A stretch of DNA of 64,000 nucleotides from Candidatus Peregrinibacteria bacterium (lineage in GTDB: Bacteria > Patescibacteriota > Gracilibacteria > UBA1369 > JACRIC01). Positions 1-64,000 of the stretch are shown here, in pieces. The number at the start of each line of letters is the position of its first letter. Within the stretch, counting starts at the first letter, position 1. The DNA lies in contig JACPHH010000022.1 in the NCBI GenBank assembly GCA_016188705.1, positions 1-64,000 on the forward strand. Reading direction: 5' to 3'. The translations under genes were made by a program, and so were the position numbers. Below the pieces are notes generated by a model. The model did not search any database. It was not told the DNA's origin and was given only the letters and a program-made list of their open reading frames with translations.

Positions 1-71
1 TTTAAAATCTATGCAGAGACAATTTTTTTTTTATTTTAAGTTATCGATAGAGAGTAAATTATCAAGGAGTC

Positions 72-1199
72 ATGGAAAATAATATGAAAAAAAAATATCA
101 AGGAACCTCTGAAAAACACAATTTCGAAAACGAAAATGCAAAGATTCGAGCGAAAACGCTGAACGACGACGAAGGCGTATCAAAAAAAGATACGTCAAGG
201 AGGAGTGAAGCGTTTGCAGCCGAATCTTTGCATTTGCAGTCGAAAGGGTGTTTTTCAGAGGTTCCTCAATACATCGCATTTCTCGCATTGAGCCTGATAA
301 TGGTGATTACTCCTCAGAGCGTATCTGCTCAAACAGGAACCCCTGCTCTCGACAAATTACGGGACGCAACGACATATAATGGAGCTTCAATCATTCCAAA
401 TTTTGATATGGGGCATCCTGACTGTCAAAGCGCTTCACCAGGAGTAATCAATCTTTGCAGCGCCATTCTCTATGTTACGGATTTTTTGAAATACGTCGTC
501 GGAAGCATCGCCGTATTCTATCTTTTCATTTCGGCTTTTCGCTTGATTACGGCAGGGGATAAAGTCGATGACGTGACGACAAAGGAAAAAGAAAATTTTC
601 AATATGTTATCATAGGTCTCATTATTATTATCATGTCATCCTCGCTCATTAATAATGTGATCTCGAGTGAAGGAGGAATTGAATTTTTAGAATCGATATC
701 AGCCGCGGAAAATTCAGGACAAATCGCGTCCCAACACATACAGGGAGTATATAATTTTCTTAAAATTTTTATCGGAGCCATTGCCGTGCTGTTTATACTC
801 ATTTCCGGTGTAAAATTACTTGTTTCAGCAGGAAAAGACGATGTGCTCCAGACTCAAAAAAAACACATTCTCTGGGCATTGGTCGGAATTATGGTTATTG
901 GAATTGCCGAACTCGTGGTGCAGGATATAATTTTTGGCAGCCAAAAAGACCCTGGAACCGAAATAGACTATTCAAAGGCCTTAAGACTCATAGCTGACCT
1001 CACGAATTTCCTCGCGAGCTTCATTTCTTTCATAGCTATTCTCGCCGTAATTTATGCTGGATTTCTCTATATCACATCACGGGGAGAAGAGGAAGGAGTA
1101 ACCCAGGCAAAAAAAATTCTTACAGGAGTCGTGCTAGGGCTCATACTTACGGCGGCATCGTATGCCATCATCAATACGCTTATAGGTTTACAAAAATAA
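72..1199 (+). CDS. Membrane protein with three tandem T4SS-pilin-like (VirB2/TrbC-like) two-helix units; signal peptide interrupted by a palindromic repeat
   Basis: 375-aa ORF. Three similar segments of hydrophobic helix, short charged loop (AGDKVDD, AGKDDVLQ, SRGEEEGV) and hydrophobic helix. Signal-peptide-like YIAFLALSLIMVITPQSVSA. Confidence 0.75.
   Translation: MENNMKKKYQGTSEKHNFENENAKIRAKTLNDDEGVSKKDTSRRSEAFAAESLHLQSKGCFSEVPQYIAFLALSLIMVITPQSVSAQTGTPALDKLRDATTYNGASIIPNFDMGHPDCQSASPGVINLCSAILYVTDFLKYVVGSIAVFYLFISAFRLITAGDKVDDVTTKEKENFQYVIIGLIIIIMSSSLINNVISSEGGIEFLESISAAENSGQIASQHIQGVYNFLKIFIGAIAVLFILISGVKLLVSAGKDDVLQTQKKHILWALVGIMVIGIAELVVQDIIFGSQKDPGTEIDYSKALRLIADLTNFLASFISFIAILAVIYAGFLYITSRGEEEGVTQAKKILTGVVLGLILTAASYAIINTLIGLQK
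101..266. repeat. Family A palindromic element, copy A1 (166 bp), inside the CDS
   Basis: Ends AGGAACCTCTGAAAAACAC / GTGTTTTTCAGAGGTTCCT. Inner stem AATGCAAAGATTCG / CGAATCTTTGCATT. Core GAGCGAAAACGCTG...GGCGTATC...GATACG...GAAGCGTTTGCAGCCGA. Confidence 0.9.
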
Positions 1200-1208
1200 A
1201 TATTTTCT

Positions 1209-1395
1209 ATGAAAAACACCATACATTCTGACATGCGGAAAAACACGATTCCATTCAAAAACATGATACAATCTGAAACACCGGAAAATATGATTCCACT
1301 AAAAAATATAATACGTTCTGATATGCGGAAAAACACGATTCCTCTGAAAAAAACCATACATTCTGACATCCAAAAAAACACGATGCCACAACGAA
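1209..1395 (+). repeat. In-frame ~45-bp tandem repeat at the N-terminus of the giant ORF
   Basis: Peptide RKNTIPFKNMIQSET / PENMIPLKNIIRSDM / RKNTIPLKKTIHSDI / QKNTMP, about 15 aa per unit. Confidence 0.75.
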
Positions 1396-4300
1396 AATAT
1401 TTGACGAATATCCTTGGAATCATGTTTGCGTTTTTTCTGTTCATGCCATGGACTCTACCGCAAGTTCATGCGAGTGTCGGCGATGAACTCGATCGATGGC
1501 AGGAAGATATCGATAATGCTCTTGGAAACTCGGATGAAACTTCTTTTACGGATTTCAGTGGAGATTTCAAAGCTCCTCCGACGGATATTTACTCCGCGAG
1601 TCTTACGAGTGAAACAAGTGTGCGCGGTTTTATTTTGAGACTCACGAATTTTATTCTTTCATTTCTCGGCATTGCCGCGGTGATTGCCATTATTTACGGC
1701 GGTATTCTCTATGTCACATCGGGCGGGGAAGAAGATAGCACGACGAAAGGAAAAAAAACAATTACCTATGCTCTCATGGGAATTGTGATTGTTCTCATTT
1801 CTTTTGCTCTCGTAAATACGCTCATCAGCGGAGTTTCCACTGGCGTCGAGCCTGGCGGCACGAATCCAGCTGGACCTGACGAAAATATCGCGGTATCGGA
1901 ACTTTATCAAACATCAACCTACGATGCCAAAGAACTTGTGCAAATTGCCAAAAAAGTTCTTCAAACTTACAGCAATCATGCAAATTTAAAAGAAGGAGTC
2001 GAACAATTGAGCACTTTTTTAGAGAACGCTTCCAGTCTCGATAAAGATTATGCGGGAAAAGATAAAGAAATGTTCCGAAATACGATCGCGGAAGTACGAG
2101 GAAGATTGCAAGGTCTATTGAATGAAACGGAAGAACTCAGTACAGCGGCCGAAAAAATCAAAAATATTATTTCTTACATTGATCAACTCTATATCGCCGT
2201 GAAGGAAAAGTCTTTCATGAATCAGGGAGATATCCTTCAGGCGAATATTTTGCAGCCTAATATTTTTCAAACTAATATCTCTAATACCAGTTTTGAAGAT
2301 ACGAGACTTTTTGCTCAATCCGCGGATAGAAGACTGCTCGCTCAGACCCAAGGAGAATCAAGCGCAGTGTTTAATTGCACCGATAATGATAGCAATTGCA
2401 AAGCTATTCTCTCTGGCTTAAAAGATAAAATCATAGAGCTCGATGCGTCAATTGAAAGTGATTACAACGATAGGCTGGGAGAGCAAAATAACGATATTCT
2501 CAAGATTAAAACTCATTTTGATGACGTGGGCATTGAAGGGAGTCCTCTTATGGCATTTGATGAGGTGACGAAAGGAATATTGGAACTTTATGGAAATGGC
2601 GCCAACAATGCGCAAGCTGAAAAAGTCGTCGATGATTTTAAAACACTCATCACTCTGGTAAAAGAAATAAAAGCCGTTCGCGCTGTCATCAAGGCGTCAA
2701 CAAAGGAAGCGAATGCTCCGATAACCGTTATTCTCGATGCCACGTTTTCGCAAGATCCAACTGGGCAGACCATTCCAAGCGAAAATTTTGAATGGGATCT
2801 CGACGGCGATGGAAATTTCAATGACCTGAATAATACAAATCTTTTTAATAAAAAAGATAACAATGTATTGATATTCCAATGCAATTCTGATACGAAAACA
2901 CGCGGAATCGTGGCTTGTACATTTGAAGAACCAAGCGCCTACACGTCTACCGTGCGTATCAAAAGCCAGGATTCGACAAAATATGCCATGGGAGAGGCAA
3001 AAATAACCATAAAAGTCAATCCTCCGCTTTCAAAAATTGTTCTTACCGCAACCTCGCCTTCTGGAAGTACTGATTCCAAAAATACGACTGTGCTGGCTGA
3101 TTTCCGTAATGATCCCTCAATCAACCGAGAAAGTTACAAACTCACTCTTGCTGAAGCGCAGAGCGGTATCGATTTTGACGCAAGTAATACAGGAACCCTG
3201 GAGGGAGTGGACATCAAATTTTTCACCTGGAATTTTGGGGATGGTTCGGGAAAAATCGCTGAAACAACAGGAAAACAAACGTATAAGTACGGAAAAGAAG
3301 GACAGTATGCCTTTACTCTTGAAGTAGAAGATACCGTCGGGAACAAGAATATAAAAAAAGTAAATCTTTTCGTTGGATCGCCAACAGCTAGAATCCGCGT
3401 AACGCCGGAAAGTGGAGACCTTACAACAGTGTTTACCATCAGCGGCAAGGAATCTCGAACTGATGCCGGACAAATCATACGTTATAATTGGATATTGAAA
3501 GATAAAGACAGTAAGGAACTGAGCATTCCTGACAAGAACGCGCCATCATTTGAATATCAGTTTGCGGAACCCGGTACTTATACAATAAATCTCACGGTCG
3601 AAGATTCCACGGACAAAAGCGATACCGCGACTGAATATTTTTCCATTATATCGAGGGAGCCGGTTGCGATCATAAATGCCACGATATCGGATCCAAGTCA
3701 GCCGAATACGGTTTATTTTGACGCGTCGCAAAGTTACGACCCCGATCCAGGACAGCAGCTCAAAAGCTATCAGTGGGACGTGGTTAATTTGAAAGCGGGT
3801 ACGGATTATGCCTACATTTCTGGAAAAAGTAATTCAGGCGTTCAAACCGCCATGCAATTTTTTAGCACGGGAACGAAAGAAATAACGTTGACTGTTACTG
3901 ATAAGGACGGGAAAAATAATACATCAACGAAATCGGTTAAAATTGATTCCATTCTCGATGTTCGGCTTTCCATTGGTGGAGATCCAGACAAGGGAGAAAG
4001 TGAAACCTTCGCCTATCAGTTAAAGGAAAATACGACTTCAAAGAAAAAAGAAGTGAAGGTCGCCTTTATCGCGAAAAGCGCGGTTGCCGTGGCCTATGAA
4101 ATCAATTTTGGCGATGGAAACCGCGAAACATTTGCTCCGACAAAAGAAAACGGAAAAAATAAAAATACCACCATTGAGCATATCTATACGAAATCAGGGA
4201 CTTTGCCGGTAAAACTTACGGCCTACGATGGCGCCGATAATGATAACGCGACGACAAAAAATCTTTATATCGGTTCCGGTGATACGCCCATTGCCGTGAT

Positions 4301-7300
4301 GCATATGAAAGTTGATGGAAATGAAGTCACAGATACCGCTTCACAGACAAAAGTATATAGAACATCCAGCCTCGAATTCGATGCGGGAAACTCGATAAAT
4401 ATCGATGGCACGGGAAGAAATCTCAACTATGTCTGGTCGATTTCAAGAGCGGAAAAAATGAGTGACGGTACCTTGAGTGCGGTTTCCGGTACGACATCAA
4501 CATCGCAGGAAAAAAATCTCAAAAAAGTATTTACCGACCAAGGATTCTATAAAGCGGATCTCACGGTATCCAATCGCGATAACGCGAATGAAAAAGCCGC
4601 GGCCGCTCCATCAATTATTTTTGAAGTAATTCCTTCAGATCCATCTTTTGAGACCATCACCATTACACCACCTTCGGGTCAAAACGTGACACCGCTCAAA
4701 GTACGATTAACGGCTATCGGAGCCAAGGATCCAGATGGCCAGGTAAAACAATATCGCTGGTGGTACTATCCGCTCGGCGATACGAGTTCGGAAAATAGAA
4801 AAGGATTCGTACTGACCGAAACGCCCGAAACAACAATGACCATCAATACCTACACGAATTTCGACGCGTTGGACACGAAATATGATGGAAAAGTCGTATA
4901 TGGATTTGGACTTGAAATTACGGATAACGAAGGCAATATTTTTACGCGTGATTCTGGAACTGAAACAGGAGGATTGCCGCAATTTACCGTGACCAACGGA
5001 CCGAATAATCCTCCAACCGTAACGCTGTATTCAGATAAAACGAGCATACTTGTAGGAGAAAGTGTGAATTTTACGGTTAAAGCGCTTGACCCTGACGGCG
5101 AAATCGAAAAATATGAATGGGATATCGACGGCGACGGTTTTTTTACAAGTGCTGAAGGAAAAAATACTTCAATTATTCAAAATACCTTTACGAAATTTCA
5201 GCCAAATGGAATTCGAGTGAAGGTGAAAGTAACGGATAAAAACGGATCGGAGACTATTTCCAGCCCAATAATTATTTACGTTGACAGCAATAATGAGCCT
5301 CCAAAAGCCGATTTTTCCATAAAAAATACAACCAGCGCTACTGATAAAATGACAGTCAATCTCGACGCGTCCGGCTCAAAGTCGGATCCCGACCTCAAAA
5401 TACAGAGATATATTTGGGACTGCGATACGAATAAAGATAGTGATTTGGACGGATTTCCCGCAAACGATGAAGATGAAATATCGGAAACATCGAATCAAGC
5501 AACTTGTGAATATGTAACGTATGGAACGGTCAAAATTAAACTTACGATTATTGATACCGAAGGAAATTCAAATGAAAAAATAAAAGGAGTCTCACTCAGT
5601 CAACCTGACCAAGCCGAATCACCAGTAGCCGCTTTCAGTTTCAAATTAAATGGAACCGTTTCCACATTTGACGCGTTAAATTCCATAGCGGACAGCTCAA
5701 AAGGAGCCAGCATAAAAAAATGGATGTGGGATGCCGATACGCGCTACGACGAAAATGGTGACGGCGACCCGCAAAATGACAATAACGCAAAAAACGAGAC
5801 TTCTGGGACATTTTCCTACGATTACGCGGGAAACTACGGCAATATCGAAGCAAAGCTTACGGTTACGGATAATTTGGGAAAAAGTGACGACGTGAAAAGA
5901 ATCATAACCATTCCGAAACCAGGAGAAACACCCGAGCCTGAACCAGCTTTTACCTATCAGGCAAGTCAGGGCGATCCATTAAAAATTACTTTTGACGTAG
6001 GTAACAGCGCCTCGTATAATGGCGCGCTGGAGTATTTTTTCGATTTTGACACAAACACGGACAGTAACGGAAATGGTAAAAAAGACGACGATACGGACCG
6101 AGCCGATACAGTATCTCCGCCGATCTATATCAAAAAATTTACCGAATATGGAACCTATCGCGTTAAACTCACGGTAACGGACAATCAAAAAAAATCGAGC
6201 AGCATTACTCAAACGATTGATATTCGAGAAGCAAAAACTCTTCCACCGCCCGAAGCTCATTTTTCCTACAGTATTGACAGAGACAATGGCAAAAAGGTGT
6301 ATTTTAACACCGGCGAATCTTTTTCCTGGGAAAATCCCGATACGCTGAATCTGCAATGGGATTTTGATACGAATGTTGATATGAACCGCAATGGAAAAAG
6401 CGATGATGATAACGAACGAGCCGATCAGATAGATGACGCCACGTTTGCCTTTATCTTTGATAATTATGGAACCTATGCGGTTCAGCTCGAAACAAGCGAC
6501 GTAAAGGGGAAAAAGGGCAGCGTTATGAAAACCGTAAACCTTCCTGAGCCTCCAGCCTCACGTCCTCCTGATGTCGCGTTTACCTATAAACAACAGGAAA
6601 AGAGCAAAAAAGTTGATTTCAACGGATCGGCTTTGTCCTTCATAAAAAGCAAGCCAGATCTCGAAACATTTTGGGATTTTGATACGAAAAAAGATGCCGA
6701 TGGAAATGGAAATGGAGCTGATGACAAAGAAAAAACAAGCGCGATCCTCACGATGGAATTTCCTGATTATGGCACGTATAGCGTTAAATGGACTGCCAAA
6801 GATGCCGAAGGAAACGAAAATTCCGTTACAAGAACCGTTTCCGTGCTAAAAGAAGAAAATCAGAAGAGCGTGAAACCGATTGCGGCTTTCGTCAGCCTTG
6901 CGTCGGATAAAAAAGTTTCTTATACGAACAACTCTCAGATTGACGCTTCCGCGGCGTCTACCGTGATCTACCAATGGGATTTTGACGCGTCAAAAGACAG
7001 TAACGGCGACGGAAAAAAAGACAATGACATCGATTCAACGGAAAAAAACTCATTATTTACTTATACGGATTATGGCACGTACAAAGTACAACTCAGTGTA
7101 ATCGACGGACTCGGAAATTCGGATGCCGTTATTCAGAGTGTTTTTGTGGAAAAACCGCAAGCGCCTGGCGCGCCGATCGCGGCATTTACCTACACAACTG
7201 AAGGAAAAAAAGTACAATTTCAAAATACTTCAAAGGCATCTGAAGGAGCCTCGCTTCAAAGTTACGAATGGGATTTTGACGGCAGTGCGGATAGTAACGG

Positions 7301-9209
7301 CGATGGAAAAAAAACCAATGATAAAGAAAGCAGCAGCGTTTCACCGTCATTTGAATATAAAAATTATGGAACCTATAAAGTTTCGCTCAAAGTAACGGAT
7401 AATTTTGGAAGTGTCGGCGAAATAATCAACAGTATAACGATGACAGAGCCTGAAAAACCGCACGCTCCTGAAGCGGCATTTATCTACGAAATAAGCGGAG
7501 GCGACGCAAAGGGAAAAACTGTGGTTTTCGATGGAGGAAACAGTCGTGGAGATGCCGACTGGGTTCAGCCGATAACCATCAATGAATATCTCTGGGATTT
7601 TGACGCGAAAAAAGATGAAAACGGCAACGGAAAAACCAATGATGACTTTATGTCCGGAAATCCTGTAAGTCACGAATTTTCCGAATATACGACCTACAAT
7701 GTTCTTTTGAAAGTAAAGGATAGCGCTGGAGCTTCGGGTGAAGTTACGAGGAGCGTGACAATATCACAGCCGAAAAGTTCGTCCCTCGATGCTCGTCTCA
7801 TAAGCAGTCCCGCGGCTTTGGCAAGTGACGGAAAAATTCACCTTCAGGACGAAATCGGTTATGTAAACTTTGATACCAGTGGTTCGCAGGGTGATATCAC
7901 GCAGTATTTGATTGATAAAAATGTTTCATACGATAGCAATGGCAATGGAAAAAAGGATGATGACACCGATTTAGCGATAATCAAGCGGTCAGACGGCACG
8001 TACGAAAGAAAAGATAGTTTTTCGAAAGTAGAGTACGAAAAATCATGGGGAAGAATTCTCACGCAGCTCACGGTAAAAAATGACCGCTCCGAATCCGACC
8101 GAGTTTCAGTGGAAATTGTTTTCGATGACTCAAAACCATCCTCTCCTCCGAAAGCCGCGTTTACCTACCGCGTGGATGACGACAATAGTAAAAAAATTCA
8201 CTTCACGGCATCGACTTCAACTTCAGAAGCTCCGATATCAAAATATGTATGGGATTTTAATACAAATGATGATTTTAATGGTGATGGAAATAGGGAAAAT
8301 GACGAAGAGTCGAATGTTATTGAACCGGAAAAAATCTATGGCGAATCGGGAAATTTTACCGTGAAACTCAAAGTTATCGATGAAAAAGGCCTTTCGGACG
8401 AAATATCCCGCAGCATAACCATTCCGAAAGATAATGAAATTCCTGCTCCAATCGCCGCGTTTACCTATGAAATCGATCCGTCTGACACTTCAAGCTTAAC
8501 CGCTCGATTTGACGCGTCCGGATCAACAGCGGATTCGGCGACGAAAGTTGTGGGATATAAGTGGGATTTTGATTTAAATACTGACTCGAACGGCGACGGG
8601 ATAAAGGATAATGACAAGGATTCAGAGGAACAAAAACCTGTCAAAAAGTACAGCAAGTATCAAAATTACCAAGTGAAGCTCAAGGTAACGGACGCTTTGG
8701 GAAAAATTGCCGAAGTAACTCGAACGCTTTCGCTTTCCGAACCTTCTCAGTCGCTGGATGCCAGGGTTATCACGAATCCCGCGACTTCGGTTACTGATGG
8801 AAAAGTTCACCTCCAGGGTGATAAAGGCTTTGTTGGTTTTGATTATTCGTCTTCGATTGGGCCAATTGCGAAATACGTTTTGGATAAAAATGTGTACTAC
8901 GACACTAACGGCAATGGCATCAAGAATGACGACGCGGATTTAACCGCGACTACAGCTGGAAAATGGGACAATATTGAATTTCAAAAAGAATGGGGGACTA
9001 TCAGCGCAAAACTTACGGTTTACGACCAAAAAGGAAAAAGTGATTACGTGAATATTGATATAGTGTTTGATAGCGAAAAAATGGGAACGACAAGCGTCCT
9101 GGACTCGGTGAATAATCTAGGTATGTTCGCCGTGATTGCAGTAATGGGAGTATTTGCTATAGTGGGAATAATACTTGGAATGCATCCGTTAAAACGTTTT
9201 ATCAAATAA
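1209..9209 (+). CDS. Giant surface protein: N-terminal pilin-like TM unit, long PKD-like array with embedded D-x-N-G-D-G calcium-type loops, C-terminal TM anchor
   Basis: 2666 aa. Repeated YxWDFDxxxDSNGDGKKDND...YGTYKVxLxVTD modules. Pilin-like helix pair near residues 140-210. C-terminal LGMFAVIAVMGVFAIVGIILG. Confidence 0.85.
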   Translation: MKNTIHSDMRKNTIPFKNMIQSETPENMIPLKNIIRSDMRKNTIPLKKTIHSDIQKNTMPQRKYLTNILGIMFAFFLFMPWTLPQVHASVGDELDRWQEDIDNALGNSDETSFTDFSGDFKAPPTDIYSASLTSETSVRGFILRLTNFILSFLGIAAVIAIIYGGILYVTSGGEEDSTTKGKKTITYALMGIVIVLISFALVNTLISGVSTGVEPGGTNPAGPDENIAVSELYQTSTYDAKELVQIAKKVLQTYSNHANLKEGVEQLSTFLENASSLDKDYAGKDKEMFRNTIAEVRGRLQGLLNETEELSTAAEKIKNIISYIDQLYIAVKEKSFMNQGDILQANILQPNIFQTNISNTSFEDTRLFAQSADRRLLAQTQGESSAVFNCTDNDSNCKAILSGLKDKIIELDASIESDYNDRLGEQNNDILKIKTHFDDVGIEGSPLMAFDEVTKGILELYGNGANNAQAEKVVDDFKTLITLVKEIKAVRAVIKASTKEANAPITVILDATFSQDPTGQTIPSENFEWDLDGDGNFNDLNNTNLFNKKDNNVLIFQCNSDTKTRGIVACTFEEPSAYTSTVRIKSQDSTKYAMGEAKITIKVNPPLSKIVLTATSPSGSTDSKNTTVLADFRNDPSINRESYKLTLAEAQSGIDFDASNTGTLEGVDIKFFTWNFGDGSGKIAETTGKQTYKYGKEGQYAFTLEVEDTVGNKNIKKVNLFVGSPTARIRVTPESGDLTTVFTISGKESRTDAGQIIRYNWILKDKDSKELSIPDKNAPSFEYQFAEPGTYTINLTVEDSTDKSDTATEYFSIISREPVAIINATISDPSQPNTVYFDASQSYDPDPGQQLKSYQWDVVNLKAGTDYAYISGKSNSGVQTAMQFFSTGTKEITLTVTDKDGKNNTSTKSVKIDSILDVRLSIGGDPDKGESETFAYQLKENTTSKKKEVKVAFIAKSAVAVAYEINFGDGNRETFAPTKENGKNKNTTIEHIYTKSGTLPVKLTAYDGADNDNATTKNLYIGSGDTPIAVMHMKVDGNEVTDTASQTKVYRTSSLEFDAGNSINIDGTGRNLNYVWSISRAEKMSDGTLSAVSGTTSTSQEKNLKKVFTDQGFYKADLTVSNRDNANEKAAAAPSIIFEVIPSDPSFETITITPPSGQNVTPLKVRLTAIGAKDPDGQVKQYRWWYYPLGDTSSENRKGFVLTETPETTMTINTYTNFDALDTKYDGKVVYGFGLEITDNEGNIFTRDSGTETGGLPQFTVTNGPNNPPTVTLYSDKTSILVGESVNFTVKALDPDGEIEKYEWDIDGDGFFTSAEGKNTSIIQNTFTKFQPNGIRVKVKVTDKNGSETISSPIIIYVDSNNEPPKADFSIKNTTSATDKMTVNLDASGSKSDPDLKIQRYIWDCDTNKDSDLDGFPANDEDEISETSNQATCEYVTYGTVKIKLTIIDTEGNSNEKIKGVSLSQPDQAESPVAAFSFKLNGTVSTFDALNSIADSSKGASIKKWMWDADTRYDENGDGDPQNDNNAKNETSGTFSYDYAGNYGNIEAKLTVTDNLGKSDDVKRIITIPKPGETPEPEPAFTYQASQGDPLKITFDVGNSASYNGALEYFFDFDTNTDSNGNGKKDDDTDRADTVSPPIYIKKFTEYGTYRVKLTVTDNQKKSSSITQTIDIREAKTLPPPEAHFSYSIDRDNGKKVYFNTGESFSWENPDTLNLQWDFDTNVDMNRNGKSDDDNERADQIDDATFAFIFDNYGTYAVQLETSDVKGKKGSVMKTVNLPEPPASRPPDVAFTYKQQEKSKKVDFNGSALSFIKSKPDLETFWDFDTKKDADGNGNGADDKEKTSAILTMEFPDYGTYSVKWTAKDAEGNENSVTRTVSVLKEENQKSVKPIAAFVSLASDKKVSYTNNSQIDASAASTVIYQWDFDASKDSNGDGKKDNDIDSTEKNSLFTYTDYGTYKVQLSVIDGLGNSDAVIQSVFVEKPQAPGAPIAAFTYTTEGKKVQFQNTSKASEGASLQSYEWDFDGSADSNGDGKKTNDKESSSVSPSFEYKNYGTYKVSLKVTDNFGSVGEIINSITMTEPEKPHAPEAAFIYEISGGDAKGKTVVFDGGNSRGDADWVQPITINEYLWDFDAKKDENGNGKTNDDFMSGNPVSHEFSEYTTYNVLLKVKDSAGASGEVTRSVTISQPKSSSLDARLISSPAALASDGKIHLQDEIGYVNFDTSGSQGDITQYLIDKNVSYDSNGNGKKDDDTDLAIIKRSDGTYERKDSFSKVEYEKSWGRILTQLTVKNDRSESDRVSVEIVFDDSKPSSPPKAAFTYRVDDDNSKKIHFTASTSTSEAPISKYVWDFNTNDDFNGDGNRENDEESNVIEPEKIYGESGNFTVKLKVIDEKGLSDEISRSITIPKDNEIPAPIAAFTYEIDPSDTSSLTARFDASGSTADSATKVVGYKWDFDLNTDSNGDGIKDNDKDSEEQKPVKKYSKYQNYQVKLKVTDALGKIAEVTRTLSLSEPSQSLDARVITNPATSVTDGKVHLQGDKGFVGFDYSSSIGPIAKYVLDKNVYYDTNGNGIKNDDADLTATTAGKWDNIEFQKEWGTISAKLTVYDQKGKSDYVNIDIVFDSEKMGTTSVLDSVNNLGMFAVIAVMGVFAIVGIILGMHPLKRFIK

Positions 9210-9251
9210 TATTTTATTCAATACTGCCTAAAACATTCTCTTAAATAACGT

Positions 9252-11549
9252 ATGGAAAATAACAATCCACAGCCAGCAAATAAAAGTGGAACCTCAGCTT
9301 CTGGAGGAACGCAACCCGCCACGGAAATATCTGCGATAAATGGAACGACTCCTGCCACTCAAACATTTACAACAAACGGAGCGGCTCCAGCCACTCAAAC
9401 ATCTACGACAAAAGAAACGACTCCTGCCACGGAAACATCTGCAACAAAAGAAACAGCTCCTGCCACGCAAACATCTGCGACGACCGGAACAGTTTCTCCT
9501 GCTTCTGCGAAAACAGTCAAAAAATCCGTCAATAAAACGCGCACATTCATCGGATGCCTTGCCGGAATTTTCGGGATTTTCATTTTTACATTGCTCAGTA
9601 TCACGCTTATTTTTGTAACGGGTGGTGAAAACAACGCGTTTCTTCAGCTCGTCGGCATCGATATGGTGAGTCTTTACCAATTTCTCATCGACGCGATCAA
9701 TATGACCTTCGGGATGCTCGTTTTCATTACATTCCTCGTTTCCATGATCGGGATTTTCCGTGTTGGCATGATGAAAAAAGACGACAAAATCGGACGCGGA
9801 AAAGGCTTAAAAATGTTTTTTTTCGGACTTATAGCATTCATCATATTTCTCACGATTTGGGTTACCAGTTATATCTATCTTCGTTCCAAGGTGCCGCTTG
9901 CGGCTCGTACTCGAGTTTCGCCCATTGAGACCATGCCGGAAAATACCATTGGACTCACGGCTCCGCTTGCTATCACCTTTGACGCGTCGGGCATTCCGCT
10001 CAGTCAGGCGAAAATACTGCAGTACGAATGGAACTTTGGTGATGGCCAGTCCGCTACGGGAAATCCCACGACGCACATTTATAAAAGTAAAGGGAAAGGA
10101 GGTCTGTATACGGTGATTTTGACTGTAACCTATAATGATTTTAGAACTCAGCAAAACGCTAAAATGCAGTTTGAAAAGGATATTAGTTTCGCGAATGAAA
10201 AAGTGGATGCCGCGTTTACCGTTTCGATCGAGAAAGGACCTGCGCCTTTGATTGTTGATTTTGATGCTTCAGGGAGCATTGATCCTGACGGTGAAATTGT
10301 GGCTTATGATTGGGATTTGGATGAAGACGGCATGTACGATGATTCTACGACGGTAAAAGTTTCAAAAACATTTGAACAAGTCGGAAGCTATAAAATCGCG
10401 CTTCGCGTAACGGATAATAACGGCGAATATGATACTTTTGAAAAAACCATTGAAGTTGAGGCTCCAACGGTGCTTACGGCCGTCATAAAAAATTCAAACA
10501 GCGAAAAAAATTTTTACATCGGTGAAACCTATACATTTGACGGAAGCGAATCTTCGAGCCCCAATGGAATCATTCAAAAATATACATGGAATTTTGGTGA
10601 TGGAACGAATGAGGTAAGCGCCAAAAACGCTTCGCATACTTTTAGTAAATCCGGCACATACAGCGTGACGCTCAAAATAATTGATGAAAAAGGAGCGACT
10701 GGGGAAGCAAGTACTGAAATTACGGTGATAAAGCCTGAAGCGGCTCCGAAAGCTGAAGTTCGTACCGTGCCTGAGTATGATACAGAAAAGGATGGGAGCA
10801 TAAAAATTCAGGGTATAGTACCGCTACGCATCCAGTTTGATGCTTCAAAAAGTATCGATTTGGATAATAATATTGTTGATTATCAATGGGATTTTAATGG
10901 AGATGGAAAAGCCGATGCTTTTGGTCCTCAGGTGGATCATAACTTTGAAACTGCCGGAAAATATCAAATTTCTTTGGTGGTTGTTGACGGCGATGGGCAA
11001 AAAGGAACGTGGAATGCTCTCACGGTAGCGGAAAGTCGTGGTATTTACGCTGAAGTGAAATCAAGTCCTAACTCTGGAATTGCGCCAGTGACTATTGATT
11101 TTGATGCGAGCGGATCGAGTTATGCCGAGAGTGAAATTGTTTCTTATGAATGGGATTTTGGAGATGGAACTCCAAAAAGGATTGGAAATGCGCAAATAAG
11201 CTATCGTTATGAAAAAATCGGCGAATTTACGGCAAAAGTAACCGTGATAGCCTCTGACGGAAAAAAGGCTGAAGCAACGACGAATATTTACATTCGTCCC
11301 GTCGCGCTCAAGGCCTGTTTTGAGGCTAATGTCAAAGAGGGCAAGGCGCCATTGATCGTGACATTTGATCCGCGATGTTCCGAGGGAAGCATTGTGAAAT
11401 ACACATGGCGGGTTGATGAAAAAACCATGAAAGAAAGAGATATTACCTATACTTTTGAAAAGGCGGGAACCTACGAAGTGATTCTTGAAGTCATTGATAA
11501 TGAAAATGTAACTTCCAAATATTTCGATACCGTTACAGTGAAGGAGTAA
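9252..11549 (+). CDS. Two-TM membrane protein with low-complexity N-terminus and PKD domains
   Basis: 765 aa. Two hydrophobic segments, then repeated YEWDFGDG...YTVxLTVTD PKD motifs. Confidence 0.8.
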   Translation: MENNNPQPANKSGTSASGGTQPATEISAINGTTPATQTFTTNGAAPATQTSTTKETTPATETSATKETAPATQTSATTGTVSPASAKTVKKSVNKTRTFIGCLAGIFGIFIFTLLSITLIFVTGGENNAFLQLVGIDMVSLYQFLIDAINMTFGMLVFITFLVSMIGIFRVGMMKKDDKIGRGKGLKMFFFGLIAFIIFLTIWVTSYIYLRSKVPLAARTRVSPIETMPENTIGLTAPLAITFDASGIPLSQAKILQYEWNFGDGQSATGNPTTHIYKSKGKGGLYTVILTVTYNDFRTQQNAKMQFEKDISFANEKVDAAFTVSIEKGPAPLIVDFDASGSIDPDGEIVAYDWDLDEDGMYDDSTTVKVSKTFEQVGSYKIALRVTDNNGEYDTFEKTIEVEAPTVLTAVIKNSNSEKNFYIGETYTFDGSESSSPNGIIQKYTWNFGDGTNEVSAKNASHTFSKSGTYSVTLKIIDEKGATGEASTEITVIKPEAAPKAEVRTVPEYDTEKDGSIKIQGIVPLRIQFDASKSIDLDNNIVDYQWDFNGDGKADAFGPQVDHNFETAGKYQISLVVVDGDGQKGTWNALTVAESRGIYAEVKSSPNSGIAPVTIDFDASGSSYAESEIVSYEWDFGDGTPKRIGNAQISYRYEKIGEFTAKVTVIASDGKKAEATTNIYIRPVALKACFEANVKEGKAPLIVTFDPRCSEGSIVKYTWRVDEKTMKERDITYTFEKAGTYEVILEVIDNENVTSKYFDTVTVKE
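9316..9500 (+). repeat. 36-bp in-frame tandem repeat (about 5 units of 12 aa)
   Basis: ATEISAINGTTP / ATQTFTTNGAAP / ATQTSTTKETTP / ATETSATKETAP / ATQTSATTGTVSP. Confidence 0.8.
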
Positions 11550-11591
11550 ACGGATACGTTCTGAACCAATTTCATTTCAAAACATTCAATA

Positions 11592-11758
11592 AGGGAAACC
11601 CTGATAAATATGATTTCGTTACGAAAATTGCAAAATTTGAGCGAAAACGCTGAGCGACCGACGAAGGCGTATCAGAAGAAGATACGGCGAGGAGGTCTGA
11701 AGCGTTTGCAGCCGAATTTTGCAATTTGCAGTAGTAAGCATATTTATCAGGGTTTCCT
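11592..11758. repeat. Family A palindromic element, copy A2 (167 bp)
   Basis: Ends AGGGAAACCCTGATAAATATG / CATATTTATCAGGGTTTCCT. Same core as A1. One extra G in the left arm. Confidence 0.9.
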
Positions 11759-11789
11759 AAAATAATAACGATAAATAACCATTGAAAAC

Positions 11790-11891
11790 ATGAAAAAAAC
11801 ACGCATCAATAAAGTTATTGTTGGAATAGTCATTGGCATTTTGATACTTTCCGTATTCGCGCCACTCATTTTTTTAATTCCGCAGGCATAA
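11790..11891 (+). CDS. Putative 33-aa single-TM microprotein
   Basis: MKKTRINKVIVGIVIGILILSVFAPLIFLIPQA: basic N-terminus plus one hydrophobic helix. Confidence 0.4.
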   Translation: MKKTRINKVIVGIVIGILILSVFAPLIFLIPQA

Positions 11892-11906
11892 TTATTTTTC
11901 TTTATA

Positions 11907-11922
11907 ATTTGGGCAATTTTGC
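11907..11922. repeat. Left inverted repeat flanking the inositol-phosphatase gene
   Basis: ATTTGGGCAATTTTGC, exact reverse complement of 12847-12862; weaker similarity continues inward. Confidence 0.7.
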
Positions 11923-11932
11923 TCATAAAATA

Positions 11933-12796
11933 CTATGCTGCCAATCTAGTTATGGCTGTGGCTATTTCTCTATTCCCCGCAGCGACAATCAATTCAGGCT
12001 TAAACGGATCAATCCTCTCATTTTGTAAATTAATTACCACGCCACCAGTTTCTTCTAAAAGTAGTTGGGCAGGAATAATATCCCAAGGTGCTTGTTTAAC
12101 TTTTGTGGGGTTATTGTCATGCACAACAGCTGCGATTCTTTGTCGCTGTTCTATTATTTTAGTAACAATTCCTGAATGTGGCACTAACCTTGTTACTAAA
12201 CTAGCGCCTTCAGGAGAACGTAACCTTCTATCAAGCTGCGCAAAAGCAGGAGTTTGCAATCGCTCATCTCCATAATGATTCATATCAATCCAAGCTTTGC
12301 TCAAATCTCGAGTTACTCCGTCAGTAGTTAATCGCTCACCATTTTTAAATGCTCCTCTGCTTTTTTGGGCATAAAACCATTCACCGGTCATTGGAAATAG
12401 AATCACACTCAACTGCGTCTCGAGGCGATCCCTCAAAGCAACCATCACAGAAGTAATATTTTCTCCTGCCTGAAATAAAAAACCAGCCGTCGCGTCTAAT
12501 GGGTCAACAACCCAAAGTCGTTGGCCTTTATCTTTAGTATCTGATGACAATTCCTCCGAGAGAATATCATCATTCGGCCGCGCTTCTTTCAAAACACCTT
12601 GGATGGCAGAGTCGCAATCAGTATCTACTCGGCTAACTAAATCACCAACACCTTTTTCTTCAACATCATGAAGTTTTCCATATCCTTCTCTAACAATTAA
12701 GCCTGCTTTTTGCGCAGCTTGTAAGGCCACAGTCATATCTTCGCCAAGGCTAAATCCGTGATTAGGTATTGTTAAATTTTCGTTCATATTACTCAT
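11933..12796 (-). CDS. Inositol monophosphatase family protein
   Basis: WVVDPLDATAGFLF (DPLDxT motif) and downstream WDIIPAQLLLEETGGVV. Confidence 0.85.
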   Translation of the reverse strand: MSNMNENLTIPNHGFSLGEDMTVALQAAQKAGLIVREGYGKLHDVEEKGVGDLVSRVDTDCDSAIQGVLKEARPNDDILSEELSSDTKDKGQRLWVVDPLDATAGFLFQAGENITSVMVALRDRLETQLSVILFPMTGEWFYAQKSRGAFKNGERLTTDGVTRDLSKAWIDMNHYGDERLQTPAFAQLDRRLRSPEGASLVTRLVPHSGIVTKIIEQRQRIAAVVHDNNPTKVKQAPWDIIPAQLLLEETGGVVINLQNERIDPFKPELIVAAGNREIATAITRLAA

Positions 12797-12846
12797 TTAT
12801 AGGTCTTTCATCATAAACCACCGGCCTATATGCAGCAAGTATTTTC

Positions 12847-12862
12847 GCAAAATTGCCCAAAT
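12847..12862. repeat. Right inverted repeat flanking the inositol-phosphatase gene
   Basis: GCAAAATTGCCCAAAT, exact complement of 11907-11922. Confidence 0.7.
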
Positions 12863-12901
12863 AAAACTCGTTTCGTTCCTTCACTACACCCTTATTTGAC
12901 A

Positions 12902-12932
12902 GCGGTATGCCCATCGGGCAATATTATACCGC
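12902..12932. other. Intergenic hairpin
   Basis: GCGGTAT-GCCC-ATC-GGGC-AATATT-ATACCGC. Confidence 0.5.
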
Positions 12933-13059
12933 AGTCTAACATCGCAAAGTGTGGGACGTTGTACGCCATAATTTTCAGGGGCTTTATAATTTTGTAAGGG
13001 CTCTGGCTCTTTACTTTCTAAGCGAAATCTTTAATAATCAGCGCTCATAATTTTAGTGT

Positions 13060-13233
13060 ATGTCAGAACGTCTTGAACCAACGGAACGGCCGGAAATGAA
13101 AAACGCATTCGGCCTGCCAATCTATGAAATCAGTGACGTAGTCGTGGACCGCGAAATTGAGGCAGTTATACAAACAGCGGCTAAACGGCTTCGCTCCTTG
13201 CAGTCGCTCCGCCCATATTTGGCGCTGGTGTAG
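13060..13233 (+). pseudogene. Short 57-aa ORF, possibly a gene fragment cut by the adjacent IS remnant
   Basis: MSERLEPTERPEMKNAFGLPIYEISDVVVDREIEAVIQTAAKRLRSLQSLRPYLALV; ends where IS4-type similarity starts on the other strand. Confidence 0.3.
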
Positions 13234-13399
13234 CACTGCTCAGTCCTGTGAGCTGACCGAACATAAGAGCAAGAAATTGATCGCGACAATTTATTTTTCT
13301 AATCCTGCTATTTCCATTGAACTTTTCTATACATGCATCAAATTCCCGCCTTGGCACAAAATCCACAATTTGAGAAAAAATATAACGCCCTTCAAACAT
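13181..13399 (-). pseudogene. IS4-family transposase N-terminal fragment (DUF4372-like)
   Basis: FSQIVDFVPRREFDACIEKFNGNSRIRKINCRDQFLALMFGQLTGLSS resembles the DUF4372 N-terminal region of IS4-type transposases; similarity ends at LSS. Confidence 0.7.
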
Positions 13400-13691
13400 G
13401 ATATTGAGGATTAAATATTAGTAAAAAAATCCTAATATCAATTCAAGTCGTGTACACGCTAAAACACCTGTTTTTTCTTTATTTTAAGACAAAGAGATGT
13501 TATAAAATATATGCTTAACGCAACACGAGTGTCATGGACGTTAGCTGAAATATTCCTTTTCTTTTCTAGACTAGCGCCCAATTGCTTTAAAAAATTTTTA
13601 AATTTCTTTTTCTTTAATTTATAAAGGGGATAAGTATGTTTTCTCCGCTCCGCTCAGAAAACGATTTATTTACAATTCGATTGAACATTTT

Positions 13692-15056
13692 ATGATAACA
13701 GTCATTATACCAATTTTAAACGAGGAAAAAACGATTGCAAATGTCGTGCGTTCAATTGAAAAATTTAAACTGGTAGACGATATCATTATCGTTGACGACA
13801 AATCCCTTGATAGGAGCGTTGAATTGGTTAAAGAGCTGAATGTCCGCATTATCACCAGCACAAAACTTGGCAAAGGTGCTTCCATGAGGGATGGAATACT
13901 GGTAGCTAAAAACGATATTATTATCTTCCTTGATGGTGATATTAAAAAATATGCGAGCGGTTTTATTAGTAAAATGGCTGAACCTTTAATAAAAGGCACT
14001 CACGATTTTGTTAAAGCCAACTTTGACCGAGAGGCTGGCAGAGTCACTGAATTAGTGGCCAAACCTTTGTTAAGTTTACTGTTTCCTGAACTAAACAAAT
14101 ATTCACAGCCTTTAAGCGGAATAATTGCTGGCAGAAAAAAATACTTTGAACAAATAACTTTTGAGGATGACTACGGTGTAGACATTGGCATTTTAATAGA
14201 TATGCATCAACTGGGAGTTCGAATGAAAGAAGTTAAAATTGGAAAAATTGAACACAAAATGAAACTGTGGCAAGAACTTAGTGGTATGTCAAAGGCTGTC
14301 TCAAAAGCAATACTAAAACGGGCCACTGGATTAGCTCTCAATCAACTTGAGACCATCAACATTATTCGTGACCAGATGGAATTTGCCATTAAAGAATCAC
14401 TATTAAAGATGAAGAAGATGATAATTTTTGACATGGACAATACGATTTTACTTGGTAGGTTTATCTATGATTTCGCCAACGCCCATGGTTTTACAAAAGA
14501 ACTATCAGAAATTGTCTCCGAAAACGAAGACCCACTGATTAGGACTAAATTGATAGCCAAACTCATGCAGGGCAAGGATATTGGTCAAATAATTGAATTT
14601 ATAGATCAAATGCCAATAGTTGCCGACACTATTGAAACAATAAGCGCTCTAAAAGAGAGAGGTTATGTTGTGGGAATTATTAGCGACAGCTATGATGTGG
14701 TTGCTAACCATATCAAAAACAAAGTGGGGGCGGATTTTTCCCTAGCCAACGAATTGGAATTTTCCGAAAGTAGAGCGACTGGCGAAGTTAAGATACCATC
14801 ATTTTTCATTAAAAATGCCAACAGTGAATGTAAATGTGCCTACTGCAAGAGTAATGCCTTGCTAACGGTTGCGGAAAAATACTCAATACCAATTTCCAAT
14901 ATTATTTCAGTTGGTGATGGCGAGGCCGACGTTTGTATGTTAAAATTCTCGGGTTTAGGAATCGCCTTCTGTTCAGACAATATAGCATTAAAAAAGATCT
15001 CGCATGTTGAAATTAACGAGAAAAAATTCAAGGCAATTCTTGATATCACTTTTTAA
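13692..15056 (+). CDS. Fusion of family-2-like glycosyltransferase with SerB-like HAD phosphatase
   Basis: N-terminal MITVIIPILNEEKTIANVV...VDDKSLD...FLDGDI. C-terminal IIFDMDNTILLG...GIISDSYD...SVGDGEADVCML. Confidence 0.8.
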   Translation: MITVIIPILNEEKTIANVVRSIEKFKLVDDIIIVDDKSLDRSVELVKELNVRIITSTKLGKGASMRDGILVAKNDIIIFLDGDIKKYASGFISKMAEPLIKGTHDFVKANFDREAGRVTELVAKPLLSLLFPELNKYSQPLSGIIAGRKKYFEQITFEDDYGVDIGILIDMHQLGVRMKEVKIGKIEHKMKLWQELSGMSKAVSKAILKRATGLALNQLETINIIRDQMEFAIKESLLKMKKMIIFDMDNTILLGRFIYDFANAHGFTKELSEIVSENEDPLIRTKLIAKLMQGKDIGQIIEFIDQMPIVADTIETISALKERGYVVGIISDSYDVVANHIKNKVGADFSLANELEFSESRATGEVKIPSFFIKNANSECKCAYCKSNALLTVAEKYSIPISNIISVGDGEADVCMLKFSGLGIAFCSDNIALKKISHVEINEKKFKAILDITF

Positions 15057-15068
15057 CATAAATGACAT

Positions 15069-15527
15069 ATGAATCAAAAATTTTTTCTAGCCATAACAAA
15101 CATACTGACACTTTGCTTTATAATTGGTGCGGTTAGTGTATTTCTAGCTAATGACGGTTACTGGATTGGCTTTGTCTTAATTCTATTAGGTATTCTCTGT
15201 TTACTTTCTCTTTTGCCATTTAAAATAAGCTTAAAATCCGTTCAGCCCGATATATTTTTTGGGGTTATAGATAATGGGATATTGGCAATAATGGCTATTT
15301 TTGGTGGTCATTTTGCTGGGGTGACAGGAGCTATTTTAGGTGGAGTTGTAGGCAATGCCATCACAGACGGCATTGCTGGAATATTTGAAGGATATTCTGC
15401 TGAAAAACTAAGATTACAATTGGTTTCAGAAGAAAGAACTATGCTCAAATCGGCTGTCGGGAAAATGGCCGGTTGTCTTTTTGGGGCTGGTGTTATTTTA
15501 GTTATTGCCAATCTCGTAAATTTTTAA
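15069..15527 (+). CDS. Small multi-pass membrane protein
   Basis: 152 aa with several hydrophobic helices; 12 bp downstream of the fusion gene. Confidence 0.7.
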   Translation: MNQKFFLAITNILTLCFIIGAVSVFLANDGYWIGFVLILLGILCLLSLLPFKISLKSVQPDIFFGVIDNGILAIMAIFGGHFAGVTGAILGGVVGNAITDGIAGIFEGYSAEKLRLQLVSEERTMLKSAVGKMAGCLFGAGVILVIANLVNF

Positions 15528-15578
15528 AAAACATATTTGAGAAATTACAATTTGGATTAAGATAAAATCAATTAAAAA

Positions 15579-16241
15579 ATGCTAAAAAATTCAAAAACTG
15601 ACAAATTAAAGAAAGTAGAAAAGGTGTATTCTTTTTGGGGAAGATTTCCTTCTCTTTATGGTGCGCAAGATGCAATCACATTTTTAGGAAGAGCCAAGAC
15701 TATAAGAAGCCGGGCGGTTAAAAAAATAGGGCTTAAGAAAGGTGACAAAGCCTTAGAAGTTGCTTGTGGTTCTGGCAGAAATTTCACATATTTGGTTAAA
15801 GACATAGGCAAAAATGGTTTTATTCTCGGATTTGACTACAGCCAAGAGATGCTTGATGCCGCAAAACAATTATGTGAACGAAACAGCTGGAATAATATAA
15901 AATTGGTTCAGGGCGATGCGGCACAACTTAAAATAACTGAAAATAATTTTGATGGAGTTGTGAGTGTTCTTGGCATTAGTGCTATCCCGGATTGGGAAAA
16001 GGCACTTAATAGATGTTATGATGTCCTGCATCATGCTGGAAGGTTGGTTGTTTGTGATGCCCGCCTTTTCACCGGGGTTTTAAAAATTCTTAATCCATTG
16101 ATTAGATTAATTTATTCAAAATTTGCCGCATGGGATCCTTCAAAAAATATTCCAGAAAAAATGAAAGAAATTTTTGGGAATGTTGAAGTGGAAAATCTCA
16201 ACTTAGACACATTTTTTATTGCTATATCTGTAAAAAAATAA
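15579..16241 (+). CDS. Class I SAM-dependent methyltransferase
   Basis: ALEVACGSGRNFTYLVKDIGKNGFILGFDYSQEMLDAA. Confidence 0.85.
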   Translation: MLKNSKTDKLKKVEKVYSFWGRFPSLYGAQDAITFLGRAKTIRSRAVKKIGLKKGDKALEVACGSGRNFTYLVKDIGKNGFILGFDYSQEMLDAAKQLCERNSWNNIKLVQGDAAQLKITENNFDGVVSVLGISAIPDWEKALNRCYDVLHHAGRLVVCDARLFTGVLKILNPLIRLIYSKFAAWDPSKNIPEKMKEIFGNVEVENLNLDTFFIAISVKK

Positions 16242-16245
16242 ACCT

Positions 16246-16398
16246 ATGACAAGTTACCCTAAAAAAATTTACACCTGCCCCATGCATCCGGAGATACGGA
16301 AAGATATGCCTGGCATATGTCCTGAATGCGGTATGAATCTCATTCCCGAAAAAAAAGAAATAAGAATGGATCATTCTGCGCACAACCCGCAAAACTGA
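16246..16398 (+). CDS. Stand-alone 50-aa heavy-metal-binding-domain protein
   Basis: YTCPMHPEIRKDMPGICPECGMNLIP matches the CPMHP/CPxCGM motif of domains attached to Cu/heavy-metal exporters. Confidence 0.75.
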   Translation: MTSYPKKIYTCPMHPEIRKDMPGICPECGMNLIPEKKEIRMDHSAHNPQN

Positions 16399-16400
16399 GA

Positions 16401-16435
16401 TAAGGGAAATTTCGTGTTGCTAGAAATTTCCCTTA
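16401..16435. terminator. Strong hairpin after the metal-binding microprotein, terminator-like
   Basis: TAAGGGAAATTTC-GTGTTGCTA-GAAATTTCCCTTA, 13-bp perfect stem; no clear T tract. Confidence 0.5.
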
Positions 16436-16673
16436 TTCCCTCATTTCAATATTTCCAGACGAATAAAAAAAAGACCTTCCGCTAGGTGTGATATATAAAC
16501 CACGGGCCGAAAGCCTTTTTCATCATTAAGATAGTAATTACGTTTACAAATTGCAAGTTTTTTTCATGGAAAATCTGGAAAACAACCCTTTGCAGAACGA
16601 AAATTCACCGATGATTCGCCGCCTATGCGGAGACAAAGTATTATATCATCGGCAAACTTCGCCAATGCCCGAA

Positions 16674-17282
16674 TTAAATACCAAGAAATGTATTCAGTTT
16701 TTTTTGAGATATTTCACGAATGTCTTGATGAAGACTTTTTCCATGGGCATCCATCGTGACAATGAGAGGAAAATTTTTAACTTCCAAAACCCAAAAAGCT
16801 TCCGGCTCACCAAATTCCTTCAATTTATACACATTTTTGACTCGTTTTACGGACTGAGCAAGCACTTGCGCCGCTCCTCCAACCGCGGCGCAGTACACAG
16901 CCTTTCCTTGAAGTCCCGCGAGGGTTTTTTGACCCATTCCTGCTTTTCCGATGATGAGAGAGATTCCATATTTTTCAATAAGGGTATCCGTGCAGTATTC
17001 AAGTCGACTACTGGTAGTCGGACCCGCGGCAATGATTTCATAATTTTTCCCATTTTTTCGTACAATCGGTCCGCAATGATAGATGACGCCGTTTTGTAAG
17101 GAAAATGGAAATTTTTGATTATTTTCAACACAATTATCAAGTAGAAAAATATGAGCTCTATCTCGCGCTGTAATAACTTCGCCTGAAAGAGAAACCGTAT
17201 CCCCCGCGTGAAGTTTGAGAACCGTGGAGCGAGTAAGAGGTGTTATAAGTTTATGATGCATGGTAAAAAATTTGTAGCCCAT
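16674..17282 (-). CDS. Fumarate hydratase class I (Fe-S), beta/C-terminal subunit
   Basis: LTRSTVLKLHAGDTVSLSGEVITARDRAH...HCGPIV...AAGPTTSSR. Confidence 0.85.
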   Translation of the reverse strand: MGYKFFTMHHKLITPLTRSTVLKLHAGDTVSLSGEVITARDRAHIFLLDNCVENNQKFPFSLQNGVIYHCGPIVRKNGKNYEIIAAGPTTSSRLEYCTDTLIEKYGISLIIGKAGMGQKTLAGLQGKAVYCAAVGGAAQVLAQSVKRVKNVYKLKEFGEPEAFWVLEVKNFPLIVTMDAHGKSLHQDIREISQKKLNTFLGI

Positions 17283-17391
17283 TTTATAAATTGCAGTAGA
17301 TGGTACGTTTTTCAGAGGTTCCTTAAAACGACTTAGGTTGAGATGTTCAATAATTTAAGCTTTATTTCGGTTATGATGAAAAATAAATTTT

Positions 17392-18267
17392 TTAGGATGT
17401 AAATATTGCGGATCCGTTGTTCCATTGAAGTATCGCGCGTCGACTCGCCCAGCAGAAATAAGAAATCGTGACAAAAAAACTAGCAGGATGACGGCCTACA
17501 AGACTCACAAAGGTCGCCATAACGGTATTTTTTCCGCCAAAGCCACCAGGACCAATGCCAAGTTCATTTATTTCCCGCGTGAGTTTTTTTTCAAAAGCAT
17601 CCAATTCGGGTACGGAATTTTTTGTTTCAATGCTGCGGAAAAGTTGTCGTTTCGCCTCAATAGCAATAAGGTCGGCCGGACTGCCGGCAACCACGCTCGC
17701 GATCATTGGCGGACACCCTTGTCCTTGAGCCTTTTGAGCGCTATCAAGGACGCAACGACGTATTCCATCGAGATTTCGAGTGGCTTGAAGTTCAAGATTT
17801 GGTAGTTTATAGGTGAGACCGACATTTTCGCATCCGCCGCCTTTTAAAATAAGTCCCATTTCCACTCCCGGTTCATCGCGTTCCTCGAAATAGATGACAG
17901 GGATACCGCAAGCGACATTATTTCCAGTATTTTTTCCTGTAAGAATATCAACACTGTTGGAACGCAGTGGCACTTCATCAGTGGCACGCTCCGTAGCCTT
18001 TTCAATGATCATTTTGAGCTGTTTTTGACGAAAATTCGGTCCATATTGAACAAAAAAAATCGGTGTTCCCGTATCCTGACAAAGTGGCTTTTTTTTTCTC
18101 GCGGCAATATCGACGTTTTTAACAATGGTTGAAAGTGTAAAATAAGCCAGCCCACCTTTTTTCTCGCTTGAAATAGACTTTCGTAAATATGCTCGCACGT
18201 CCTGAGGGAGTTCGGTGGCGGCTTTTCTGTACAGTTCAACAATGGCGGTTTCAAGATCGCGGAGCAT
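17392..18267 (-). CDS. Fumarate hydratase class I (Fe-S), alpha/N-terminal subunit
   Basis: PLCQDTGTPIFFVQYG...GGGCENVG...GIGPGGFGGKNTVMATFV. Confidence 0.85.
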   Translation of the reverse strand: MLRDLETAIVELYRKAATELPQDVRAYLRKSISSEKKGGLAYFTLSTIVKNVDIAARKKKPLCQDTGTPIFFVQYGPNFRQKQLKMIIEKATERATDEVPLRSNSVDILTGKNTGNNVACGIPVIYFEERDEPGVEMGLILKGGGCENVGLTYKLPNLELQATRNLDGIRRCVLDSAQKAQGQGCPPMIASVVAGSPADLIAIEAKRQLFRSIETKNSVPELDAFEKKLTREINELGIGPGGFGGKNTVMATFVSLVGRHPASFFVTISYFCWASRRAILQWNNGSAIFTS

Positions 18268-18308
18268 ACGTTTGTGTCATAAAGTGTCGAGCCAAAGAGC
18301 GATATTCC

Positions 18309-18393
18309 AGGGTTCCTAAAATCATAATTTTGTTACGAAATTTGCAGCCAAAATTTGCAATTACAGTAGAAAAGATGTTTTTCAAAGATTCCT
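18309..18393. repeat. Core-deleted family A element, short form S1 (85 bp)
   Basis: TTTTGTTACGAAATTTGCAGCCAAAATTTGCAATTACAGTAG...TTTTTCAAAGATTCCT; the inner core hairpin is absent. Confidence 0.75.
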
Positions 18394-18529
18394 TAGAGGA
18401 TTTTCTACTAAAAGAATAAGGAAATACCAGCATTTTTGCAAATAAAGCGATTTTTATTTTTTTTGTAGACAATTTTTTTTGAAGTGATAATGTTTTCTGG
18501 AATAAAAAAAACTTCTTTCCCCTTTATAT

Positions 18530-19732
18530 ATGGCCGAAATATTTGAAAATACATATATCGAAAACACAGGTTTGACGCCCTGTATTCAAGAAAGAGGACG
18601 CGATGGTTTACAACAACTCATTATTGCCACGGCGAATGTTGCCGTGAATACGCTTGGAGATGATAAGCATCTTGACGAATTAGTGATTACGACTCAAACC
18701 GGACGATTAATGAAAAATCTCGTTGAATGGCTTGTAAAACTTATAAAATTAAACGATGGAATAGAAATACAAAACGTAAGGTTGCAACCCTGTTTTTCAA
18801 ATTCCCAACCTGTAATGAGGGATATTGCCGTGAAAGTCGAAAAAGGTCGACAACGATCAATGCTTGTGGCAATAGAGCCGATGAATTGCGTGGAAAGAAA
18901 ATTGAGAATGAATGGCATCAGTAGAGGAATTCTTAAAAGAAATGATGGAAAGCAACCGAGCATGGCTGAATCTCTTGATCGATTCACGTCGTGCTTTGCA
19001 GATGCCTTAGGAATTTCTCGAGAACAATTAAGAAAGATATCGCGACGCACCGCGCTGGATTTGCATAAGAAAAAAACTCGAAATTCTTTCGCGCAAAAAC
19101 GCGCTGAAGTCACGGAGGATGATTACGATAATTCCGCCATAAATAGAAGGCTTGGCGCGGATATCAATCACGGACTCTACGATTTTTGTCCGACAACGAA
19201 TCGCGGCGCGGCGCTTTTATTGACGCACAAAGATCGAATGAAAGATCCATCAAACGCAGTTAAGCTCGTTGCTCATTCAACGATGAATGATACGAGAATA
19301 AATGGCGAGAGAAGTGAATTTCAGAATTATCCGAAAAATGAAGCGCTTTTTAGAGCAATGGAGGAAATATTCAAAAATGAAGTCATGCAGGCCAGCGGTC
19401 TTACTCGTGAAAAATTATTGCAAAACGGCATCATTGAAATTCATAATGCCATAGGACCTCTCGTCATGATGGCTCTCATTGAAATGGGCTATATAGATCC
19501 GAAAAATGCTTTTGAGGAATTCATGAACTTTAATCTTTCTCATATAAATCCATCGGGAGGATTACTTGCGGGGCATCCGCTTTCCGCGACATTTCCGATG
19601 ACAGTCCATACGTCGCGGCTGCAACTGCTCAAACAAGCCGGTGAAATGCAAATAGATGATCCTCATTATGCGTTGTTTCAAAGTATCTGGGGATTGAGAG
19701 ATAGGGTTTCTCTCAGCATTATTCAGAAATAA
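18530..19732 (+). CDS. Divergent thiolase-superfamily protein
   Basis: VRLQPCFSNSQPVMRDIA (nucleophile region), EIHNAIGPLVMMAL, NPSGGLLAGHPLSATFPMTVHTSRL (GGxxxGHP motif). Confidence 0.65.
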   Translation: MAEIFENTYIENTGLTPCIQERGRDGLQQLIIATANVAVNTLGDDKHLDELVITTQTGRLMKNLVEWLVKLIKLNDGIEIQNVRLQPCFSNSQPVMRDIAVKVEKGRQRSMLVAIEPMNCVERKLRMNGISRGILKRNDGKQPSMAESLDRFTSCFADALGISREQLRKISRRTALDLHKKKTRNSFAQKRAEVTEDDYDNSAINRRLGADINHGLYDFCPTTNRGAALLLTHKDRMKDPSNAVKLVAHSTMNDTRINGERSEFQNYPKNEALFRAMEEIFKNEVMQASGLTREKLLQNGIIEIHNAIGPLVMMALIEMGYIDPKNAFEEFMNFNLSHINPSGGLLAGHPLSATFPMTVHTSRLQLLKQAGEMQIDDPHYALFQSIWGLRDRVSLSIIQK

Positions 19733-19824
19733 AAATAGAACTATTGAACAGACAAAATGTATTTGTCATAATACAGTCATCATTTATAAAAATCTCATAA
19801 AATTATTAAAAATACCTCAAAACC

Positions 19825-20724
19825 ATGAAAAAAAATATTCTTTGCGCTTTTTTTCTCATAATCCTTGTAATGACGGGCTGCTCGAAAGAAAGCACGATAA
19901 AGACAGCAAAATCTCTGCGAATCGACTTTAAAAATGTTCCGTCAATAGAAAACGCTTCCTATGAGTTACATCTCGTAAAGGGCGAGCAACGATATCCTTT
20001 GAAAAAATTTCAGGTCGTTGATGGAAAACCCGTTGAACTTCGAAATGATAAAAAAATAAAAGTTTTTCAGACTGAAAGAAACATTCTTGACTTTGACGCC
20101 ATTGAAATAACGATCGAGCCAACTAAAAAAAAGAAAGGGGAGAGAAGCTTGCTTTTAAGTGGTGAAATAAATTCGAACGGGCAAGATATCACTTTAAAAT
20201 TTGCAGGAATTAATCTCGAAGGAATTGAAGGACAATACATGCTCGCCACGCCGACGGATGAAATCGCCGAAAATGAAGAGAGTGGCGTTTGGTTTGCAAA
20301 AATTGAGGGTGAAAAAATGGTTCCAGGTTTAAAAATACGCCCGACTCAAGCGGGTTGGAGTTATGAGGGTTGGATAGAGTATAAGGGGAAAATCACTTCT
20401 CTTGGGCGGTTTGGACAACCTTATGGAAAGGATACTATCGATACCTATTCTTTAAGAATATTCCAGCCAGAAATTCCCGGCGAAGATTTCATTGCCAGAG
20501 TGCCAAATAACTTTCCCATTCTTGTAAATCTCGCGACAGGAGATTATAAAGTATCAGTTTCACTCGAGCCTGATATTGATGGAAATGATCCGTCCGATGT
20601 TAATAAGCCTTTTTTTATCATTTTATCAAGCAACATCCCGAATGATCTGGCCACGAAAACTCCTACACCACTTGAGGTCATGAAAGACGTGCCTGAAGCA
20701 ACGGTTACACTTGAAATAGACTAG
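19825..20724 (+). CDS. Putative lipoprotein
   Basis: MKKNILCAFFLIILVMTGCSKES, lipobox-like VMTGC. Confidence 0.7.
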   Translation: MKKNILCAFFLIILVMTGCSKESTIKTAKSLRIDFKNVPSIENASYELHLVKGEQRYPLKKFQVVDGKPVELRNDKKIKVFQTERNILDFDAIEITIEPTKKKKGERSLLLSGEINSNGQDITLKFAGINLEGIEGQYMLATPTDEIAENEESGVWFAKIEGEKMVPGLKIRPTQAGWSYEGWIEYKGKITSLGRFGQPYGKDTIDTYSLRIFQPEIPGEDFIARVPNNFPILVNLATGDYKVSVSLEPDIDGNDPSDVNKPFFIILSSNIPNDLATKTPTPLEVMKDVPEATVTLEID

Positions 20725-21335
20725 CGTTTTTTCATTGCAATAATATAGGTTTCGCGACTTTGTTTTCGCGAAGATTCGGGCTTATATACAGAAACCCGTT
20801 CAAAATTTTTTCTTACGGCGTGAATAAGCGAATGAAAATCAACGCCGAAAAAAACTTTTAAAAGAAGATTGCCTCCTTTTTTAAGATATTTTTGAGAAAG
20901 CTCTAAAACACGAAAATTAAGATCAACGGAACGCGCTTGATCAAGGTCTTTAATCCCACTCGTATTTGGAGCGATATCAGAAGTAATAACGTCAAATGTT
21001 TGGCCGGAAATATTTTCCGAAACCGCGGCGTCATCAAAAATATCCGCGATAAAAGTTCGAGCGCCTTCGATGCCGTCGATAGCTTTGATATCAAAACCCG
21101 TAACACTGCCGGATGGCCCGACAACGCGGACAAGGTACTGAAGAAAACTGCCAGGCGCGGCGCCAACATCTAAAACAATATCGCCGTGGCGCACAATGGA
21201 AAATTTATTTTGAATTTCCTCCAGTTTAAAAACACTTCTCGCTCGAAATCCATCCTCCTTCGCCCTATGAAAAAAAGGATCGTATACATCATATCCTCCT
21301 CTTTTTAACGTTCTTTTGCGACTTTTTTGTGCCAT
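20721..21335 (-). CDS. rlmE: 23S rRNA 2'-O-methyltransferase, RlmE/FtsJ family
   Basis: DPFFHRAKEDGFRARSVFKLEEIQNKF...VLDVGAAPGSFLQYL...SDIAPNTSG. Confidence 0.9.
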   Translation of the reverse strand: MAQKSRKRTLKRGGYDVYDPFFHRAKEDGFRARSVFKLEEIQNKFSIVRHGDIVLDVGAAPGSFLQYLVRVVGPSGSVTGFDIKAIDGIEGARTFIADIFDDAAVSENISGQTFDVITSDIAPNTSGIKDLDQARSVDLNFRVLELSQKYLKKGGNLLLKVFFGVDFHSLIHAVRKNFERVSVYKPESSRKQSRETYIIAMKKR

Positions 21336-21343
21336 ATATTTTT

Positions 21344-21509
21344 AGGGAACCTCTGAAAAACGTAACTTCGTAACGAAATTTTACCATGTTGAGCGAAAAA
21401 TGTGAAAAGCGACGAAGGCGTATCAGATAAGATACGCTCAAGGAGCTTTGAACATTTTGTAGCCGACATGGTAAAATTGCAGTAGATGGTACATTTTTCA
21501 GAGGTTCCT
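21344..21509. repeat. Family A palindromic element, copy A3 (166 bp)
   Basis: Ends AGGGAACCTCTGAAAAA / TTTTTCAGAGGTTCCT. Inner stem ATTTTACCATGT / ACATGGTAAAAT. Fills the rsmG-rlmE gap. Confidence 0.9.
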
Positions 21510-21513
21510 TAGG

Positions 21514-22158
21514 TTATAACATCGAGAAAAGAATCAGAGTACGTTTTCCAGAAGAAAATGGCAGTTCGAAGTGTTTTATGCTTTCAACTCTATAATTTCG
21601 AGAAAGATCTGTGCGCTCTGAGAGTTCTTCGGCAACATTAGGACCTTTATATGCCATGATTCGCCCCGTAGGTTTAATAAATGGAAGCGCGGCGGGAATG
21701 AGTCGGTTCAGCGGCGCGAAAGCCCGCGCCACAACCATATCATACATTCCATGAAATTTTGGATCCAAAGCAAGGGTTTCACTTCGACCCCATACGCAAC
21801 TGACATTCGGTAAATGAAGACGTTCGACCATGTCATGAACAGCATCGACTTTTTTTTTCGTTGAATCCATAAGTGTAAAATGACTCAAGGGTCGAAAAAT
21901 GGCGAGTACTATGCCAGGAAGGCCCCCACCCGTGCCGATATCAAGAATATGCAACGATTTTTTTTTATCGATACAATCAATTCCATAAGCTGAATCGAGT
22001 ATATGTTTAATAAAGAATGTTTCATCAGTGCAAGAGGCAAATAAATTCATCTTCGCGTTCCATTCCTTAATAAAAGAAGCAAAATAATTCAATAAAATCT
22101 CTTCTCCTTGCGATAAAGGGAGCGACGCGAGCTCAAATATTTCACGAATATTTTTCAT
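21514..22158 (-). CDS. rsmG: 16S rRNA (guanine-N7)-methyltransferase RsmG/GidB
   Basis: WNAKMNLFA...HILDSAYGIDCI...ILDIGTGGGLPGIVLAIFRP...VARAFAPL. Confidence 0.9.
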   Translation of the reverse strand: MKNIREIFELASLPLSQGEEILLNYFASFIKEWNAKMNLFASCTDETFFIKHILDSAYGIDCIDKKKSLHILDIGTGGGLPGIVLAIFRPLSHFTLMDSTKKKVDAVHDMVERLHLPNVSCVWGRSETLALDPKFHGMYDMVVARAFAPLNRLIPAALPFIKPTGRIMAYKGPNVAEELSERTDLSRNYRVESIKHFELPFSSGKRTLILFSML

Positions 22159-22258
22159 AAAAAATGAAAAATTTGGTTGAATAGAAAGTTGAAATGAGTA
22201 AGGGAATCTTTGAAAAACGTGATTTTGTTACTACGAATCATAGTATAGCAAAAAATCT

Positions 22259-22424
22259 AGGGACATGCTGAAAAACAGATTATTGAAGCGAGATTTTTGT
22301 ATTTTGTGCGAAAACGTTGAAGCGCGAAAGAGACGTATCAGATAAGATACGGCGATGAGCGCTGAAACGTTTGTAGTCAAAATACAAAAATCGTAGCTCT
22401 TAAGATGTTTTTCAGCATGTCCCT
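22259..22424. repeat. Family A palindromic element, copy A4 (166 bp)
   Basis: Ends AGGGACATGCTGAAAAACA / TGTTTTTCAGCATGTCCCT. Inner stem GATTTTTGTATTTTG / CAAAATACAAAAATC. Confidence 0.9.
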
Positions 22425-22564
22425 AGCACTGACATCTAAAAAGTGCTAATCTAAAAAATGCCAATGGAAAAAAGTTTTATGCAGTAGAAAAAATGTTTTT
22501 CTGGGAGTATCAATGTAAAAGAGAGGATGTCTGAAGCATAAAAAATTATCTAACAAAAAAAACC

Positions 22565-23251
22565 ATGTACCCATTCTATGATGCCACGTTTCTACTCATC
22601 ATTCCTGCAATAATTTTTACGCTCTATGCTCAATATAAAGTGCATAGCACCTTTCGAAAATATGAAAAAATTGCCAATGAACGAGGGATGACTGGAATGG
22701 ACGTCGCGAGAAAAATTCTCGATCAGGAAGGTCTCAATGCGATACCAGTAGAAAAAACAGGCGGTCTTATGGGAGATCATTACGATCCGATCAAAAAAGT
22801 ACTAAGGCTTTCAGAAAAGGTTTATTCGGGAAAATCCATATCCGCTCTCGGCGTGGCGGCTCATGAAGTGGGACACGCGATTCAGCAGGCAAGGTCGTAT
22901 CATCCGCTCATCATCCGTACCACGTTATATCCCGTGGTAAGCGTTAGTTCGTACCTTGCTCCGATTCTTATTTTTTTGGGATTTATCGTGGCGGGATTTT
23001 CGCAGCTTCTTTTGGCAGGAATCATACTTTTTTCGGCGTCGGTCGTTTTTACGGTGGTTACGCTGCCAGTGGAATTTGACGCGTCGCGAAGGGCGGTAGC
23101 TGTTCTGGAAACACACGGTTTTGTGCGAGGCAATGAAATTCAAGGAGTAAAAAAAGTTTTGAATGCAGCTGCTTTGACCTATGTCGCGGCAGCTATCACG
23201 GCTGTACTCGAGCTTATCCGTTTGATTCTTATTTTTCAAAGAAGGAACTAG
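22565..23251 (+). CDS. YugP-type zinc-dependent membrane peptidase
   Basis: HEVGHAIQ zinc motif; MDVARKILDQEGLNAIPVEKTGG...GDHYDP...FDASRRA. Confidence 0.85.
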   Translation: MYPFYDATFLLIIPAIIFTLYAQYKVHSTFRKYEKIANERGMTGMDVARKILDQEGLNAIPVEKTGGLMGDHYDPIKKVLRLSEKVYSGKSISALGVAAHEVGHAIQQARSYHPLIIRTTLYPVVSVSSYLAPILIFLGFIVAGFSQLLLAGIILFSASVVFTVVTLPVEFDASRRAVAVLETHGFVRGNEIQGVKKVLNAAALTYVAAAITAVLELIRLILIFQRRN

Positions 23252-23334
23252 ACAGTGTTCACATACAATTTTTACAATAGTAAAACGACAAAAACAGTAT
23301 AAAAAACGTTTTTCAGCCGAACATTTTTTACAAT

Positions 23335-23364
23335 AAAAAAACCCCCGAAAAACGAGGGTTTTTT
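23335..23364. terminator. Rho-independent, probably bidirectional terminator
   Basis: AAAAAACCCCCGAAAAACGAGGGTTTTTT between convergent genes. Confidence 0.8.
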
Positions 23365-23418
23365 ATCATTTTTTTTTATCAGATATATTCAGAGGTTTTT
23401 CAGATATATAAAGACGAT

Positions 23419-25173
23419 TTATCTGTATTCAGAAAGATTTGTAAGGATGGCGAGGTTTACTTTAAGAATTGCCAGGAGTACTTGAGAAGACGCGTCAACC
23501 CATGGCTCCAAATTTGAAGTGAGAGTATTCACGGCAGCGGTCAATTGATCGATAAATGCAAGGAAATTATCGACAAAATTTTGAAGTTGAGTATTAATGA
23601 CATCAATGGCTGCGCGTGCGGCATCAAGAGCCGGAAAAATAACTTGATCAAATGCTCCCTGAATGGTTGTGGTTACAGCGTAGAAAGCGATAATTTCATC
23701 AACCCAAATGAGAGAACTTGACCAGAGGGTTGCGTTATTTTGAAGAATAACCGCAATAGACTCAAGCGTCGATGTATAATCCGATGTTGCCGCGTCCTCG
23801 TCATACACGGCATAAATACCATCCAGAGCTTCCTTGAGAGCTTCCGGAACTTTCGGTAAACCAGAATTAAAAGCTCGTAACAAGCCCTGAATATAGGTTG
23901 TATCCGCGGAAGGATAGACAACATGACCATCCGTAAAGCTGAGATTGTATGGTTCGAGTCCGCTCATAACTTCAGCAAGTTTTGACGTGGCAAGATCAAG
24001 ATTCTTTTTAACTTGGTTCGTATAAACATCCTGATGGCTCTGAATCGCGGAAACGACTTCATCATAAAATGCCTGTATTTTCGTCCATTCGGCATTCATT
24101 TGTTCGGTCGTTGAATCAATGGCCTCCTGTTTTTGAATAATTTTTGTATTCACATAGCGAGTATCACCGCCTTTGGAAGAGAGAATATCACGTTTTTGTT
24201 CGAGAGCTTTCTTTTCCGATTCGAGTTTCTCAATATCTTCTTGATATTCAAGGATTGCTTTATTTGCTTTCAATTTTTCCTCTGCTATGGTCTGGAGCAT
24301 TTTTTCAAAATTGAGTCTGCTTTCCAATTCACTCACTCCCAAATTTATCCAGGCTGTAAAATCGTTTATTTTTTTCACATAAGAAAGCCCGGTATTTACC
24401 TGAATACTTAAGTACTGGCCAAGGAGTTCCGGACGAAGTCGATCGACTTCTTTTTGAACATTTTCGTCAATAAGTGAAAGAGCTGATTCGGCTTCTTCTT
24501 CACTGCAATAACTTTGCTTCACTCCTTCTTGATAGGTATTCGCGGCTTCAATGTCCTGTTTTTCAACGGAACAGGTATTCGTGTCGACATTAACGCCATC
24601 ATAGGCTTTACGAATTTCCTGAAGCTGATATTTTACATTGGTATAAAAATCCCTCATATAGGTGTCATTCGGTGCCGCATAGAGGCAAACTCCTTGTTTT
24701 TGAGTACACGTTAAATCGAGATGGGCAAGTCGTTCATCAACTTGAGCGATAAGAGCGTCTATAACAGCTAATTTATCCTCTTGTTTTTGCTCAAATCCGA
24801 CATCTTGCGATGGCTGACTTGCTTGAACTATTTTATTGAGGGCATCCGCATCGACTTTGATTTGGTTGCTCATGGTTTGAAGAGTGCCATCGAGATCTTC
24901 AAAAAAAGCGTTTACTTTTGGCGTTGAAACAGACGAAGAGGCATTGGCTAACATACCGCTAGCGCCTTTTGTGGAAACGGATGGAGCGGCATTGTAGAGA
25001 GAACTTGAATCCTGAGTCGCCACGACGCTCGTACTTAGCTTGGGTTGATTTTTGAGCTGATTGAGCGAGAGCGTAAGCAAGATGATCGAATTAGAAAGAG
25101 TAATGAAAGAAACGGCCACCATAAGGGCTGTTACGACTTTCCAGCTAAATCGATCATTGGGTACTTCTGACAT
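23419..25173 (-). CDS. Membrane-anchored coiled-coil protein
   Basis: 584 aa; N-terminal TM (VVTALMVAVSFITLSNSIILLTL), long helical region; no recognised family. Confidence 0.7.
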   Translation of the reverse strand: MSEVPNDRFSWKVVTALMVAVSFITLSNSIILLTLSLNQLKNQPKLSTSVVATQDSSSLYNAAPSVSTKGASGMLANASSSVSTPKVNAFFEDLDGTLQTMSNQIKVDADALNKIVQASQPSQDVGFEQKQEDKLAVIDALIAQVDERLAHLDLTCTQKQGVCLYAAPNDTYMRDFYTNVKYQLQEIRKAYDGVNVDTNTCSVEKQDIEAANTYQEGVKQSYCSEEEAESALSLIDENVQKEVDRLRPELLGQYLSIQVNTGLSYVKKINDFTAWINLGVSELESRLNFEKMLQTIAEEKLKANKAILEYQEDIEKLESEKKALEQKRDILSSKGGDTRYVNTKIIQKQEAIDSTTEQMNAEWTKIQAFYDEVVSAIQSHQDVYTNQVKKNLDLATSKLAEVMSGLEPYNLSFTDGHVVYPSADTTYIQGLLRAFNSGLPKVPEALKEALDGIYAVYDEDAATSDYTSTLESIAVILQNNATLWSSSLIWVDEIIAFYAVTTTIQGAFDQVIFPALDAARAAIDVINTQLQNFVDNFLAFIDQLTAAVNTLTSNLEPWVDASSQVLLAILKVNLAILTNLSEYR

Positions 25174-25550
25174 GGTATTGTGAGATTAAAAAATAATAAA
25201 ATTATCTATGAAAATTACATAATTACATATGTACGAAGTGAATCGTAATTATCTCTCCATCTAACCGTCAGGTCTATACATCCTATAAATCATAAATTTA
25301 TAAAAAATATTATTTAATTGTACCATTCAAACTAATATACGTCAAACACTTTCTTGACGAAAAAATAAATATTTTTCTCTTAGCAAAGGTAAGGTATTTC
25401 ATGGCCACTTTTGGTTAAAGAGTGTTTGCTTACTTTTTTTACCAAAGTGGTCGAGTTTATTCTAGAATTTTTTTACGAATGCAGAAAACTTTACAGAGAT
25501 TATGGGAAGTGATAAAATGAGTATAAAATTATTATTCTATAATTATCATT

Positions 25551-25787
25551 ATGACATCCTTGACAATAAATATTGAAAATGAATTGAAAAAAAATGCCCA
25601 GAAAAAAGCGAAAAAAGATGGAGTTACGATCACATTCATTGTCATAAATGCTCTAAAGGCATACAAAGAAGGGAAACTGAAATTCGGCATGGTCTTGAAT
25701 GATGATGATATTACTGCTTCTTTTGATGTTTCAAGTAAAAAAGGGAAAAAAGCATGTTTAAAAAGCTTTGAAACTCTATGCCGATAA
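25551..25787 (+). CDS. RelB/DinJ-like antitoxin
   Basis: 78 aa, LTINIENELKKNAQKKAKKDGVTITFIVINALKAYKEG; overlaps the downstream toxin-like ORF. Confidence 0.65.
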   Translation: MTSLTINIENELKKNAQKKAKKDGVTITFIVINALKAYKEGKLKFGMVLNDDDITASFDVSSKKGKKACLKSFETLCR

Positions 25788-26068
25788 AAAAAATCATTCA
25801 GCGAACAAAACGTTTCGAAAAGGCATTCGCAAAACTTAATTCAAAAATACAGAAACTCTTTATTAGAAAGCTCGATTTTTTTATTGATGATGAATATGCA
25901 CCTTCTCTCAAAACCCACAGATTAAAAGGAAAACGCCAACATGAACACTCTTTTTGGATAACGGATGATATAAGAGCTATTTATATAAAAAAAATATTAA
26001 AAAAAGAAAAAGTCTTTGTATTTACATTTATCGACATAGGAGGCCACAGTCGAGTCTATAATGAATAA
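25778..26068 (+). CDS. RelE/ParE-superfamily toxin-like protein
   Basis: 96 aa, FEKAFAKLN...LKTHRLKGKRQHEHSFWITDDIRAIYI...FTFIDIGGHSRVY. Confidence 0.7.
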   Translation: MPIKKIIQRTKRFEKAFAKLNSKIQKLFIRKLDFFIDDEYAPSLKTHRLKGKRQHEHSFWITDDIRAIYIKKILKKEKVFVFTFIDIGGHSRVYNE

Positions 26069-26171
26069 AAATCCTGTCCTTCTATGAAAAAGTTCGGAAT
26101 TATTTTTCAGGATGAGGGAATCTCTGAAAAATGTAATTGCCTTTTTGGATATTTATGGATAAAATTTCGAT

Positions 26172-27203
26172 TTGAACAAAATTATTCAAAAAATAGAGAA
26201 TCTTCAAATAAAAATTAATTCACACAAGCCTTTTTTACAAGAAGTCCTGAGTCTTTGGCAAGAAAAATTACGCATTGATTGGACATATAACTCAAATGCC
26301 ATAGAAGGGAATACTCTTACATATGGAGAAACAGCATTTTTTTTAAGAGAAGGATTAACATCTGAAGGAAAACCTTTAAAAGATTATCTGGAAGCAAAAA
26401 ATCATGCTGAAGCGATAGATTATTTATTGGATGTTATTAAAGGAGAAAGAGAAATAACAGAAAGTTTTATCAAGGAACTTCATGCTTTATTATTAAAAAA
26501 TATCGATTTCACATATGCAAAGGGAGCAAACGGACAATTGATAAAAAAACCATTAAACGCAGGCAAATACAAAATTTTGCCAAATAATGTTCTTACAATT
26601 TCTGGGAAAATTCATAAATATACAGATCCAATCCATGTAAAAGATGAAATGGAAAAATTAATAAAATGGTTCAATAAAGAAAAAAGTATCAACGAAATAG
26701 AAAAAGCATGTGTCTTTCACTACAAATTTGTGGCAATTCATCCTTTTGATGATGGAAATGGAAGAATGGCCAGATTGCTTATGAATTTGATATTAATGAA
26801 ATTCGGATACCCTTCATGCATAATAAAAAACGTTAACAGAAAAAAATATTTGGAAAGCTTGGAATTAATAGATATCGAAAAAAATTATCAACAATTTTTT
26901 GTATTTATAGGCGAAGAGCTTGTATCAACGCAGAAAATAATGTTGGATATTTTGGAAGGGAAAGAGGATGCGTCTTCGGATTATTCAAAAAAAATAAATA
27001 AAAGCGAAAGAGAAAATAAAATTATAAACATTATAGGAGAAGAACCGATTTCCATCAGTCAAATAATGGAAAAAATATCTCAAATCAAACGCCCGACTCT
27101 CAAAAACGATTTAAATAGGCTTTGCAAAGCAAAAAAAATCAAGAGAATTGGATCAAAAAAAGGAGCTGTATACCTAAAAAACCCTGGAAAATCTCGGCCA
27201 TAA
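26172..27203 (+). CDS. Fic family protein (TTG start)
   Basis: HPFDDGNGRMAR catalytic motif; N-terminal SNAIEGN fits the self-inhibitory (S/T)xxxE(G/N) motif. Confidence 0.9.
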   Translation: MNKIIQKIENLQIKINSHKPFLQEVLSLWQEKLRIDWTYNSNAIEGNTLTYGETAFFLREGLTSEGKPLKDYLEAKNHAEAIDYLLDVIKGEREITESFIKELHALLLKNIDFTYAKGANGQLIKKPLNAGKYKILPNNVLTISGKIHKYTDPIHVKDEMEKLIKWFNKEKSINEIEKACVFHYKFVAIHPFDDGNGRMARLLMNLILMKFGYPSCIIKNVNRKKYLESLELIDIEKNYQQFFVFIGEELVSTQKIMLDILEGKEDASSDYSKKINKSERENKIINIIGEEPISISQIMEKISQIKRPTLKNDLNRLCKAKKIKRIGSKKGAVYLKNPGKSRP

Positions 27204-27381
27204 AATCGCAATTTTCGCAGTGGCTGTCCTTCTACGACGATGTTCGGACTTATTTTGAAGAAAAATTCAAAAAAATGACAAATATTTTACTAGAAGCTAA
27301 TGGCAGGCGCGCGGTGAAGCCTGGCACCGCGCGCCTGAGAAAGAGATATTTAAAAAATCAAAGTTATATTGTTCAGGCCTC
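27202..27381 (+). repeat. Family C inverted repeat, left copy (180 bp), with GC-rich central hairpin
   Basis: Reverse-complement-like to 29742-29921. Hairpin CAGGCGCGCGGTG-AAGCCTGG-CACCGCGCGCCTG. Confidence 0.85.
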
Positions 27382-27523
27382 ATAAAAACAAGATTGGCCC
27401 CCAGACATATCTAATGCCACGCGTTTTAAAGTTGAAAATATATTAGCTTGGAATGTTTGGCACGCCCCAGAGTGGTACAGGAAACCTGGAAGAACACTGT
27501 TCATCCGAGATACGGAAAGAGAT

Positions 27524-28702
27524 ATGCAGCTAAAGATCAAAGGAGCTGGTTATTTTAATCCTGCAAATGTTTCATCTTCAGGATTAAAAAGAACAACCAC
27601 TCCTGTCCCTGAAGGCCCCTTGCCAATGACTCCTTTAGAGCAAGCTTTTAAGAGAGACCTAATCCATGTAGATCCTTCTGATGTTCCCCCATATGAGATG
27701 CAGTCTGTTCACAGTACTTTTGCTCCAGTTGGTGGCATGACATTAGAAGCAGCACTGAATGATCAACGTATGTTTAGACATTTGACTAATGCTGGTATGC
27801 CAGCTAACAGACCATTGGCAGCTTATAGATATAGCGATTTAAATTTGGATGGCAAGCCAATGGGCGTTAGTATTTCCGAGCTTCCGCCTGGAGCGCTCGC
27901 TATTACCCCTTATGATATCTACATTGCTTGGTATGGTGAGCAACTTGATCCAGAATCCTTGGAGTTTCTTAAAAAATATTCTTCAAGAAACGAAAATTTT
28001 TCAATTTCTAACCCAGAACACAGACTGGAAGTCATTTCCACATTGGGTAAAGTAGCAGGACAAGCCATCTTAGACTTTTCTCTAAAAGCAGGACTTTACC
28101 GATTTTCAGGTAGCCCTGATAACTGGAACATACAAAATGATACCACTCGACCCTTCTTTTTTTCTGACGTAGATACTTCTAGAACTCTTGATTCTATTAA
28201 TGCCCCTCAACGAGCTTGGGAAACTATCAGAAATTTAATTACAGCAATTCATCAATGGGTTTACTTTTTCATCCCTTCTCTCACTTACAAAGAAAGTGGA
28301 TATTCACCTCCAATGCTTCAAGACAATGATTTTGTCATGCAGTTGCTTACTGGATTTTTCCCTAACGCTTCTCAAGAAGCAATTAGGAGTATTTCCTCAA
28401 GAATATGGAAATTTTTAGCCCCGGTATTTAACGATGCAAAAGGATGTGAGAATGTGCCTCTTCGGGGTGGGGAATATGTACTACAAAGGCACTATCCAAG
28501 ACCTATTTTTTATTTAGTCTTACTCAATTTATTAATCGACTTGATACAAAATTCAGAATTACAGAAGCATTTTATCGAATCTGATACTACTATAACAGGC
28601 ATAAGTAATTATATCGGACTTAGTGTTGAACATGTTACACACAAGCAATTCTTCGAGAATTATTCTTCTCAAAGAGTTTTTGAACTTATTGAGCAGGTAT
28701 GA
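27524..28702 (+). CDS. Protein of unknown function, possible kinase-like/SelO-like fold; likely 5'-truncated
   Basis: 392 aa from the first ATG; frame open to the stop at 27383-27385. LKIKGAGY and SPDNWNIQ...FFFSDVDTSR are weakly kinase-like. Confidence 0.55.
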   Translation: MQLKIKGAGYFNPANVSSSGLKRTTTPVPEGPLPMTPLEQAFKRDLIHVDPSDVPPYEMQSVHSTFAPVGGMTLEAALNDQRMFRHLTNAGMPANRPLAAYRYSDLNLDGKPMGVSISELPPGALAITPYDIYIAWYGEQLDPESLEFLKKYSSRNENFSISNPEHRLEVISTLGKVAGQAILDFSLKAGLYRFSGSPDNWNIQNDTTRPFFFSDVDTSRTLDSINAPQRAWETIRNLITAIHQWVYFFIPSLTYKESGYSPPMLQDNDFVMQLLTGFFPNASQEAIRSISSRIWKFLAPVFNDAKGCENVPLRGGEYVLQRHYPRPIFYLVLLNLLIDLIQNSELQKHFIESDTTITGISNYIGLSVEHVTHKQFFENYSSQRVFELIEQV

Positions 28703-28711
28703 GTCATACCC

Positions 28712-29719
28712 TCAATCCTCTACCACTATTTGACTTAACTTTGCACAGAAATCGCATGCTCCTTTATATTCTTCGGTCTGTGGCTTTGCAAAATTCGCTT
28801 TACCACAACTAATCATTACAGCTAAAATTATTTCAGATATTTCTATTTTTAATAGACAAGAATCATGAAAAACAGTTTTTCCGGTTCCTGGCTTTGAAGC
28901 AGTAACAACTTGATTAGGCAAATTCGCCGTTAACCGTTTTCTAGAACCTATTGCTAATGCAACTTTAAGATATCTTGGAACAAGTGATAAATTTCGTCTT
29001 AAAACACGTTGCAACCCCTTCCAGTTCAAGTGAGATACCATGAATTTTAGTTTTTCTTGAGCGGTTCCACGGCTAGCAGTAAGAATATATTGACACTCTG
29101 ATGCCCACTTCGAAGTGTCTTGTGAATGGTCTTCCACAGAGAGTCCACTACTCATACTTTCATATATGCGTGTGACATCATTGGTTGTTGTGACATTATT
29201 TTCTCCATGCTCTCGTTGAGAGGGGGAAGCCATCATCGGCACTAACATTTGAGTGTTTTTAGCACCTGTTTCTAAAATAAATTTTTGAATCTCATCTATC
29301 GAAACAATGTCAATAATCATATTGGCGGCAATATTATCTGAATAAGCCATCATAAGATATATAAGCTCATCGAGTTTAAGCTCAATCGGAGGAGCCATAT
29401 ACTTTAAAAGACCAGAGCCTTCAACATGGTTACTAGACCGCATGGTAAATAAATCGTCACGGTCAATATCACCATCAGTAATTCTTTTCATTACTGCCCC
29501 AAATATGTAAAGCTTTATTAAGCTTGCTGCAGGGCGGATAACATCACCATTCCAACTAAATGATTGTCTTTTATCAGGCTTAGTACATGTAACACTAATA
29601 TCAAAATTAAATCGTTGCTGATAAGTTAAAATTAATTCGCGTAGTCTGTCAGTCTTACTGTCCCAAATTTCCCCTCTATCTTCGTCAACCTCAGGATGTT
29701 CAGTTTTTTCATTAGTCAT
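28712..29719 (-). CDS. Class A beta-lactamase-like serine hydrolase without obvious signal peptide
   Basis: SLIK (SxxK), YSDNIAAN (SDN), SKPGTGK (KTG-like). Confidence 0.75.
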   Translation of the reverse strand: MTNEKTEHPEVDEDRGEIWDSKTDRLRELILTYQQRFNFDISVTCTKPDKRQSFSWNGDVIRPAASLIKLYIFGAVMKRITDGDIDRDDLFTMRSSNHVEGSGLLKYMAPPIELKLDELIYLMMAYSDNIAANMIIDIVSIDEIQKFILETGAKNTQMLVPMMASPSQREHGENNVTTTNDVTRIYESMSSGLSVEDHSQDTSKWASECQYILTASRGTAQEKLKFMVSHLNWKGLQRVLRRNLSLVPRYLKVALAIGSRKRLTANLPNQVVTASKPGTGKTVFHDSCLLKIEISEIILAVMISCGKANFAKPQTEEYKGACDFCAKLSQIVVED

Positions 29720-29741
29720 GCTACGATTTTAGCAATCTTAG

Positions 29742-29921
29742 GAGGCCTGAACAATATAACTTTGATTTTTCAAATATCTCTTTCTAAGGCGCGCGGTGAA
29801 GCCTGGCACTGCGCGCCTGCCATGGGCTTATAATCAAAAATTTGTCATTTTTTTAAATTTTTCTTCAAAATAAGTCCGAACATCACTGTAAAAGACCAGC
29901 CAAGTTGTATATTGCGATTTT
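29742..29921 (-). repeat. Family C inverted repeat, right copy (180 bp)
   Basis: GGCCTGAACAATATAACTTTGATTTTTCAAATATCTCTTTCT...GTCCGAACATC...GCGATTTT matches the left copy inverted. Confidence 0.85.
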
Positions 29922-30018
29922 TTCGCGGATTTTTGGTATGGAATTTGCAGGCGGCAAAAAGTGGCTTGCCGCCTGAAAAAACCGTGGGAAATTTCGGTGA
30001 AAAAATTGCAATATACGC
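29905..30018. repeat. Family D palindromic element with central hairpin
   Basis: GTATATTGCGATTTTTTC / GAAAAAATTGCAATATAC arms; centre GGCGGCAA...TTGCCGCC; abuts tRNA-Gln. Confidence 0.7.
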
Positions 30019-30020
30019 AG

Positions 30021-30094
30021 TGGCTGGGGAGGAAGGAGTCGAACCTTCACGTACGGCTTCAAAGACCGCTGTCCTACCATTAGACGACTCCCCA
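30021..30094 (-). tRNA. tRNA-Gln (UUG), CCA encoded
   Basis: TGGGGAGTCGTCTAATGGTAGGACAGCGGTCTTTGAAGCCGTACGTGAAGGTTCGACTCCTTCCTCCCCAGCCA; anticodon loop CTTTGAA. Confidence 0.95.
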
Positions 30095-30144
30095 ATGTCT
30101 GTCTCATTTTACAAGATTTAAAAAAGAGTACAATTGGAAAATAG

Positions 30145-30270
30145 GTACTTGCCAATCGTTTTTTTGAAAAAGAGGGCGGGGACTCCCATTTGAGCGCATA
30201 GCGAAGCGTAGCGAAAATGGAGTCCCCGCCCTCTTTTATCTGAATAAAAAACAACAGCGGTGTGCAGGTA
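30145..30270. repeat. Family B palindromic element, copy B1
   Basis: GAGGGCGGGGACTCCCATTTGAGCGC...AAAATGGAGTCCCCGCCCTC in weaker arms GTACTTGCC...GGTGTGCAGGTA. Confidence 0.85.
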
Positions 30271-30296
30271 CGAAAATAGGTAACTGATCACCGCTT

Positions 30297-31829
30297 CTAG
30301 AGGGCGCTTTCGAGAGCTTTTTTCAAACTATCATTGGAAATTTCATCGGAAACCGCATTTTCATCTTGCCGATACATTTCGGGAATATATTTTTTGTCGA
30401 GAGCTTCGAGGGGCAAATAACCCAGAGGATCAACACGGGCGCCATCTTGAAAAACCTCAAAATGAAGGTGCGCGCCGGTTGTCCTAAGTCCTGAGCCGCG
30501 GGTGCCGGGAATACCGCCTGAAAGCGCAATCATATCACCCTGATGAACAAAATCACCGACATCCACCAAGGAAGCGCTTATATGCCCAAAAACCGTCATA
30601 ACACCTTTTTGATGGGCGATGGCGATATAATTATAGCCGGTATCATTGTCGCGAACCTTTACAACAAGACCGTTGGCTGGCGCGAGAATCGGAGTTTCTT
30701 GTAATGTTGGAATATCCACCGCCCCGTGATCCACTTTAAAAATCTTTTTATATCCAGTATCCGTAAAATAGGCCGATATGCCATTTTTAGGATTTACAGG
30801 CCAAATTTCAAATTTCAAAATATCGCCGCTCTGAAGCTGGGTACTTGAAGAAACCGCCTCAGTTTTAATTTTTAAAATTTCCTGATACTCCTCAGGCGTA
30901 ATGGTATCGCGTAAATTGTTAAGTCGATCATTAAAATAATCGATATTCGAACGAAGAGCGCGAATTTCTTCCGCTACTTCTTCTTGCTGTTTTAAAGTTT
31001 CAGCAAGGAGCGTTTGATAAATCTCCTCTTTGCCTTGAGTGTCCTTCAAAAGCTGTCCTTTGCCGATTTTTTGCGCCTCGAGATTGCTTTGCTGTGCCTC
31101 AAGACTTTTTTGCAGTTTATCAAGTTTTGTCAATTCAGACGTAAGCGAAGCCTTTTTTTCGTCCAGAGCCTTGCGTTCACTTTGCAGGGCGGCGAGAAGC
31201 TGAATCGTTTTAGTTTTAAAAATCGTGTAATATGTTTCCTTTTGAAAAGTTTCGCCGACCGAAGCATCCGAAAGAAAAATTTTGACCACGTTTACGTCAT
31301 CAGAATCCATATACCTCAGATCATGCATGTAGAGCATTTTGAAATAATAGGAAAGGAGGCTCTTATTTCCATCAAGTTCAATTTCCTTTTGCTCAATGTT
31401 CGCGTAGACTTTTTGAATGGTAGTTTCCGTATCAATAATTTTACTTTTTGTCAGAAAAATATTTTGTTCAGAGATGCGTATTTGTCGGTCAATTTCAGCA
31501 ATTTGCTCACTCAAAGTACGAATATCCACCTGCGTTTGAGTAAGTTTTTCCTTGGTTTCGCCCATGTTTTCATCCAAGGATGAAGAATAATTTTCATTTG
31601 AATGAAGCTTCTGGCGGAGTTTTTTAATAATAAGATTATTGCGCAAAAATTCCTGGGAAGATTCCGACAGTGCTTCCTGAGGCGCCGGAGTATCGGAAGA
31701 AGGACTCTGCGCGCTGGCATAAGGAAAACGAGTATAAGTCAAATGAGCATAAGGAAAACTGGTATAGGACAAGAAAATATTGAAAATAATACCCGCAAGA
31801 AAAATAGAAGAAAAGGCTCTTTTTGTCAT
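30297..31829 (-). CDS. EnvC-like coiled-coil M23 metallopeptidase
   Basis: Coiled coil then GAVDIPTLQETPILAPANGLVVKVRDND...GHISASLVDVGDFVHQGDMIALSGG...TGAHLHFEVF. Confidence 0.85.
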   Translation of the reverse strand: MTKRAFSSIFLAGIIFNIFLSYTSFPYAHLTYTRFPYASAQSPSSDTPAPQEALSESSQEFLRNNLIIKKLRQKLHSNENYSSSLDENMGETKEKLTQTQVDIRTLSEQIAEIDRQIRISEQNIFLTKSKIIDTETTIQKVYANIEQKEIELDGNKSLLSYYFKMLYMHDLRYMDSDDVNVVKIFLSDASVGETFQKETYYTIFKTKTIQLLAALQSERKALDEKKASLTSELTKLDKLQKSLEAQQSNLEAQKIGKGQLLKDTQGKEEIYQTLLAETLKQQEEVAEEIRALRSNIDYFNDRLNNLRDTITPEEYQEILKIKTEAVSSSTQLQSGDILKFEIWPVNPKNGISAYFTDTGYKKIFKVDHGAVDIPTLQETPILAPANGLVVKVRDNDTGYNYIAIAHQKGVMTVFGHISASLVDVGDFVHQGDMIALSGGIPGTRGSGLRTTGAHLHFEVFQDGARVDPLGYLPLEALDKKYIPEMYRQDENAVSDEISNDSLKKALESAL

Positions 31830-31951
31830 AGATTTCTTAACAAAAAATACTTCATATTATTATAGCATAAAAATGAAAAAAATACAATTTCGCTTGCATG
31901 ACGAGCTTTCATCTTCTATAATTTTCTAGCAATTATCTTTTATTTACAAGT

Positions 31952-32224
31952 ATGGCACATAAAAAAGCAGGTGGAGCATCGAAAAATAATCGTGATTCCC
32001 AGTCAAAACGACGAGGCGTAAAGGTATTTGAAGGGCAGTCGGTGATTGCGGGAAATATCATTGTTCGACAAAAAGGATCGAAATTTTTTCCAGGAAAAAA
32101 TGTTCAAATGGGCAAAGACTTCACTCTTTTTGCCGTAAAGGAAGGCACGGTGCAATTTTCCGAGAAAAAACAGAAAAAATTTGACGGACGGGTATTTCGA
32201 AATACCTTTGTGCATGTCATGTAA
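31952..32224 (+). CDS. rpmA: 50S ribosomal protein L27
   Basis: [51 protein letters not shown]. Confidence 0.95.
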
Positions 32225-32236
32225 TCTCACTTTTCC

Positions 32237-32983
32237 GTGAGCGATTTTGAGTTATTTCAGGGTTTTGATGGCGGCGAACAGATCGATCCGGCATCTTTCG
32301 AACGCTTTAAAGAGCGGATGAAAGCCAATGCCGCTCAAATGAAAGCCATTCAAGCAGGGGAGCAGAAGCAGAAGCAAAAAGAAGACAAACTTGTAAAAAT
32401 TCTCCTGAAATTTATCCGCACGAGTCGAAAAAATACACTCGTGCTCCTTATCAGTCGTGTGCTTGAGGAAAATGTGCCGGCCGCTTTTGTGCTCAGCCTG
32501 ATTTTACTCGGAAATGAGGATATTCAAAGAGAAACCGGAATCGCTTTATGTCTCCATAATGGAGACAATGCCGATAGCACGTTTAATAATGAGAGTATTA
32601 ACAAGCAAACTATTAACAATGAAACGGCCAATAATAAAGATGAAGCAATGAGTATTTCAGGAGAAAACCGTCAAATCGCGCATATTTCGGACATGCAAAA
32701 AATGTTACCTTTAAAAATACGTATCGCCATTGATCTCTGGGGAAAAAATATACTGGAAACAGGAAGAGCCAACCCTCACAAAATTCTCCGTACCATACGT
32801 GATCGAGAGAATTTATTAAAAAATGCGGTGTCTCGGCTTACGATTCATGTTATTATCGAATATCTCGAAGAAAATGGGGTTTCCAGCGAAATGAATGTGC
32901 TCAAAGAATTTTCGGAATTTCTTTTAAATGGAGTTATTGATCAGCTCAAAAAACAAATCGAGGGGCAAAAGGAATTGAAGTAA
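32237..32983 (+). CDS. Hypothetical helical protein (GTG start)
   Basis: 248 aa, Asn-rich insert NNESINKQTINNETANNKDEA; starts just after rpmA. Confidence 0.6.
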   Translation: MSDFELFQGFDGGEQIDPASFERFKERMKANAAQMKAIQAGEQKQKQKEDKLVKILLKFIRTSRKNTLVLLISRVLEENVPAAFVLSLILLGNEDIQRETGIALCLHNGDNADSTFNNESINKQTINNETANNKDEAMSISGENRQIAHISDMQKMLPLKIRIAIDLWGKNILETGRANPHKILRTIRDRENLLKNAVSRLTIHVIIEYLEENGVSSEMNVLKEFSEFLLNGVIDQLKKQIEGQKELK

Positions 32984-32987
32984 AAAA

Positions 32988-33063
32988 TGGGACGAACGAC
33001 GGGACTCGAACCCGCAACCACCAGATCCACAATCTGATGCTCTACCATTGAGCTACGTTCGTC
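32988..33063 (-). tRNA. tRNA-His (GUG), CCA encoded, G-1:C73 pair encoded
   Basis: GACGAACGTAGCTCAATGGTAGAGCATCAGATTGTGGATCTGGTGGTTGCGGGTTCGAGTCCCGTCGTTCGTCCCA. Confidence 0.95.
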
Positions 33064-33393
33064 AACTTTCTACAGCCAATCTATTTTAGAATTTATTTTG
33101 ATCGATTTCAAGCAACTTTCGCCCTTTTTGATACTGCTGAGTATCCGAGCGATGAGCTCTCGTCTGCCAGCTATATGTACTTTTTTTTTCAAAGGAAAAA
33201 ATATGGTCCCAAATTTCGTAACGAAAATCTGTTTTTCAGACGCTCCTTAAAATGTTTATGATTGCCATTGAATAAAGCATTTGCCATAATAGGCATGAGA
33301 GTTTTAGAAATTATCCATGCATATGTATTCCACTGTGAATTTCGTGATGAAATGACGTTTTCAAAGGTTCCATAAGTTTTTAACATACATTTT

Positions 33394-34770
33394 ATGGCGA
33401 CTGTGCAACCGCGCACCCTTCAAGGTTTTTTTGACTACTTGCCAGAGGATATGGTCATCCGAAGCCATGTTCGAGACACATGGAGAGATGTTTTTGAACG
33501 ATTCGGATATGGACAACTCGAAACACCGGCGTTGGAATATGCTGATATTTTAAAAGGAAAATACGGGGAAGAGGAAAAGCTCATTTACCAATTTAAAGAC
33601 AGAGGAAACAGGGAAGTGGCGTTGCGATACGATCAAACCGTGCCGCTTGCTCGTGTCATCGCGGAGCATTACAGTAAACTCACATTTCCTTTTAAACGTT
33701 ATGAAATCAACCGTGTTTGGCGGGCCGACGCGGCGAGAAAAGGGCGAAAACGTGAATTTTATCAGTGCGACATCGACATTGTCGGCACAAAAAGTCTTAT
33801 GGCCGACGTTGAAATTATTGCCGTGTTGCATGAAGGATTTAAAGCGCTTGGGCTCAAAGATCACGTTATTTCCATCAATAATCGAAAAATCATTGATGGA
33901 TTTATCGCTACTTTGAAGATTCCTGAAGAAAAACAAAGAGAAGTATTTCGATCGATTGATAAATTGGATAAAATCGGAAAAGATGGAGTACTTGAAGAGC
34001 TTGAAAAACGTGGAATTTCCAAAACCGCGATACCAAAAATAATGAATTATCTTAAAATTCAAGAATCAATTGGATTAAAAGATAATCTTTATAAAAAAGG
34101 TACGGCCGATCAAGAATATGAGCAAGATTTCAAAAAAATATTGAAACAGATGGAATTTGCGGAAAAAGGGAAAGAAGGGGTTCGAGAAATTGAGGAGATG
34201 CTCCATTATGCCGACGTGTATGGAATCGACAGAAAACATTTTAAAATTGATCCGAGTTTAGTCCGTGGACTCGATTATTACACGGGTTCTATTTTCGAAA
34301 TTCGCGTACCTTCATTTGGACTCACGTCTCTGGCTGGTGGAGGGCGCTATGACGGGCTTATTGGCATGTTCGCAGGCAAGGAAATTCCAGCCGTGGGGGT
34401 TGGAATAGGCTTTGAACCCATTTGCATGGCGCTGCAGGAGCTCGATTTAGGGCCAAAGGATGCGAATACGACGCAGGTATTAGTGACGATTTTTTCCGAA
34501 GAATATGTCAAAGAATCTTATGAAATGACGCGTTTTTTAAGAAAACATGAAATTCGCACGGAGCTTTGGTTGGATAAAAACACAAAACTCGGGAAACAAT
34601 TTCAATACGCCGATCGAAAATCCATACCATACGCGATCGTGATCGGTCCTGAAGAAAAAACTTCAGGAATGGTTGTGGTGAAAAATATGAAAACAGGCGA
34701 GCAGCAAAGCATCCCAAGTAAAGATGTTTTAAAAGCCTTAGAATCCATTGTTATTCAAAAAAAACGGTGA
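33394..34770 (+). CDS. hisS: Histidyl-tRNA synthetase
   Basis: ALRYDQTVPLARVIAEH, REFYQCDIDIVG, LVRGLDYYTGSIFEI. Confidence 0.95.
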   Translation: MATVQPRTLQGFFDYLPEDMVIRSHVRDTWRDVFERFGYGQLETPALEYADILKGKYGEEEKLIYQFKDRGNREVALRYDQTVPLARVIAEHYSKLTFPFKRYEINRVWRADAARKGRKREFYQCDIDIVGTKSLMADVEIIAVLHEGFKALGLKDHVISINNRKIIDGFIATLKIPEEKQREVFRSIDKLDKIGKDGVLEELEKRGISKTAIPKIMNYLKIQESIGLKDNLYKKGTADQEYEQDFKKILKQMEFAEKGKEGVREIEEMLHYADVYGIDRKHFKIDPSLVRGLDYYTGSIFEIRVPSFGLTSLAGGGRYDGLIGMFAGKEIPAVGVGIGFEPICMALQELDLGPKDANTTQVLVTIFSEEYVKESYEMTRFLRKHEIRTELWLDKNTKLGKQFQYADRKSIPYAIVIGPEEKTSGMVVVKNMKTGEQQSIPSKDVLKALESIVIQKKR

Positions 34771-34792
34771 GCAAATACATACTTTTAAAAAT

Positions 34793-34819
34793 CCCCTCGG
34801 CATAAAAATGCGGAGGGGA
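34793..34819. terminator. Hairpin downstream of hisS, terminator-like on the minus strand
   Basis: CCCCTC-GGCATAAAAATGCG-GAGGGG followed on the minus strand by ATTTTTAAAA. Confidence 0.5.
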
Positions 34820-34860
34820 AAATGTTTGAGAGCATAAGGAATAAGGAAGTTTTAACTGCC

Positions 34861-35346
34861 TTATCCTCGCCCTTGTATATGAAAAGGCAATCGTATGGAG
34901 CGTATATCATTTCTGATTCCTCGATGCGTTCGTATTTCTTGAGAAATCCGTCCTTGAACGCGATTTATTTTTTCAATCCAGATATTTTTGAGTACTTCGC
35001 CTGCTGAACTCATTTTCATAAGTTTCATAATATCCCATATATAAATCCAGATAAGAAAGGCAGAATATGATTTTTCAATGAAAGAGGTTTGCCTCGAGTT
35101 TTCCTGATGAGGATGACGACGATTGCCACGATGATTGACGTGACAATCTTCATTGAAACAACGGTTGTTCGGAAAAAGACTCGTACGCCGATCGATCAAA
35201 TCACAATGATTTTTTTGTAAACAATTCTTTTGTAAAATCTCCTCAATTCGTTCGAAATGAGCCTCAATTCTATCGCAAAGAGGATTTCGACGAAGCGAAT
35301 TTTCAAGGGCGCAGTGAGTTCTGTTGTAAAAAGAAGAGAGTGTCAT
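34861..35346 (-). CDS. Hypothetical His/Asn/Arg-rich protein
   Basis: 161-aa ORF filling the gap between hisS and the metalloprotease gene; no recognised family. Confidence 0.35.
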   Translation of the reverse strand: MTLSSFYNRTHCALENSLRRNPLCDRIEAHFERIEEILQKNCLQKNHCDLIDRRTSLFPNNRCFNEDCHVNHRGNRRHPHQENSRQTSFIEKSYSAFLIWIYIWDIMKLMKMSSAGEVLKNIWIEKINRVQGRISQEIRTHRGIRNDIRSIRLPFHIQGRG

Positions 35347-35422
35347 GAAAAAATGTGAAAAATGAAGTTATTCGAAGGATAAAAAAATGCTAAAAACTGA
35401 TGTCGTTGTAAAAATGTAAATT

Positions 35423-36250
35423 TTACTGAAAAGAATAGGGGAGTTTCGTAATGTCATACGTTCTCTCGGAAAGAGAAGGAAGCGAGAATGAATCGGCATA
35501 ATACTCTTTTTGAAAAACGAATTTTTGCATGGAGTCGTATTTTTGCGCCAAAATCGGATCAAACGCCGTGAGATAACGAAATTCCGGACCATGAAGGATG
35601 TAATAGACATAGGTTTCGGCAAAATCTTCAAACGGGTCTGTGGCGCCATATTCCGAGACAAAATGGAGTATGTTTTCGTCTTTTTTAGCCGCTACGGCAG
35701 ACCAACTTAAAGTATAGAAGGAAAGACTCTTGTCATCTCGGTACAGAGGGTTTTTCCCATCATAAAACGGACTTTTTCCGGCATATAAATGACCCTGAAA
35801 GAGGCCTGTATCGACAATATGGCCTATTTCATGCAGAAAAACGGCCTTTAACTCATCATCCGTAACATTGACGCAGCGAATGGTTATCTGATTGCCGCCA
35901 CCGAGACCGCGACGGATTTCAGGATCAAAGCTGAAGGTCAAACGTTTAAGTTGACTGAGATGTTTACGAGGCACATACGAAAAAGCCTCAAATACGGTAT
36001 TTTCGCAGCTCTCAAGTTCGGAAGGGGTATAATCACCCTGAACGCTGATTTGGAGGCCGTTTTTTTTGGCATACACGTCGAATTGAGGCGAACCTGTATT
36101 TTTAAGGTCAGAAAGGGCGCCGCCGGCATTTGGTATTTCTAGCAGGGAAGTAGTCGGTACTTCATGGGCAGCGGGAAAATAAGATGAAGTAAAGAGAACA
36201 TGAAGGAGGAAGAGAGCAAAAACCAAATTGAGAGAGATGAGCAACTTCAT
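35423..36250 (-). CDS. Secreted putative zinc metalloprotease
   Basis: N-terminal signal-like helix; FLHEIGHIVDTGLFQ (HExxH). Confidence 0.7.
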   Translation of the reverse strand: MKLLISLNLVFALFLLHVLFTSSYFPAAHEVPTTSLLEIPNAGGALSDLKNTGSPQFDVYAKKNGLQISVQGDYTPSELESCENTVFEAFSYVPRKHLSQLKRLTFSFDPEIRRGLGGGNQITIRCVNVTDDELKAVFLHEIGHIVDTGLFQGHLYAGKSPFYDGKNPLYRDDKSLSFYTLSWSAVAAKKDENILHFVSEYGATDPFEDFAETYVYYILHGPEFRYLTAFDPILAQKYDSMQKFVFQKEYYADSFSLPSLSERTYDITKLPYSFQ

Positions 36251-36441
36251 GGAAAAAAGTTAAGGACTCTCTTTTGGTTTTTATTTTTAGGAAACCATGA
36301 TAAATATGATTTCTACGATTTTGTAGAGCGATTCTTCAAGGAAAAACAAAATAGCATAAAATATATTTTATGTCAAGAAAGAAATTGACAAAAAACTTAA
36401 ATTACGCTAATCATAATTTATATATTTTTTAAAATAATTAT

Positions 36442-36717
36442 ATGAATGAAGAACCTTCAGAAGGTAGTTGTATTAAAATACCTTCTTATGCACAAGATAT
36501 AAGTATAAATAATGTGGTTCTTTCACCAGGCAATGCTCTAGTGTTTGAAACATACTGTAAGTTAATTGGTCTTGTTCCTGTGAAAACACCGAATGGTTAT
36601 TATATTGCATCTGTTTTTCCATTGTCGGACGACGCAAAAAAAAGATTAGAAAAAATACTCGACGATATTGCCAATAATTTTTCTCCCAGCATGACCATAG
36701 AATTCATTTCGAAATAG
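36442..36717 (+). CDS. Hypothetical protein
   Basis: 91-aa ORF, good start context, no overlapping alternative. Confidence 0.5.
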   Translation: MNEEPSEGSCIKIPSYAQDISINNVVLSPGNALVFETYCKLIGLVPVKTPNGYYIASVFPLSDDAKKRLEKILDDIANNFSPSMTIEFISK

Positions 36718-36791
36718 CATACATTAAAATTGCCCAGGTAGAGGTTTTCGAGAGTGAGTGACGAATAAATTGGAGGTAAAAATGGGATACT

Positions 36792-37274
36792 CTAAGAACG
36801 ATGACGAAACAAGCGTCTTACCATACGTATACCCAAAATGGAAACGAGCAAAAACAGTAAAGCTGTACCCTTAACTGCGGTACACGCAAAGTCTCCGCAC
36901 GACTCAACTCCTTCCCAAAAATCTTCTTTAAAAGTCTGGGGGTGTTTTTCAAGCTCCTCAAGAAATTTTCTATAATCAGCGTCAGGTTGTGTTTGCGCCT
37001 CAAATTTTGGAGCCAATGAGGTTCCAGCATTACCATCACTCATGGCAGGAATATCGGATGATCGAGTCAGCCTGTTTATTCTGGCGGCGAGAGCTTCACC
37101 ATGTGGCATAACAAGTGAAAAAAGGCTTCCAAGGTCAATTCGTGTCAGTGCGACTGTGTCAGCAATATGATCTGCGCCTTTCGTATAAGAAAAGTCTAAA
37201 ATCATTTGACCATGATCGCGCTCTCTCGATGGTAATCTACCGCATTCGCCAATCCCATCAATACCATGAACCAT
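36792..37274 (-). CDS. Hypothetical C-terminal-TM protein
   Basis: 160 aa with TM segment GTALLFLLVSILGIRMV. Confidence 0.55.
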   Translation of the reverse strand: MVHGIDGIGECGRLPSRERDHGQMILDFSYTKGADHIADTVALTRIDLGSLFSLVMPHGEALAARINRLTRSSDIPAMSDGNAGTSLAPKFEAQTQPDADYRKFLEELEKHPQTFKEDFWEGVESCGDFACTAVKGTALLFLLVSILGIRMVRRLFRHRS

Positions 37275-37389
37275 AATTAAAGAAAAAATTATAAAAACTT
37301 TAAAAAACGTGGTTTCGTTATAAAATCATTACCTTCCAACCAAAACCAAACAAAATAGAAAACTACATTATAATATAAATTATAAAAAA

Positions 37390-38649
37390 TCAAGTAAATG
37401 CGAATTCGTTTTTATATCGAGTAAAAAAAGTCAAATTATCAGCAGATGTGATTTTCCCTGCACGTTCAAGATTATCAACAAGTGCCTGTATTGTCTGATT
37501 GATCAAGTTATCATTTAAAATATTTTCTGAAATTGGAGTGGAAGCTGTCCAAAAATTTAAAATCTCTGAATAATGAGCAGATCTAAGACCCTGTAAAAGA
37601 ACTCGACTACGAGCTGTTTGATCACTATAACCTTGCTCTTTAAATTTATCACTCACAAATTTCTCAAGTTGTTCACGCTTTTTTTGAAAAATTTCTACGT
37701 CACTCATCAACATAACATTCCCAGAAGGAATGCTAAGTTGAGTGAAGATTTGCTGTCGCTTAGGATTATCAAGAACATCAATACTATTTCCATACCCTTT
37801 AACCATGTTAAAAACCTCAGTCTGCTCATAGCCTAAACCTGCATATTTTGTATCAAAATAGTTTAAAAATTTTACAACATCAGCAGAATTCTTCAATCCA
37901 TTATTCACCTGAATTTCCAGAAAATCGTCTGAGGTTGAAGCAACAGAAGTCAATTCACCAGCCTCAAAAAGATCTTTTTTCTTCATTTCCATCGCGGTGC
38001 CACCCTTCCAGGTACCGGCTCTGCGAGTCGCGTATTCTCGATTTAAAGCACTATTTTGTGGCGCTCGAAGGAAAAGGTAATATTTATTAGTGGCATCGGT
38101 GCAACCTCCAACCATTTCAACAAGATCAAGGTCGGTAGATAGAGGGGGTCTCAGAGTTGGATCTATAATTTTTGATCCGAGGTCTTCCAGTGCCTTTGAA
38201 TACGCCGTAAACATACTCCTTCGAAGAGCATCATCAACACTTGGAGCGCTCGCAGGCATGGCATCAATTTTATAAATAAAATAGTACGCTTTTCCATGAT
38301 CTTCAAACGAAGTCTGATCGGGAGTGGGCGAAGTTGCTAATGTCGGAGTTGCTGATAAAGCACTGTTGAATTGATTTTCAAAATTTCCTAGCTTACCAGA
38401 ATGAATATATGAGGAAACAATGGTCGCGGTTTCATGATCACGAAGCACGTCGTCAGCCTTCGCGAAATTCGTATACAACCAATTTCTTACTCTATCAACA
38501 CCCTCAGTTTTTAATAAATCAACAGTCCTTAAAGCTAAATATGGAATACTAATACCTCCCAAACCAACGAGCTTGATACCATTAACTATACCGTTAGTAG
38601 CGGCATCAATATGAACTTCATAACTTAGTTTTTTGATACAGTCCATCAA
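37390..38649 (-). CDS. Hypothetical protein, last gene of a four-gene overlapping cluster
   Basis: 419-aa ORF overlapping the upstream ORF by 32 bp. Confidence 0.65.
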   Translation of the reverse strand: MMDCIKKLSYEVHIDAATNGIVNGIKLVGLGGISIPYLALRTVDLLKTEGVDRVRNWLYTNFAKADDVLRDHETATIVSSYIHSGKLGNFENQFNSALSATPTLATSPTPDQTSFEDHGKAYYFIYKIDAMPASAPSVDDALRRSMFTAYSKALEDLGSKIIDPTLRPPLSTDLDLVEMVGGCTDATNKYYLFLRAPQNSALNREYATRRAGTWKGGTAMEMKKKDLFEAGELTSVASTSDDFLEIQVNNGLKNSADVVKFLNYFDTKYAGLGYEQTEVFNMVKGYGNSIDVLDNPKRQQIFTQLSIPSGNVMLMSDVEIFQKKREQLEKFVSDKFKEQGYSDQTARSRVLLQGLRSAHYSEILNFWTASTPISENILNDNLINQTIQALVDNLERAGKITSADNLTFFTRYKNEFAFT

Positions 38650-40051
38650 TTCCCAGCGCGGAAGATAGATTGGATAATTTTTCAGTAGACCACTTCGCGG
38701 CTCCTGTGATGGATTCGCCGGCCGCGCTTGCCGCGCTACTCAATCCCTCTCCAACAGAAGACGCTCCGCTCCCTATTGTGTCGATCAAACCGCCGGTAAA
38801 AGCTTCAAGTCCGCCTCCAGCCATATGTCTGAATGCCGGATCATCGTAGGTTTCACGAGAAACCATGTCCGTAAAGGTAACATTCGGATCATTATATTTC
38901 GATTTCATGAGACTGTAATTGTATTTTCTAAAAAAAACATCAGCCGCGATGTACGCTTCGAATGGCAGCATTTCTCCATGTTTTTTCATGTCAATAAAAA
39001 TATCCGGCCTTCTTTTTCCAAGTTGAGCCAATGATTCGCCCTCCTTGCGTTCCACTTCCACTCGATCTCGAGTAAAACTATATGAATGAAACATCTCGCC
39101 GACTTTATACGTATCAAGGAAAGCAATGCCCTTTTGAAAAATCTCCGCTTCTTCATTCGATGTTTTAGCATCATCATTTTTAAAATGATCCGCAACGAAA
39201 CCTGTTGATTTTTCCGCTTGTTCGTCCCATTGTTTGAGCCATGTAAATCCGCTTTTCCCTGTTCCAAGTTGAATGAGTTTGTTCACGAAAGCTCCGATAA
39301 CGGTTAATTTGGCGCCTCCCCAAAGGGTATTTTTGATATCAATGACCGTTTGATTTTTTGAGTTATTGAGCATGTTTAGGGTAAAAAACGCGCCGACAAC
39401 GAGAAATAATTTTTCTCCGCCTGACATCTTTTTCCATTCCTTGCGTACTTCCTTATATTTTTGAATGACCGTTTTTTCAATATCCTGACCTTCTTCACTG
39501 AGAGATTCTTGTTGATGTTTTTTTTGATTTTCCTTTTTACTTAACCATCCAAGAATATTACTCTTGCCCATTTGCTCCTCAATAAGCCTTTCCTGAAGTT
39601 CGGTTTTCGCGGCTAATTTCGCGGCATCGGTTGGATGTGCTTTAGAGTCTTTTTCGGCTTGAGCGTGCTCTTTTTGGAGATCGGGAAGCAGGCCACCTGA
39701 AGATGACTTGAAGTTATTATAATAATCCAATAAGTTTGTTTCCAAAGGTTCAAGCCTGTGATAGGTATCATTTTTATATTTCAAATATTCATAAAGCCTG
39801 TTTGCTTGAAAATGAGCTTGAAAATCTTTTTTATTCGAAATGCTTTCTTTTTTAAGAAACTCATCAATAAATTTTGAACCAAAGGTTAGAACCTCTCCGC
39901 TCGATTCATTTTCTTCTCTTTGAATACGATTAAGTTGCTCGGCTGCTTCCTTGTCGAACTGCGCGAAGAAACACAAACGTGATTCCTCAAAATCTCCAGA
40001 AAAATTTCTCAAAAAGTGACTCGAACCGTTTTGAAGAGTTATTCGAAACAT
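38618..40051 (-). CDS. Hypothetical protein with hydrophobic segment
   Basis: 477-aa ORF; GGEKLFLVVGAFFTLNML. Confidence 0.65.
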   Translation of the reverse strand: MFRITLQNGSSHFLRNFSGDFEESRLCFFAQFDKEAAEQLNRIQREENESSGEVLTFGSKFIDEFLKKESISNKKDFQAHFQANRLYEYLKYKNDTYHRLEPLETNLLDYYNNFKSSSGGLLPDLQKEHAQAEKDSKAHPTDAAKLAAKTELQERLIEEQMGKSNILGWLSKKENQKKHQQESLSEEGQDIEKTVIQKYKEVRKEWKKMSGGEKLFLVVGAFFTLNMLNNSKNQTVIDIKNTLWGGAKLTVIGAFVNKLIQLGTGKSGFTWLKQWDEQAEKSTGFVADHFKNDDAKTSNEEAEIFQKGIAFLDTYKVGEMFHSYSFTRDRVEVERKEGESLAQLGKRRPDIFIDMKKHGEMLPFEAYIAADVFFRKYNYSLMKSKYNDPNVTFTDMVSRETYDDPAFRHMAGGGLEAFTGGLIDTIGSGASSVGEGLSSAASAAGESITGAAKWSTEKLSNLSSALGIDGLYQKTKL

Positions 40052-40491
40052 TAGGAAGGAAGATTATCATGTAAAACCGACTCATTCAGATAGCCATAAT
40101 CGAGAAATTCTTCTTTCATGCTTTCAAGTGTTTTCGTAAGGTATTCGGGAAGTTCCGAAATGGTATCCGCGACAATAAACAGGGCTTCATTTTCATCAAT
40201 ATCGAGATTTTCACGGAGTATTTCATCCACGGCATCATATTCCTCCTTCCCAAAAAGCGAAATGATCGTTTCCATGATTCGATCATCGACCATATCTTCG
40301 ACCATCTGACGGACTTGAAGTTTCGCTTGCTCTGTCATGGCAGGACTCAATTTAAGGCCATTCATGATACTGTCAATATAGACAAAATAGTTCTTGAGAT
40401 ATTTGTTTGAGTCCGTATGTTTTTTATCAGTGTGCGTGTTTTTTGACATGGTAATTAAAATGAAAATGTTTTGAAATAGGAATCGTATCAA
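40051..40491 (-). CDS. Small hypothetical acidic helical protein
   Basis: 146-aa ORF overlapping both neighbours by 1-4 bp; ATG at 40449 is an alternative start. Confidence 0.6.
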   Translation of the reverse strand: MIRFLFQNIFILITMSKNTHTDKKHTDSNKYLKNYFVYIDSIMNGLKLSPAMTEQAKLQVRQMVEDMVDDRIMETIISLFGKEEYDAVDEILRENLDIDENEALFIVADTISELPEYLTKTLESMKEEFLDYGYLNESVLHDNLPS

Positions 40492-43400
40492 TGGGTTGGT
40501 GGAACGTTCGCGTGAGTATCACCTTTTTTTGCGGGCTTTTTTGGAAATGAAACACTTACTTTTGCCGGCTTTCCTCGAGCTGCTTCACTTCTCTTTGCTT
40601 TTCTTTTTTTCAATGCGTCTCGATTCATTAACCAACCAAAAAATGAATGCTTATTGTATCGCTCTATTTCACTTTTTTCTGATGAGCCGAATTTCGCGAG
40701 GGAAAAAATAGCGCTTTCTACAATTTTTAGAGGCGATGTAAGAATTTTACCCGTAACATGAAGACTCGTATCAGCTACATTAACCGACCCGGCAAAAGTT
40801 CTACGCAAAATGCGACGACTTGCTTTCGGCGTTTTTTCACTGCGACGTCCTGTCATTCTTCCAAAAAGAGCACGAGGCGTATCGATATAAACCCATTTCC
40901 AAGCTCGCCCTATAGCCCATGGCGTATCAATAAAAACTGCTTTACCGGCATGCCCGACTGATCTGACAACATTCGCAGGCCAAGAACCGCCGTGACTGAC
41001 ACTATCTGGTTCAGAAGCTTCGTCAGCAGTTCCTTGAGGAGAAGCTTCGCCCGCTGTGGCAGTAGCAGCCGCCTTTGCCGCATTCTCAGAAGCTTTGGCA
41101 GCTTTTTTTGCGCGTCGTCGATGCATAATCGCTTCTCCAATTTCATTTAAAGCCAGTCCCACGGTTAAAAGTGAATGAACATCGGAAAAACCCATATTCT
41201 GACGGATATTTTTTTGCTCCTCAGGTGATTTGCCAGCAGCTTTCGCCTCTCGTTCAAGCTTTCGAATTTCTCTTCTTTTTTGCAGCGAATCATATCCTTT
41301 GCGAAACATATAGGCTACTTTACCGTCACGATGATCCTTAAAATTTTCATCTACCTTTTGAATCCTTTCTTGACGACTTTCTTGTTGAAATTGAAGAAGA
41401 CGAAGGATAAATTCATCTTCTTTGAGTGCTTGAATATCGTCTGGAAGCCTGTTTTTTGTCTCACGAAAAGCTTGCGTAAATATGTGGGCATCTTGCATTT
41501 GAAGAGCATCAGCCATGGCAGTTCTCAGATTCAAAAGATGCATAATACTTCGATTTTCCAAATCTATTTCTTTATCATTGATGATTGCGTCTAATTCGCC
41601 AAGAGCCTTCGCAAGGAAGTCCGAATCAAGTTTGAGATTTAAAATATCTCTCGCCGTAATCGGCCTTTTTGGAAATTCATCCAATGCTTTAAGGAAACCC
41701 TTATATTCCCTAAGAATACCTATTTTTTTGATGAACTTTTTAACGCCCAAAGTTTCTTTTGGATCCCAAGGACGAGGAATCCTTCCCAATCCACGGGACC
41801 TTCGTCCTAAGCCAGGAATTCGTTCTCTTAAAAGTTGTTGCGCTCGGTTAATGTTAATTTCTTCTTGAATATTTGTTCCTGCTTGGACCCGAGCCATATT
41901 GGTCGCTAAAGCCGCCAACTGATCTCTTTCATTACTAGCCGGACAAAGAATTCCAATCCCGATGTCGCGTCCAAGACGTTCGCGCATCATCATATAAAAA
42001 AGCTGATCGCTGCTCATGCGCGGCAATGGTTTTACATCCTCAGTACCAATTCGTTCAGATTGAGTTTGAAGATCAGTTTTACGATTTTTTAAAGCTGTTT
42101 CTTGTGCGCGAATGGCACTAAACGCGTTTAAAATAGCCTGATCTGATGGAAGAGGAAAATTGGCACCTCTTCTCACAGTAATTGGAATAGCTGGAGTAGG
42201 GAAGTCATATGGAGGAGTTACCGAAGGCGTATGGAATTCTATAAGGAAATTTACGAAATCTACGGAACTGCGCGGAGTAGGTGGAACCCCTGCTACTGGA
42301 GCAGCCACATCGTAGTTGAATTGTATATTGGATGATACAAGTTCACTGGCCGCATTTCTCATTTTTAATTCTGCTTCACGAATTGTATTTCTACATTCAT
42401 CAAGTTTTTGCTGAACCGCCACCGTACTGGTTCGAAGATCAGCGCCGGGAACACCACCAAGTTCATTCGTAAAAGGAGTGTTTAAACCTTTAATGTTAGC
42501 CTGCAATGCGGACATGGCGTTTAAAAAATCTGAATTCGTTGGCGAACCTTTAGGAACAGGATCGTTCGTAAGCCTCGAAGCGAATGCAGAAGGTGAAACT
42601 GGAGCTCCTCCAGCGATAGTGAATACTGGCGTGTAGGTGGTGGGCGCTCCAATAGAATGTGGATTGGTAAAAGCAGTAAGTGGCTGCAATTTACCTGCGG
42701 CATGAGCAATTTTCAGGCTCGCTCCATCCATTTCTCGTTTAGCTGTGGACTTTTCATTTTGCAAACGATCTCTACGCGTTCCTAAAGTGAATATTCCAAT
42801 ACGAATGGAATCCCTTAATAATTGCGCGGTACGGAATTCCTGAAAGCTTTTAATCATTTCTTGAATGAGTTCAACATATTCATTATGTTTATCAATTCTG
42901 TCTTGAATGAGACGACGTTCTAGAAGATTCCGCAAATGAATTTCCTCTTCACGCTGCTTTCTCACCTCGCGAAGCCCGCTAGCGATGGCCTCAACATGTT
43001 CGATATTTTTATCATTCGTTTCCATGTCATGATGGACGTGCTCACGATCACTGTTGGGATTATGACTATGGAGTTGAATAAAAGCGTTCCGAGCCTCAGG
43101 ATCGACGACAAGCCTCTGCAAAAGCATCGGATATACGGATGCTCCTTGATCTGATGCTGAATTTACGCGAAGCGATTGAACTCTTTCCAAAAAATTATGA
43201 GATAAACGAGGTGCCACCACCCTTCCAGCAGGAGGAGGCGCTCCATCCCAAGTAAAGGTACTTAAAACCCTTTCAAAATGAGCGGTATTAAAATGATGAG
43301 GTCGTTTGCGTTGTAAATTTTCTGCTCCCAAAGCTCGAGTATAAAGATCCGCACTTAAAATGTTTAAAGAAGCGAGTGTTGCTGCAACGCCTCCTTGACG

Positions 43401-43931
43401 AGCTCTATATTGTTCAGTCATTGCTTCCGCTCGGTCGCGAATACCACGTCTGCCAAAAAAGCCTATAGGACCTGTATTCCTTGCTTGATGTTCTTCGGTG
43501 GCATACGTTTCAAAAAAAGTTCTTACGGCATCTCGAGCGATAAGTCGAGCTCCTTCAAGTGCATTTCCTCTTGCGCCTGGCATACGTCCCACATCCTGAG
43601 CCGACACCCCCTCAACCGATCTTTCCATTGTGTCAACTTGAGCCGGGGTATATCCATGAAGCGCATTATAACCCAAATCATCAAGTGTGACATTTTGGCC
43701 AAGAACATTCTGAATAAGTCCGCGGCGGGCCAGCATCTCTGGAAATGGGAGATCGCTGTCCACTCTGAATCGATTTTCAGGAAATTCGTCAGGAGTATCA
43801 GTGAGAAGACGACGAGCGCTTGTCGGAGCGACAATTGGAGCCACGGGCGGAACAACCGGCGGAGTTGGAGAAGGAGTCGTCGGGTCAGGAGTTGGAGGAA
43901 TTGATCCCGGTGCTGGAGCTGGCGAAGTCAT
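40488..43931 (-). CDS. Large hypothetical protein, Pro-rich N-terminus and basic C-terminus
   Basis: 1147-aa ORF; N-terminus PAPAPGSIPPTPDPTTPSPTPPVVPP. Confidence 0.7.
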   Translation of the reverse strand: MTSPAPAPGSIPPTPDPTTPSPTPPVVPPVAPIVAPTSARRLLTDTPDEFPENRFRVDSDLPFPEMLARRGLIQNVLGQNVTLDDLGYNALHGYTPAQVDTMERSVEGVSAQDVGRMPGARGNALEGARLIARDAVRTFFETYATEEHQARNTGPIGFFGRRGIRDRAEAMTEQYRARQGGVAATLASLNILSADLYTRALGAENLQRKRPHHFNTAHFERVLSTFTWDGAPPPAGRVVAPRLSHNFLERVQSLRVNSASDQGASVYPMLLQRLVVDPEARNAFIQLHSHNPNSDREHVHHDMETNDKNIEHVEAIASGLREVRKQREEEIHLRNLLERRLIQDRIDKHNEYVELIQEMIKSFQEFRTAQLLRDSIRIGIFTLGTRRDRLQNEKSTAKREMDGASLKIAHAAGKLQPLTAFTNPHSIGAPTTYTPVFTIAGGAPVSPSAFASRLTNDPVPKGSPTNSDFLNAMSALQANIKGLNTPFTNELGGVPGADLRTSTVAVQQKLDECRNTIREAELKMRNAASELVSSNIQFNYDVAAPVAGVPPTPRSSVDFVNFLIEFHTPSVTPPYDFPTPAIPITVRRGANFPLPSDQAILNAFSAIRAQETALKNRKTDLQTQSERIGTEDVKPLPRMSSDQLFYMMMRERLGRDIGIGILCPASNERDQLAALATNMARVQAGTNIQEEININRAQQLLRERIPGLGRRSRGLGRIPRPWDPKETLGVKKFIKKIGILREYKGFLKALDEFPKRPITARDILNLKLDSDFLAKALGELDAIINDKEIDLENRSIMHLLNLRTAMADALQMQDAHIFTQAFRETKNRLPDDIQALKEDEFILRLLQFQQESRQERIQKVDENFKDHRDGKVAYMFRKGYDSLQKRREIRKLEREAKAAGKSPEEQKNIRQNMGFSDVHSLLTVGLALNEIGEAIMHRRRAKKAAKASENAAKAAATATAGEASPQGTADEASEPDSVSHGGSWPANVVRSVGHAGKAVFIDTPWAIGRAWKWVYIDTPRALFGRMTGRRSEKTPKASRRILRRTFAGSVNVADTSLHVTGKILTSPLKIVESAIFSLAKFGSSEKSEIERYNKHSFFGWLMNRDALKKRKAKRSEAARGKPAKVSVSFPKKPAKKGDTHANVPPTH

Positions 43932-44068
43932 AAGTATCTATAAAGTATCTAGTTATTTTACCAGAAATAGACCTGATAAACAAGATGAAAAATCTGACTA
44001 TTCATCATTTTTCGGATCATGCGGATCATACGCTTTTTTTCCGTTATTTTTTTTCTCAAAAAAAATTA

Positions 44069-44234
44069 AGAACTTATCCATGAATAGGGATTCGTCACGA
44101 AATCTGCAAATTTTTGCTGCAAACGTTTCATCGCTCCTCAGCGTATCTTCTTCTGATACGCTTTCGTCACGAGTTCAACGTTTTCGCTCAAAATTTGCAG
44201 ATTACAGTAGAATACATATTTATGGATAAGTTCT
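44069..44234. repeat. Family A palindromic element, copy A5 (166 bp), core inverted relative to arms
   Basis: Ends AGAACTTATCC / GGATAAGTTCT. Left GATTCGTCACGAAA and right TTACAGTAG keep A1-A4 orientation, but the core reads as reverse complement. Confidence 0.9.
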
Positions 44235-45231
44235 AAAGTCGAATAATATCGTGACTTTCAAAATTTTCTTGTTTCAAAAATATCGGATGTTCAGCGCTTT
44301 TTAAGCCATAAAGTCCATTTTTTCCGGTTTCCATTTTTTTCCAGGAACGAATCATTTTATCAGCGAGTTCATATTCCATGGACCTCTTATCATGAAATTT
44401 TGCCTTCATGAGCCACCATTTTACGAGAAAATTTTTGGGATCCGCGTGCAAAATTTCCTCGCAGGTTCGAATCGCTTCGGAAAATTTATCTTCACGGTAA
44501 AGTCTGCGTGCTCGATCATAACTCGAATGAATAAACGCAGCTTGTTCATGCCTTTTCTGTTCGGAAATACATTGCTCGCATTCATGAATAAGCCTGTGAA
44601 TTTTCGAATAATTTGGCAGAATATGAAGAAGTTCGGAGTAGAGATGAAGAAGATCCTGAAAACGTCGCGCTTGAAGGTAAGAAGAACGTTTTTCAAGTTC
44701 CGAATTGACATAGAGCTTACTGATTCGACTAAAACATTCGGAAATATTTTTTTCATAGGGCAGCGCTTTTGCAAGTCTGCCGCAGAATTCGAATGCCTCT
44801 TTGAGATCGCCCGACCGTTCAAGTTCTCGAACGTATGCAAGCCCTTTTTTCACGCGATCATGAAGCATGTCCTGACGCTTTTCTTCTCGTTTTTTTCGCA
44901 AGGTTAAAAGCCCCTGCTCCACTTCTTCCGTTTCCGGCAAATATTCATTCAAAGCGAGAAATATTTTTTCCAATTCTTCATGTTTTTTTTCTTTCCAAAG
45001 ATGATTCGCTTCTTTTAAAGCTATTTTTACCTTTTGGTAGCGGGCTTTTTTCCACAATGAATAAACCTTGTTTCGTATTTTAAAACAATCATAATCGAGT
45101 GGGAAAACATGCAAAAGTTCATCGCAACCTTTCAAGGCGAGCTCATACTGTTTTTTTTTCATAAATTGACGCACCGCCTTCATGCCACGGGCTTTATAGG
45201 TATCTTCCGGTTTTTTGGACAAAAAAAACAT
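44233..45231 (-). CDS. TPR-like helical repeat protein
   Basis: Repeated A.....Y..A...C..LL...P motifs; stop codon at the edge of A5. Confidence 0.65.
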   Translation of the reverse strand: MFFLSKKPEDTYKARGMKAVRQFMKKKQYELALKGCDELLHVFPLDYDCFKIRNKVYSLWKKARYQKVKIALKEANHLWKEKKHEELEKIFLALNEYLPETEEVEQGLLTLRKKREEKRQDMLHDRVKKGLAYVRELERSGDLKEAFEFCGRLAKALPYEKNISECFSRISKLYVNSELEKRSSYLQARRFQDLLHLYSELLHILPNYSKIHRLIHECEQCISEQKRHEQAAFIHSSYDRARRLYREDKFSEAIRTCEEILHADPKNFLVKWWLMKAKFHDKRSMEYELADKMIRSWKKMETGKNGLYGLKSAEHPIFLKQENFESHDIIRL

Positions 45232-45450
45232 TATGAAATCTACTTATTTTAAAATTTTTATCAATTCCAATCGTAATAAGTCCTAACTCCTGATTATTTC
45301 ATGAATGATTTGATGTAAAATTGGTATTACTTTTGAATAATGAATTCACGATTATCATTTCAGAGATTCCTTCGTATACTTTGCTGGACATCTGGACATA
45401 TTACAAATATATTTTAACATACTCATATTAAAAATACAATAACTGTCTAG

Positions 45451-45577
45451 GTATTTGCTCACCGCTTTACTTTTTATTCAGGTAAAAGAGGACGGGGACT
45501 CCATTTTCGCTACGCTTCGCTATGCGCTCAAATGGTAGTCCCCGCCCTCTTTTCTTAAAAAAAGCGGTGGGCAGGTA
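45451..45577. repeat. Family B palindromic element, copy B2 (opposite orientation)
   Basis: GACGGGGACTCCATTTTCGCTACGCTTCGCTATGCGCTCAAATGGTAGTCCCCGCCCTC. Confidence 0.85.
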
Positions 45578-45692
45578 CCCAGGGCGCAATGATTTCAGCG
45601 ATGGATCTTTTAATCATATATAAAATTTACTATCAATATTATATAGCTAGATATAGAATAATATAAGATAGAATCTATACAATTTTATGTGT

Positions 45693-47003
45693 CTACCTAA
45701 AATTTACTAATTGCCCAAAATTGCGAAAAGTACATGCTGGAATAATTAAGGAAGGGTTATCACTTGGATAACCTGCAACTAGTTTCTTTTCATGACCAAA
45801 TGGTGCCATTATACGTCCAACACCTGGCACGTCTCTGGCTGTAATGTAGGTATTTTCATGATGAAGCACGACGTCATTGCTAAAATGAAAATTCCGAAAG
45901 CTGCTATCATAAAGAATATATGCCAATATTATCCTTTGATACATGTCGCTATCTTTTCCGAATGGAGGAGGATCACCTGAAAAGCTGCCATCCGACTTTA
46001 CCAAGTTTGATACAAGTCGCTTAATTTTATCTGGAATTTTCCCTTCACATTTTTTTTCAATCGCCAAGAATAAATCATTTTTCGAAAATTTTTGAGCTAT
46101 ACTGATTATTTTCACAATATGTTCGCTTGCTAAGTCAAGCGCCTCTTTACAAAAAAAATCAAAAATTTTAGCCGTATCATTACGTCCTTGTTCTGTAAAA
46201 GTGCAAAGTTTATGTTCGCATGCATCAAAAAATTTAAACCAAATCAACATAGTTCTTTGTCGCCATGATATTTTTCTTAATAGGGCAAAAAAATTGAGTT
46301 CGTTTCCTTCTGCTTCTTCTTCAAGCTTTTCCATTATCATATTGCCAGCTAACAGACAGGCCTCCCTGATTTCAGGAGGAAAAAAGGCCATAGCTGTTAT
46401 CCTGTATACATCGGTATCTTTTAAAGGAACAATTTCTCCGAGCAATTCTTGCTCAACCATACTCTCTAATGATTGAGTTACGGTTTGAGAATTTGCTTTT
46501 CTTAAGGAATTAATTAGGCCTCGTACATTTTCTCCATATTGATTCTTAACCAGTTGATCTAAAACCATCCCTAATGATGTCTTATCATCCCATATCAAAT
46601 AATTTGCAAAAACAATTCCATCCAATGTGCTTCCACTTTCTAAGGCTTGTAAAAATCCTGTTCCATATCTCTCTTGCAAATGAGCTCTTAAAGCATGCAA
46701 TCCTCCACCGACCACGCATGCTTTACTTTCATCAGGTGTTTGAATTCTTCCGTAAATTTTTCTCCATATTTCTCCTCTTACTCTATTCAATAATTTAGAT
46801 GCTTCTTGTAGATTTTCAGGCCTTCGAGCAAGATTTTCTAATGTCTCAGAAGTGAACATCGCGCCCATTCCTTTCTTCCTAACCTTATCCAATCTCGAAT
46901 CCTCTAAAACTTTACCATAAAATAAAGGTTCTTTCCGCATAGTTTCGTTACTAAGTAAGCTTTTTAAGACATAATCATTACTTAATTTTGTAGTTATTTG
47001 CAA
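45693..47003 (-). CDS. Hypothetical protein
   Basis: 436-aa ORF, no recognised family; 3' end lies in a repeat-like motif. Confidence 0.65.
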   Translation of the reverse strand: MQITTKLSNDYVLKSLLSNETMRKEPLFYGKVLEDSRLDKVRKKGMGAMFTSETLENLARRPENLQEASKLLNRVRGEIWRKIYGRIQTPDESKACVVGGGLHALRAHLQERYGTGFLQALESGSTLDGIVFANYLIWDDKTSLGMVLDQLVKNQYGENVRGLINSLRKANSQTVTQSLESMVEQELLGEIVPLKDTDVYRITAMAFFPPEIREACLLAGNMIMEKLEEEAEGNELNFFALLRKISWRQRTMLIWFKFFDACEHKLCTFTEQGRNDTAKIFDFFCKEALDLASEHIVKIISIAQKFSKNDLFLAIEKKCEGKIPDKIKRLVSNLVKSDGSFSGDPPPFGKDSDMYQRIILAYILYDSSFRNFHFSNDVVLHHENTYITARDVPGVGRIMAPFGHEKKLVAGYPSDNPSLIIPACTFRNFGQLVNFR

Positions 47004-47059
47004 GCCAAAAAATCGTAATTGATCATGAAGAAAAAAAGATTATTCGCGAAAATTGCCCA

Positions 47060-50000
47060 TCACGAATCAAAGGAACGAACTTGCTCTTCAATTTTTTGTA
47101 AATGAGATCGAGCCGTTTCGAGCTTTTCTTTCTCCTTCTCGACTATATTCTTAGGAGCTCTCTGAATAAAATTTTTATTCAATAATTTTGTTTCCAGACC
47201 TTGAATATACGAAGCGATTTTTTTACATTCCTCCTGCAAGCGTTTTCTTTCCGTCTCAAAATCCATCATGTTCTTGAGCGGTAAATACACTTCGACATTA
47301 CCGACAAAAAGAGAAAGCGCGTCAGAAATTTTTTGAGATGAAGGTGAAACATCGAGTCGCTCCAAACCAGCCATGCGCTGAATGATATGTTTTTGCGATT
47401 CGATACTTTCGCATGATTTTTTATGTCCGGAAATGATGGCATGAATTTTCCGATGCGGCGCGACATGAGATTCAGCGCGAAGTTTGCGTATTCCTGTAAT
47501 GACATTAAAAATAACCTGCATATCACTCTCTTCATCGGTAAAAATAAGTTTTTTGTCATATTGAGGCCATTGAGAGGCGATAAGAAGATTCGGAACATAA
47601 GAAAAACACTCTTTTTGATGTAAAGATTCAGATTCAAACGTTTGATTTTTTCTGTGACTCGATGACAACGTTTCGCTTTTTCCATTATTCAATAACTCAG
47701 TTGCGAACATTTTACTTTTTTCATTATTCGATAACTCGGTTGCGAACGCTTTACTCTTTCCATTATTCGATGACTCATCTGTGAACGCTTTATTCTTCGC
47801 ATTACTCGATACATTATGTTTTGACGGACAAAGATGTTTCCAAATGGCTTCCGTTACAAAGGGCACAAATGGATGAGCAAGTTTTAAAATCGTCATCAAA
47901 ACATACTGTAAAACTTGAGGATGAGGCTGAACTTTTGAACATTCGAGATACCAATCGCAAAATTCATTCCATGTAAATTCATACACGCCAAGTCCCGCGT
48001 CAGAAAATCGATATGCCTCAAGATCATTCGTTGTTTTTTCTATCAATCGCTGCAATCGCGTGAGTATCCATTTGTCGCTGAGAGAAAGGTTATCGCTGAT
48101 AAAAAAGGTGGAATGCTTAAAAAGAATCGATACATTGTCATCGCCGAAAAAATATTTTTTAGATTTTTTTTCAATATGTTCAATTGGCGATTGAACAAAC
48201 GTTTTCAAAGATGACTGGCTAAAAATAGAATGGTTTTCAGGAGTTGCCGACAAACTTGACCCCATGGCAAATCGAGCCGCGTTCCAAATTTTATTTATAA
48301 AATTTCTACAACCCGCGATTTTTTCTTCATAAAGGCGAATATCATTGCCAGGAGTTGAACCGACAACAAGACTGAGACGCACGGCATCGGCGCCGTATTT
48401 GGCAATCATATCGAGCGGATCAATACCATTTCCAGATGATTTACTCATTTTTTTCCCTTCTTTATCGCGAATAAGTCCATGAAGGTAAACTGTTTCAAAC
48501 GGCACTTCGCCCATGGCGTAGGTTGTCATAATAATCATACGGGCAACCCAGAAAAAGAGTATATCGTAACCTGTTTCCAAAACCGATGTCGGGTGAAAAT
48601 ATTGGAGATCAGCTGTTTTTTCCGGCCAGCCGAGCGTGGCAAAAGTCCACTGTCCCGATGAAAACCATGTATCGAGCGTATCCGGGTCTTGTTTCAATGG
48701 CTTTGAACAATTTAGACATTTCGTAAGCCTATCCGCTGAAACAAAAATGCCAGGTTCGCGACTTACGACATTATCTAAATTTTCGGAACCAAAATGACAT
48801 TTTTCAGAGGCTTCTTTACTCGCCTCCATGCACTTTAAACAATAGTAAACCGGTATGCGATGTCCAAACCAAATTTGCCGTGAAATACACCAATCGCGCA
48901 AATTTTCCATCCAGTTAAAATAAATTTTTTCAAAACGATCGGGAATAATTTTAATCGAACCGTTTTTAATGACCTCAATAGATTTTTCCTTAATACTCAT
49001 CAATTTTTCTTTTTTCACGTTTCCATGAGCCGATAATTTTTTTTTCAATTTTATCGAACGCGCCGATAAAATAGGCTTATTAACATCAATAAACCATTGC
49101 AAACTCACGAGTGGCTCAATTGGAGTGGAACACCGATAACAAAGGGATAGATTATGCGTATAATCTTCTTCTTTAATAAGCAATCCGAGCTTTTTCATAT
49201 CTTTCACGACAGCCACGCGCGCCTCGCGAGTCGTCATTCCTGCATATTTTCCGGCTTTTTCATTCATGCGGCCGTTTTCATCAATAACCTGACGAACCTC
49301 AAGTCCATGCCGTTTTCCAATATCAAAATCCGTCGCATCATGAGCCGGCGTAACTTTAATGACGCCTGTGCCGAATTTCGGATCAACGACCGAATCAGCG
49401 ACAACAATCATTTCAGTTTCACCAAGAACCGTCGTGACAGCAATTTTTTTGCCAATGTACTTTTTGTAACGATTATCCTTTGGATGAACAGCCACGGCGG
49501 TATCTCCAAATTTCGTTTCAGGACGAGCCGTCGCGAGTGAAAGGGGACCGTATTTGATATAGTAAAGTTTCTCCTGCAATTCTTTATAAACGACCTCATC
49601 ATCGGCCAAAGTAGAAGAACAGCGCGGACACCAGTTTACGATGCGATGTCCACGATAAATCAGTCCATCGCGATACATTTTTACAAAATTTTCCGCCACG
49701 GCGCGCGAAAGACCTTCATCAAGAGTATAACGCTCGCGGCTCCAATCACAGCTCGAACCCATGCGACGAATTTGATTGCGAATCGTGCCGCGCGAGGCTT
49801 CTACAAATTCATGGACGCGTTTAAGAAATTCCTCGCGACCGAGATCATGCCTTGTTATGCCCTGTTCAAGGAGTATCTGTTCAACTTTTGTTTGAGTGGC
49901 GATCGCGGCGTGATCTGTTCCCGGAATCCAAAGAGCGCAGAAGCCCTGCATCCGTTTAAAACGAATCATAATATCCTCAATAGCCAGCATGGAAGCATGC

Positions 50001-50161
50001 CCCAGATGTAGCGTACCTGTGGCATTTGGAGGCGGCATTGCGATGGTAAACGGCTTTTTTTTAGAATCGATTTTTGGAGTGAAAGCACCCGAAACTTCCC
50101 AAAGTTCATAAATATCATCCTCGTATTGCGAAGCCTCATAAGTTTTGGGAATATCTTTCAT
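47060..50161 (-). CDS. valS: Valyl-tRNA synthetase with internal low-complexity/palindrome-derived insertion
   Basis: PPPNATGTLHLGHA, GTDHAAIATQ, KMSKSSGNGIDPLD; C-terminal coiled coil; insertion about residues 780-850. Confidence 0.95.
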   Translation of the reverse strand: MKDIPKTYEASQYEDDIYELWEVSGAFTPKIDSKKKPFTIAMPPPNATGTLHLGHASMLAIEDIMIRFKRMQGFCALWIPGTDHAAIATQTKVEQILLEQGITRHDLGREEFLKRVHEFVEASRGTIRNQIRRMGSSCDWSRERYTLDEGLSRAVAENFVKMYRDGLIYRGHRIVNWCPRCSSTLADDEVVYKELQEKLYYIKYGPLSLATARPETKFGDTAVAVHPKDNRYKKYIGKKIAVTTVLGETEMIVVADSVVDPKFGTGVIKVTPAHDATDFDIGKRHGLEVRQVIDENGRMNEKAGKYAGMTTREARVAVVKDMKKLGLLIKEEDYTHNLSLCYRCSTPIEPLVSLQWFIDVNKPILSARSIKLKKKLSAHGNVKKEKLMSIKEKSIEVIKNGSIKIIPDRFEKIYFNWMENLRDWCISRQIWFGHRIPVYYCLKCMEASKEASEKCHFGSENLDNVVSREPGIFVSADRLTKCLNCSKPLKQDPDTLDTWFSSGQWTFATLGWPEKTADLQYFHPTSVLETGYDILFFWVARMIIMTTYAMGEVPFETVYLHGLIRDKEGKKMSKSSGNGIDPLDMIAKYGADAVRLSLVVGSTPGNDIRLYEEKIAGCRNFINKIWNAARFAMGSSLSATPENHSIFSQSSLKTFVQSPIEHIEKKSKKYFFGDDNVSILFKHSTFFISDNLSLSDKWILTRLQRLIEKTTNDLEAYRFSDAGLGVYEFTWNEFCDWYLECSKVQPHPQVLQYVLMTILKLAHPFVPFVTEAIWKHLCPSKHNVSSNAKNKAFTDESSNNGKSKAFATELSNNEKSKMFATELLNNGKSETLSSSHRKNQTFESESLHQKECFSYVPNLLIASQWPQYDKKLIFTDEESDMQVIFNVITGIRKLRAESHVAPHRKIHAIISGHKKSCESIESQKHIIQRMAGLERLDVSPSSQKISDALSLFVGNVEVYLPLKNMMDFETERKRLQEECKKIASYIQGLETKLLNKNFIQRAPKNIVEKEKEKLETARSHLQKIEEQVRSFDS
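47591..47680. repeat. Degenerate family A right half inside valS
   Basis: Reverse complement AACGTTTGAATCTGAATCTTTACATCAAAAAGAGTGTTTTTCTTATGTTCC aligns with A1 AGCGTTTGCAGCCGAATCTTTGCATTTGCAGTCGAAAGGGTGTTTTTCAGAGGTTCC. Confidence 0.65.
47682..47811. repeat. 39-bp in-frame tandem repeat inside valS (about 3.3 units)
   Basis: CATTATTCRATRACTCRGTTGCGAACGCTTTACTCTTTC-type units; peptide NNGKSKAFATELS. Confidence 0.8.
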
Positions 50162-50263
50162 AATTTTGTAAGGAAAATGTATATAAAATATGGCATCAAC
50201 CCAAATAAAAATTTATTCATGGATAAGTTCGTAAGTATTTATAGAACAATGCTAGAATAAAAA

Positions 50264-50336
50264 AGTTTTAAGAAAAACAGATTCTCGTTACAAAATTTAC
50301 AATTACAGTAGAAAAGATGTTTTTCTTAAGGCTCCT
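50264..50336. repeat. Core-deleted family A element, short form S3
   Basis: TTAAGAAAAACAGATTCTCGTTACAAAATTTACAATTACAGTAGAAAAGATGTTTTTCTTAAGGCTCCT. Confidence 0.65.
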
Positions 50337-50389
50337 AAATAGTAGATGAAAACACATAATCTGACCAGTTTAAAATGTAAAAAATATTT

Positions 50390-50506
50390 GTACTTGCCCA
50401 TCGCTTTTTTAGAAGAAGAGGGCGGGGACTCCCATTTGAGCGCGTAGCGAAAATGGAGTCCCCGCCCTCTTGCTATCTGAATAAAAGCAAGGCAGTGGGC
50501 AAATAC
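50390..50506. repeat. Family B palindromic element, copy B3
   Basis: GAGGGCGGGGACTCCCATTTGAGCGCGTAGCGAAAATGGAGTCCCCGCCCTC. Confidence 0.85.
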
Positions 50507-50576
50507 CAAATATCTTACTTGACAAATAAATTTTTTACTGTAATATTGCAACTACTTAAAAATAACGCAAAAAAAT

Positions 50577-50855
50577 ATGACAATGAATTCACCAACTGAA
50601 TCAGGAGAAGGTGTTGCAGCTGACAGTCCGTCGTTCGTTAATTTGAAAACAATTAATGCGGGCGGAGAATCTAGTATGGAAGGAAATGCCCTTGCTTTAA
50701 AAGAGGCTCAAATTGATGCGAATAGACGTGCCGATGAGCACGTGGAAATGTTTCCAGATGATGATTGGTATAGGGTATGCGACCGCTTTTCTAGAGAAGA
50801 AAAAGCAAAATTATTAGAGCAATCAAGCCTAAACAAGCCTAAAGATAAGGATTAA
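50577..50855 (+). CDS. Hypothetical small acidic protein
   Basis: 92-aa ORF between repeats; no homology recognised. Confidence 0.45.
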   Translation: MTMNSPTESGEGVAADSPSFVNLKTINAGGESSMEGNALALKEAQIDANRRADEHVEMFPDDDWYRVCDRFSREEKAKLLEQSSLNKPKDKD

Positions 50856-50915
50856 AACAATCTTTCAATTTCTTACGAATAAAAATATTTTGTTTGATGC
50901 AATCCGAGAATTGAA

Positions 50916-50960
50916 AAATATTTGCCCATTGCTTCAAAAAAAAGCGGCGGGCAGATATTT
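50916..50960. repeat. Core-less family B element (B4)
   Basis: AAATATTTGCCCATTGCTTC-A(n)-AAGCGGCGGGCAGATATTT: outer arms only. Confidence 0.6.
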
Positions 50961-51066
50961 TGACAAAAAATTGACAAATAAAAATAACTACATAAAATAC
51001 ATTTAGCTTTGACAAAATGCTGTCATTAAGCTATTGTTAAATTGTTATCTTCATAATTCTATTTTC

Positions 51067-51618
51067 ATGCAGAATAATAGTCAAAAATCTGCGGAAACGG
51101 AAAAAATATTTCATATCGACCAAAGGTCGGTAGAAACTCGCGAAAATCAGGAAACAAGAGAATCCGAAAAAAACCTACGCGAAGCCACGAAAATGGCAGG
51201 CGAAGGAATTGAAGGTACTCTGGAAGGAATTAATTTTGGAACAGAACGCGTATCTGAAAAAATCAGCGAACACACGTCTGAAAACGGCAGTTCCGTGAAA
51301 AAAACACAACATCAAACCTCTCAAGTCGCAAAAAAAGCAACTAACGTAAAAGAGTCAGCCGATGCCATAAAGGCTCGACTTTTGAACTCAATGCCGACGG
51401 AACAGGTAATGAAACGGGAAATTAAGACTATGCTCGATCAGGATATTCATCAACTTTTAAAAAAAGCGCGTCTAGCCGAAAAAAAAGGAAATGCTTTTGA
51501 ATTAAATAAGCTTGTTGCAAAAATTCGCGAAATTAAGGACATTTTGGCTTCCATTGCGCACGCGACCTATGAAATGCTAAAAAACCTTTGGTTGAAAGTC
51601 GTTCACGGCATATCATAG
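51067..51618 (+). CDS. Hypothetical helical protein (ATG start preferred over the track start at 51034)
   Basis: MQNNSQKSAETEK...; ends 4 bp before the nadC-like gene. Confidence 0.6.
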   Translation: MQNNSQKSAETEKIFHIDQRSVETRENQETRESEKNLREATKMAGEGIEGTLEGINFGTERVSEKISEHTSENGSSVKKTQHQTSQVAKKATNVKESADAIKARLLNSMPTEQVMKREIKTMLDQDIHQLLKKARLAEKKGNAFELNKLVAKIREIKDILASIAHATYEMLKNLWLKVVHGIS

Positions 51619-51622
51619 AGTC

Positions 51623-52972
51623 ATGAATGCATACCAAAAGGCTATTTCTGGACATAACAAAAATACGAAAAAAGCCGTAAGTCACGATCAATCGGTCTTT
51701 TTGCATACACAAAATACGCGATATCGACAAGAAGTAAAAAAATACATCCTCGGAGCTTACGAGGGTGATCTTGGTAAACGTGGAGATTGCACGACACGAT
51801 TTTTTCTAAAAAACAAAAACGCGACAGCGCGAGTTTTCGGCAAAGAGGATGGGATATTGGCAGGAATGGAAGAAATCGAATGGTTTATTCAATATATTGG
51901 TGAAAAAAAAGGAGAAAAATTGCATTTCAGCGGTTTGAAAGATGGCAGTGAAATCAATAAAAACATTTTAAGACAGACAAAATTTTCAAATTGTAAAAAT
52001 TATATTTTTCAGCATGTCCCTCGTCAAAATCTCCCTAATAAATTTCTAGTTGAAAAAAAGTCTCAAAAATTCATACATCAAGTTCAAAAATCTACGAATA
52101 TTCTTACGATAACCGGAAATCTCTACACGTTATTTGAAATCGAACGAACGATTCTTAATGTTTTGCAGCATATGAGCGGAATCGCGACGCAGACAAGAAA
52201 ATTGGTTGAAAAAATAGAAAAAAATAAAAATCTGGAAAATCATGAAATGGAAAAAAACGCGTTAAAGACGATGAATGAAAATAAAACCGCGATTTTTTTA
52301 GCTAAACCCTTTTTAGCTAAACCAATAATTTGCGCCACGCGAAAAACGCTTTGGGGACTTTTGGACAAAAAAGCCGTAAGCGTTGGAGGCGGAGGGACGC
52401 ATAGACTTGGGCTTGACGACGCGATTTTACTAAAAAAAAATCATCTAAAATTGCTCAATTACGATTTTGAAAAAATTATGCATGCCGCGGAAAAACAATG
52501 TGCCAATGAAAAAAACAAAAATATTGGCAAAAACATATTGAAAAGAAAAACCCATGCAAACATATCAGTAACGGGAAAAAACACATATTGTCCGCGATTT
52601 TTTGAAGTAGAAATAGAAAATGAAAATGAGGCGATCGCATGCGTAAAATCTCTTTTGAAAATAAATTCAGCCACGGCGACGCCAAAAAAATGGTCCATCC
52701 CGATAATTTTGATGTTCGATAACATGAAACCTGACTCAATCAAACAAACCATGGAAAAAATACGCCAGATTCGACAATCTTTTACGAAAACAAATCAAAT
52801 GAGCGGCTCCAAAAACTTCCCGAAGTTCGAGGATTTACTTTTTGAAGCATCAGGAGGTATACATGGCGAAAATATAGTCGAATATGCAAAAACCGGCGTT
52901 GACATTCTTTCGCTGGGAAGTTTGACGCATTCAGCTCGTTCATTGGATATGCACATGGTTATTGAATATTGA
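51623..52972 (+). CDS. nadC: Nicotinate-nucleotide pyrophosphorylase, with lineage-specific insertions
   Basis: ERTILNVLQHMSGIATQTRKLV, ATRKTLWGLLDKKAVSVGGGGTHRLGLDDAILLKKNH, MFDNMKPDSIKQTM, EASGGIHGENIVEYAKTGVDILSLGSLTHS. Confidence 0.9.
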   Translation: MNAYQKAISGHNKNTKKAVSHDQSVFLHTQNTRYRQEVKKYILGAYEGDLGKRGDCTTRFFLKNKNATARVFGKEDGILAGMEEIEWFIQYIGEKKGEKLHFSGLKDGSEINKNILRQTKFSNCKNYIFQHVPRQNLPNKFLVEKKSQKFIHQVQKSTNILTITGNLYTLFEIERTILNVLQHMSGIATQTRKLVEKIEKNKNLENHEMEKNALKTMNENKTAIFLAKPFLAKPIICATRKTLWGLLDKKAVSVGGGGTHRLGLDDAILLKKNHLKLLNYDFEKIMHAAEKQCANEKNKNIGKNILKRKTHANISVTGKNTYCPRFFEVEIENENEAIACVKSLLKINSATATPKKWSIPIILMFDNMKPDSIKQTMEKIRQIRQSFTKTNQMSGSKNFPKFEDLLFEASGGIHGENIVEYAKTGVDILSLGSLTHSARSLDMHMVIEY

Positions 52973-53059
52973 TGTTTTGGTATTTACCCACCATCTTTGA
53001 TTACATTTCAGTATTTTTTAAAAATTGTTATAATAACGATTGATTTCTTTTAAAAACAC

Positions 53060-53146
53060 GCCGAGGTGGTGAAACTGGTAGACACGCCGGCCTTAGGAGC
53101 CGGTAGGGTAAAACCTATGAGAGTTCGAGTCTCTCCCTCGGCACCA
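53060..53146 (+). tRNA. tRNA-Leu (UAG), CCA encoded
   Basis: GCCGAGGTGGTGAAACTGGTAGACACGCCGGCCTTAGGAGCCGGTAGGG...GAGAGTTCGAGTCTCTCCCTCGGCACCA; long variable arm. Confidence 0.95.
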
Positions 53147-53163
53147 AATGTAACTTTGTCGGT

Positions 53164-54654
53164 ATGGATAAAAAAAATTCACAATCTCATGCGATTGTAA
53201 AAACCCTATTAATAACAGGAATATCATTAGTTTTAGGTCTGTTTTTTGATTATTTTTTTTACGGAAAAAATCTAGGCATTGCTTTTCCATTGTATGTCAT
53301 TTTTGTTGTGGCGGGACTTTTTTTCATAGCAAATTTCTGTAAAAAACAAATAAACAAAGAGGTTATTTGGCTTTTAATTCCACTCATATTTTTCAGCGCG
53401 ATGGTCTTTGTACTCTCAAGCGCCTTGCTGACATTTCTTAACGTAGTGGCTTCTTTATTGCTTTTACTTATAATCGCCCAAGTATCATTGAGAGAAAAAA
53501 TGAGAAACTTTTTCGTGGAAGATTATCTAAAAATTTTTTTTCTTCCATTGAATTTTATTCGTCCGTTATTTCAAACATTGTCTGATGTATTATTTTTACG
53601 AGAAATAAATAAAGACCAAAAAGTTGTGCCACAAATCATCAAGGGTATAGCAATCGCAATCCCTGTTTTAATTATTTTTCTCTTTCTTTTTTCTTCCGCA
53701 GACTTAATTTTTCAAAAATATCTTTCAAATATAATGAGCATGGATATTGAGCGCGAAACAGTTTTCAGGGTTATTTTGATTTTAATTGCGACGCTTGCTT
53801 ACATTGGAGCATATTCCTATATTTTCCAAAAAACGGAAAATCAAATTGCTGAACAAAAAAATAGCACGTATAGCATTGGGAATATAGAAAGTTCTATTTT
53901 GTTTGGCTCGGTCAACGCTCTATTTTTTATTTTTATTCTTGTCCAGTTAACATATCTTTTTGGCGGCGAGAGCAATATTTCCGTTCAAGGGTTTACCTAC
54001 GCTGACTATGCCAGACGTGGGTTTTTCGAACTCATAGCAGTAGCAATTATTTCTTTATTATTACTGCTCACTACGGAAAAATATAGTATTAAAAAAAAGA
54101 CGGATCACGCCGTAGGATTCAAAATTTTGAGCACAGCGCTCGTTGTCCAAGTAATTATAATCATGGCATCTGCGTTTACTCGTCTTGCGTTGTATGAGGA
54201 AGCGTATGGATTTACGACTTTGAGGCTTTATAGTCACGCGTTTATAATGTTGTTGGCGGTTATATTGTGTCTCTTGCTCTACAAAATTTACAAAGACAAA
54301 AGAGAAAATACATTTGCTTTCCGAGTTTTTATTTCAATGGCGCTATTTTTAACTGCCATGAATTTTCTCAATCCCGACGCATTTATAGCTCGCAGAAATA
54401 TTGAACGATTCGCGGCAACTGGAAAACTCGATACGTATTACCTGAAATCTCTCTCTGATGACGCGATACCGGAGCTCATGGAAATATTGAATATTACGGA
54501 TGAAGATTTGAGAAAAAATTTCGCTTCAAGTTTATATAAACGCGCTCAAAAAAAAATAAAGTCGTCGAATGTATCAAAATGGCAGTCATTAAACATATCG
54601 CGAATGCGGGCAGAAAAAATTTTAAATGCAAAAATGCGCGAGCTTGAACAATAA
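53164..54654 (+). CDS. DUF4173-like multi-pass membrane protein
   Basis: GFTYADYARRGFFELIAVAIISLLLLL and many TM helices. Confidence 0.75.
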   Translation: MDKKNSQSHAIVKTLLITGISLVLGLFFDYFFYGKNLGIAFPLYVIFVVAGLFFIANFCKKQINKEVIWLLIPLIFFSAMVFVLSSALLTFLNVVASLLLLLIIAQVSLREKMRNFFVEDYLKIFFLPLNFIRPLFQTLSDVLFLREINKDQKVVPQIIKGIAIAIPVLIIFLFLFSSADLIFQKYLSNIMSMDIERETVFRVILILIATLAYIGAYSYIFQKTENQIAEQKNSTYSIGNIESSILFGSVNALFFIFILVQLTYLFGGESNISVQGFTYADYARRGFFELIAVAIISLLLLLTTEKYSIKKKTDHAVGFKILSTALVVQVIIIMASAFTRLALYEEAYGFTTLRLYSHAFIMLLAVILCLLLYKIYKDKRENTFAFRVFISMALFLTAMNFLNPDAFIARRNIERFAATGKLDTYYLKSLSDDAIPELMEILNITDEDLRKNFASSLYKRAQKKIKSSNVSKWQSLNISRMRAEKILNAKMRELEQ

Positions 54655-55525
54655 CACAGTCGCTTTTATCGGAGGAATGATGGGAATGATCGGCTACGGA
54701 ACCGCTGATTTTTTTTCAAAAAAAACAGTCGACAAAATCGGAATTATAAAAAGCCTCCTTTACGCAAAATTGATAGAAACAGTCATTCTCTCGATTTTTC
54801 TTTTGAAAGATAGCTCATTACCGCGACTTACATTAAAAAATATAATTTTCCTCGCTCTTTTTAGTATTTTTTCCACCATCGGGTATTTAGCGCTGTACAA
54901 AGGCTTTAAAATAGGAAAAATAAGTATAATAAGTTCCGTCACGTCCACTCAAGTTGTCATTACCGCGATTTTTTCCTTTTTAGTTTTTGGAGAAATATTT
55001 TCGAAATACAAAATAATAGCTCTCATTTTTATCATCATCGGCATTTTTTTTACAGCTGTAAATGTAAAAGAACTGAAAAATAATTTGCGCGCTCATGGCT
55101 TGTCAAAAGGCGTTCTTGAAGCGTCATGCGTCGTCATTATATTTGGCGCATGGATTCCGCTCTGGGATCAATTCGTGGAAGGTCCCGGATGGATCATATG
55201 GAGTCTCTTTTTAAATATTTTCATGATGGGAATACTCTTTTTTTATGGAATATTTTTTAAAAAAAAATTCATGAGGCTCGGGAAAGGAGCGCCTTACTTT
55301 TGGATTTTATTTATCGCCATTTTCGAGGGAATGGCAAACATTGGAAATACCTGGGCATTTAATGGCTCAAACAATACAACAAGTATCATCACGGCGATAA
55401 CATCATCGTATCCTCTGATAACCGTCATGCTCGGTTATGTGTTTTTACGGGAACGGTTAGCATTGAGCCAATATCTCGGAATCACATCCATAATAATAGG
55501 ACTCTCGATCATGCCATTTTTGTAA
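54626..55525 (+). CDS. EamA/DMT-family transporter
   Basis: Ten-TM pattern in two halves; SSVTSTQVVITAIFSFLVFGEIFS and SSYPLITVMLGYVFLRERL. Confidence 0.85.
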   Translation: MQKCASLNNNTVAFIGGMMGMIGYGTADFFSKKTVDKIGIIKSLLYAKLIETVILSIFLLKDSSLPRLTLKNIIFLALFSIFSTIGYLALYKGFKIGKISIISSVTSTQVVITAIFSFLVFGEIFSKYKIIALIFIIIGIFFTAVNVKELKNNLRAHGLSKGVLEASCVVIIFGAWIPLWDQFVEGPGWIIWSLFLNIFMMGILFFYGIFFKKKFMRLGKGAPYFWILFIAIFEGMANIGNTWAFNGSNNTTSIITAITSSYPLITVMLGYVFLRERLALSQYLGITSIIIGLSIMPFL

Positions 55526-55591
55526 AAAATTTGCTCCAGAGCGATTGGGTGCTACAATACAAAACGTGAGTGACGATTTATTATAAAAAAT

Positions 55592-55960
55592 ATGGCAAAA
55601 ATGTTTAAAAATATTAAAAAGGTCGAAAACGAAGAACAAAAAATAGAAAAAGAAATCGAAGTGTCGCAGGAAAAAATTGAACGAATGCTCGACCGTCTCG
55701 CGAGATCCGGACTCAAAGACTATCTTGATTATCTTTCATCGCCGCCGAAAATTTTTCTTTCAAATTTCCTCGCGGGCATCGGTCGCGGACTTGGTTTTGT
55801 TATTGGAGCGACGGTTGTTTTAAGCTTTCTTATTTTTCTTATAGGCAGCATTTTTTCTCAAATCCCCATTATCGGAAATTTTTTCCAGTGGCTGGATTTA
55901 TTTCTCAAAGAGAGTATGAAAAATCAGTACGTTTCGATTCAGAATGTACCATGGAAGTAA
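55592..55960 (+). CDS. DUF5665-like small membrane protein
   Basis: LDRLARSGLKDYLDYLSSPPKIFLSNFLAGIGRGLGFVIGATVVLSFLIFL. Confidence 0.75.
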   Translation: MAKMFKNIKKVENEEQKIEKEIEVSQEKIERMLDRLARSGLKDYLDYLSSPPKIFLSNFLAGIGRGLGFVIGATVVLSFLIFLIGSIFSQIPIIGNFFQWLDLFLKESMKNQYVSIQNVPWK

Positions 55961-55988
55961 AAAAAGCTGATATTTTTCACTACTCCTC

Positions 55989-58900
55989 ATGACTTTCGTA
56001 CACCTTCACAATCACACGCACTACAGTCTTCTCGACGGACTCGCGAAACCGATTGATTACATTATGATCGCGAAAGAACAAGGCTCCGGCGCTGTGGCGA
56101 TAACGGATCACGGAGTTCTTTACGGAGCTATTGAAATGTACCAAAAAGCTCAGGAAAACGATATAAAACCCATTATTGGATGTGAGGTGTATTTGGCTCG
56201 CGGAAGCCGTCACGAAAAACGGACCGGCATTGATAATAAATATTACCACCTAACATTACTTTCCGAAACGAACGAAGGCTATGAAAATCTCATTCAGCTC
56301 GTAACACTCGCGCATCTCGAAGGATTTTACTATAGACCAAGAATCGATAAGGAACTTTTACGAAAATATCACAAAGGACTCATTTGCCTGAGTGGATGCC
56401 TTCAAAGTGAAATTTCCCAATCCATAACCAGTGGAAAAACGGAAAAAGCCTTAGAATTGATAAAAGAATATCAGGATATTTTTGGCTCTGAAAATTTTTT
56501 CCTGGAGGTCATGCACCATCCAGAACTCGAACTCCAGGAAAAGGTAAATGATTTTCACAAAACCATAAGCAAAGAAGCTGGAAGTCCGCTCGTAGCAACA
56601 AATGACAGCCATTACGCGAGGCGCGAGGACGCGGAAGCGCATGACGCGCTCATCTGCATTCAAACGCAAACGCACGTCCACGATGACGAACGCATGCGCT
56701 ACCGAGGCAATTACTCGCTTCGACCCGTGGAAGAAATGATACGGGCATTTCAGGACATTCCGCAGGCCATTGAAAATACGAAAATCATCGCCGATCGCTG
56801 CAAAGTAAAAATGAAATTTGGACGAAACCTTATTCCCGCTTTTAAAACTGAAGAAAACAAAAGCTCGAAAGAATATCTTGAAGAGCTCTGCCAAAAAGGA
56901 TTCGCTGAGCGTTACGGAGAACATCCGTCGGAAGAAGCGACGAAACGTCTCACGTACGAACTTCACATTATTCACACAATGGGATTTGACACGTATTTTC
57001 TCATTGTTCAGGACTTTGTGAGGTTTGCGAAAGAGCGCGGCATTTTTGTCGGACCGGGAAGGGGATCGGCCGCGGGATCAATTATTGCATATTGTTTAGG
57101 CATCACGGATATCGATCCGCTGAAATATCACCTCCTTTTTGAGCGTTTTCTGAATCCGGAACGCATCAGCATGCCGGATATTGATATCGATTTTGCCGAT
57201 GACCGCCGTGACGAAGTACTGGAGTATGTTGTTGAAAAATATGGAAAAGATAAAGTCGCGCAAATTATTACATTTGGAACCATGGCGGCAAGAGCGGCGG
57301 TACGGGATGTCGGTCGCGCGCTTGGAATAAAATATGCCGATGTTGATGCCATCGCGAAAATGATTCCCTCGCGTCCCGGAACCAAACTTAAAGAAGCGCT
57401 GGAAGAAGCTCCCGATCTTAAAACCGCGTATCAGGCATCAGCCATCAATACAAAATTGATCGATACGGCTCTTAAATTGGAAGGATGTATAAGACATGCG
57501 TCGGTTCATGCTTGCGCCGTAGTTATTTCAGCAGAACCGTTGACGACATATACTCCGCTCCAAAAAGCGCCAGGAAATGATGATGCGATTATCACGCAAT
57601 TTTCCATGAAACCAATCGACGATATCGGACTTTTAAAAATGGACTTCCTCGGCCTCAAAAACCTCACCATTCTCGAAAATACATTACAAATGATAGAGAG
57701 AACGAAAGGTGAAATCATAGATTTAAAAAAAATACCGCTTGATGATACAAAAACTTTTAAGCTCATGGCGGAAGGAAAAACCACCGGCGTTTTTCAATTT
57801 GAATCCGGAGGCATGAGGCGTTACCTTCGTGATCTCAAGCCAACAAGATTCGAAGACCTCATTGCCATGAACGCGCTCTATCGACCCGGTCCCATGGATT
57901 GGATACCTGATTATATTCGCGGAAAACACGAACAGCACAAAATTAAATACCTGCATCCATCATTTAAAGATATTTTAGAAGAAACATACGGAGTGGCCGT
58001 ATATCAGGAGCAGATTTTACAAATCGCCCAGATGTTCGCTGGATTCAGCCTTGGTGAAGCGGATATTTTAAGAAAAGCAGTAGGGAAAAAAATTGGCGCG
58101 CTTCTTACAAAACAACGCAGTAAATTTATCAGCGGCGCGAAAGCAAAAGGGCATTCGGAAAAATTCGCGATCCAGGTTTTTGAAAATGTCATCGAACCGT
58201 TCGCGGGATATGGCTTCAACAAAGCACACGCGACGTGTTACGCCATGATCGCCTATGAAACCGCTTGGTTAAAAACGCGGTATCCAGCGGAATTCATGAG
58301 TGCTCTGCTCACGGCCGACGAAGAAAATCTTGATCGGGTCGCTCTCGAAATTAACGAATGCGAAGAAATGGGAATTACCGTTCTTCCGCCAGATATTAAT
58401 GAGTCATTAGCGCATTTTACGACCGTGGATGATCGAACTATTCGTTTTGGACTTTCTGCGATAAAAGGAGTCGGCGGCGGAACCATTGAAGAGATAATAA
58501 ACGCTCGAAAAAAACACGGAAAATTTCATTCCATTGATGATTTTAGTCGAAGGGTTCCGATAAAAGTGCTCAATAAAAAAACCATTGAATCGCTTGCTCG
58601 CTGTGGAGCTATGGACTGTTTTGGCGAACGCAATGCCCTTGCTTCCAGCGTGGAAGAAATGGTGAACTACGCGAAAAATATTCAGCAATCGCTCGATCAG
58701 GGTCAGACCGATATTTTCAGCATGTTGACGGAAGAGGAAAAACAAGCGCCGAGCTTTCATCTTGCCGTGATAGAGCCAGCTTCGCTTTTGCAGCGTCTGC
58801 GCTGGGAAAAAGAGTATCTCGGCCTTTTTGTGTCAAGTCATCCGCTGGATGGTTTAAAAAAATATTTTGGAAAAAAAGTGAATCTTATAGAAAAATTAAA

Positions 58901-59510
58901 GCCAAAAGATGTTGGTAAAACCATAAAAATTGGCGGCATTATCATAAAAGCGAAAAAAATTTTTACAAGGAATGGAAGTAATATGATGTATTTGACGGTT
59001 GAAGACCCGACGGGCCGCATGGAAATTACCGTATTTCCCAAAGTGTACGGACAATATAAAGACGTTCTTCAAGAAAATAATATTGTTGTGGTGAGCGGCC
59101 GTCTCGAAAAAAGAAACGGACAAATGCAGTGCCTTTGCCAGGAAGCGAAACGCATTGACCTTGAAAAACTCATTGAAAATGCAAAAAAAGAAGGATTTTT
59201 TGATGAAAAACATAAAGTAATGAGAACTTTGCGCGACAAAGAAAATGATGATGAAATGAACGAAAATAATAGCGAAAATGGAACTTCAAAAGAAAAAACA
59301 GCGGTCGATGAAAAAATATTCACCATCAAAATTCCGGCATCATCACAACTCGAAACACTTGAAAAAATAAAAAAAATCTTGGAAAATCATAAAGGCGACG
59401 ATGGCGTGGAAATCCATATTGTTGGTGAAAAAACCTTGAAACGCATCCGTCTTCCATTCCGAATAAAAATTGATAAAGAGCTCAAAAGCGCTATGAGTAA
59501 AGTGATATAA
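55989..59510 (+). CDS. dnaE: DNA polymerase III subunit alpha
   Basis: VHLHNHTHYSLLDG, VGPGRGSAAGSIIAYCLGITDIDPL, PDIDIDFADDRRDEVLEYV, FNKAHATCYAMIAYETAWLK. Confidence 0.97.
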   Translation: MTFVHLHNHTHYSLLDGLAKPIDYIMIAKEQGSGAVAITDHGVLYGAIEMYQKAQENDIKPIIGCEVYLARGSRHEKRTGIDNKYYHLTLLSETNEGYENLIQLVTLAHLEGFYYRPRIDKELLRKYHKGLICLSGCLQSEISQSITSGKTEKALELIKEYQDIFGSENFFLEVMHHPELELQEKVNDFHKTISKEAGSPLVATNDSHYARREDAEAHDALICIQTQTHVHDDERMRYRGNYSLRPVEEMIRAFQDIPQAIENTKIIADRCKVKMKFGRNLIPAFKTEENKSSKEYLEELCQKGFAERYGEHPSEEATKRLTYELHIIHTMGFDTYFLIVQDFVRFAKERGIFVGPGRGSAAGSIIAYCLGITDIDPLKYHLLFERFLNPERISMPDIDIDFADDRRDEVLEYVVEKYGKDKVAQIITFGTMAARAAVRDVGRALGIKYADVDAIAKMIPSRPGTKLKEALEEAPDLKTAYQASAINTKLIDTALKLEGCIRHASVHACAVVISAEPLTTYTPLQKAPGNDDAIITQFSMKPIDDIGLLKMDFLGLKNLTILENTLQMIERTKGEIIDLKKIPLDDTKTFKLMAEGKTTGVFQFESGGMRRYLRDLKPTRFEDLIAMNALYRPGPMDWIPDYIRGKHEQHKIKYLHPSFKDILEETYGVAVYQEQILQIAQMFAGFSLGEADILRKAVGKKIGALLTKQRSKFISGAKAKGHSEKFAIQVFENVIEPFAGYGFNKAHATCYAMIAYETAWLKTRYPAEFMSALLTADEENLDRVALEINECEEMGITVLPPDINESLAHFTTVDDRTIRFGLSAIKGVGGGTIEEIINARKKHGKFHSIDDFSRRVPIKVLNKKTIESLARCGAMDCFGERNALASSVEEMVNYAKNIQQSLDQGQTDIFSMLTEEEKQAPSFHLAVIEPASLLQRLRWEKEYLGLFVSSHPLDGLKKYFGKKVNLIEKLKPKDVGKTIKIGGIIIKAKKIFTRNGSNMMYLTVEDPTGRMEITVFPKVYGQYKDVLQENNIVVVSGRLEKRNGQMQCLCQEAKRIDLEKLIENAKKEGFFDEKHKVMRTLRDKENDDEMNENNSENGTSKEKTAVDEKIFTIKIPASSQLETLEKIKKILENHKGDDGVEIHIVGEKTLKRIRLPFRIKIDKELKSAMSKVI

Positions 59511-59557
59511 AAATTGCCGTCCTTCTTCTAACTGTACAAAATCATTAACTTACTCCC

Positions 59558-61351
59558 ATGTATCGAACACATACCCTTGGTCAACTGAATGAAAAAAATA
59601 TCGGTGAAAAAGTTACATTAAGTGGATGGGTTCACCGGCGGCGCGATCACGGCGGACTCATTTTTATCGATTTGCGCGACCGCTATGGAATGACTCAAAT
59701 AGTTTCCGATCCGACGCATAATGCCGAGACGCACGCCACTACCGAAAGTATGAGATCGGAATTCGTGATAAAAGCTGAAGGTACTGTAAGAATGCGCCCT
59801 GACGGCATGGAAAATATCAAACTTGTGACAGGAAAAATTGAAGTTTTAATCGATACCGTTGAAATCTTGAATCCCGCGAAAACACCGCCATTTGAAATCG
59901 AACATCCTGAAGAAAAAGAACGCGAAGTAAATGAAGAAATCAGGCTGACATACCGTTATCTCGATTTACGAAGAGAACGAATGAAAAATAACATCGTGAT
60001 GCGCCACAAAACGATTAAATGCATGCGTGATTTTTTCGACAATAAACAATTTTTGGAAATTGAAACCCCGATTCTCGTAAAAGGCACTCCTGAAGGAAGC
60101 AGGGAATATATTGTGCCTTCGAGGCTCTATCCTGCTCATTTTTACGTGCTTCCTCAATCTCCCCAGCAAATGAAACAGCTTCTCATGGTTGCGGGAATGG
60201 ATCGATACTTTCAAATAGCGCGCTGCTTTCGCGATGAGGATCAGCGCGGCGACCGTCAGCCCGAGTTTACGCAGTTGGACATTGAAATGAGTTTTGTGAC
60301 GGAAAAAGATATCATGGATCTCAACGAAGAACTGATGATCAAACTGGTGGAAACCCTGGTGCCTCACAAAAAAATACTTAAAAAACCGTTTCCGCGAATT
60401 ACATGGAAAGAAGCCATGGATCGTTTTGGTTCCGACAAGCCGGATATGCGATTTAACATGGAAATATGCGATGTAACGGAAATCGTAAAAAGCTGCTCAT
60501 TTCAAGTATTTCAAAATGCCATCAAATCTGGCGGCGTGGTCAAAGCGCTCAAGGTTGAGGGAGGAGCTTCATTTTCACGGAAAGAAATTGATGAACTCAC
60601 GGAACTCGCGAAGGTATACGAGGCAAAAGGACTCGCGTATATAACCGTGGAAAAAGAAGGTCCGAGCGGAGCGATTGTAAAATATTTTGAAAAAAAAGAA
60701 CTCGATGAACTTCTCTCAACAACCGAAGCAAAAAATGGCGACATTATTTTTTTTGGAGCGGATCGATATGAAATTGCCTGCACGGCTCTTGGATACGTTC
60801 GTTTGGCCTGCGGCGATAAAATGAAACTCAGAAATAAAGATACCTACGCGTTCTGTTGGATAAATGAATTTCCTCTTTTTGAATATTCGAAAGAAACAAA
60901 ACAGTTGACCGCAAGCCATCATCCATTTACGAGTCCGTTGCCTGATGATCGCTCCATGCTGAAAAATTCGCCGGAAAAAGTAAGAGCCATAGCCTATGAT
61001 CTCGCCATGAATGGATCTGAAGTCGCAGGCGGAAGTATCAGAATTCACAATTCCGCGCTTCAGAGCGAAATTTTTGATACTCTTAAAATTTCAAAACAGG
61101 ATGCGGAACGACGCTTTGGACATCTTCTTCGGGCATTTCAATTTGGCGCGCCGCCTCATGGAGGAATTGCTTGGGGAATCGATCGCCTTATCATGCTTTT
61201 TCAGGACGAAAAAAACATTCGCGAAGTAATTGCTTTTCCTAAGGATCAAAAAGCAAAAGATCTGATGCTTGGGGCTCCCAGCGAATTACCGGACGATCAA
61301 ATCGCCGAAATGCATATCAAAATAGCCCAACCTCAAAAAGAGATTCTCTAA
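59558..61351 (+). CDS. aspS: Aspartyl-tRNA synthetase
   Basis: GWVHRRRDHGGLIFIDLRDRYG, QSPQQMKQLLMVAGMDRYFQIARCFRDEDQRGDRQPEFTQLDIEMSF. Confidence 0.97.
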   Translation: MYRTHTLGQLNEKNIGEKVTLSGWVHRRRDHGGLIFIDLRDRYGMTQIVSDPTHNAETHATTESMRSEFVIKAEGTVRMRPDGMENIKLVTGKIEVLIDTVEILNPAKTPPFEIEHPEEKEREVNEEIRLTYRYLDLRRERMKNNIVMRHKTIKCMRDFFDNKQFLEIETPILVKGTPEGSREYIVPSRLYPAHFYVLPQSPQQMKQLLMVAGMDRYFQIARCFRDEDQRGDRQPEFTQLDIEMSFVTEKDIMDLNEELMIKLVETLVPHKKILKKPFPRITWKEAMDRFGSDKPDMRFNMEICDVTEIVKSCSFQVFQNAIKSGGVVKALKVEGGASFSRKEIDELTELAKVYEAKGLAYITVEKEGPSGAIVKYFEKKELDELLSTTEAKNGDIIFFGADRYEIACTALGYVRLACGDKMKLRNKDTYAFCWINEFPLFEYSKETKQLTASHHPFTSPLPDDRSMLKNSPEKVRAIAYDLAMNGSEVAGGSIRIHNSALQSEIFDTLKISKQDAERRFGHLLRAFQFGAPPHGGIAWGIDRLIMLFQDEKNIREVIAFPKDQKAKDLMLGAPSELPDDQIAEMHIKIAQPQKEIL

Positions 61352-61426
61352 AAACAAATTTTTGTTGCGAAATTTGCAGCCAATTTTGCAAATTGCAGTA
61401 GTAACAACGTTTTTCAAAGGTTCCCT
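61342..61426. repeat. Core-deleted family A element, short form S2 (85 bp), overlapping the aspS stop
   Basis: TTTTTGTTGCGAAATTTGCAGCCAATTTTGCAAATTGCAGTAG...GTTTTTCAAAGGTTCCCT. Confidence 0.7.
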
Positions 61427-61432
61427 TATAGG

Positions 61433-63838
61433 CTATGATTTCAAAAGTCTGTACACCATTTCAGCGACTTCCGAACGGCTGATCTTTTCATTTGCCTTAA
61501 ATTCAGCGCCCGTAATGGCAAGAACTCCTTTTTCTTTTGCATATTGAACATAGGGCGCGAACCATGATTTTACATCTACGTCCTTAAAAGGCTTCGAGTC
61601 AACCTTGATTGGAACATCAATGGCAAAAGCGCTAAAAAGCATCTTTAAAAATTCGGCCCTCGTAACCTGATCATTTGGGCGGAAAGTGCCATCGCCATAA
61701 CCATTCACGATTTTTAAATTATACGCCGTGGCGACATATCGATGAAACCATTGATCCTGGGTCACGTCGGAAAATTTTAAACTCACGCCATCATCAACTT
61801 GCTGGTTCGTTGATGAAAATATCATTTTGAGCGCTTCAGCTCGAGTCACTTTGTTTTGCGGTCTAAAAGTTCCGTCACTATATCCTGCGATAACATTTTC
61901 TTTTTTCAAATATTGAATCGCCTCAAAATTTTTATGTTTTGGAACGACATCGGAAAAAATAAGATAACGAAGCGGCTTACTCATGCCGCGAATACCAAGA
62001 TAATTAACTTCAAAAATAACGTCATCAAGACTCCCCGGAGTAAAACGCACGACAGCTTTTCCTTCATAAAATTGCGAAACTCCAATCTCGGAAGGGGAAA
62101 GAATGCCTTGCCCGCTTTTTAAAATAATATTAACAGGACCAGACAAATTATATTTCGGCGTTCGCGTACCATTCTCATCAAGAGCTATAATGGTTATTTC
62201 TTCAGCTACTTCAGGTTCAAAATTACCATCATGGCTAATATCAAAACTTTTGATATCTAAAAAAACATCCTGAACTGTCACGGGAGAACTAAAAAACTTT
62301 GTTTTCTCATCGAGTTCGACGATAAATTGAGCAGTGCCGATTTTAGAAGGAGTAAAGCCAAAAGCCGTTTTTCCTTGGTAAAAATCATCCATGGTGAATG
62401 AAGTATGATCGAGCGTGCCGATTCCTCCAGTTTCTGAAACAGTCAAGGAATGAAAACTCGGATTTTCCACGGTTCTCCCTTCACGATCTTTTGCTTCAAT
62501 ATTGACCACGAGAGTTTTACCGGAAAGCATGAAAAAATCATGATAAAAACTCAAATCCGAAAAATTCGTAACAACTGGTTGAGCTGTAAAAACCGTTCGC
62601 GTCTCAATCGGAGCTGAAACAATAGGTTCTGAAACAACCGTGTCGGAAGGAACAAGAGTCGAAATCACAACATCATTAGAAAAAATTTCCGCTGAAGATG
62701 AAAAAATCTGAACAGTTTCAGGAGAAACGGCAGTATTGATTGTATCCTTAACAATATCGTTAGCAGAATCGATCGGTATAACATTGGAATTGAGAGATTC
62801 ATTATTGTTTGGAATTTGATCGCTCATTTCATCAGGAGCGCTCTTCAACTCATCAGGGGCAGTCTTTAACTGATCTGGCGCAGTCGCGATAAAAGTATTG
62901 TCATCGGTTTTATACTTTCTAACGTATTGGACAGGATGAATAGTATACTTTAAAAGATTTTCCTTCCCAAGAGCGGAATTTACTCCATCCCAAAAATTGA
63001 GTCCCGCGGCTTGGGCTTCTTTATAAGAAAAAGGCCAATAAGGATGCCATGGCGCTTCATTGGTATCAATTTGAAAATGAAGATGATCCGTAGTGGCAGT
63101 TCCAGTCCTGCCAACTTCTCCAATAATCTGACCTCGAGTAAGAATATCGCCTTCTTTTACCTTAATGGCTTCCAAATGTGAATATGAGGAATAGAGGGTA
63201 ACCATTTTCGATGCGTCCGAAAAAGAAGGAAAAGCAGTATGTTTGACCACGACATGATGACCAAATCCATCATTTTGATAAGAAACCTTGATTACTCTAC
63301 CGTTTCCAATAACATGGACCGGTGTTCCGGGTAAAGCCTTAATGTCAACGGCAGGATGGCTTCCTGAGCCTTCTATGCCGTCAAAAAGATAAGTTCCGCT
63401 ATACACCACGGGATAGGTAATCTGCATATTGCGAATAAGGTCATGGGAATTTAATCCATATTGTAAACGTGAAACAGGAATTTTCAGCGATTCAACATCA
63501 TAAGGTGGGATTGAAACAAGTTTGGATTCAGGAAAATTTTTATAGGTCATTTTTCTTTCCGCGTCCGTTACATTGACCCAATTTGGAACTTTTTTAATAG
63601 GAAATTCGAGACCATCATATATTGAAGGTTCTTCATCAAAATGAATCACCGACGCCCGAAAATTCTGTCCATTTATTTTGACAAAAAAAACAGAAGATAA
63701 AAACAAAGCCCCTATTATGAGCCAATGAGCAATATGGTTTTGTTTCATATTTTTTATTTTTGTAAATTTTACTTTTTGGAGTACTTTTTGGAGAGCGTGT
63801 TTTCCTTTCATTATAGCAACTTTTTTCGTATAATGCAA
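61433..63838 (-). CDS. M23 peptidase-like protein with three C-terminal SLH domains
   Basis: HPAVDIKALPGTPVHVIGNGRVIKV...DHLHFQID; C-terminal YSDGTFRPQNKVTRAEALKM and YGDGTFRPNDQVTRAEFLKM. Confidence 0.85.
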   Translation of the reverse strand: MHYTKKVAIMKGKHALQKVLQKVKFTKIKNMKQNHIAHWLIIGALFLSSVFFVKINGQNFRASVIHFDEEPSIYDGLEFPIKKVPNWVNVTDAERKMTYKNFPESKLVSIPPYDVESLKIPVSRLQYGLNSHDLIRNMQITYPVVYSGTYLFDGIEGSGSHPAVDIKALPGTPVHVIGNGRVIKVSYQNDGFGHHVVVKHTAFPSFSDASKMVTLYSSYSHLEAIKVKEGDILTRGQIIGEVGRTGTATTDHLHFQIDTNEAPWHPYWPFSYKEAQAAGLNFWDGVNSALGKENLLKYTIHPVQYVRKYKTDDNTFIATAPDQLKTAPDELKSAPDEMSDQIPNNNESLNSNVIPIDSANDIVKDTINTAVSPETVQIFSSSAEIFSNDVVISTLVPSDTVVSEPIVSAPIETRTVFTAQPVVTNFSDLSFYHDFFMLSGKTLVVNIEAKDREGRTVENPSFHSLTVSETGGIGTLDHTSFTMDDFYQGKTAFGFTPSKIGTAQFIVELDEKTKFFSSPVTVQDVFLDIKSFDISHDGNFEPEVAEEITIIALDENGTRTPKYNLSGPVNIILKSGQGILSPSEIGVSQFYEGKAVVRFTPGSLDDVIFEVNYLGIRGMSKPLRYLIFSDVVPKHKNFEAIQYLKKENVIAGYSDGTFRPQNKVTRAEALKMIFSSTNQQVDDGVSLKFSDVTQDQWFHRYVATAYNLKIVNGYGDGTFRPNDQVTRAEFLKMLFSAFAIDVPIKVDSKPFKDVDVKSWFAPYVQYAKEKGVLAITGAEFKANEKISRSEVAEMVYRLLKS

Positions 63839-63947
63839 TTATGAAAAAGAAAACTTTAAAAAAAGATCATACGCTTTTTCCTTTGAAAACATATGCTGGC
63901 AGGCGGGAGTTCGGAGCGAGTTACGCAGGTCGGTTTTCAAAAAGAGG

Positions 63948-64000
63948 CGAAAATGAGCGTTAAAAAATGCGTAGCCGATAGCATTTTTAGCGAATTTTCG
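63948..64000. repeat. Palindromic sequence at the window edge
   Basis: CGAAAATGAGCGTTAAAAAATGC-GTAGCCGATA-GCATTTTTAGCGAATTTTCG. Confidence 0.45.

Follow-up and report, generated by a model that had tools for sequence, protein, structure and literature searches.

Family A, to which the five nested palindromic repeats of the window (the whole stretch of 64,000 nucleotides analysed here) belong, is a large group of tiny mobile elements distributed across many Patescibacteria. It is a non-autonomous mobile element (MITE), and its stems have changed in sequence without loss of the hairpin shape. Taken as a whole, the observations are probably best explained by a MITE that is mobilised by IS5-family transposases, carries an interior selected for its fold, and is tolerated in frame in genes. 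The initial annotation missed the transposable nature of the repeat, which duplicates 4 bp of its target (target duplication, TSD) and has ends that match IS5-family insertion sequences, as well as the in-frame copies in genes (including the one at 101-266) and the phylum-wide spread.

Copies, ends and target duplications

The window comes from a Peregrinibacteria-type CPR genome of 1.37 Mb (35 contigs, 94.65% complete), and its gene content is likewise of CPR type, with PamR-like and PKD proteins and type IV secretion pilins. The five copies (Table 1) lie at the coordinates given for them initially, with lengths of 166, 167, 166, 166 and 166 bp, and all fold into the nested hairpins described (RNA minimum free energies of -63 to -90 kcal/mol); the apical hairpin, in the form GTATC-N7-GATAC, occurs three times in the window against an expectation of 0.04. 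The fifth copy overlaps the stop-codon end of the ORF at 44233-45231.

Table 1. Family A copies in the window, with the gene that contains the first of them
Feature	Position	Strand	Element proper	Target duplication	Remarks
Copy 1	101-266	+	102-265 (164 bp)	TCAA at 98-101 and 266-269, exact	Sub-family A2, inner stem TGCAAAGATTCG
Host ORF of copy 1	72-1199	+			Type IV secretion pilin-like, 375 aa; Pfam T4SS_pilin/TrbC
Copy 2	11592-11758	+	11594-11757	TAAG/TAAA, 3/4 match	Sub-family A1, ends GGAAACCCTGATAAAT; intergenic
Copy 3	21344-21509	+	21346-21508	TTAG/TTAG, exact	Sub-family A3, TTTTACCATGT; between rsmG-like and ftsJ-like genes
Copy 4	22259-22424	+	22261-22422	CTAG/CTAG, exact	Sub-family A6, ends GGACATGCTG; intergenic
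Copy 5	44069-44234	-		TTTA/TTAA, 3/4 match	Sub-family A5, ends GAACTTATCC
Decayed short member	18309-18393	+			32.9 bits with the covariance model
Decayed short member	61339-61426	+			35.2 bits with the covariance model

Further copies throughout the genome, which the initial annotation had said would support its reading, were found by the dozen already by BLAST, and a covariance model (R1) built from 33 copies gave 84 matches, about 62 of them near full length. The sub-families are set apart by their stem sequences; five are represented in the window, sub-family A4 has no full copy there, and A1 comprises about 18 copies in the genome with 93-99% identity. Lengths of 162-164 bp dominate, accompanied by variants of 67-87, 124, 180-189, 201-204 and 216-219 bp, so that the supposed constancy of length holds as a near-fixed length and not as an exact one. 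The family is present in 27 of 148 relatives and in 41 of 287 genomes sampled from the whole phylum, some of which, single-contig genomes among them, have 8-18 copies. In three genomes (G034, G394 and G229), many matches stop at contig ends inside the core; the repeats thus break assemblies, and the copy numbers are probably underestimates. An exact-pattern scan of all GTDB contigs matched only Peregrinibacteria, with a pattern too strict to settle the range; every named relative with this core motif is a Candidatus Peregrinibacteria assembly. Viral contigs and phage and plasmid collections contained no match to the family. In Rfam no copy reached the gathering score, and a permissive search gave only chance-level matches (best E = 0.25), in line with the surmise that no described family is concerned.

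The terminal repeats of Family A are GGAACCTCTGAAAAAC. With the element bounded at GG...CC, the 4 bp on either side agree exactly in 40 of 71 copies of the window's genome (5.2 expected by permutation) and in 13 of 62 copies of relatives (2.3 expected), with a target duplication consensus of about YWAR. At the boundary tested, no 4-bp TSD is seen in the phylum-level copies. With up to two mismatches allowed, 115 end-like sequences were counted on one strand and 110 on the other, compared with 2 and 0 in the control. The same ends occur in IS5-family insertion sequences (ISs) from other genomes of the same class: L247 (1176 bp), whose transposase gene has one in-frame TGA, has ends GGAACCTCTGAAAAAC and the TSD TTAA; L246 has ends GGAAGCTCTGAAAAAC and the TSD TTAG; and L244 has ends GGACTCTCTGAAAAAA. 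The transposases of L223 and L244 belong to the protein family IS5_4, and the transposase loci L297-L299 and L301 have unrelated ends. Family A therefore shows the features by which a MITE is recognised, namely ends equal to those of an IS, a TSD of the same length and kind, a size below 500 bp and no transposase inside. Judging from the matching ends and TSDs, it is probably mobilised in trans by an IS5-type transposase.

Despite the recent-looking copies, no PF01609 or L223-type transposase was found in the window's genome, in an assembly that is 94.65% complete, and a close transposase is present in only 6 of 148 relatives. A transposase in the same genome is no strict requirement, since a MITE may persist after its partner has gone. 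Eighteen near-identical A1 copies stand in this genome without a detected matching transposase, and the transposase behind them may have been lost, may be unassembled, or may come from another family. The possibility that the core itself derives from an IS was rejected, since covariance-model matches inside ISs reach only 15 bits. In the more distant genome G229, a core copy of 183 bp has the ends AGAACCTGTTCAAAATCTC, which match those of a resident decayed DDE-type IS (AGAACCTGTTCAAAATCTT); because this copy carries different ends, the core pairs with at least two kinds of ends. The initial view that no described family has this sequence thus holds for the core, which matches no IS tested, but not for the ends, which are those of the IS5 family.

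Other palindromes and traces of rearrangement accompany the family. A second palindromic family (AAAAGAGGGCGGGGACTCC / GGAGTCCCCGCCCTCTTTT, outer ends TGCCCACCGC) lies in the window at 30168-30237, 50416-50471 and 45447-45582, and at six other loci of the genome (L038-L040 and L142-L144) it encloses the Family A core to form a compound of about 290 bp; this compound was rejected as an autonomous partner, the repeat around the core being too short for a transposase gene. At 29896-30027 of the window, imperfect inverted arms of 62 nt (74% complementary) end at a tRNA gene (30024-30094). A further short palindrome with ends GGCAGTGTTCA occurs in L143 (after 1200) and L168 (about 740-780); the one in L143 appears to carry a similar apex motif (GACGACAAG...AAGGAGTGACGCAG) and is possibly a distant relative of the Family A core. 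Near-alike apical inserts (CGGGGTCCCCGTTCTGGACTGAGCGAAGCGA...) are found at the same place in different sub-families (L147, L148, L149, L132:3713, L030, L155 and L158), which suggests that apices have been exchanged between copies; two copies of G034 (L191 and L192) have a different insert at the apical position. One copy (L042, G000:C20:13194-13422) contains an internal tandem duplication and another (L030) is a chimera of an A3 left part and an A1 right part; both are traces of recombination between or within elements.

Covariation of the stems and conserved G·A mismatches

That the stems covary between copies was proposed from the five copies of the window. In the set from the same genome, 29 of 50 consensus pairs keep pairing despite change on both sides. 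Two larger alignments were examined, one of 93 copies from this genome and its relatives (set 1) and one of 45 copies from other classes of the phylum (set 2), none of the latter having been used in building the model and reverse-strand and partial rows having been dropped; the model served both to gather and to align the two sets, and it is biased toward pairing and G-U. In set 1, 96.4% of the pair cells are standard pairs and 48 of 50 pairs have changed on both sides, with a covariation score of 0.589 as against 0.164 for shuffled alignments and less than 0.09 with the partners slid; in set 2, 92.7% of the cells are paired and 49 of 50 pairs have changed on both sides, with a score of 0.712 as against 0.198. 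Against a null in which the substitutions are redistributed over an unchanged tree (our own R-scape-style implementation), 24 pairs are significant in set 1, including 21 of the 50 modelled pairs, and 29 in set 2, including 27 of the 50, so that the covariation does exceed what the phylogeny would produce. The significant pairs beyond the model (69-97, 64-102 and 22-143 in set 1; 69-96 and 25-139 in set 2) all nest in the same hairpin, and no pair contradicts it. Pair 69-97 of set 1 is the same as 69-96 of set 2; it lies between two G·A tandems, and because it is outside the model, its covariation does not come from an alignment fitted to it. G-U cells outnumber A-C cells by 122 to 60 in set 1 and by 147 to 27 in set 2, an excess that would fit selection on one strand and is only suggestive, because the model itself prefers G-U.

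Many of the best-conserved columns are unpaired and form stacked tandem G·A/A·G mismatches. The motifs are CGAA/TGCAG, which occurs twice and has one bulged base, TGAA/TGAA, and CGACGA/GAGGAG, in which two tandems surround one covarying pair (C-G, G-C or A-U). Among the 93 copies, the mismatches G31·A136, G51·A116, A52·G114, G67·A99 and A68·G98 are found in 91, 92, 90, 86 and 85, respectively, and about 91-99% of the copies keep G·A or A·G at motifs A and B and the outer part of D. Conservation is looser, at 61-80 of 93, in TGAA/TGAA and in the inner tandem of CGACGA/GAGGAG.

The conserved fold is favoured to be a folded RNA, or possibly single-stranded DNA (ssDNA), recognised by a protein. 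It is somewhat unlikely that the fold acts specifically as ssDNA, in the form of a hairpin or cruciform during replication or DNA uptake, like attC or the ends of IS200/IS605. In a near-palindrome, conserved mismatches that are asymmetric would set one strand apart from the other, DNA too can hold stable tandem G·A mismatches, and the orientation of the copies relative to flanking genes shows no bias toward the sense strand. However, the 4-bp TSDs and IS5-type ends are those of DDE transposition, which acts on double-stranded DNA and does not require the interior to fold; the search for a transposition partner was made in the DDE family. The unbiased orientation also leaves a cis-acting mRNA element unsupported and makes a role in the element's own life cycle seem likelier than cis regulation.

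The initial annotation had left the choice between selection on a fold and correction of one arm from the other. We regard it as unlikely that there is no selection on the fold and that template switching or inverted-repeat recombination within a copy rewrites one arm from the other. Such copying is consistent with the fifth copy of the window, whose core is inverted relative to its own outer arms in comparison with its nearest sister (L032), and with double changes in recent sub-families (4 cells in A1 and 10 in A3), which exceed the expectation for independent changes. Plain arm correction is nevertheless insufficient, because copying from arm to arm would erase the G·A mismatches, which belong to the columns that vary least across the order; selection on the fold is favoured because these non-complementary loops are the best-conserved columns. 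In addition, the base pair flanked by the two G·A tandems shows covariation of its own in both sets, and recent one-sided changes lean toward G-U over A-C, in a few events.

The notion of an ordinary type II MITE, in which nothing but the ends counts and the interior owes its conservation to recent descent from a few horizontally spread masters, would account for the patchy distribution and for bursts of sub-families such as that of A1. It is nonetheless distinctly improbable, as the stems have been largely replaced between families while loops and pairing persist, 21-27 modelled pairs exceed the tree-preserving null with none contradicting the fold, and the same core is found with unrelated ends.

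Copies inside genes

Among the 133 copies of the window's genome and its relatives, 16 lie inside ORFs, and in all 16 the element plus TSD is divisible by 3 and free of stops. Elsewhere, 36 of 117 copies are divisible by 3 (Fisher 6e-8, or 5e-5 with the ten domain-supported genes only, related copies being treated as independent in both cases). At least 10 copies are in recognisable genes (hisF, pyrD, ksgA, queE, prmC, uvrC and others), all in frame. The PDB alignment of HisF reaches the insert and resumes after it, residues 137|165 corresponding to 137|138 of HisF-LUCA; in a carboxynorspermidine decarboxylase, residues 298|358 correspond to 298|302 in a PDB alignment; and the PDB alignments of KsgA and PyrD are likewise split by the insert, a predicted insert peptide in PyrD being AKTLKDDEGVSEEDTTR. 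The QueE, UvrC, PrmC, sugar transferase, glycosyltransferase and O-antigen ligase hosts were identified via Pfam or PDB matches. In the window, the reading frame of the pilin-like gene stays open across the first copy, which is inserted near the 5′ end, with MKKKYQ before it and the hydrophobic segment of the signal peptide after it. One antisense frame is open in 49 of 90 copies, as against 8.8 expected with shuffled stems, an excess inflated by relatedness; in the phylum set it is open in only 8 of 45.

Removal of the in-gene copies by splicing at the RNA level, or their skipping by ribosomes (byp-like), is highly improbable and was rejected: copies do interrupt conserved enzymes mid-domain, but all 16 in-ORF copies preserve the frame and lack stops, and there is no sign of splicing or ribosome hopping, because the inspected long empty-site ORFs of out-of-frame copies look like intergenic junctions or chance extensions and not like broken genes.

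Relation to known repeats and a model of the element

The closest counterparts may be the Rickettsia palindromic elements (RPE) and the Wolbachia palindromic elements, which are about 100-170 bp long, form several families per genome in hosts with reduced genomes, and lie both between genes and in frame inside conserved enzymes (PMC2229807, PMC10969869). Family A appears to resemble RPE in the way it works, being palindromic, of similar size, inserted in frame in conserved enzymes and resident in a reduced-genome host. It differs in phylum, in having a 4-bp TSD and a matching IS, the target duplication of RPE being entered as "?" (PMC2229807), and in its phylum-wide covarying fold with G·A motifs, which we did not find reported for RPE in the open-licence literature. 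Like IS5-family and other IS-derived MITEs, Family A is short and has terminal inverted repeats (TIRs), a TSD, no transposase and ends equal to those of an IS; unlike them, it has an interior of non-IS origin whose fold is deeply conserved, and it goes with more than one TIR type, matched by different ISs. The repeat bcr1 has a length of about 155 bp. With bcr2 to bcr18 it makes up the MITE-like, partly transcribed repeats of the Bacillus cereus group, some families of which have a conserved RNA structure (PMC3446304). Family A recalls them as a MITE-like repeat of similar length with a conserved fold, but the bcr repeats are confined to one species group in those reports, and in-frame insertion in genes and a partner IS were not found reported for them in the open-licence literature. 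Correia/NEMIS and ERIC elements give stable hairpin transcripts, have TSDs and affect mRNA processing (PMC10969869, PMC2229807). Their hosts and sequences are different, and phylum-wide covariation was not found described for them in the open-licence literature. The attC sites of integrons work by their folded shape and not by their sequence, with asymmetric unpaired bases; they differ in having no TSD and in depending on a site-specific integrase, whereas the TSDs of Family A are of the DDE type. Membership in the RAYT-associated REP/BIME units, which are 20-40 bp long (PMC3733652) and lack TSD-forming DDE ends, was rejected, as Family A measures about 164 bp and has a 4-bp TSD. The open-licence literature was not found to describe a fold that covaries phylum-wide in combination with conserved G·A motifs and exchangeable ends, a bacterial MITE whose interior is held by phylum-wide covariation, or protein-coding palindromes in Patescibacteria.

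In the probable model, IS5-family transposases recognise the ends in trans and insert the element at YWAR-like 4-bp targets. The interior of about 120 nt, which is not derived from the IS, is a conserved structured module consisting of one long hairpin with stacked sheared-type G·A tandems and a GTATC-type apex, in which the stems would drift while selection on the folded strand held their complementarity. The fold would most likely act as RNA, or possibly as ssDNA, to which a protein shared by these bacteria binds, and would help the element to persist or spread. Stop-free copies that add a net length divisible by 3 would survive in genes as peptide inserts of about 26 or 56 residues, in the manner of RPE. 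It is also tempting to speculate, with a confidence that falls somewhat short of even, that a structured RNA (or ssDNA) module with a protein-binding function of its own rides any available IS5-type ends across the phylum.

The match between TIR and IS supplies a testable mechanism of mobilisation, and the in-frame inserts in enzymes of known structure make the gain of protein inserts testable in a second group besides the Rickettsiales. The conserved mismatches point to a binding partner common to bacteria with reduced genomes. If the module does ride on available ends, it would be a structured-nucleic-acid parasite of transposons and not their by-product.
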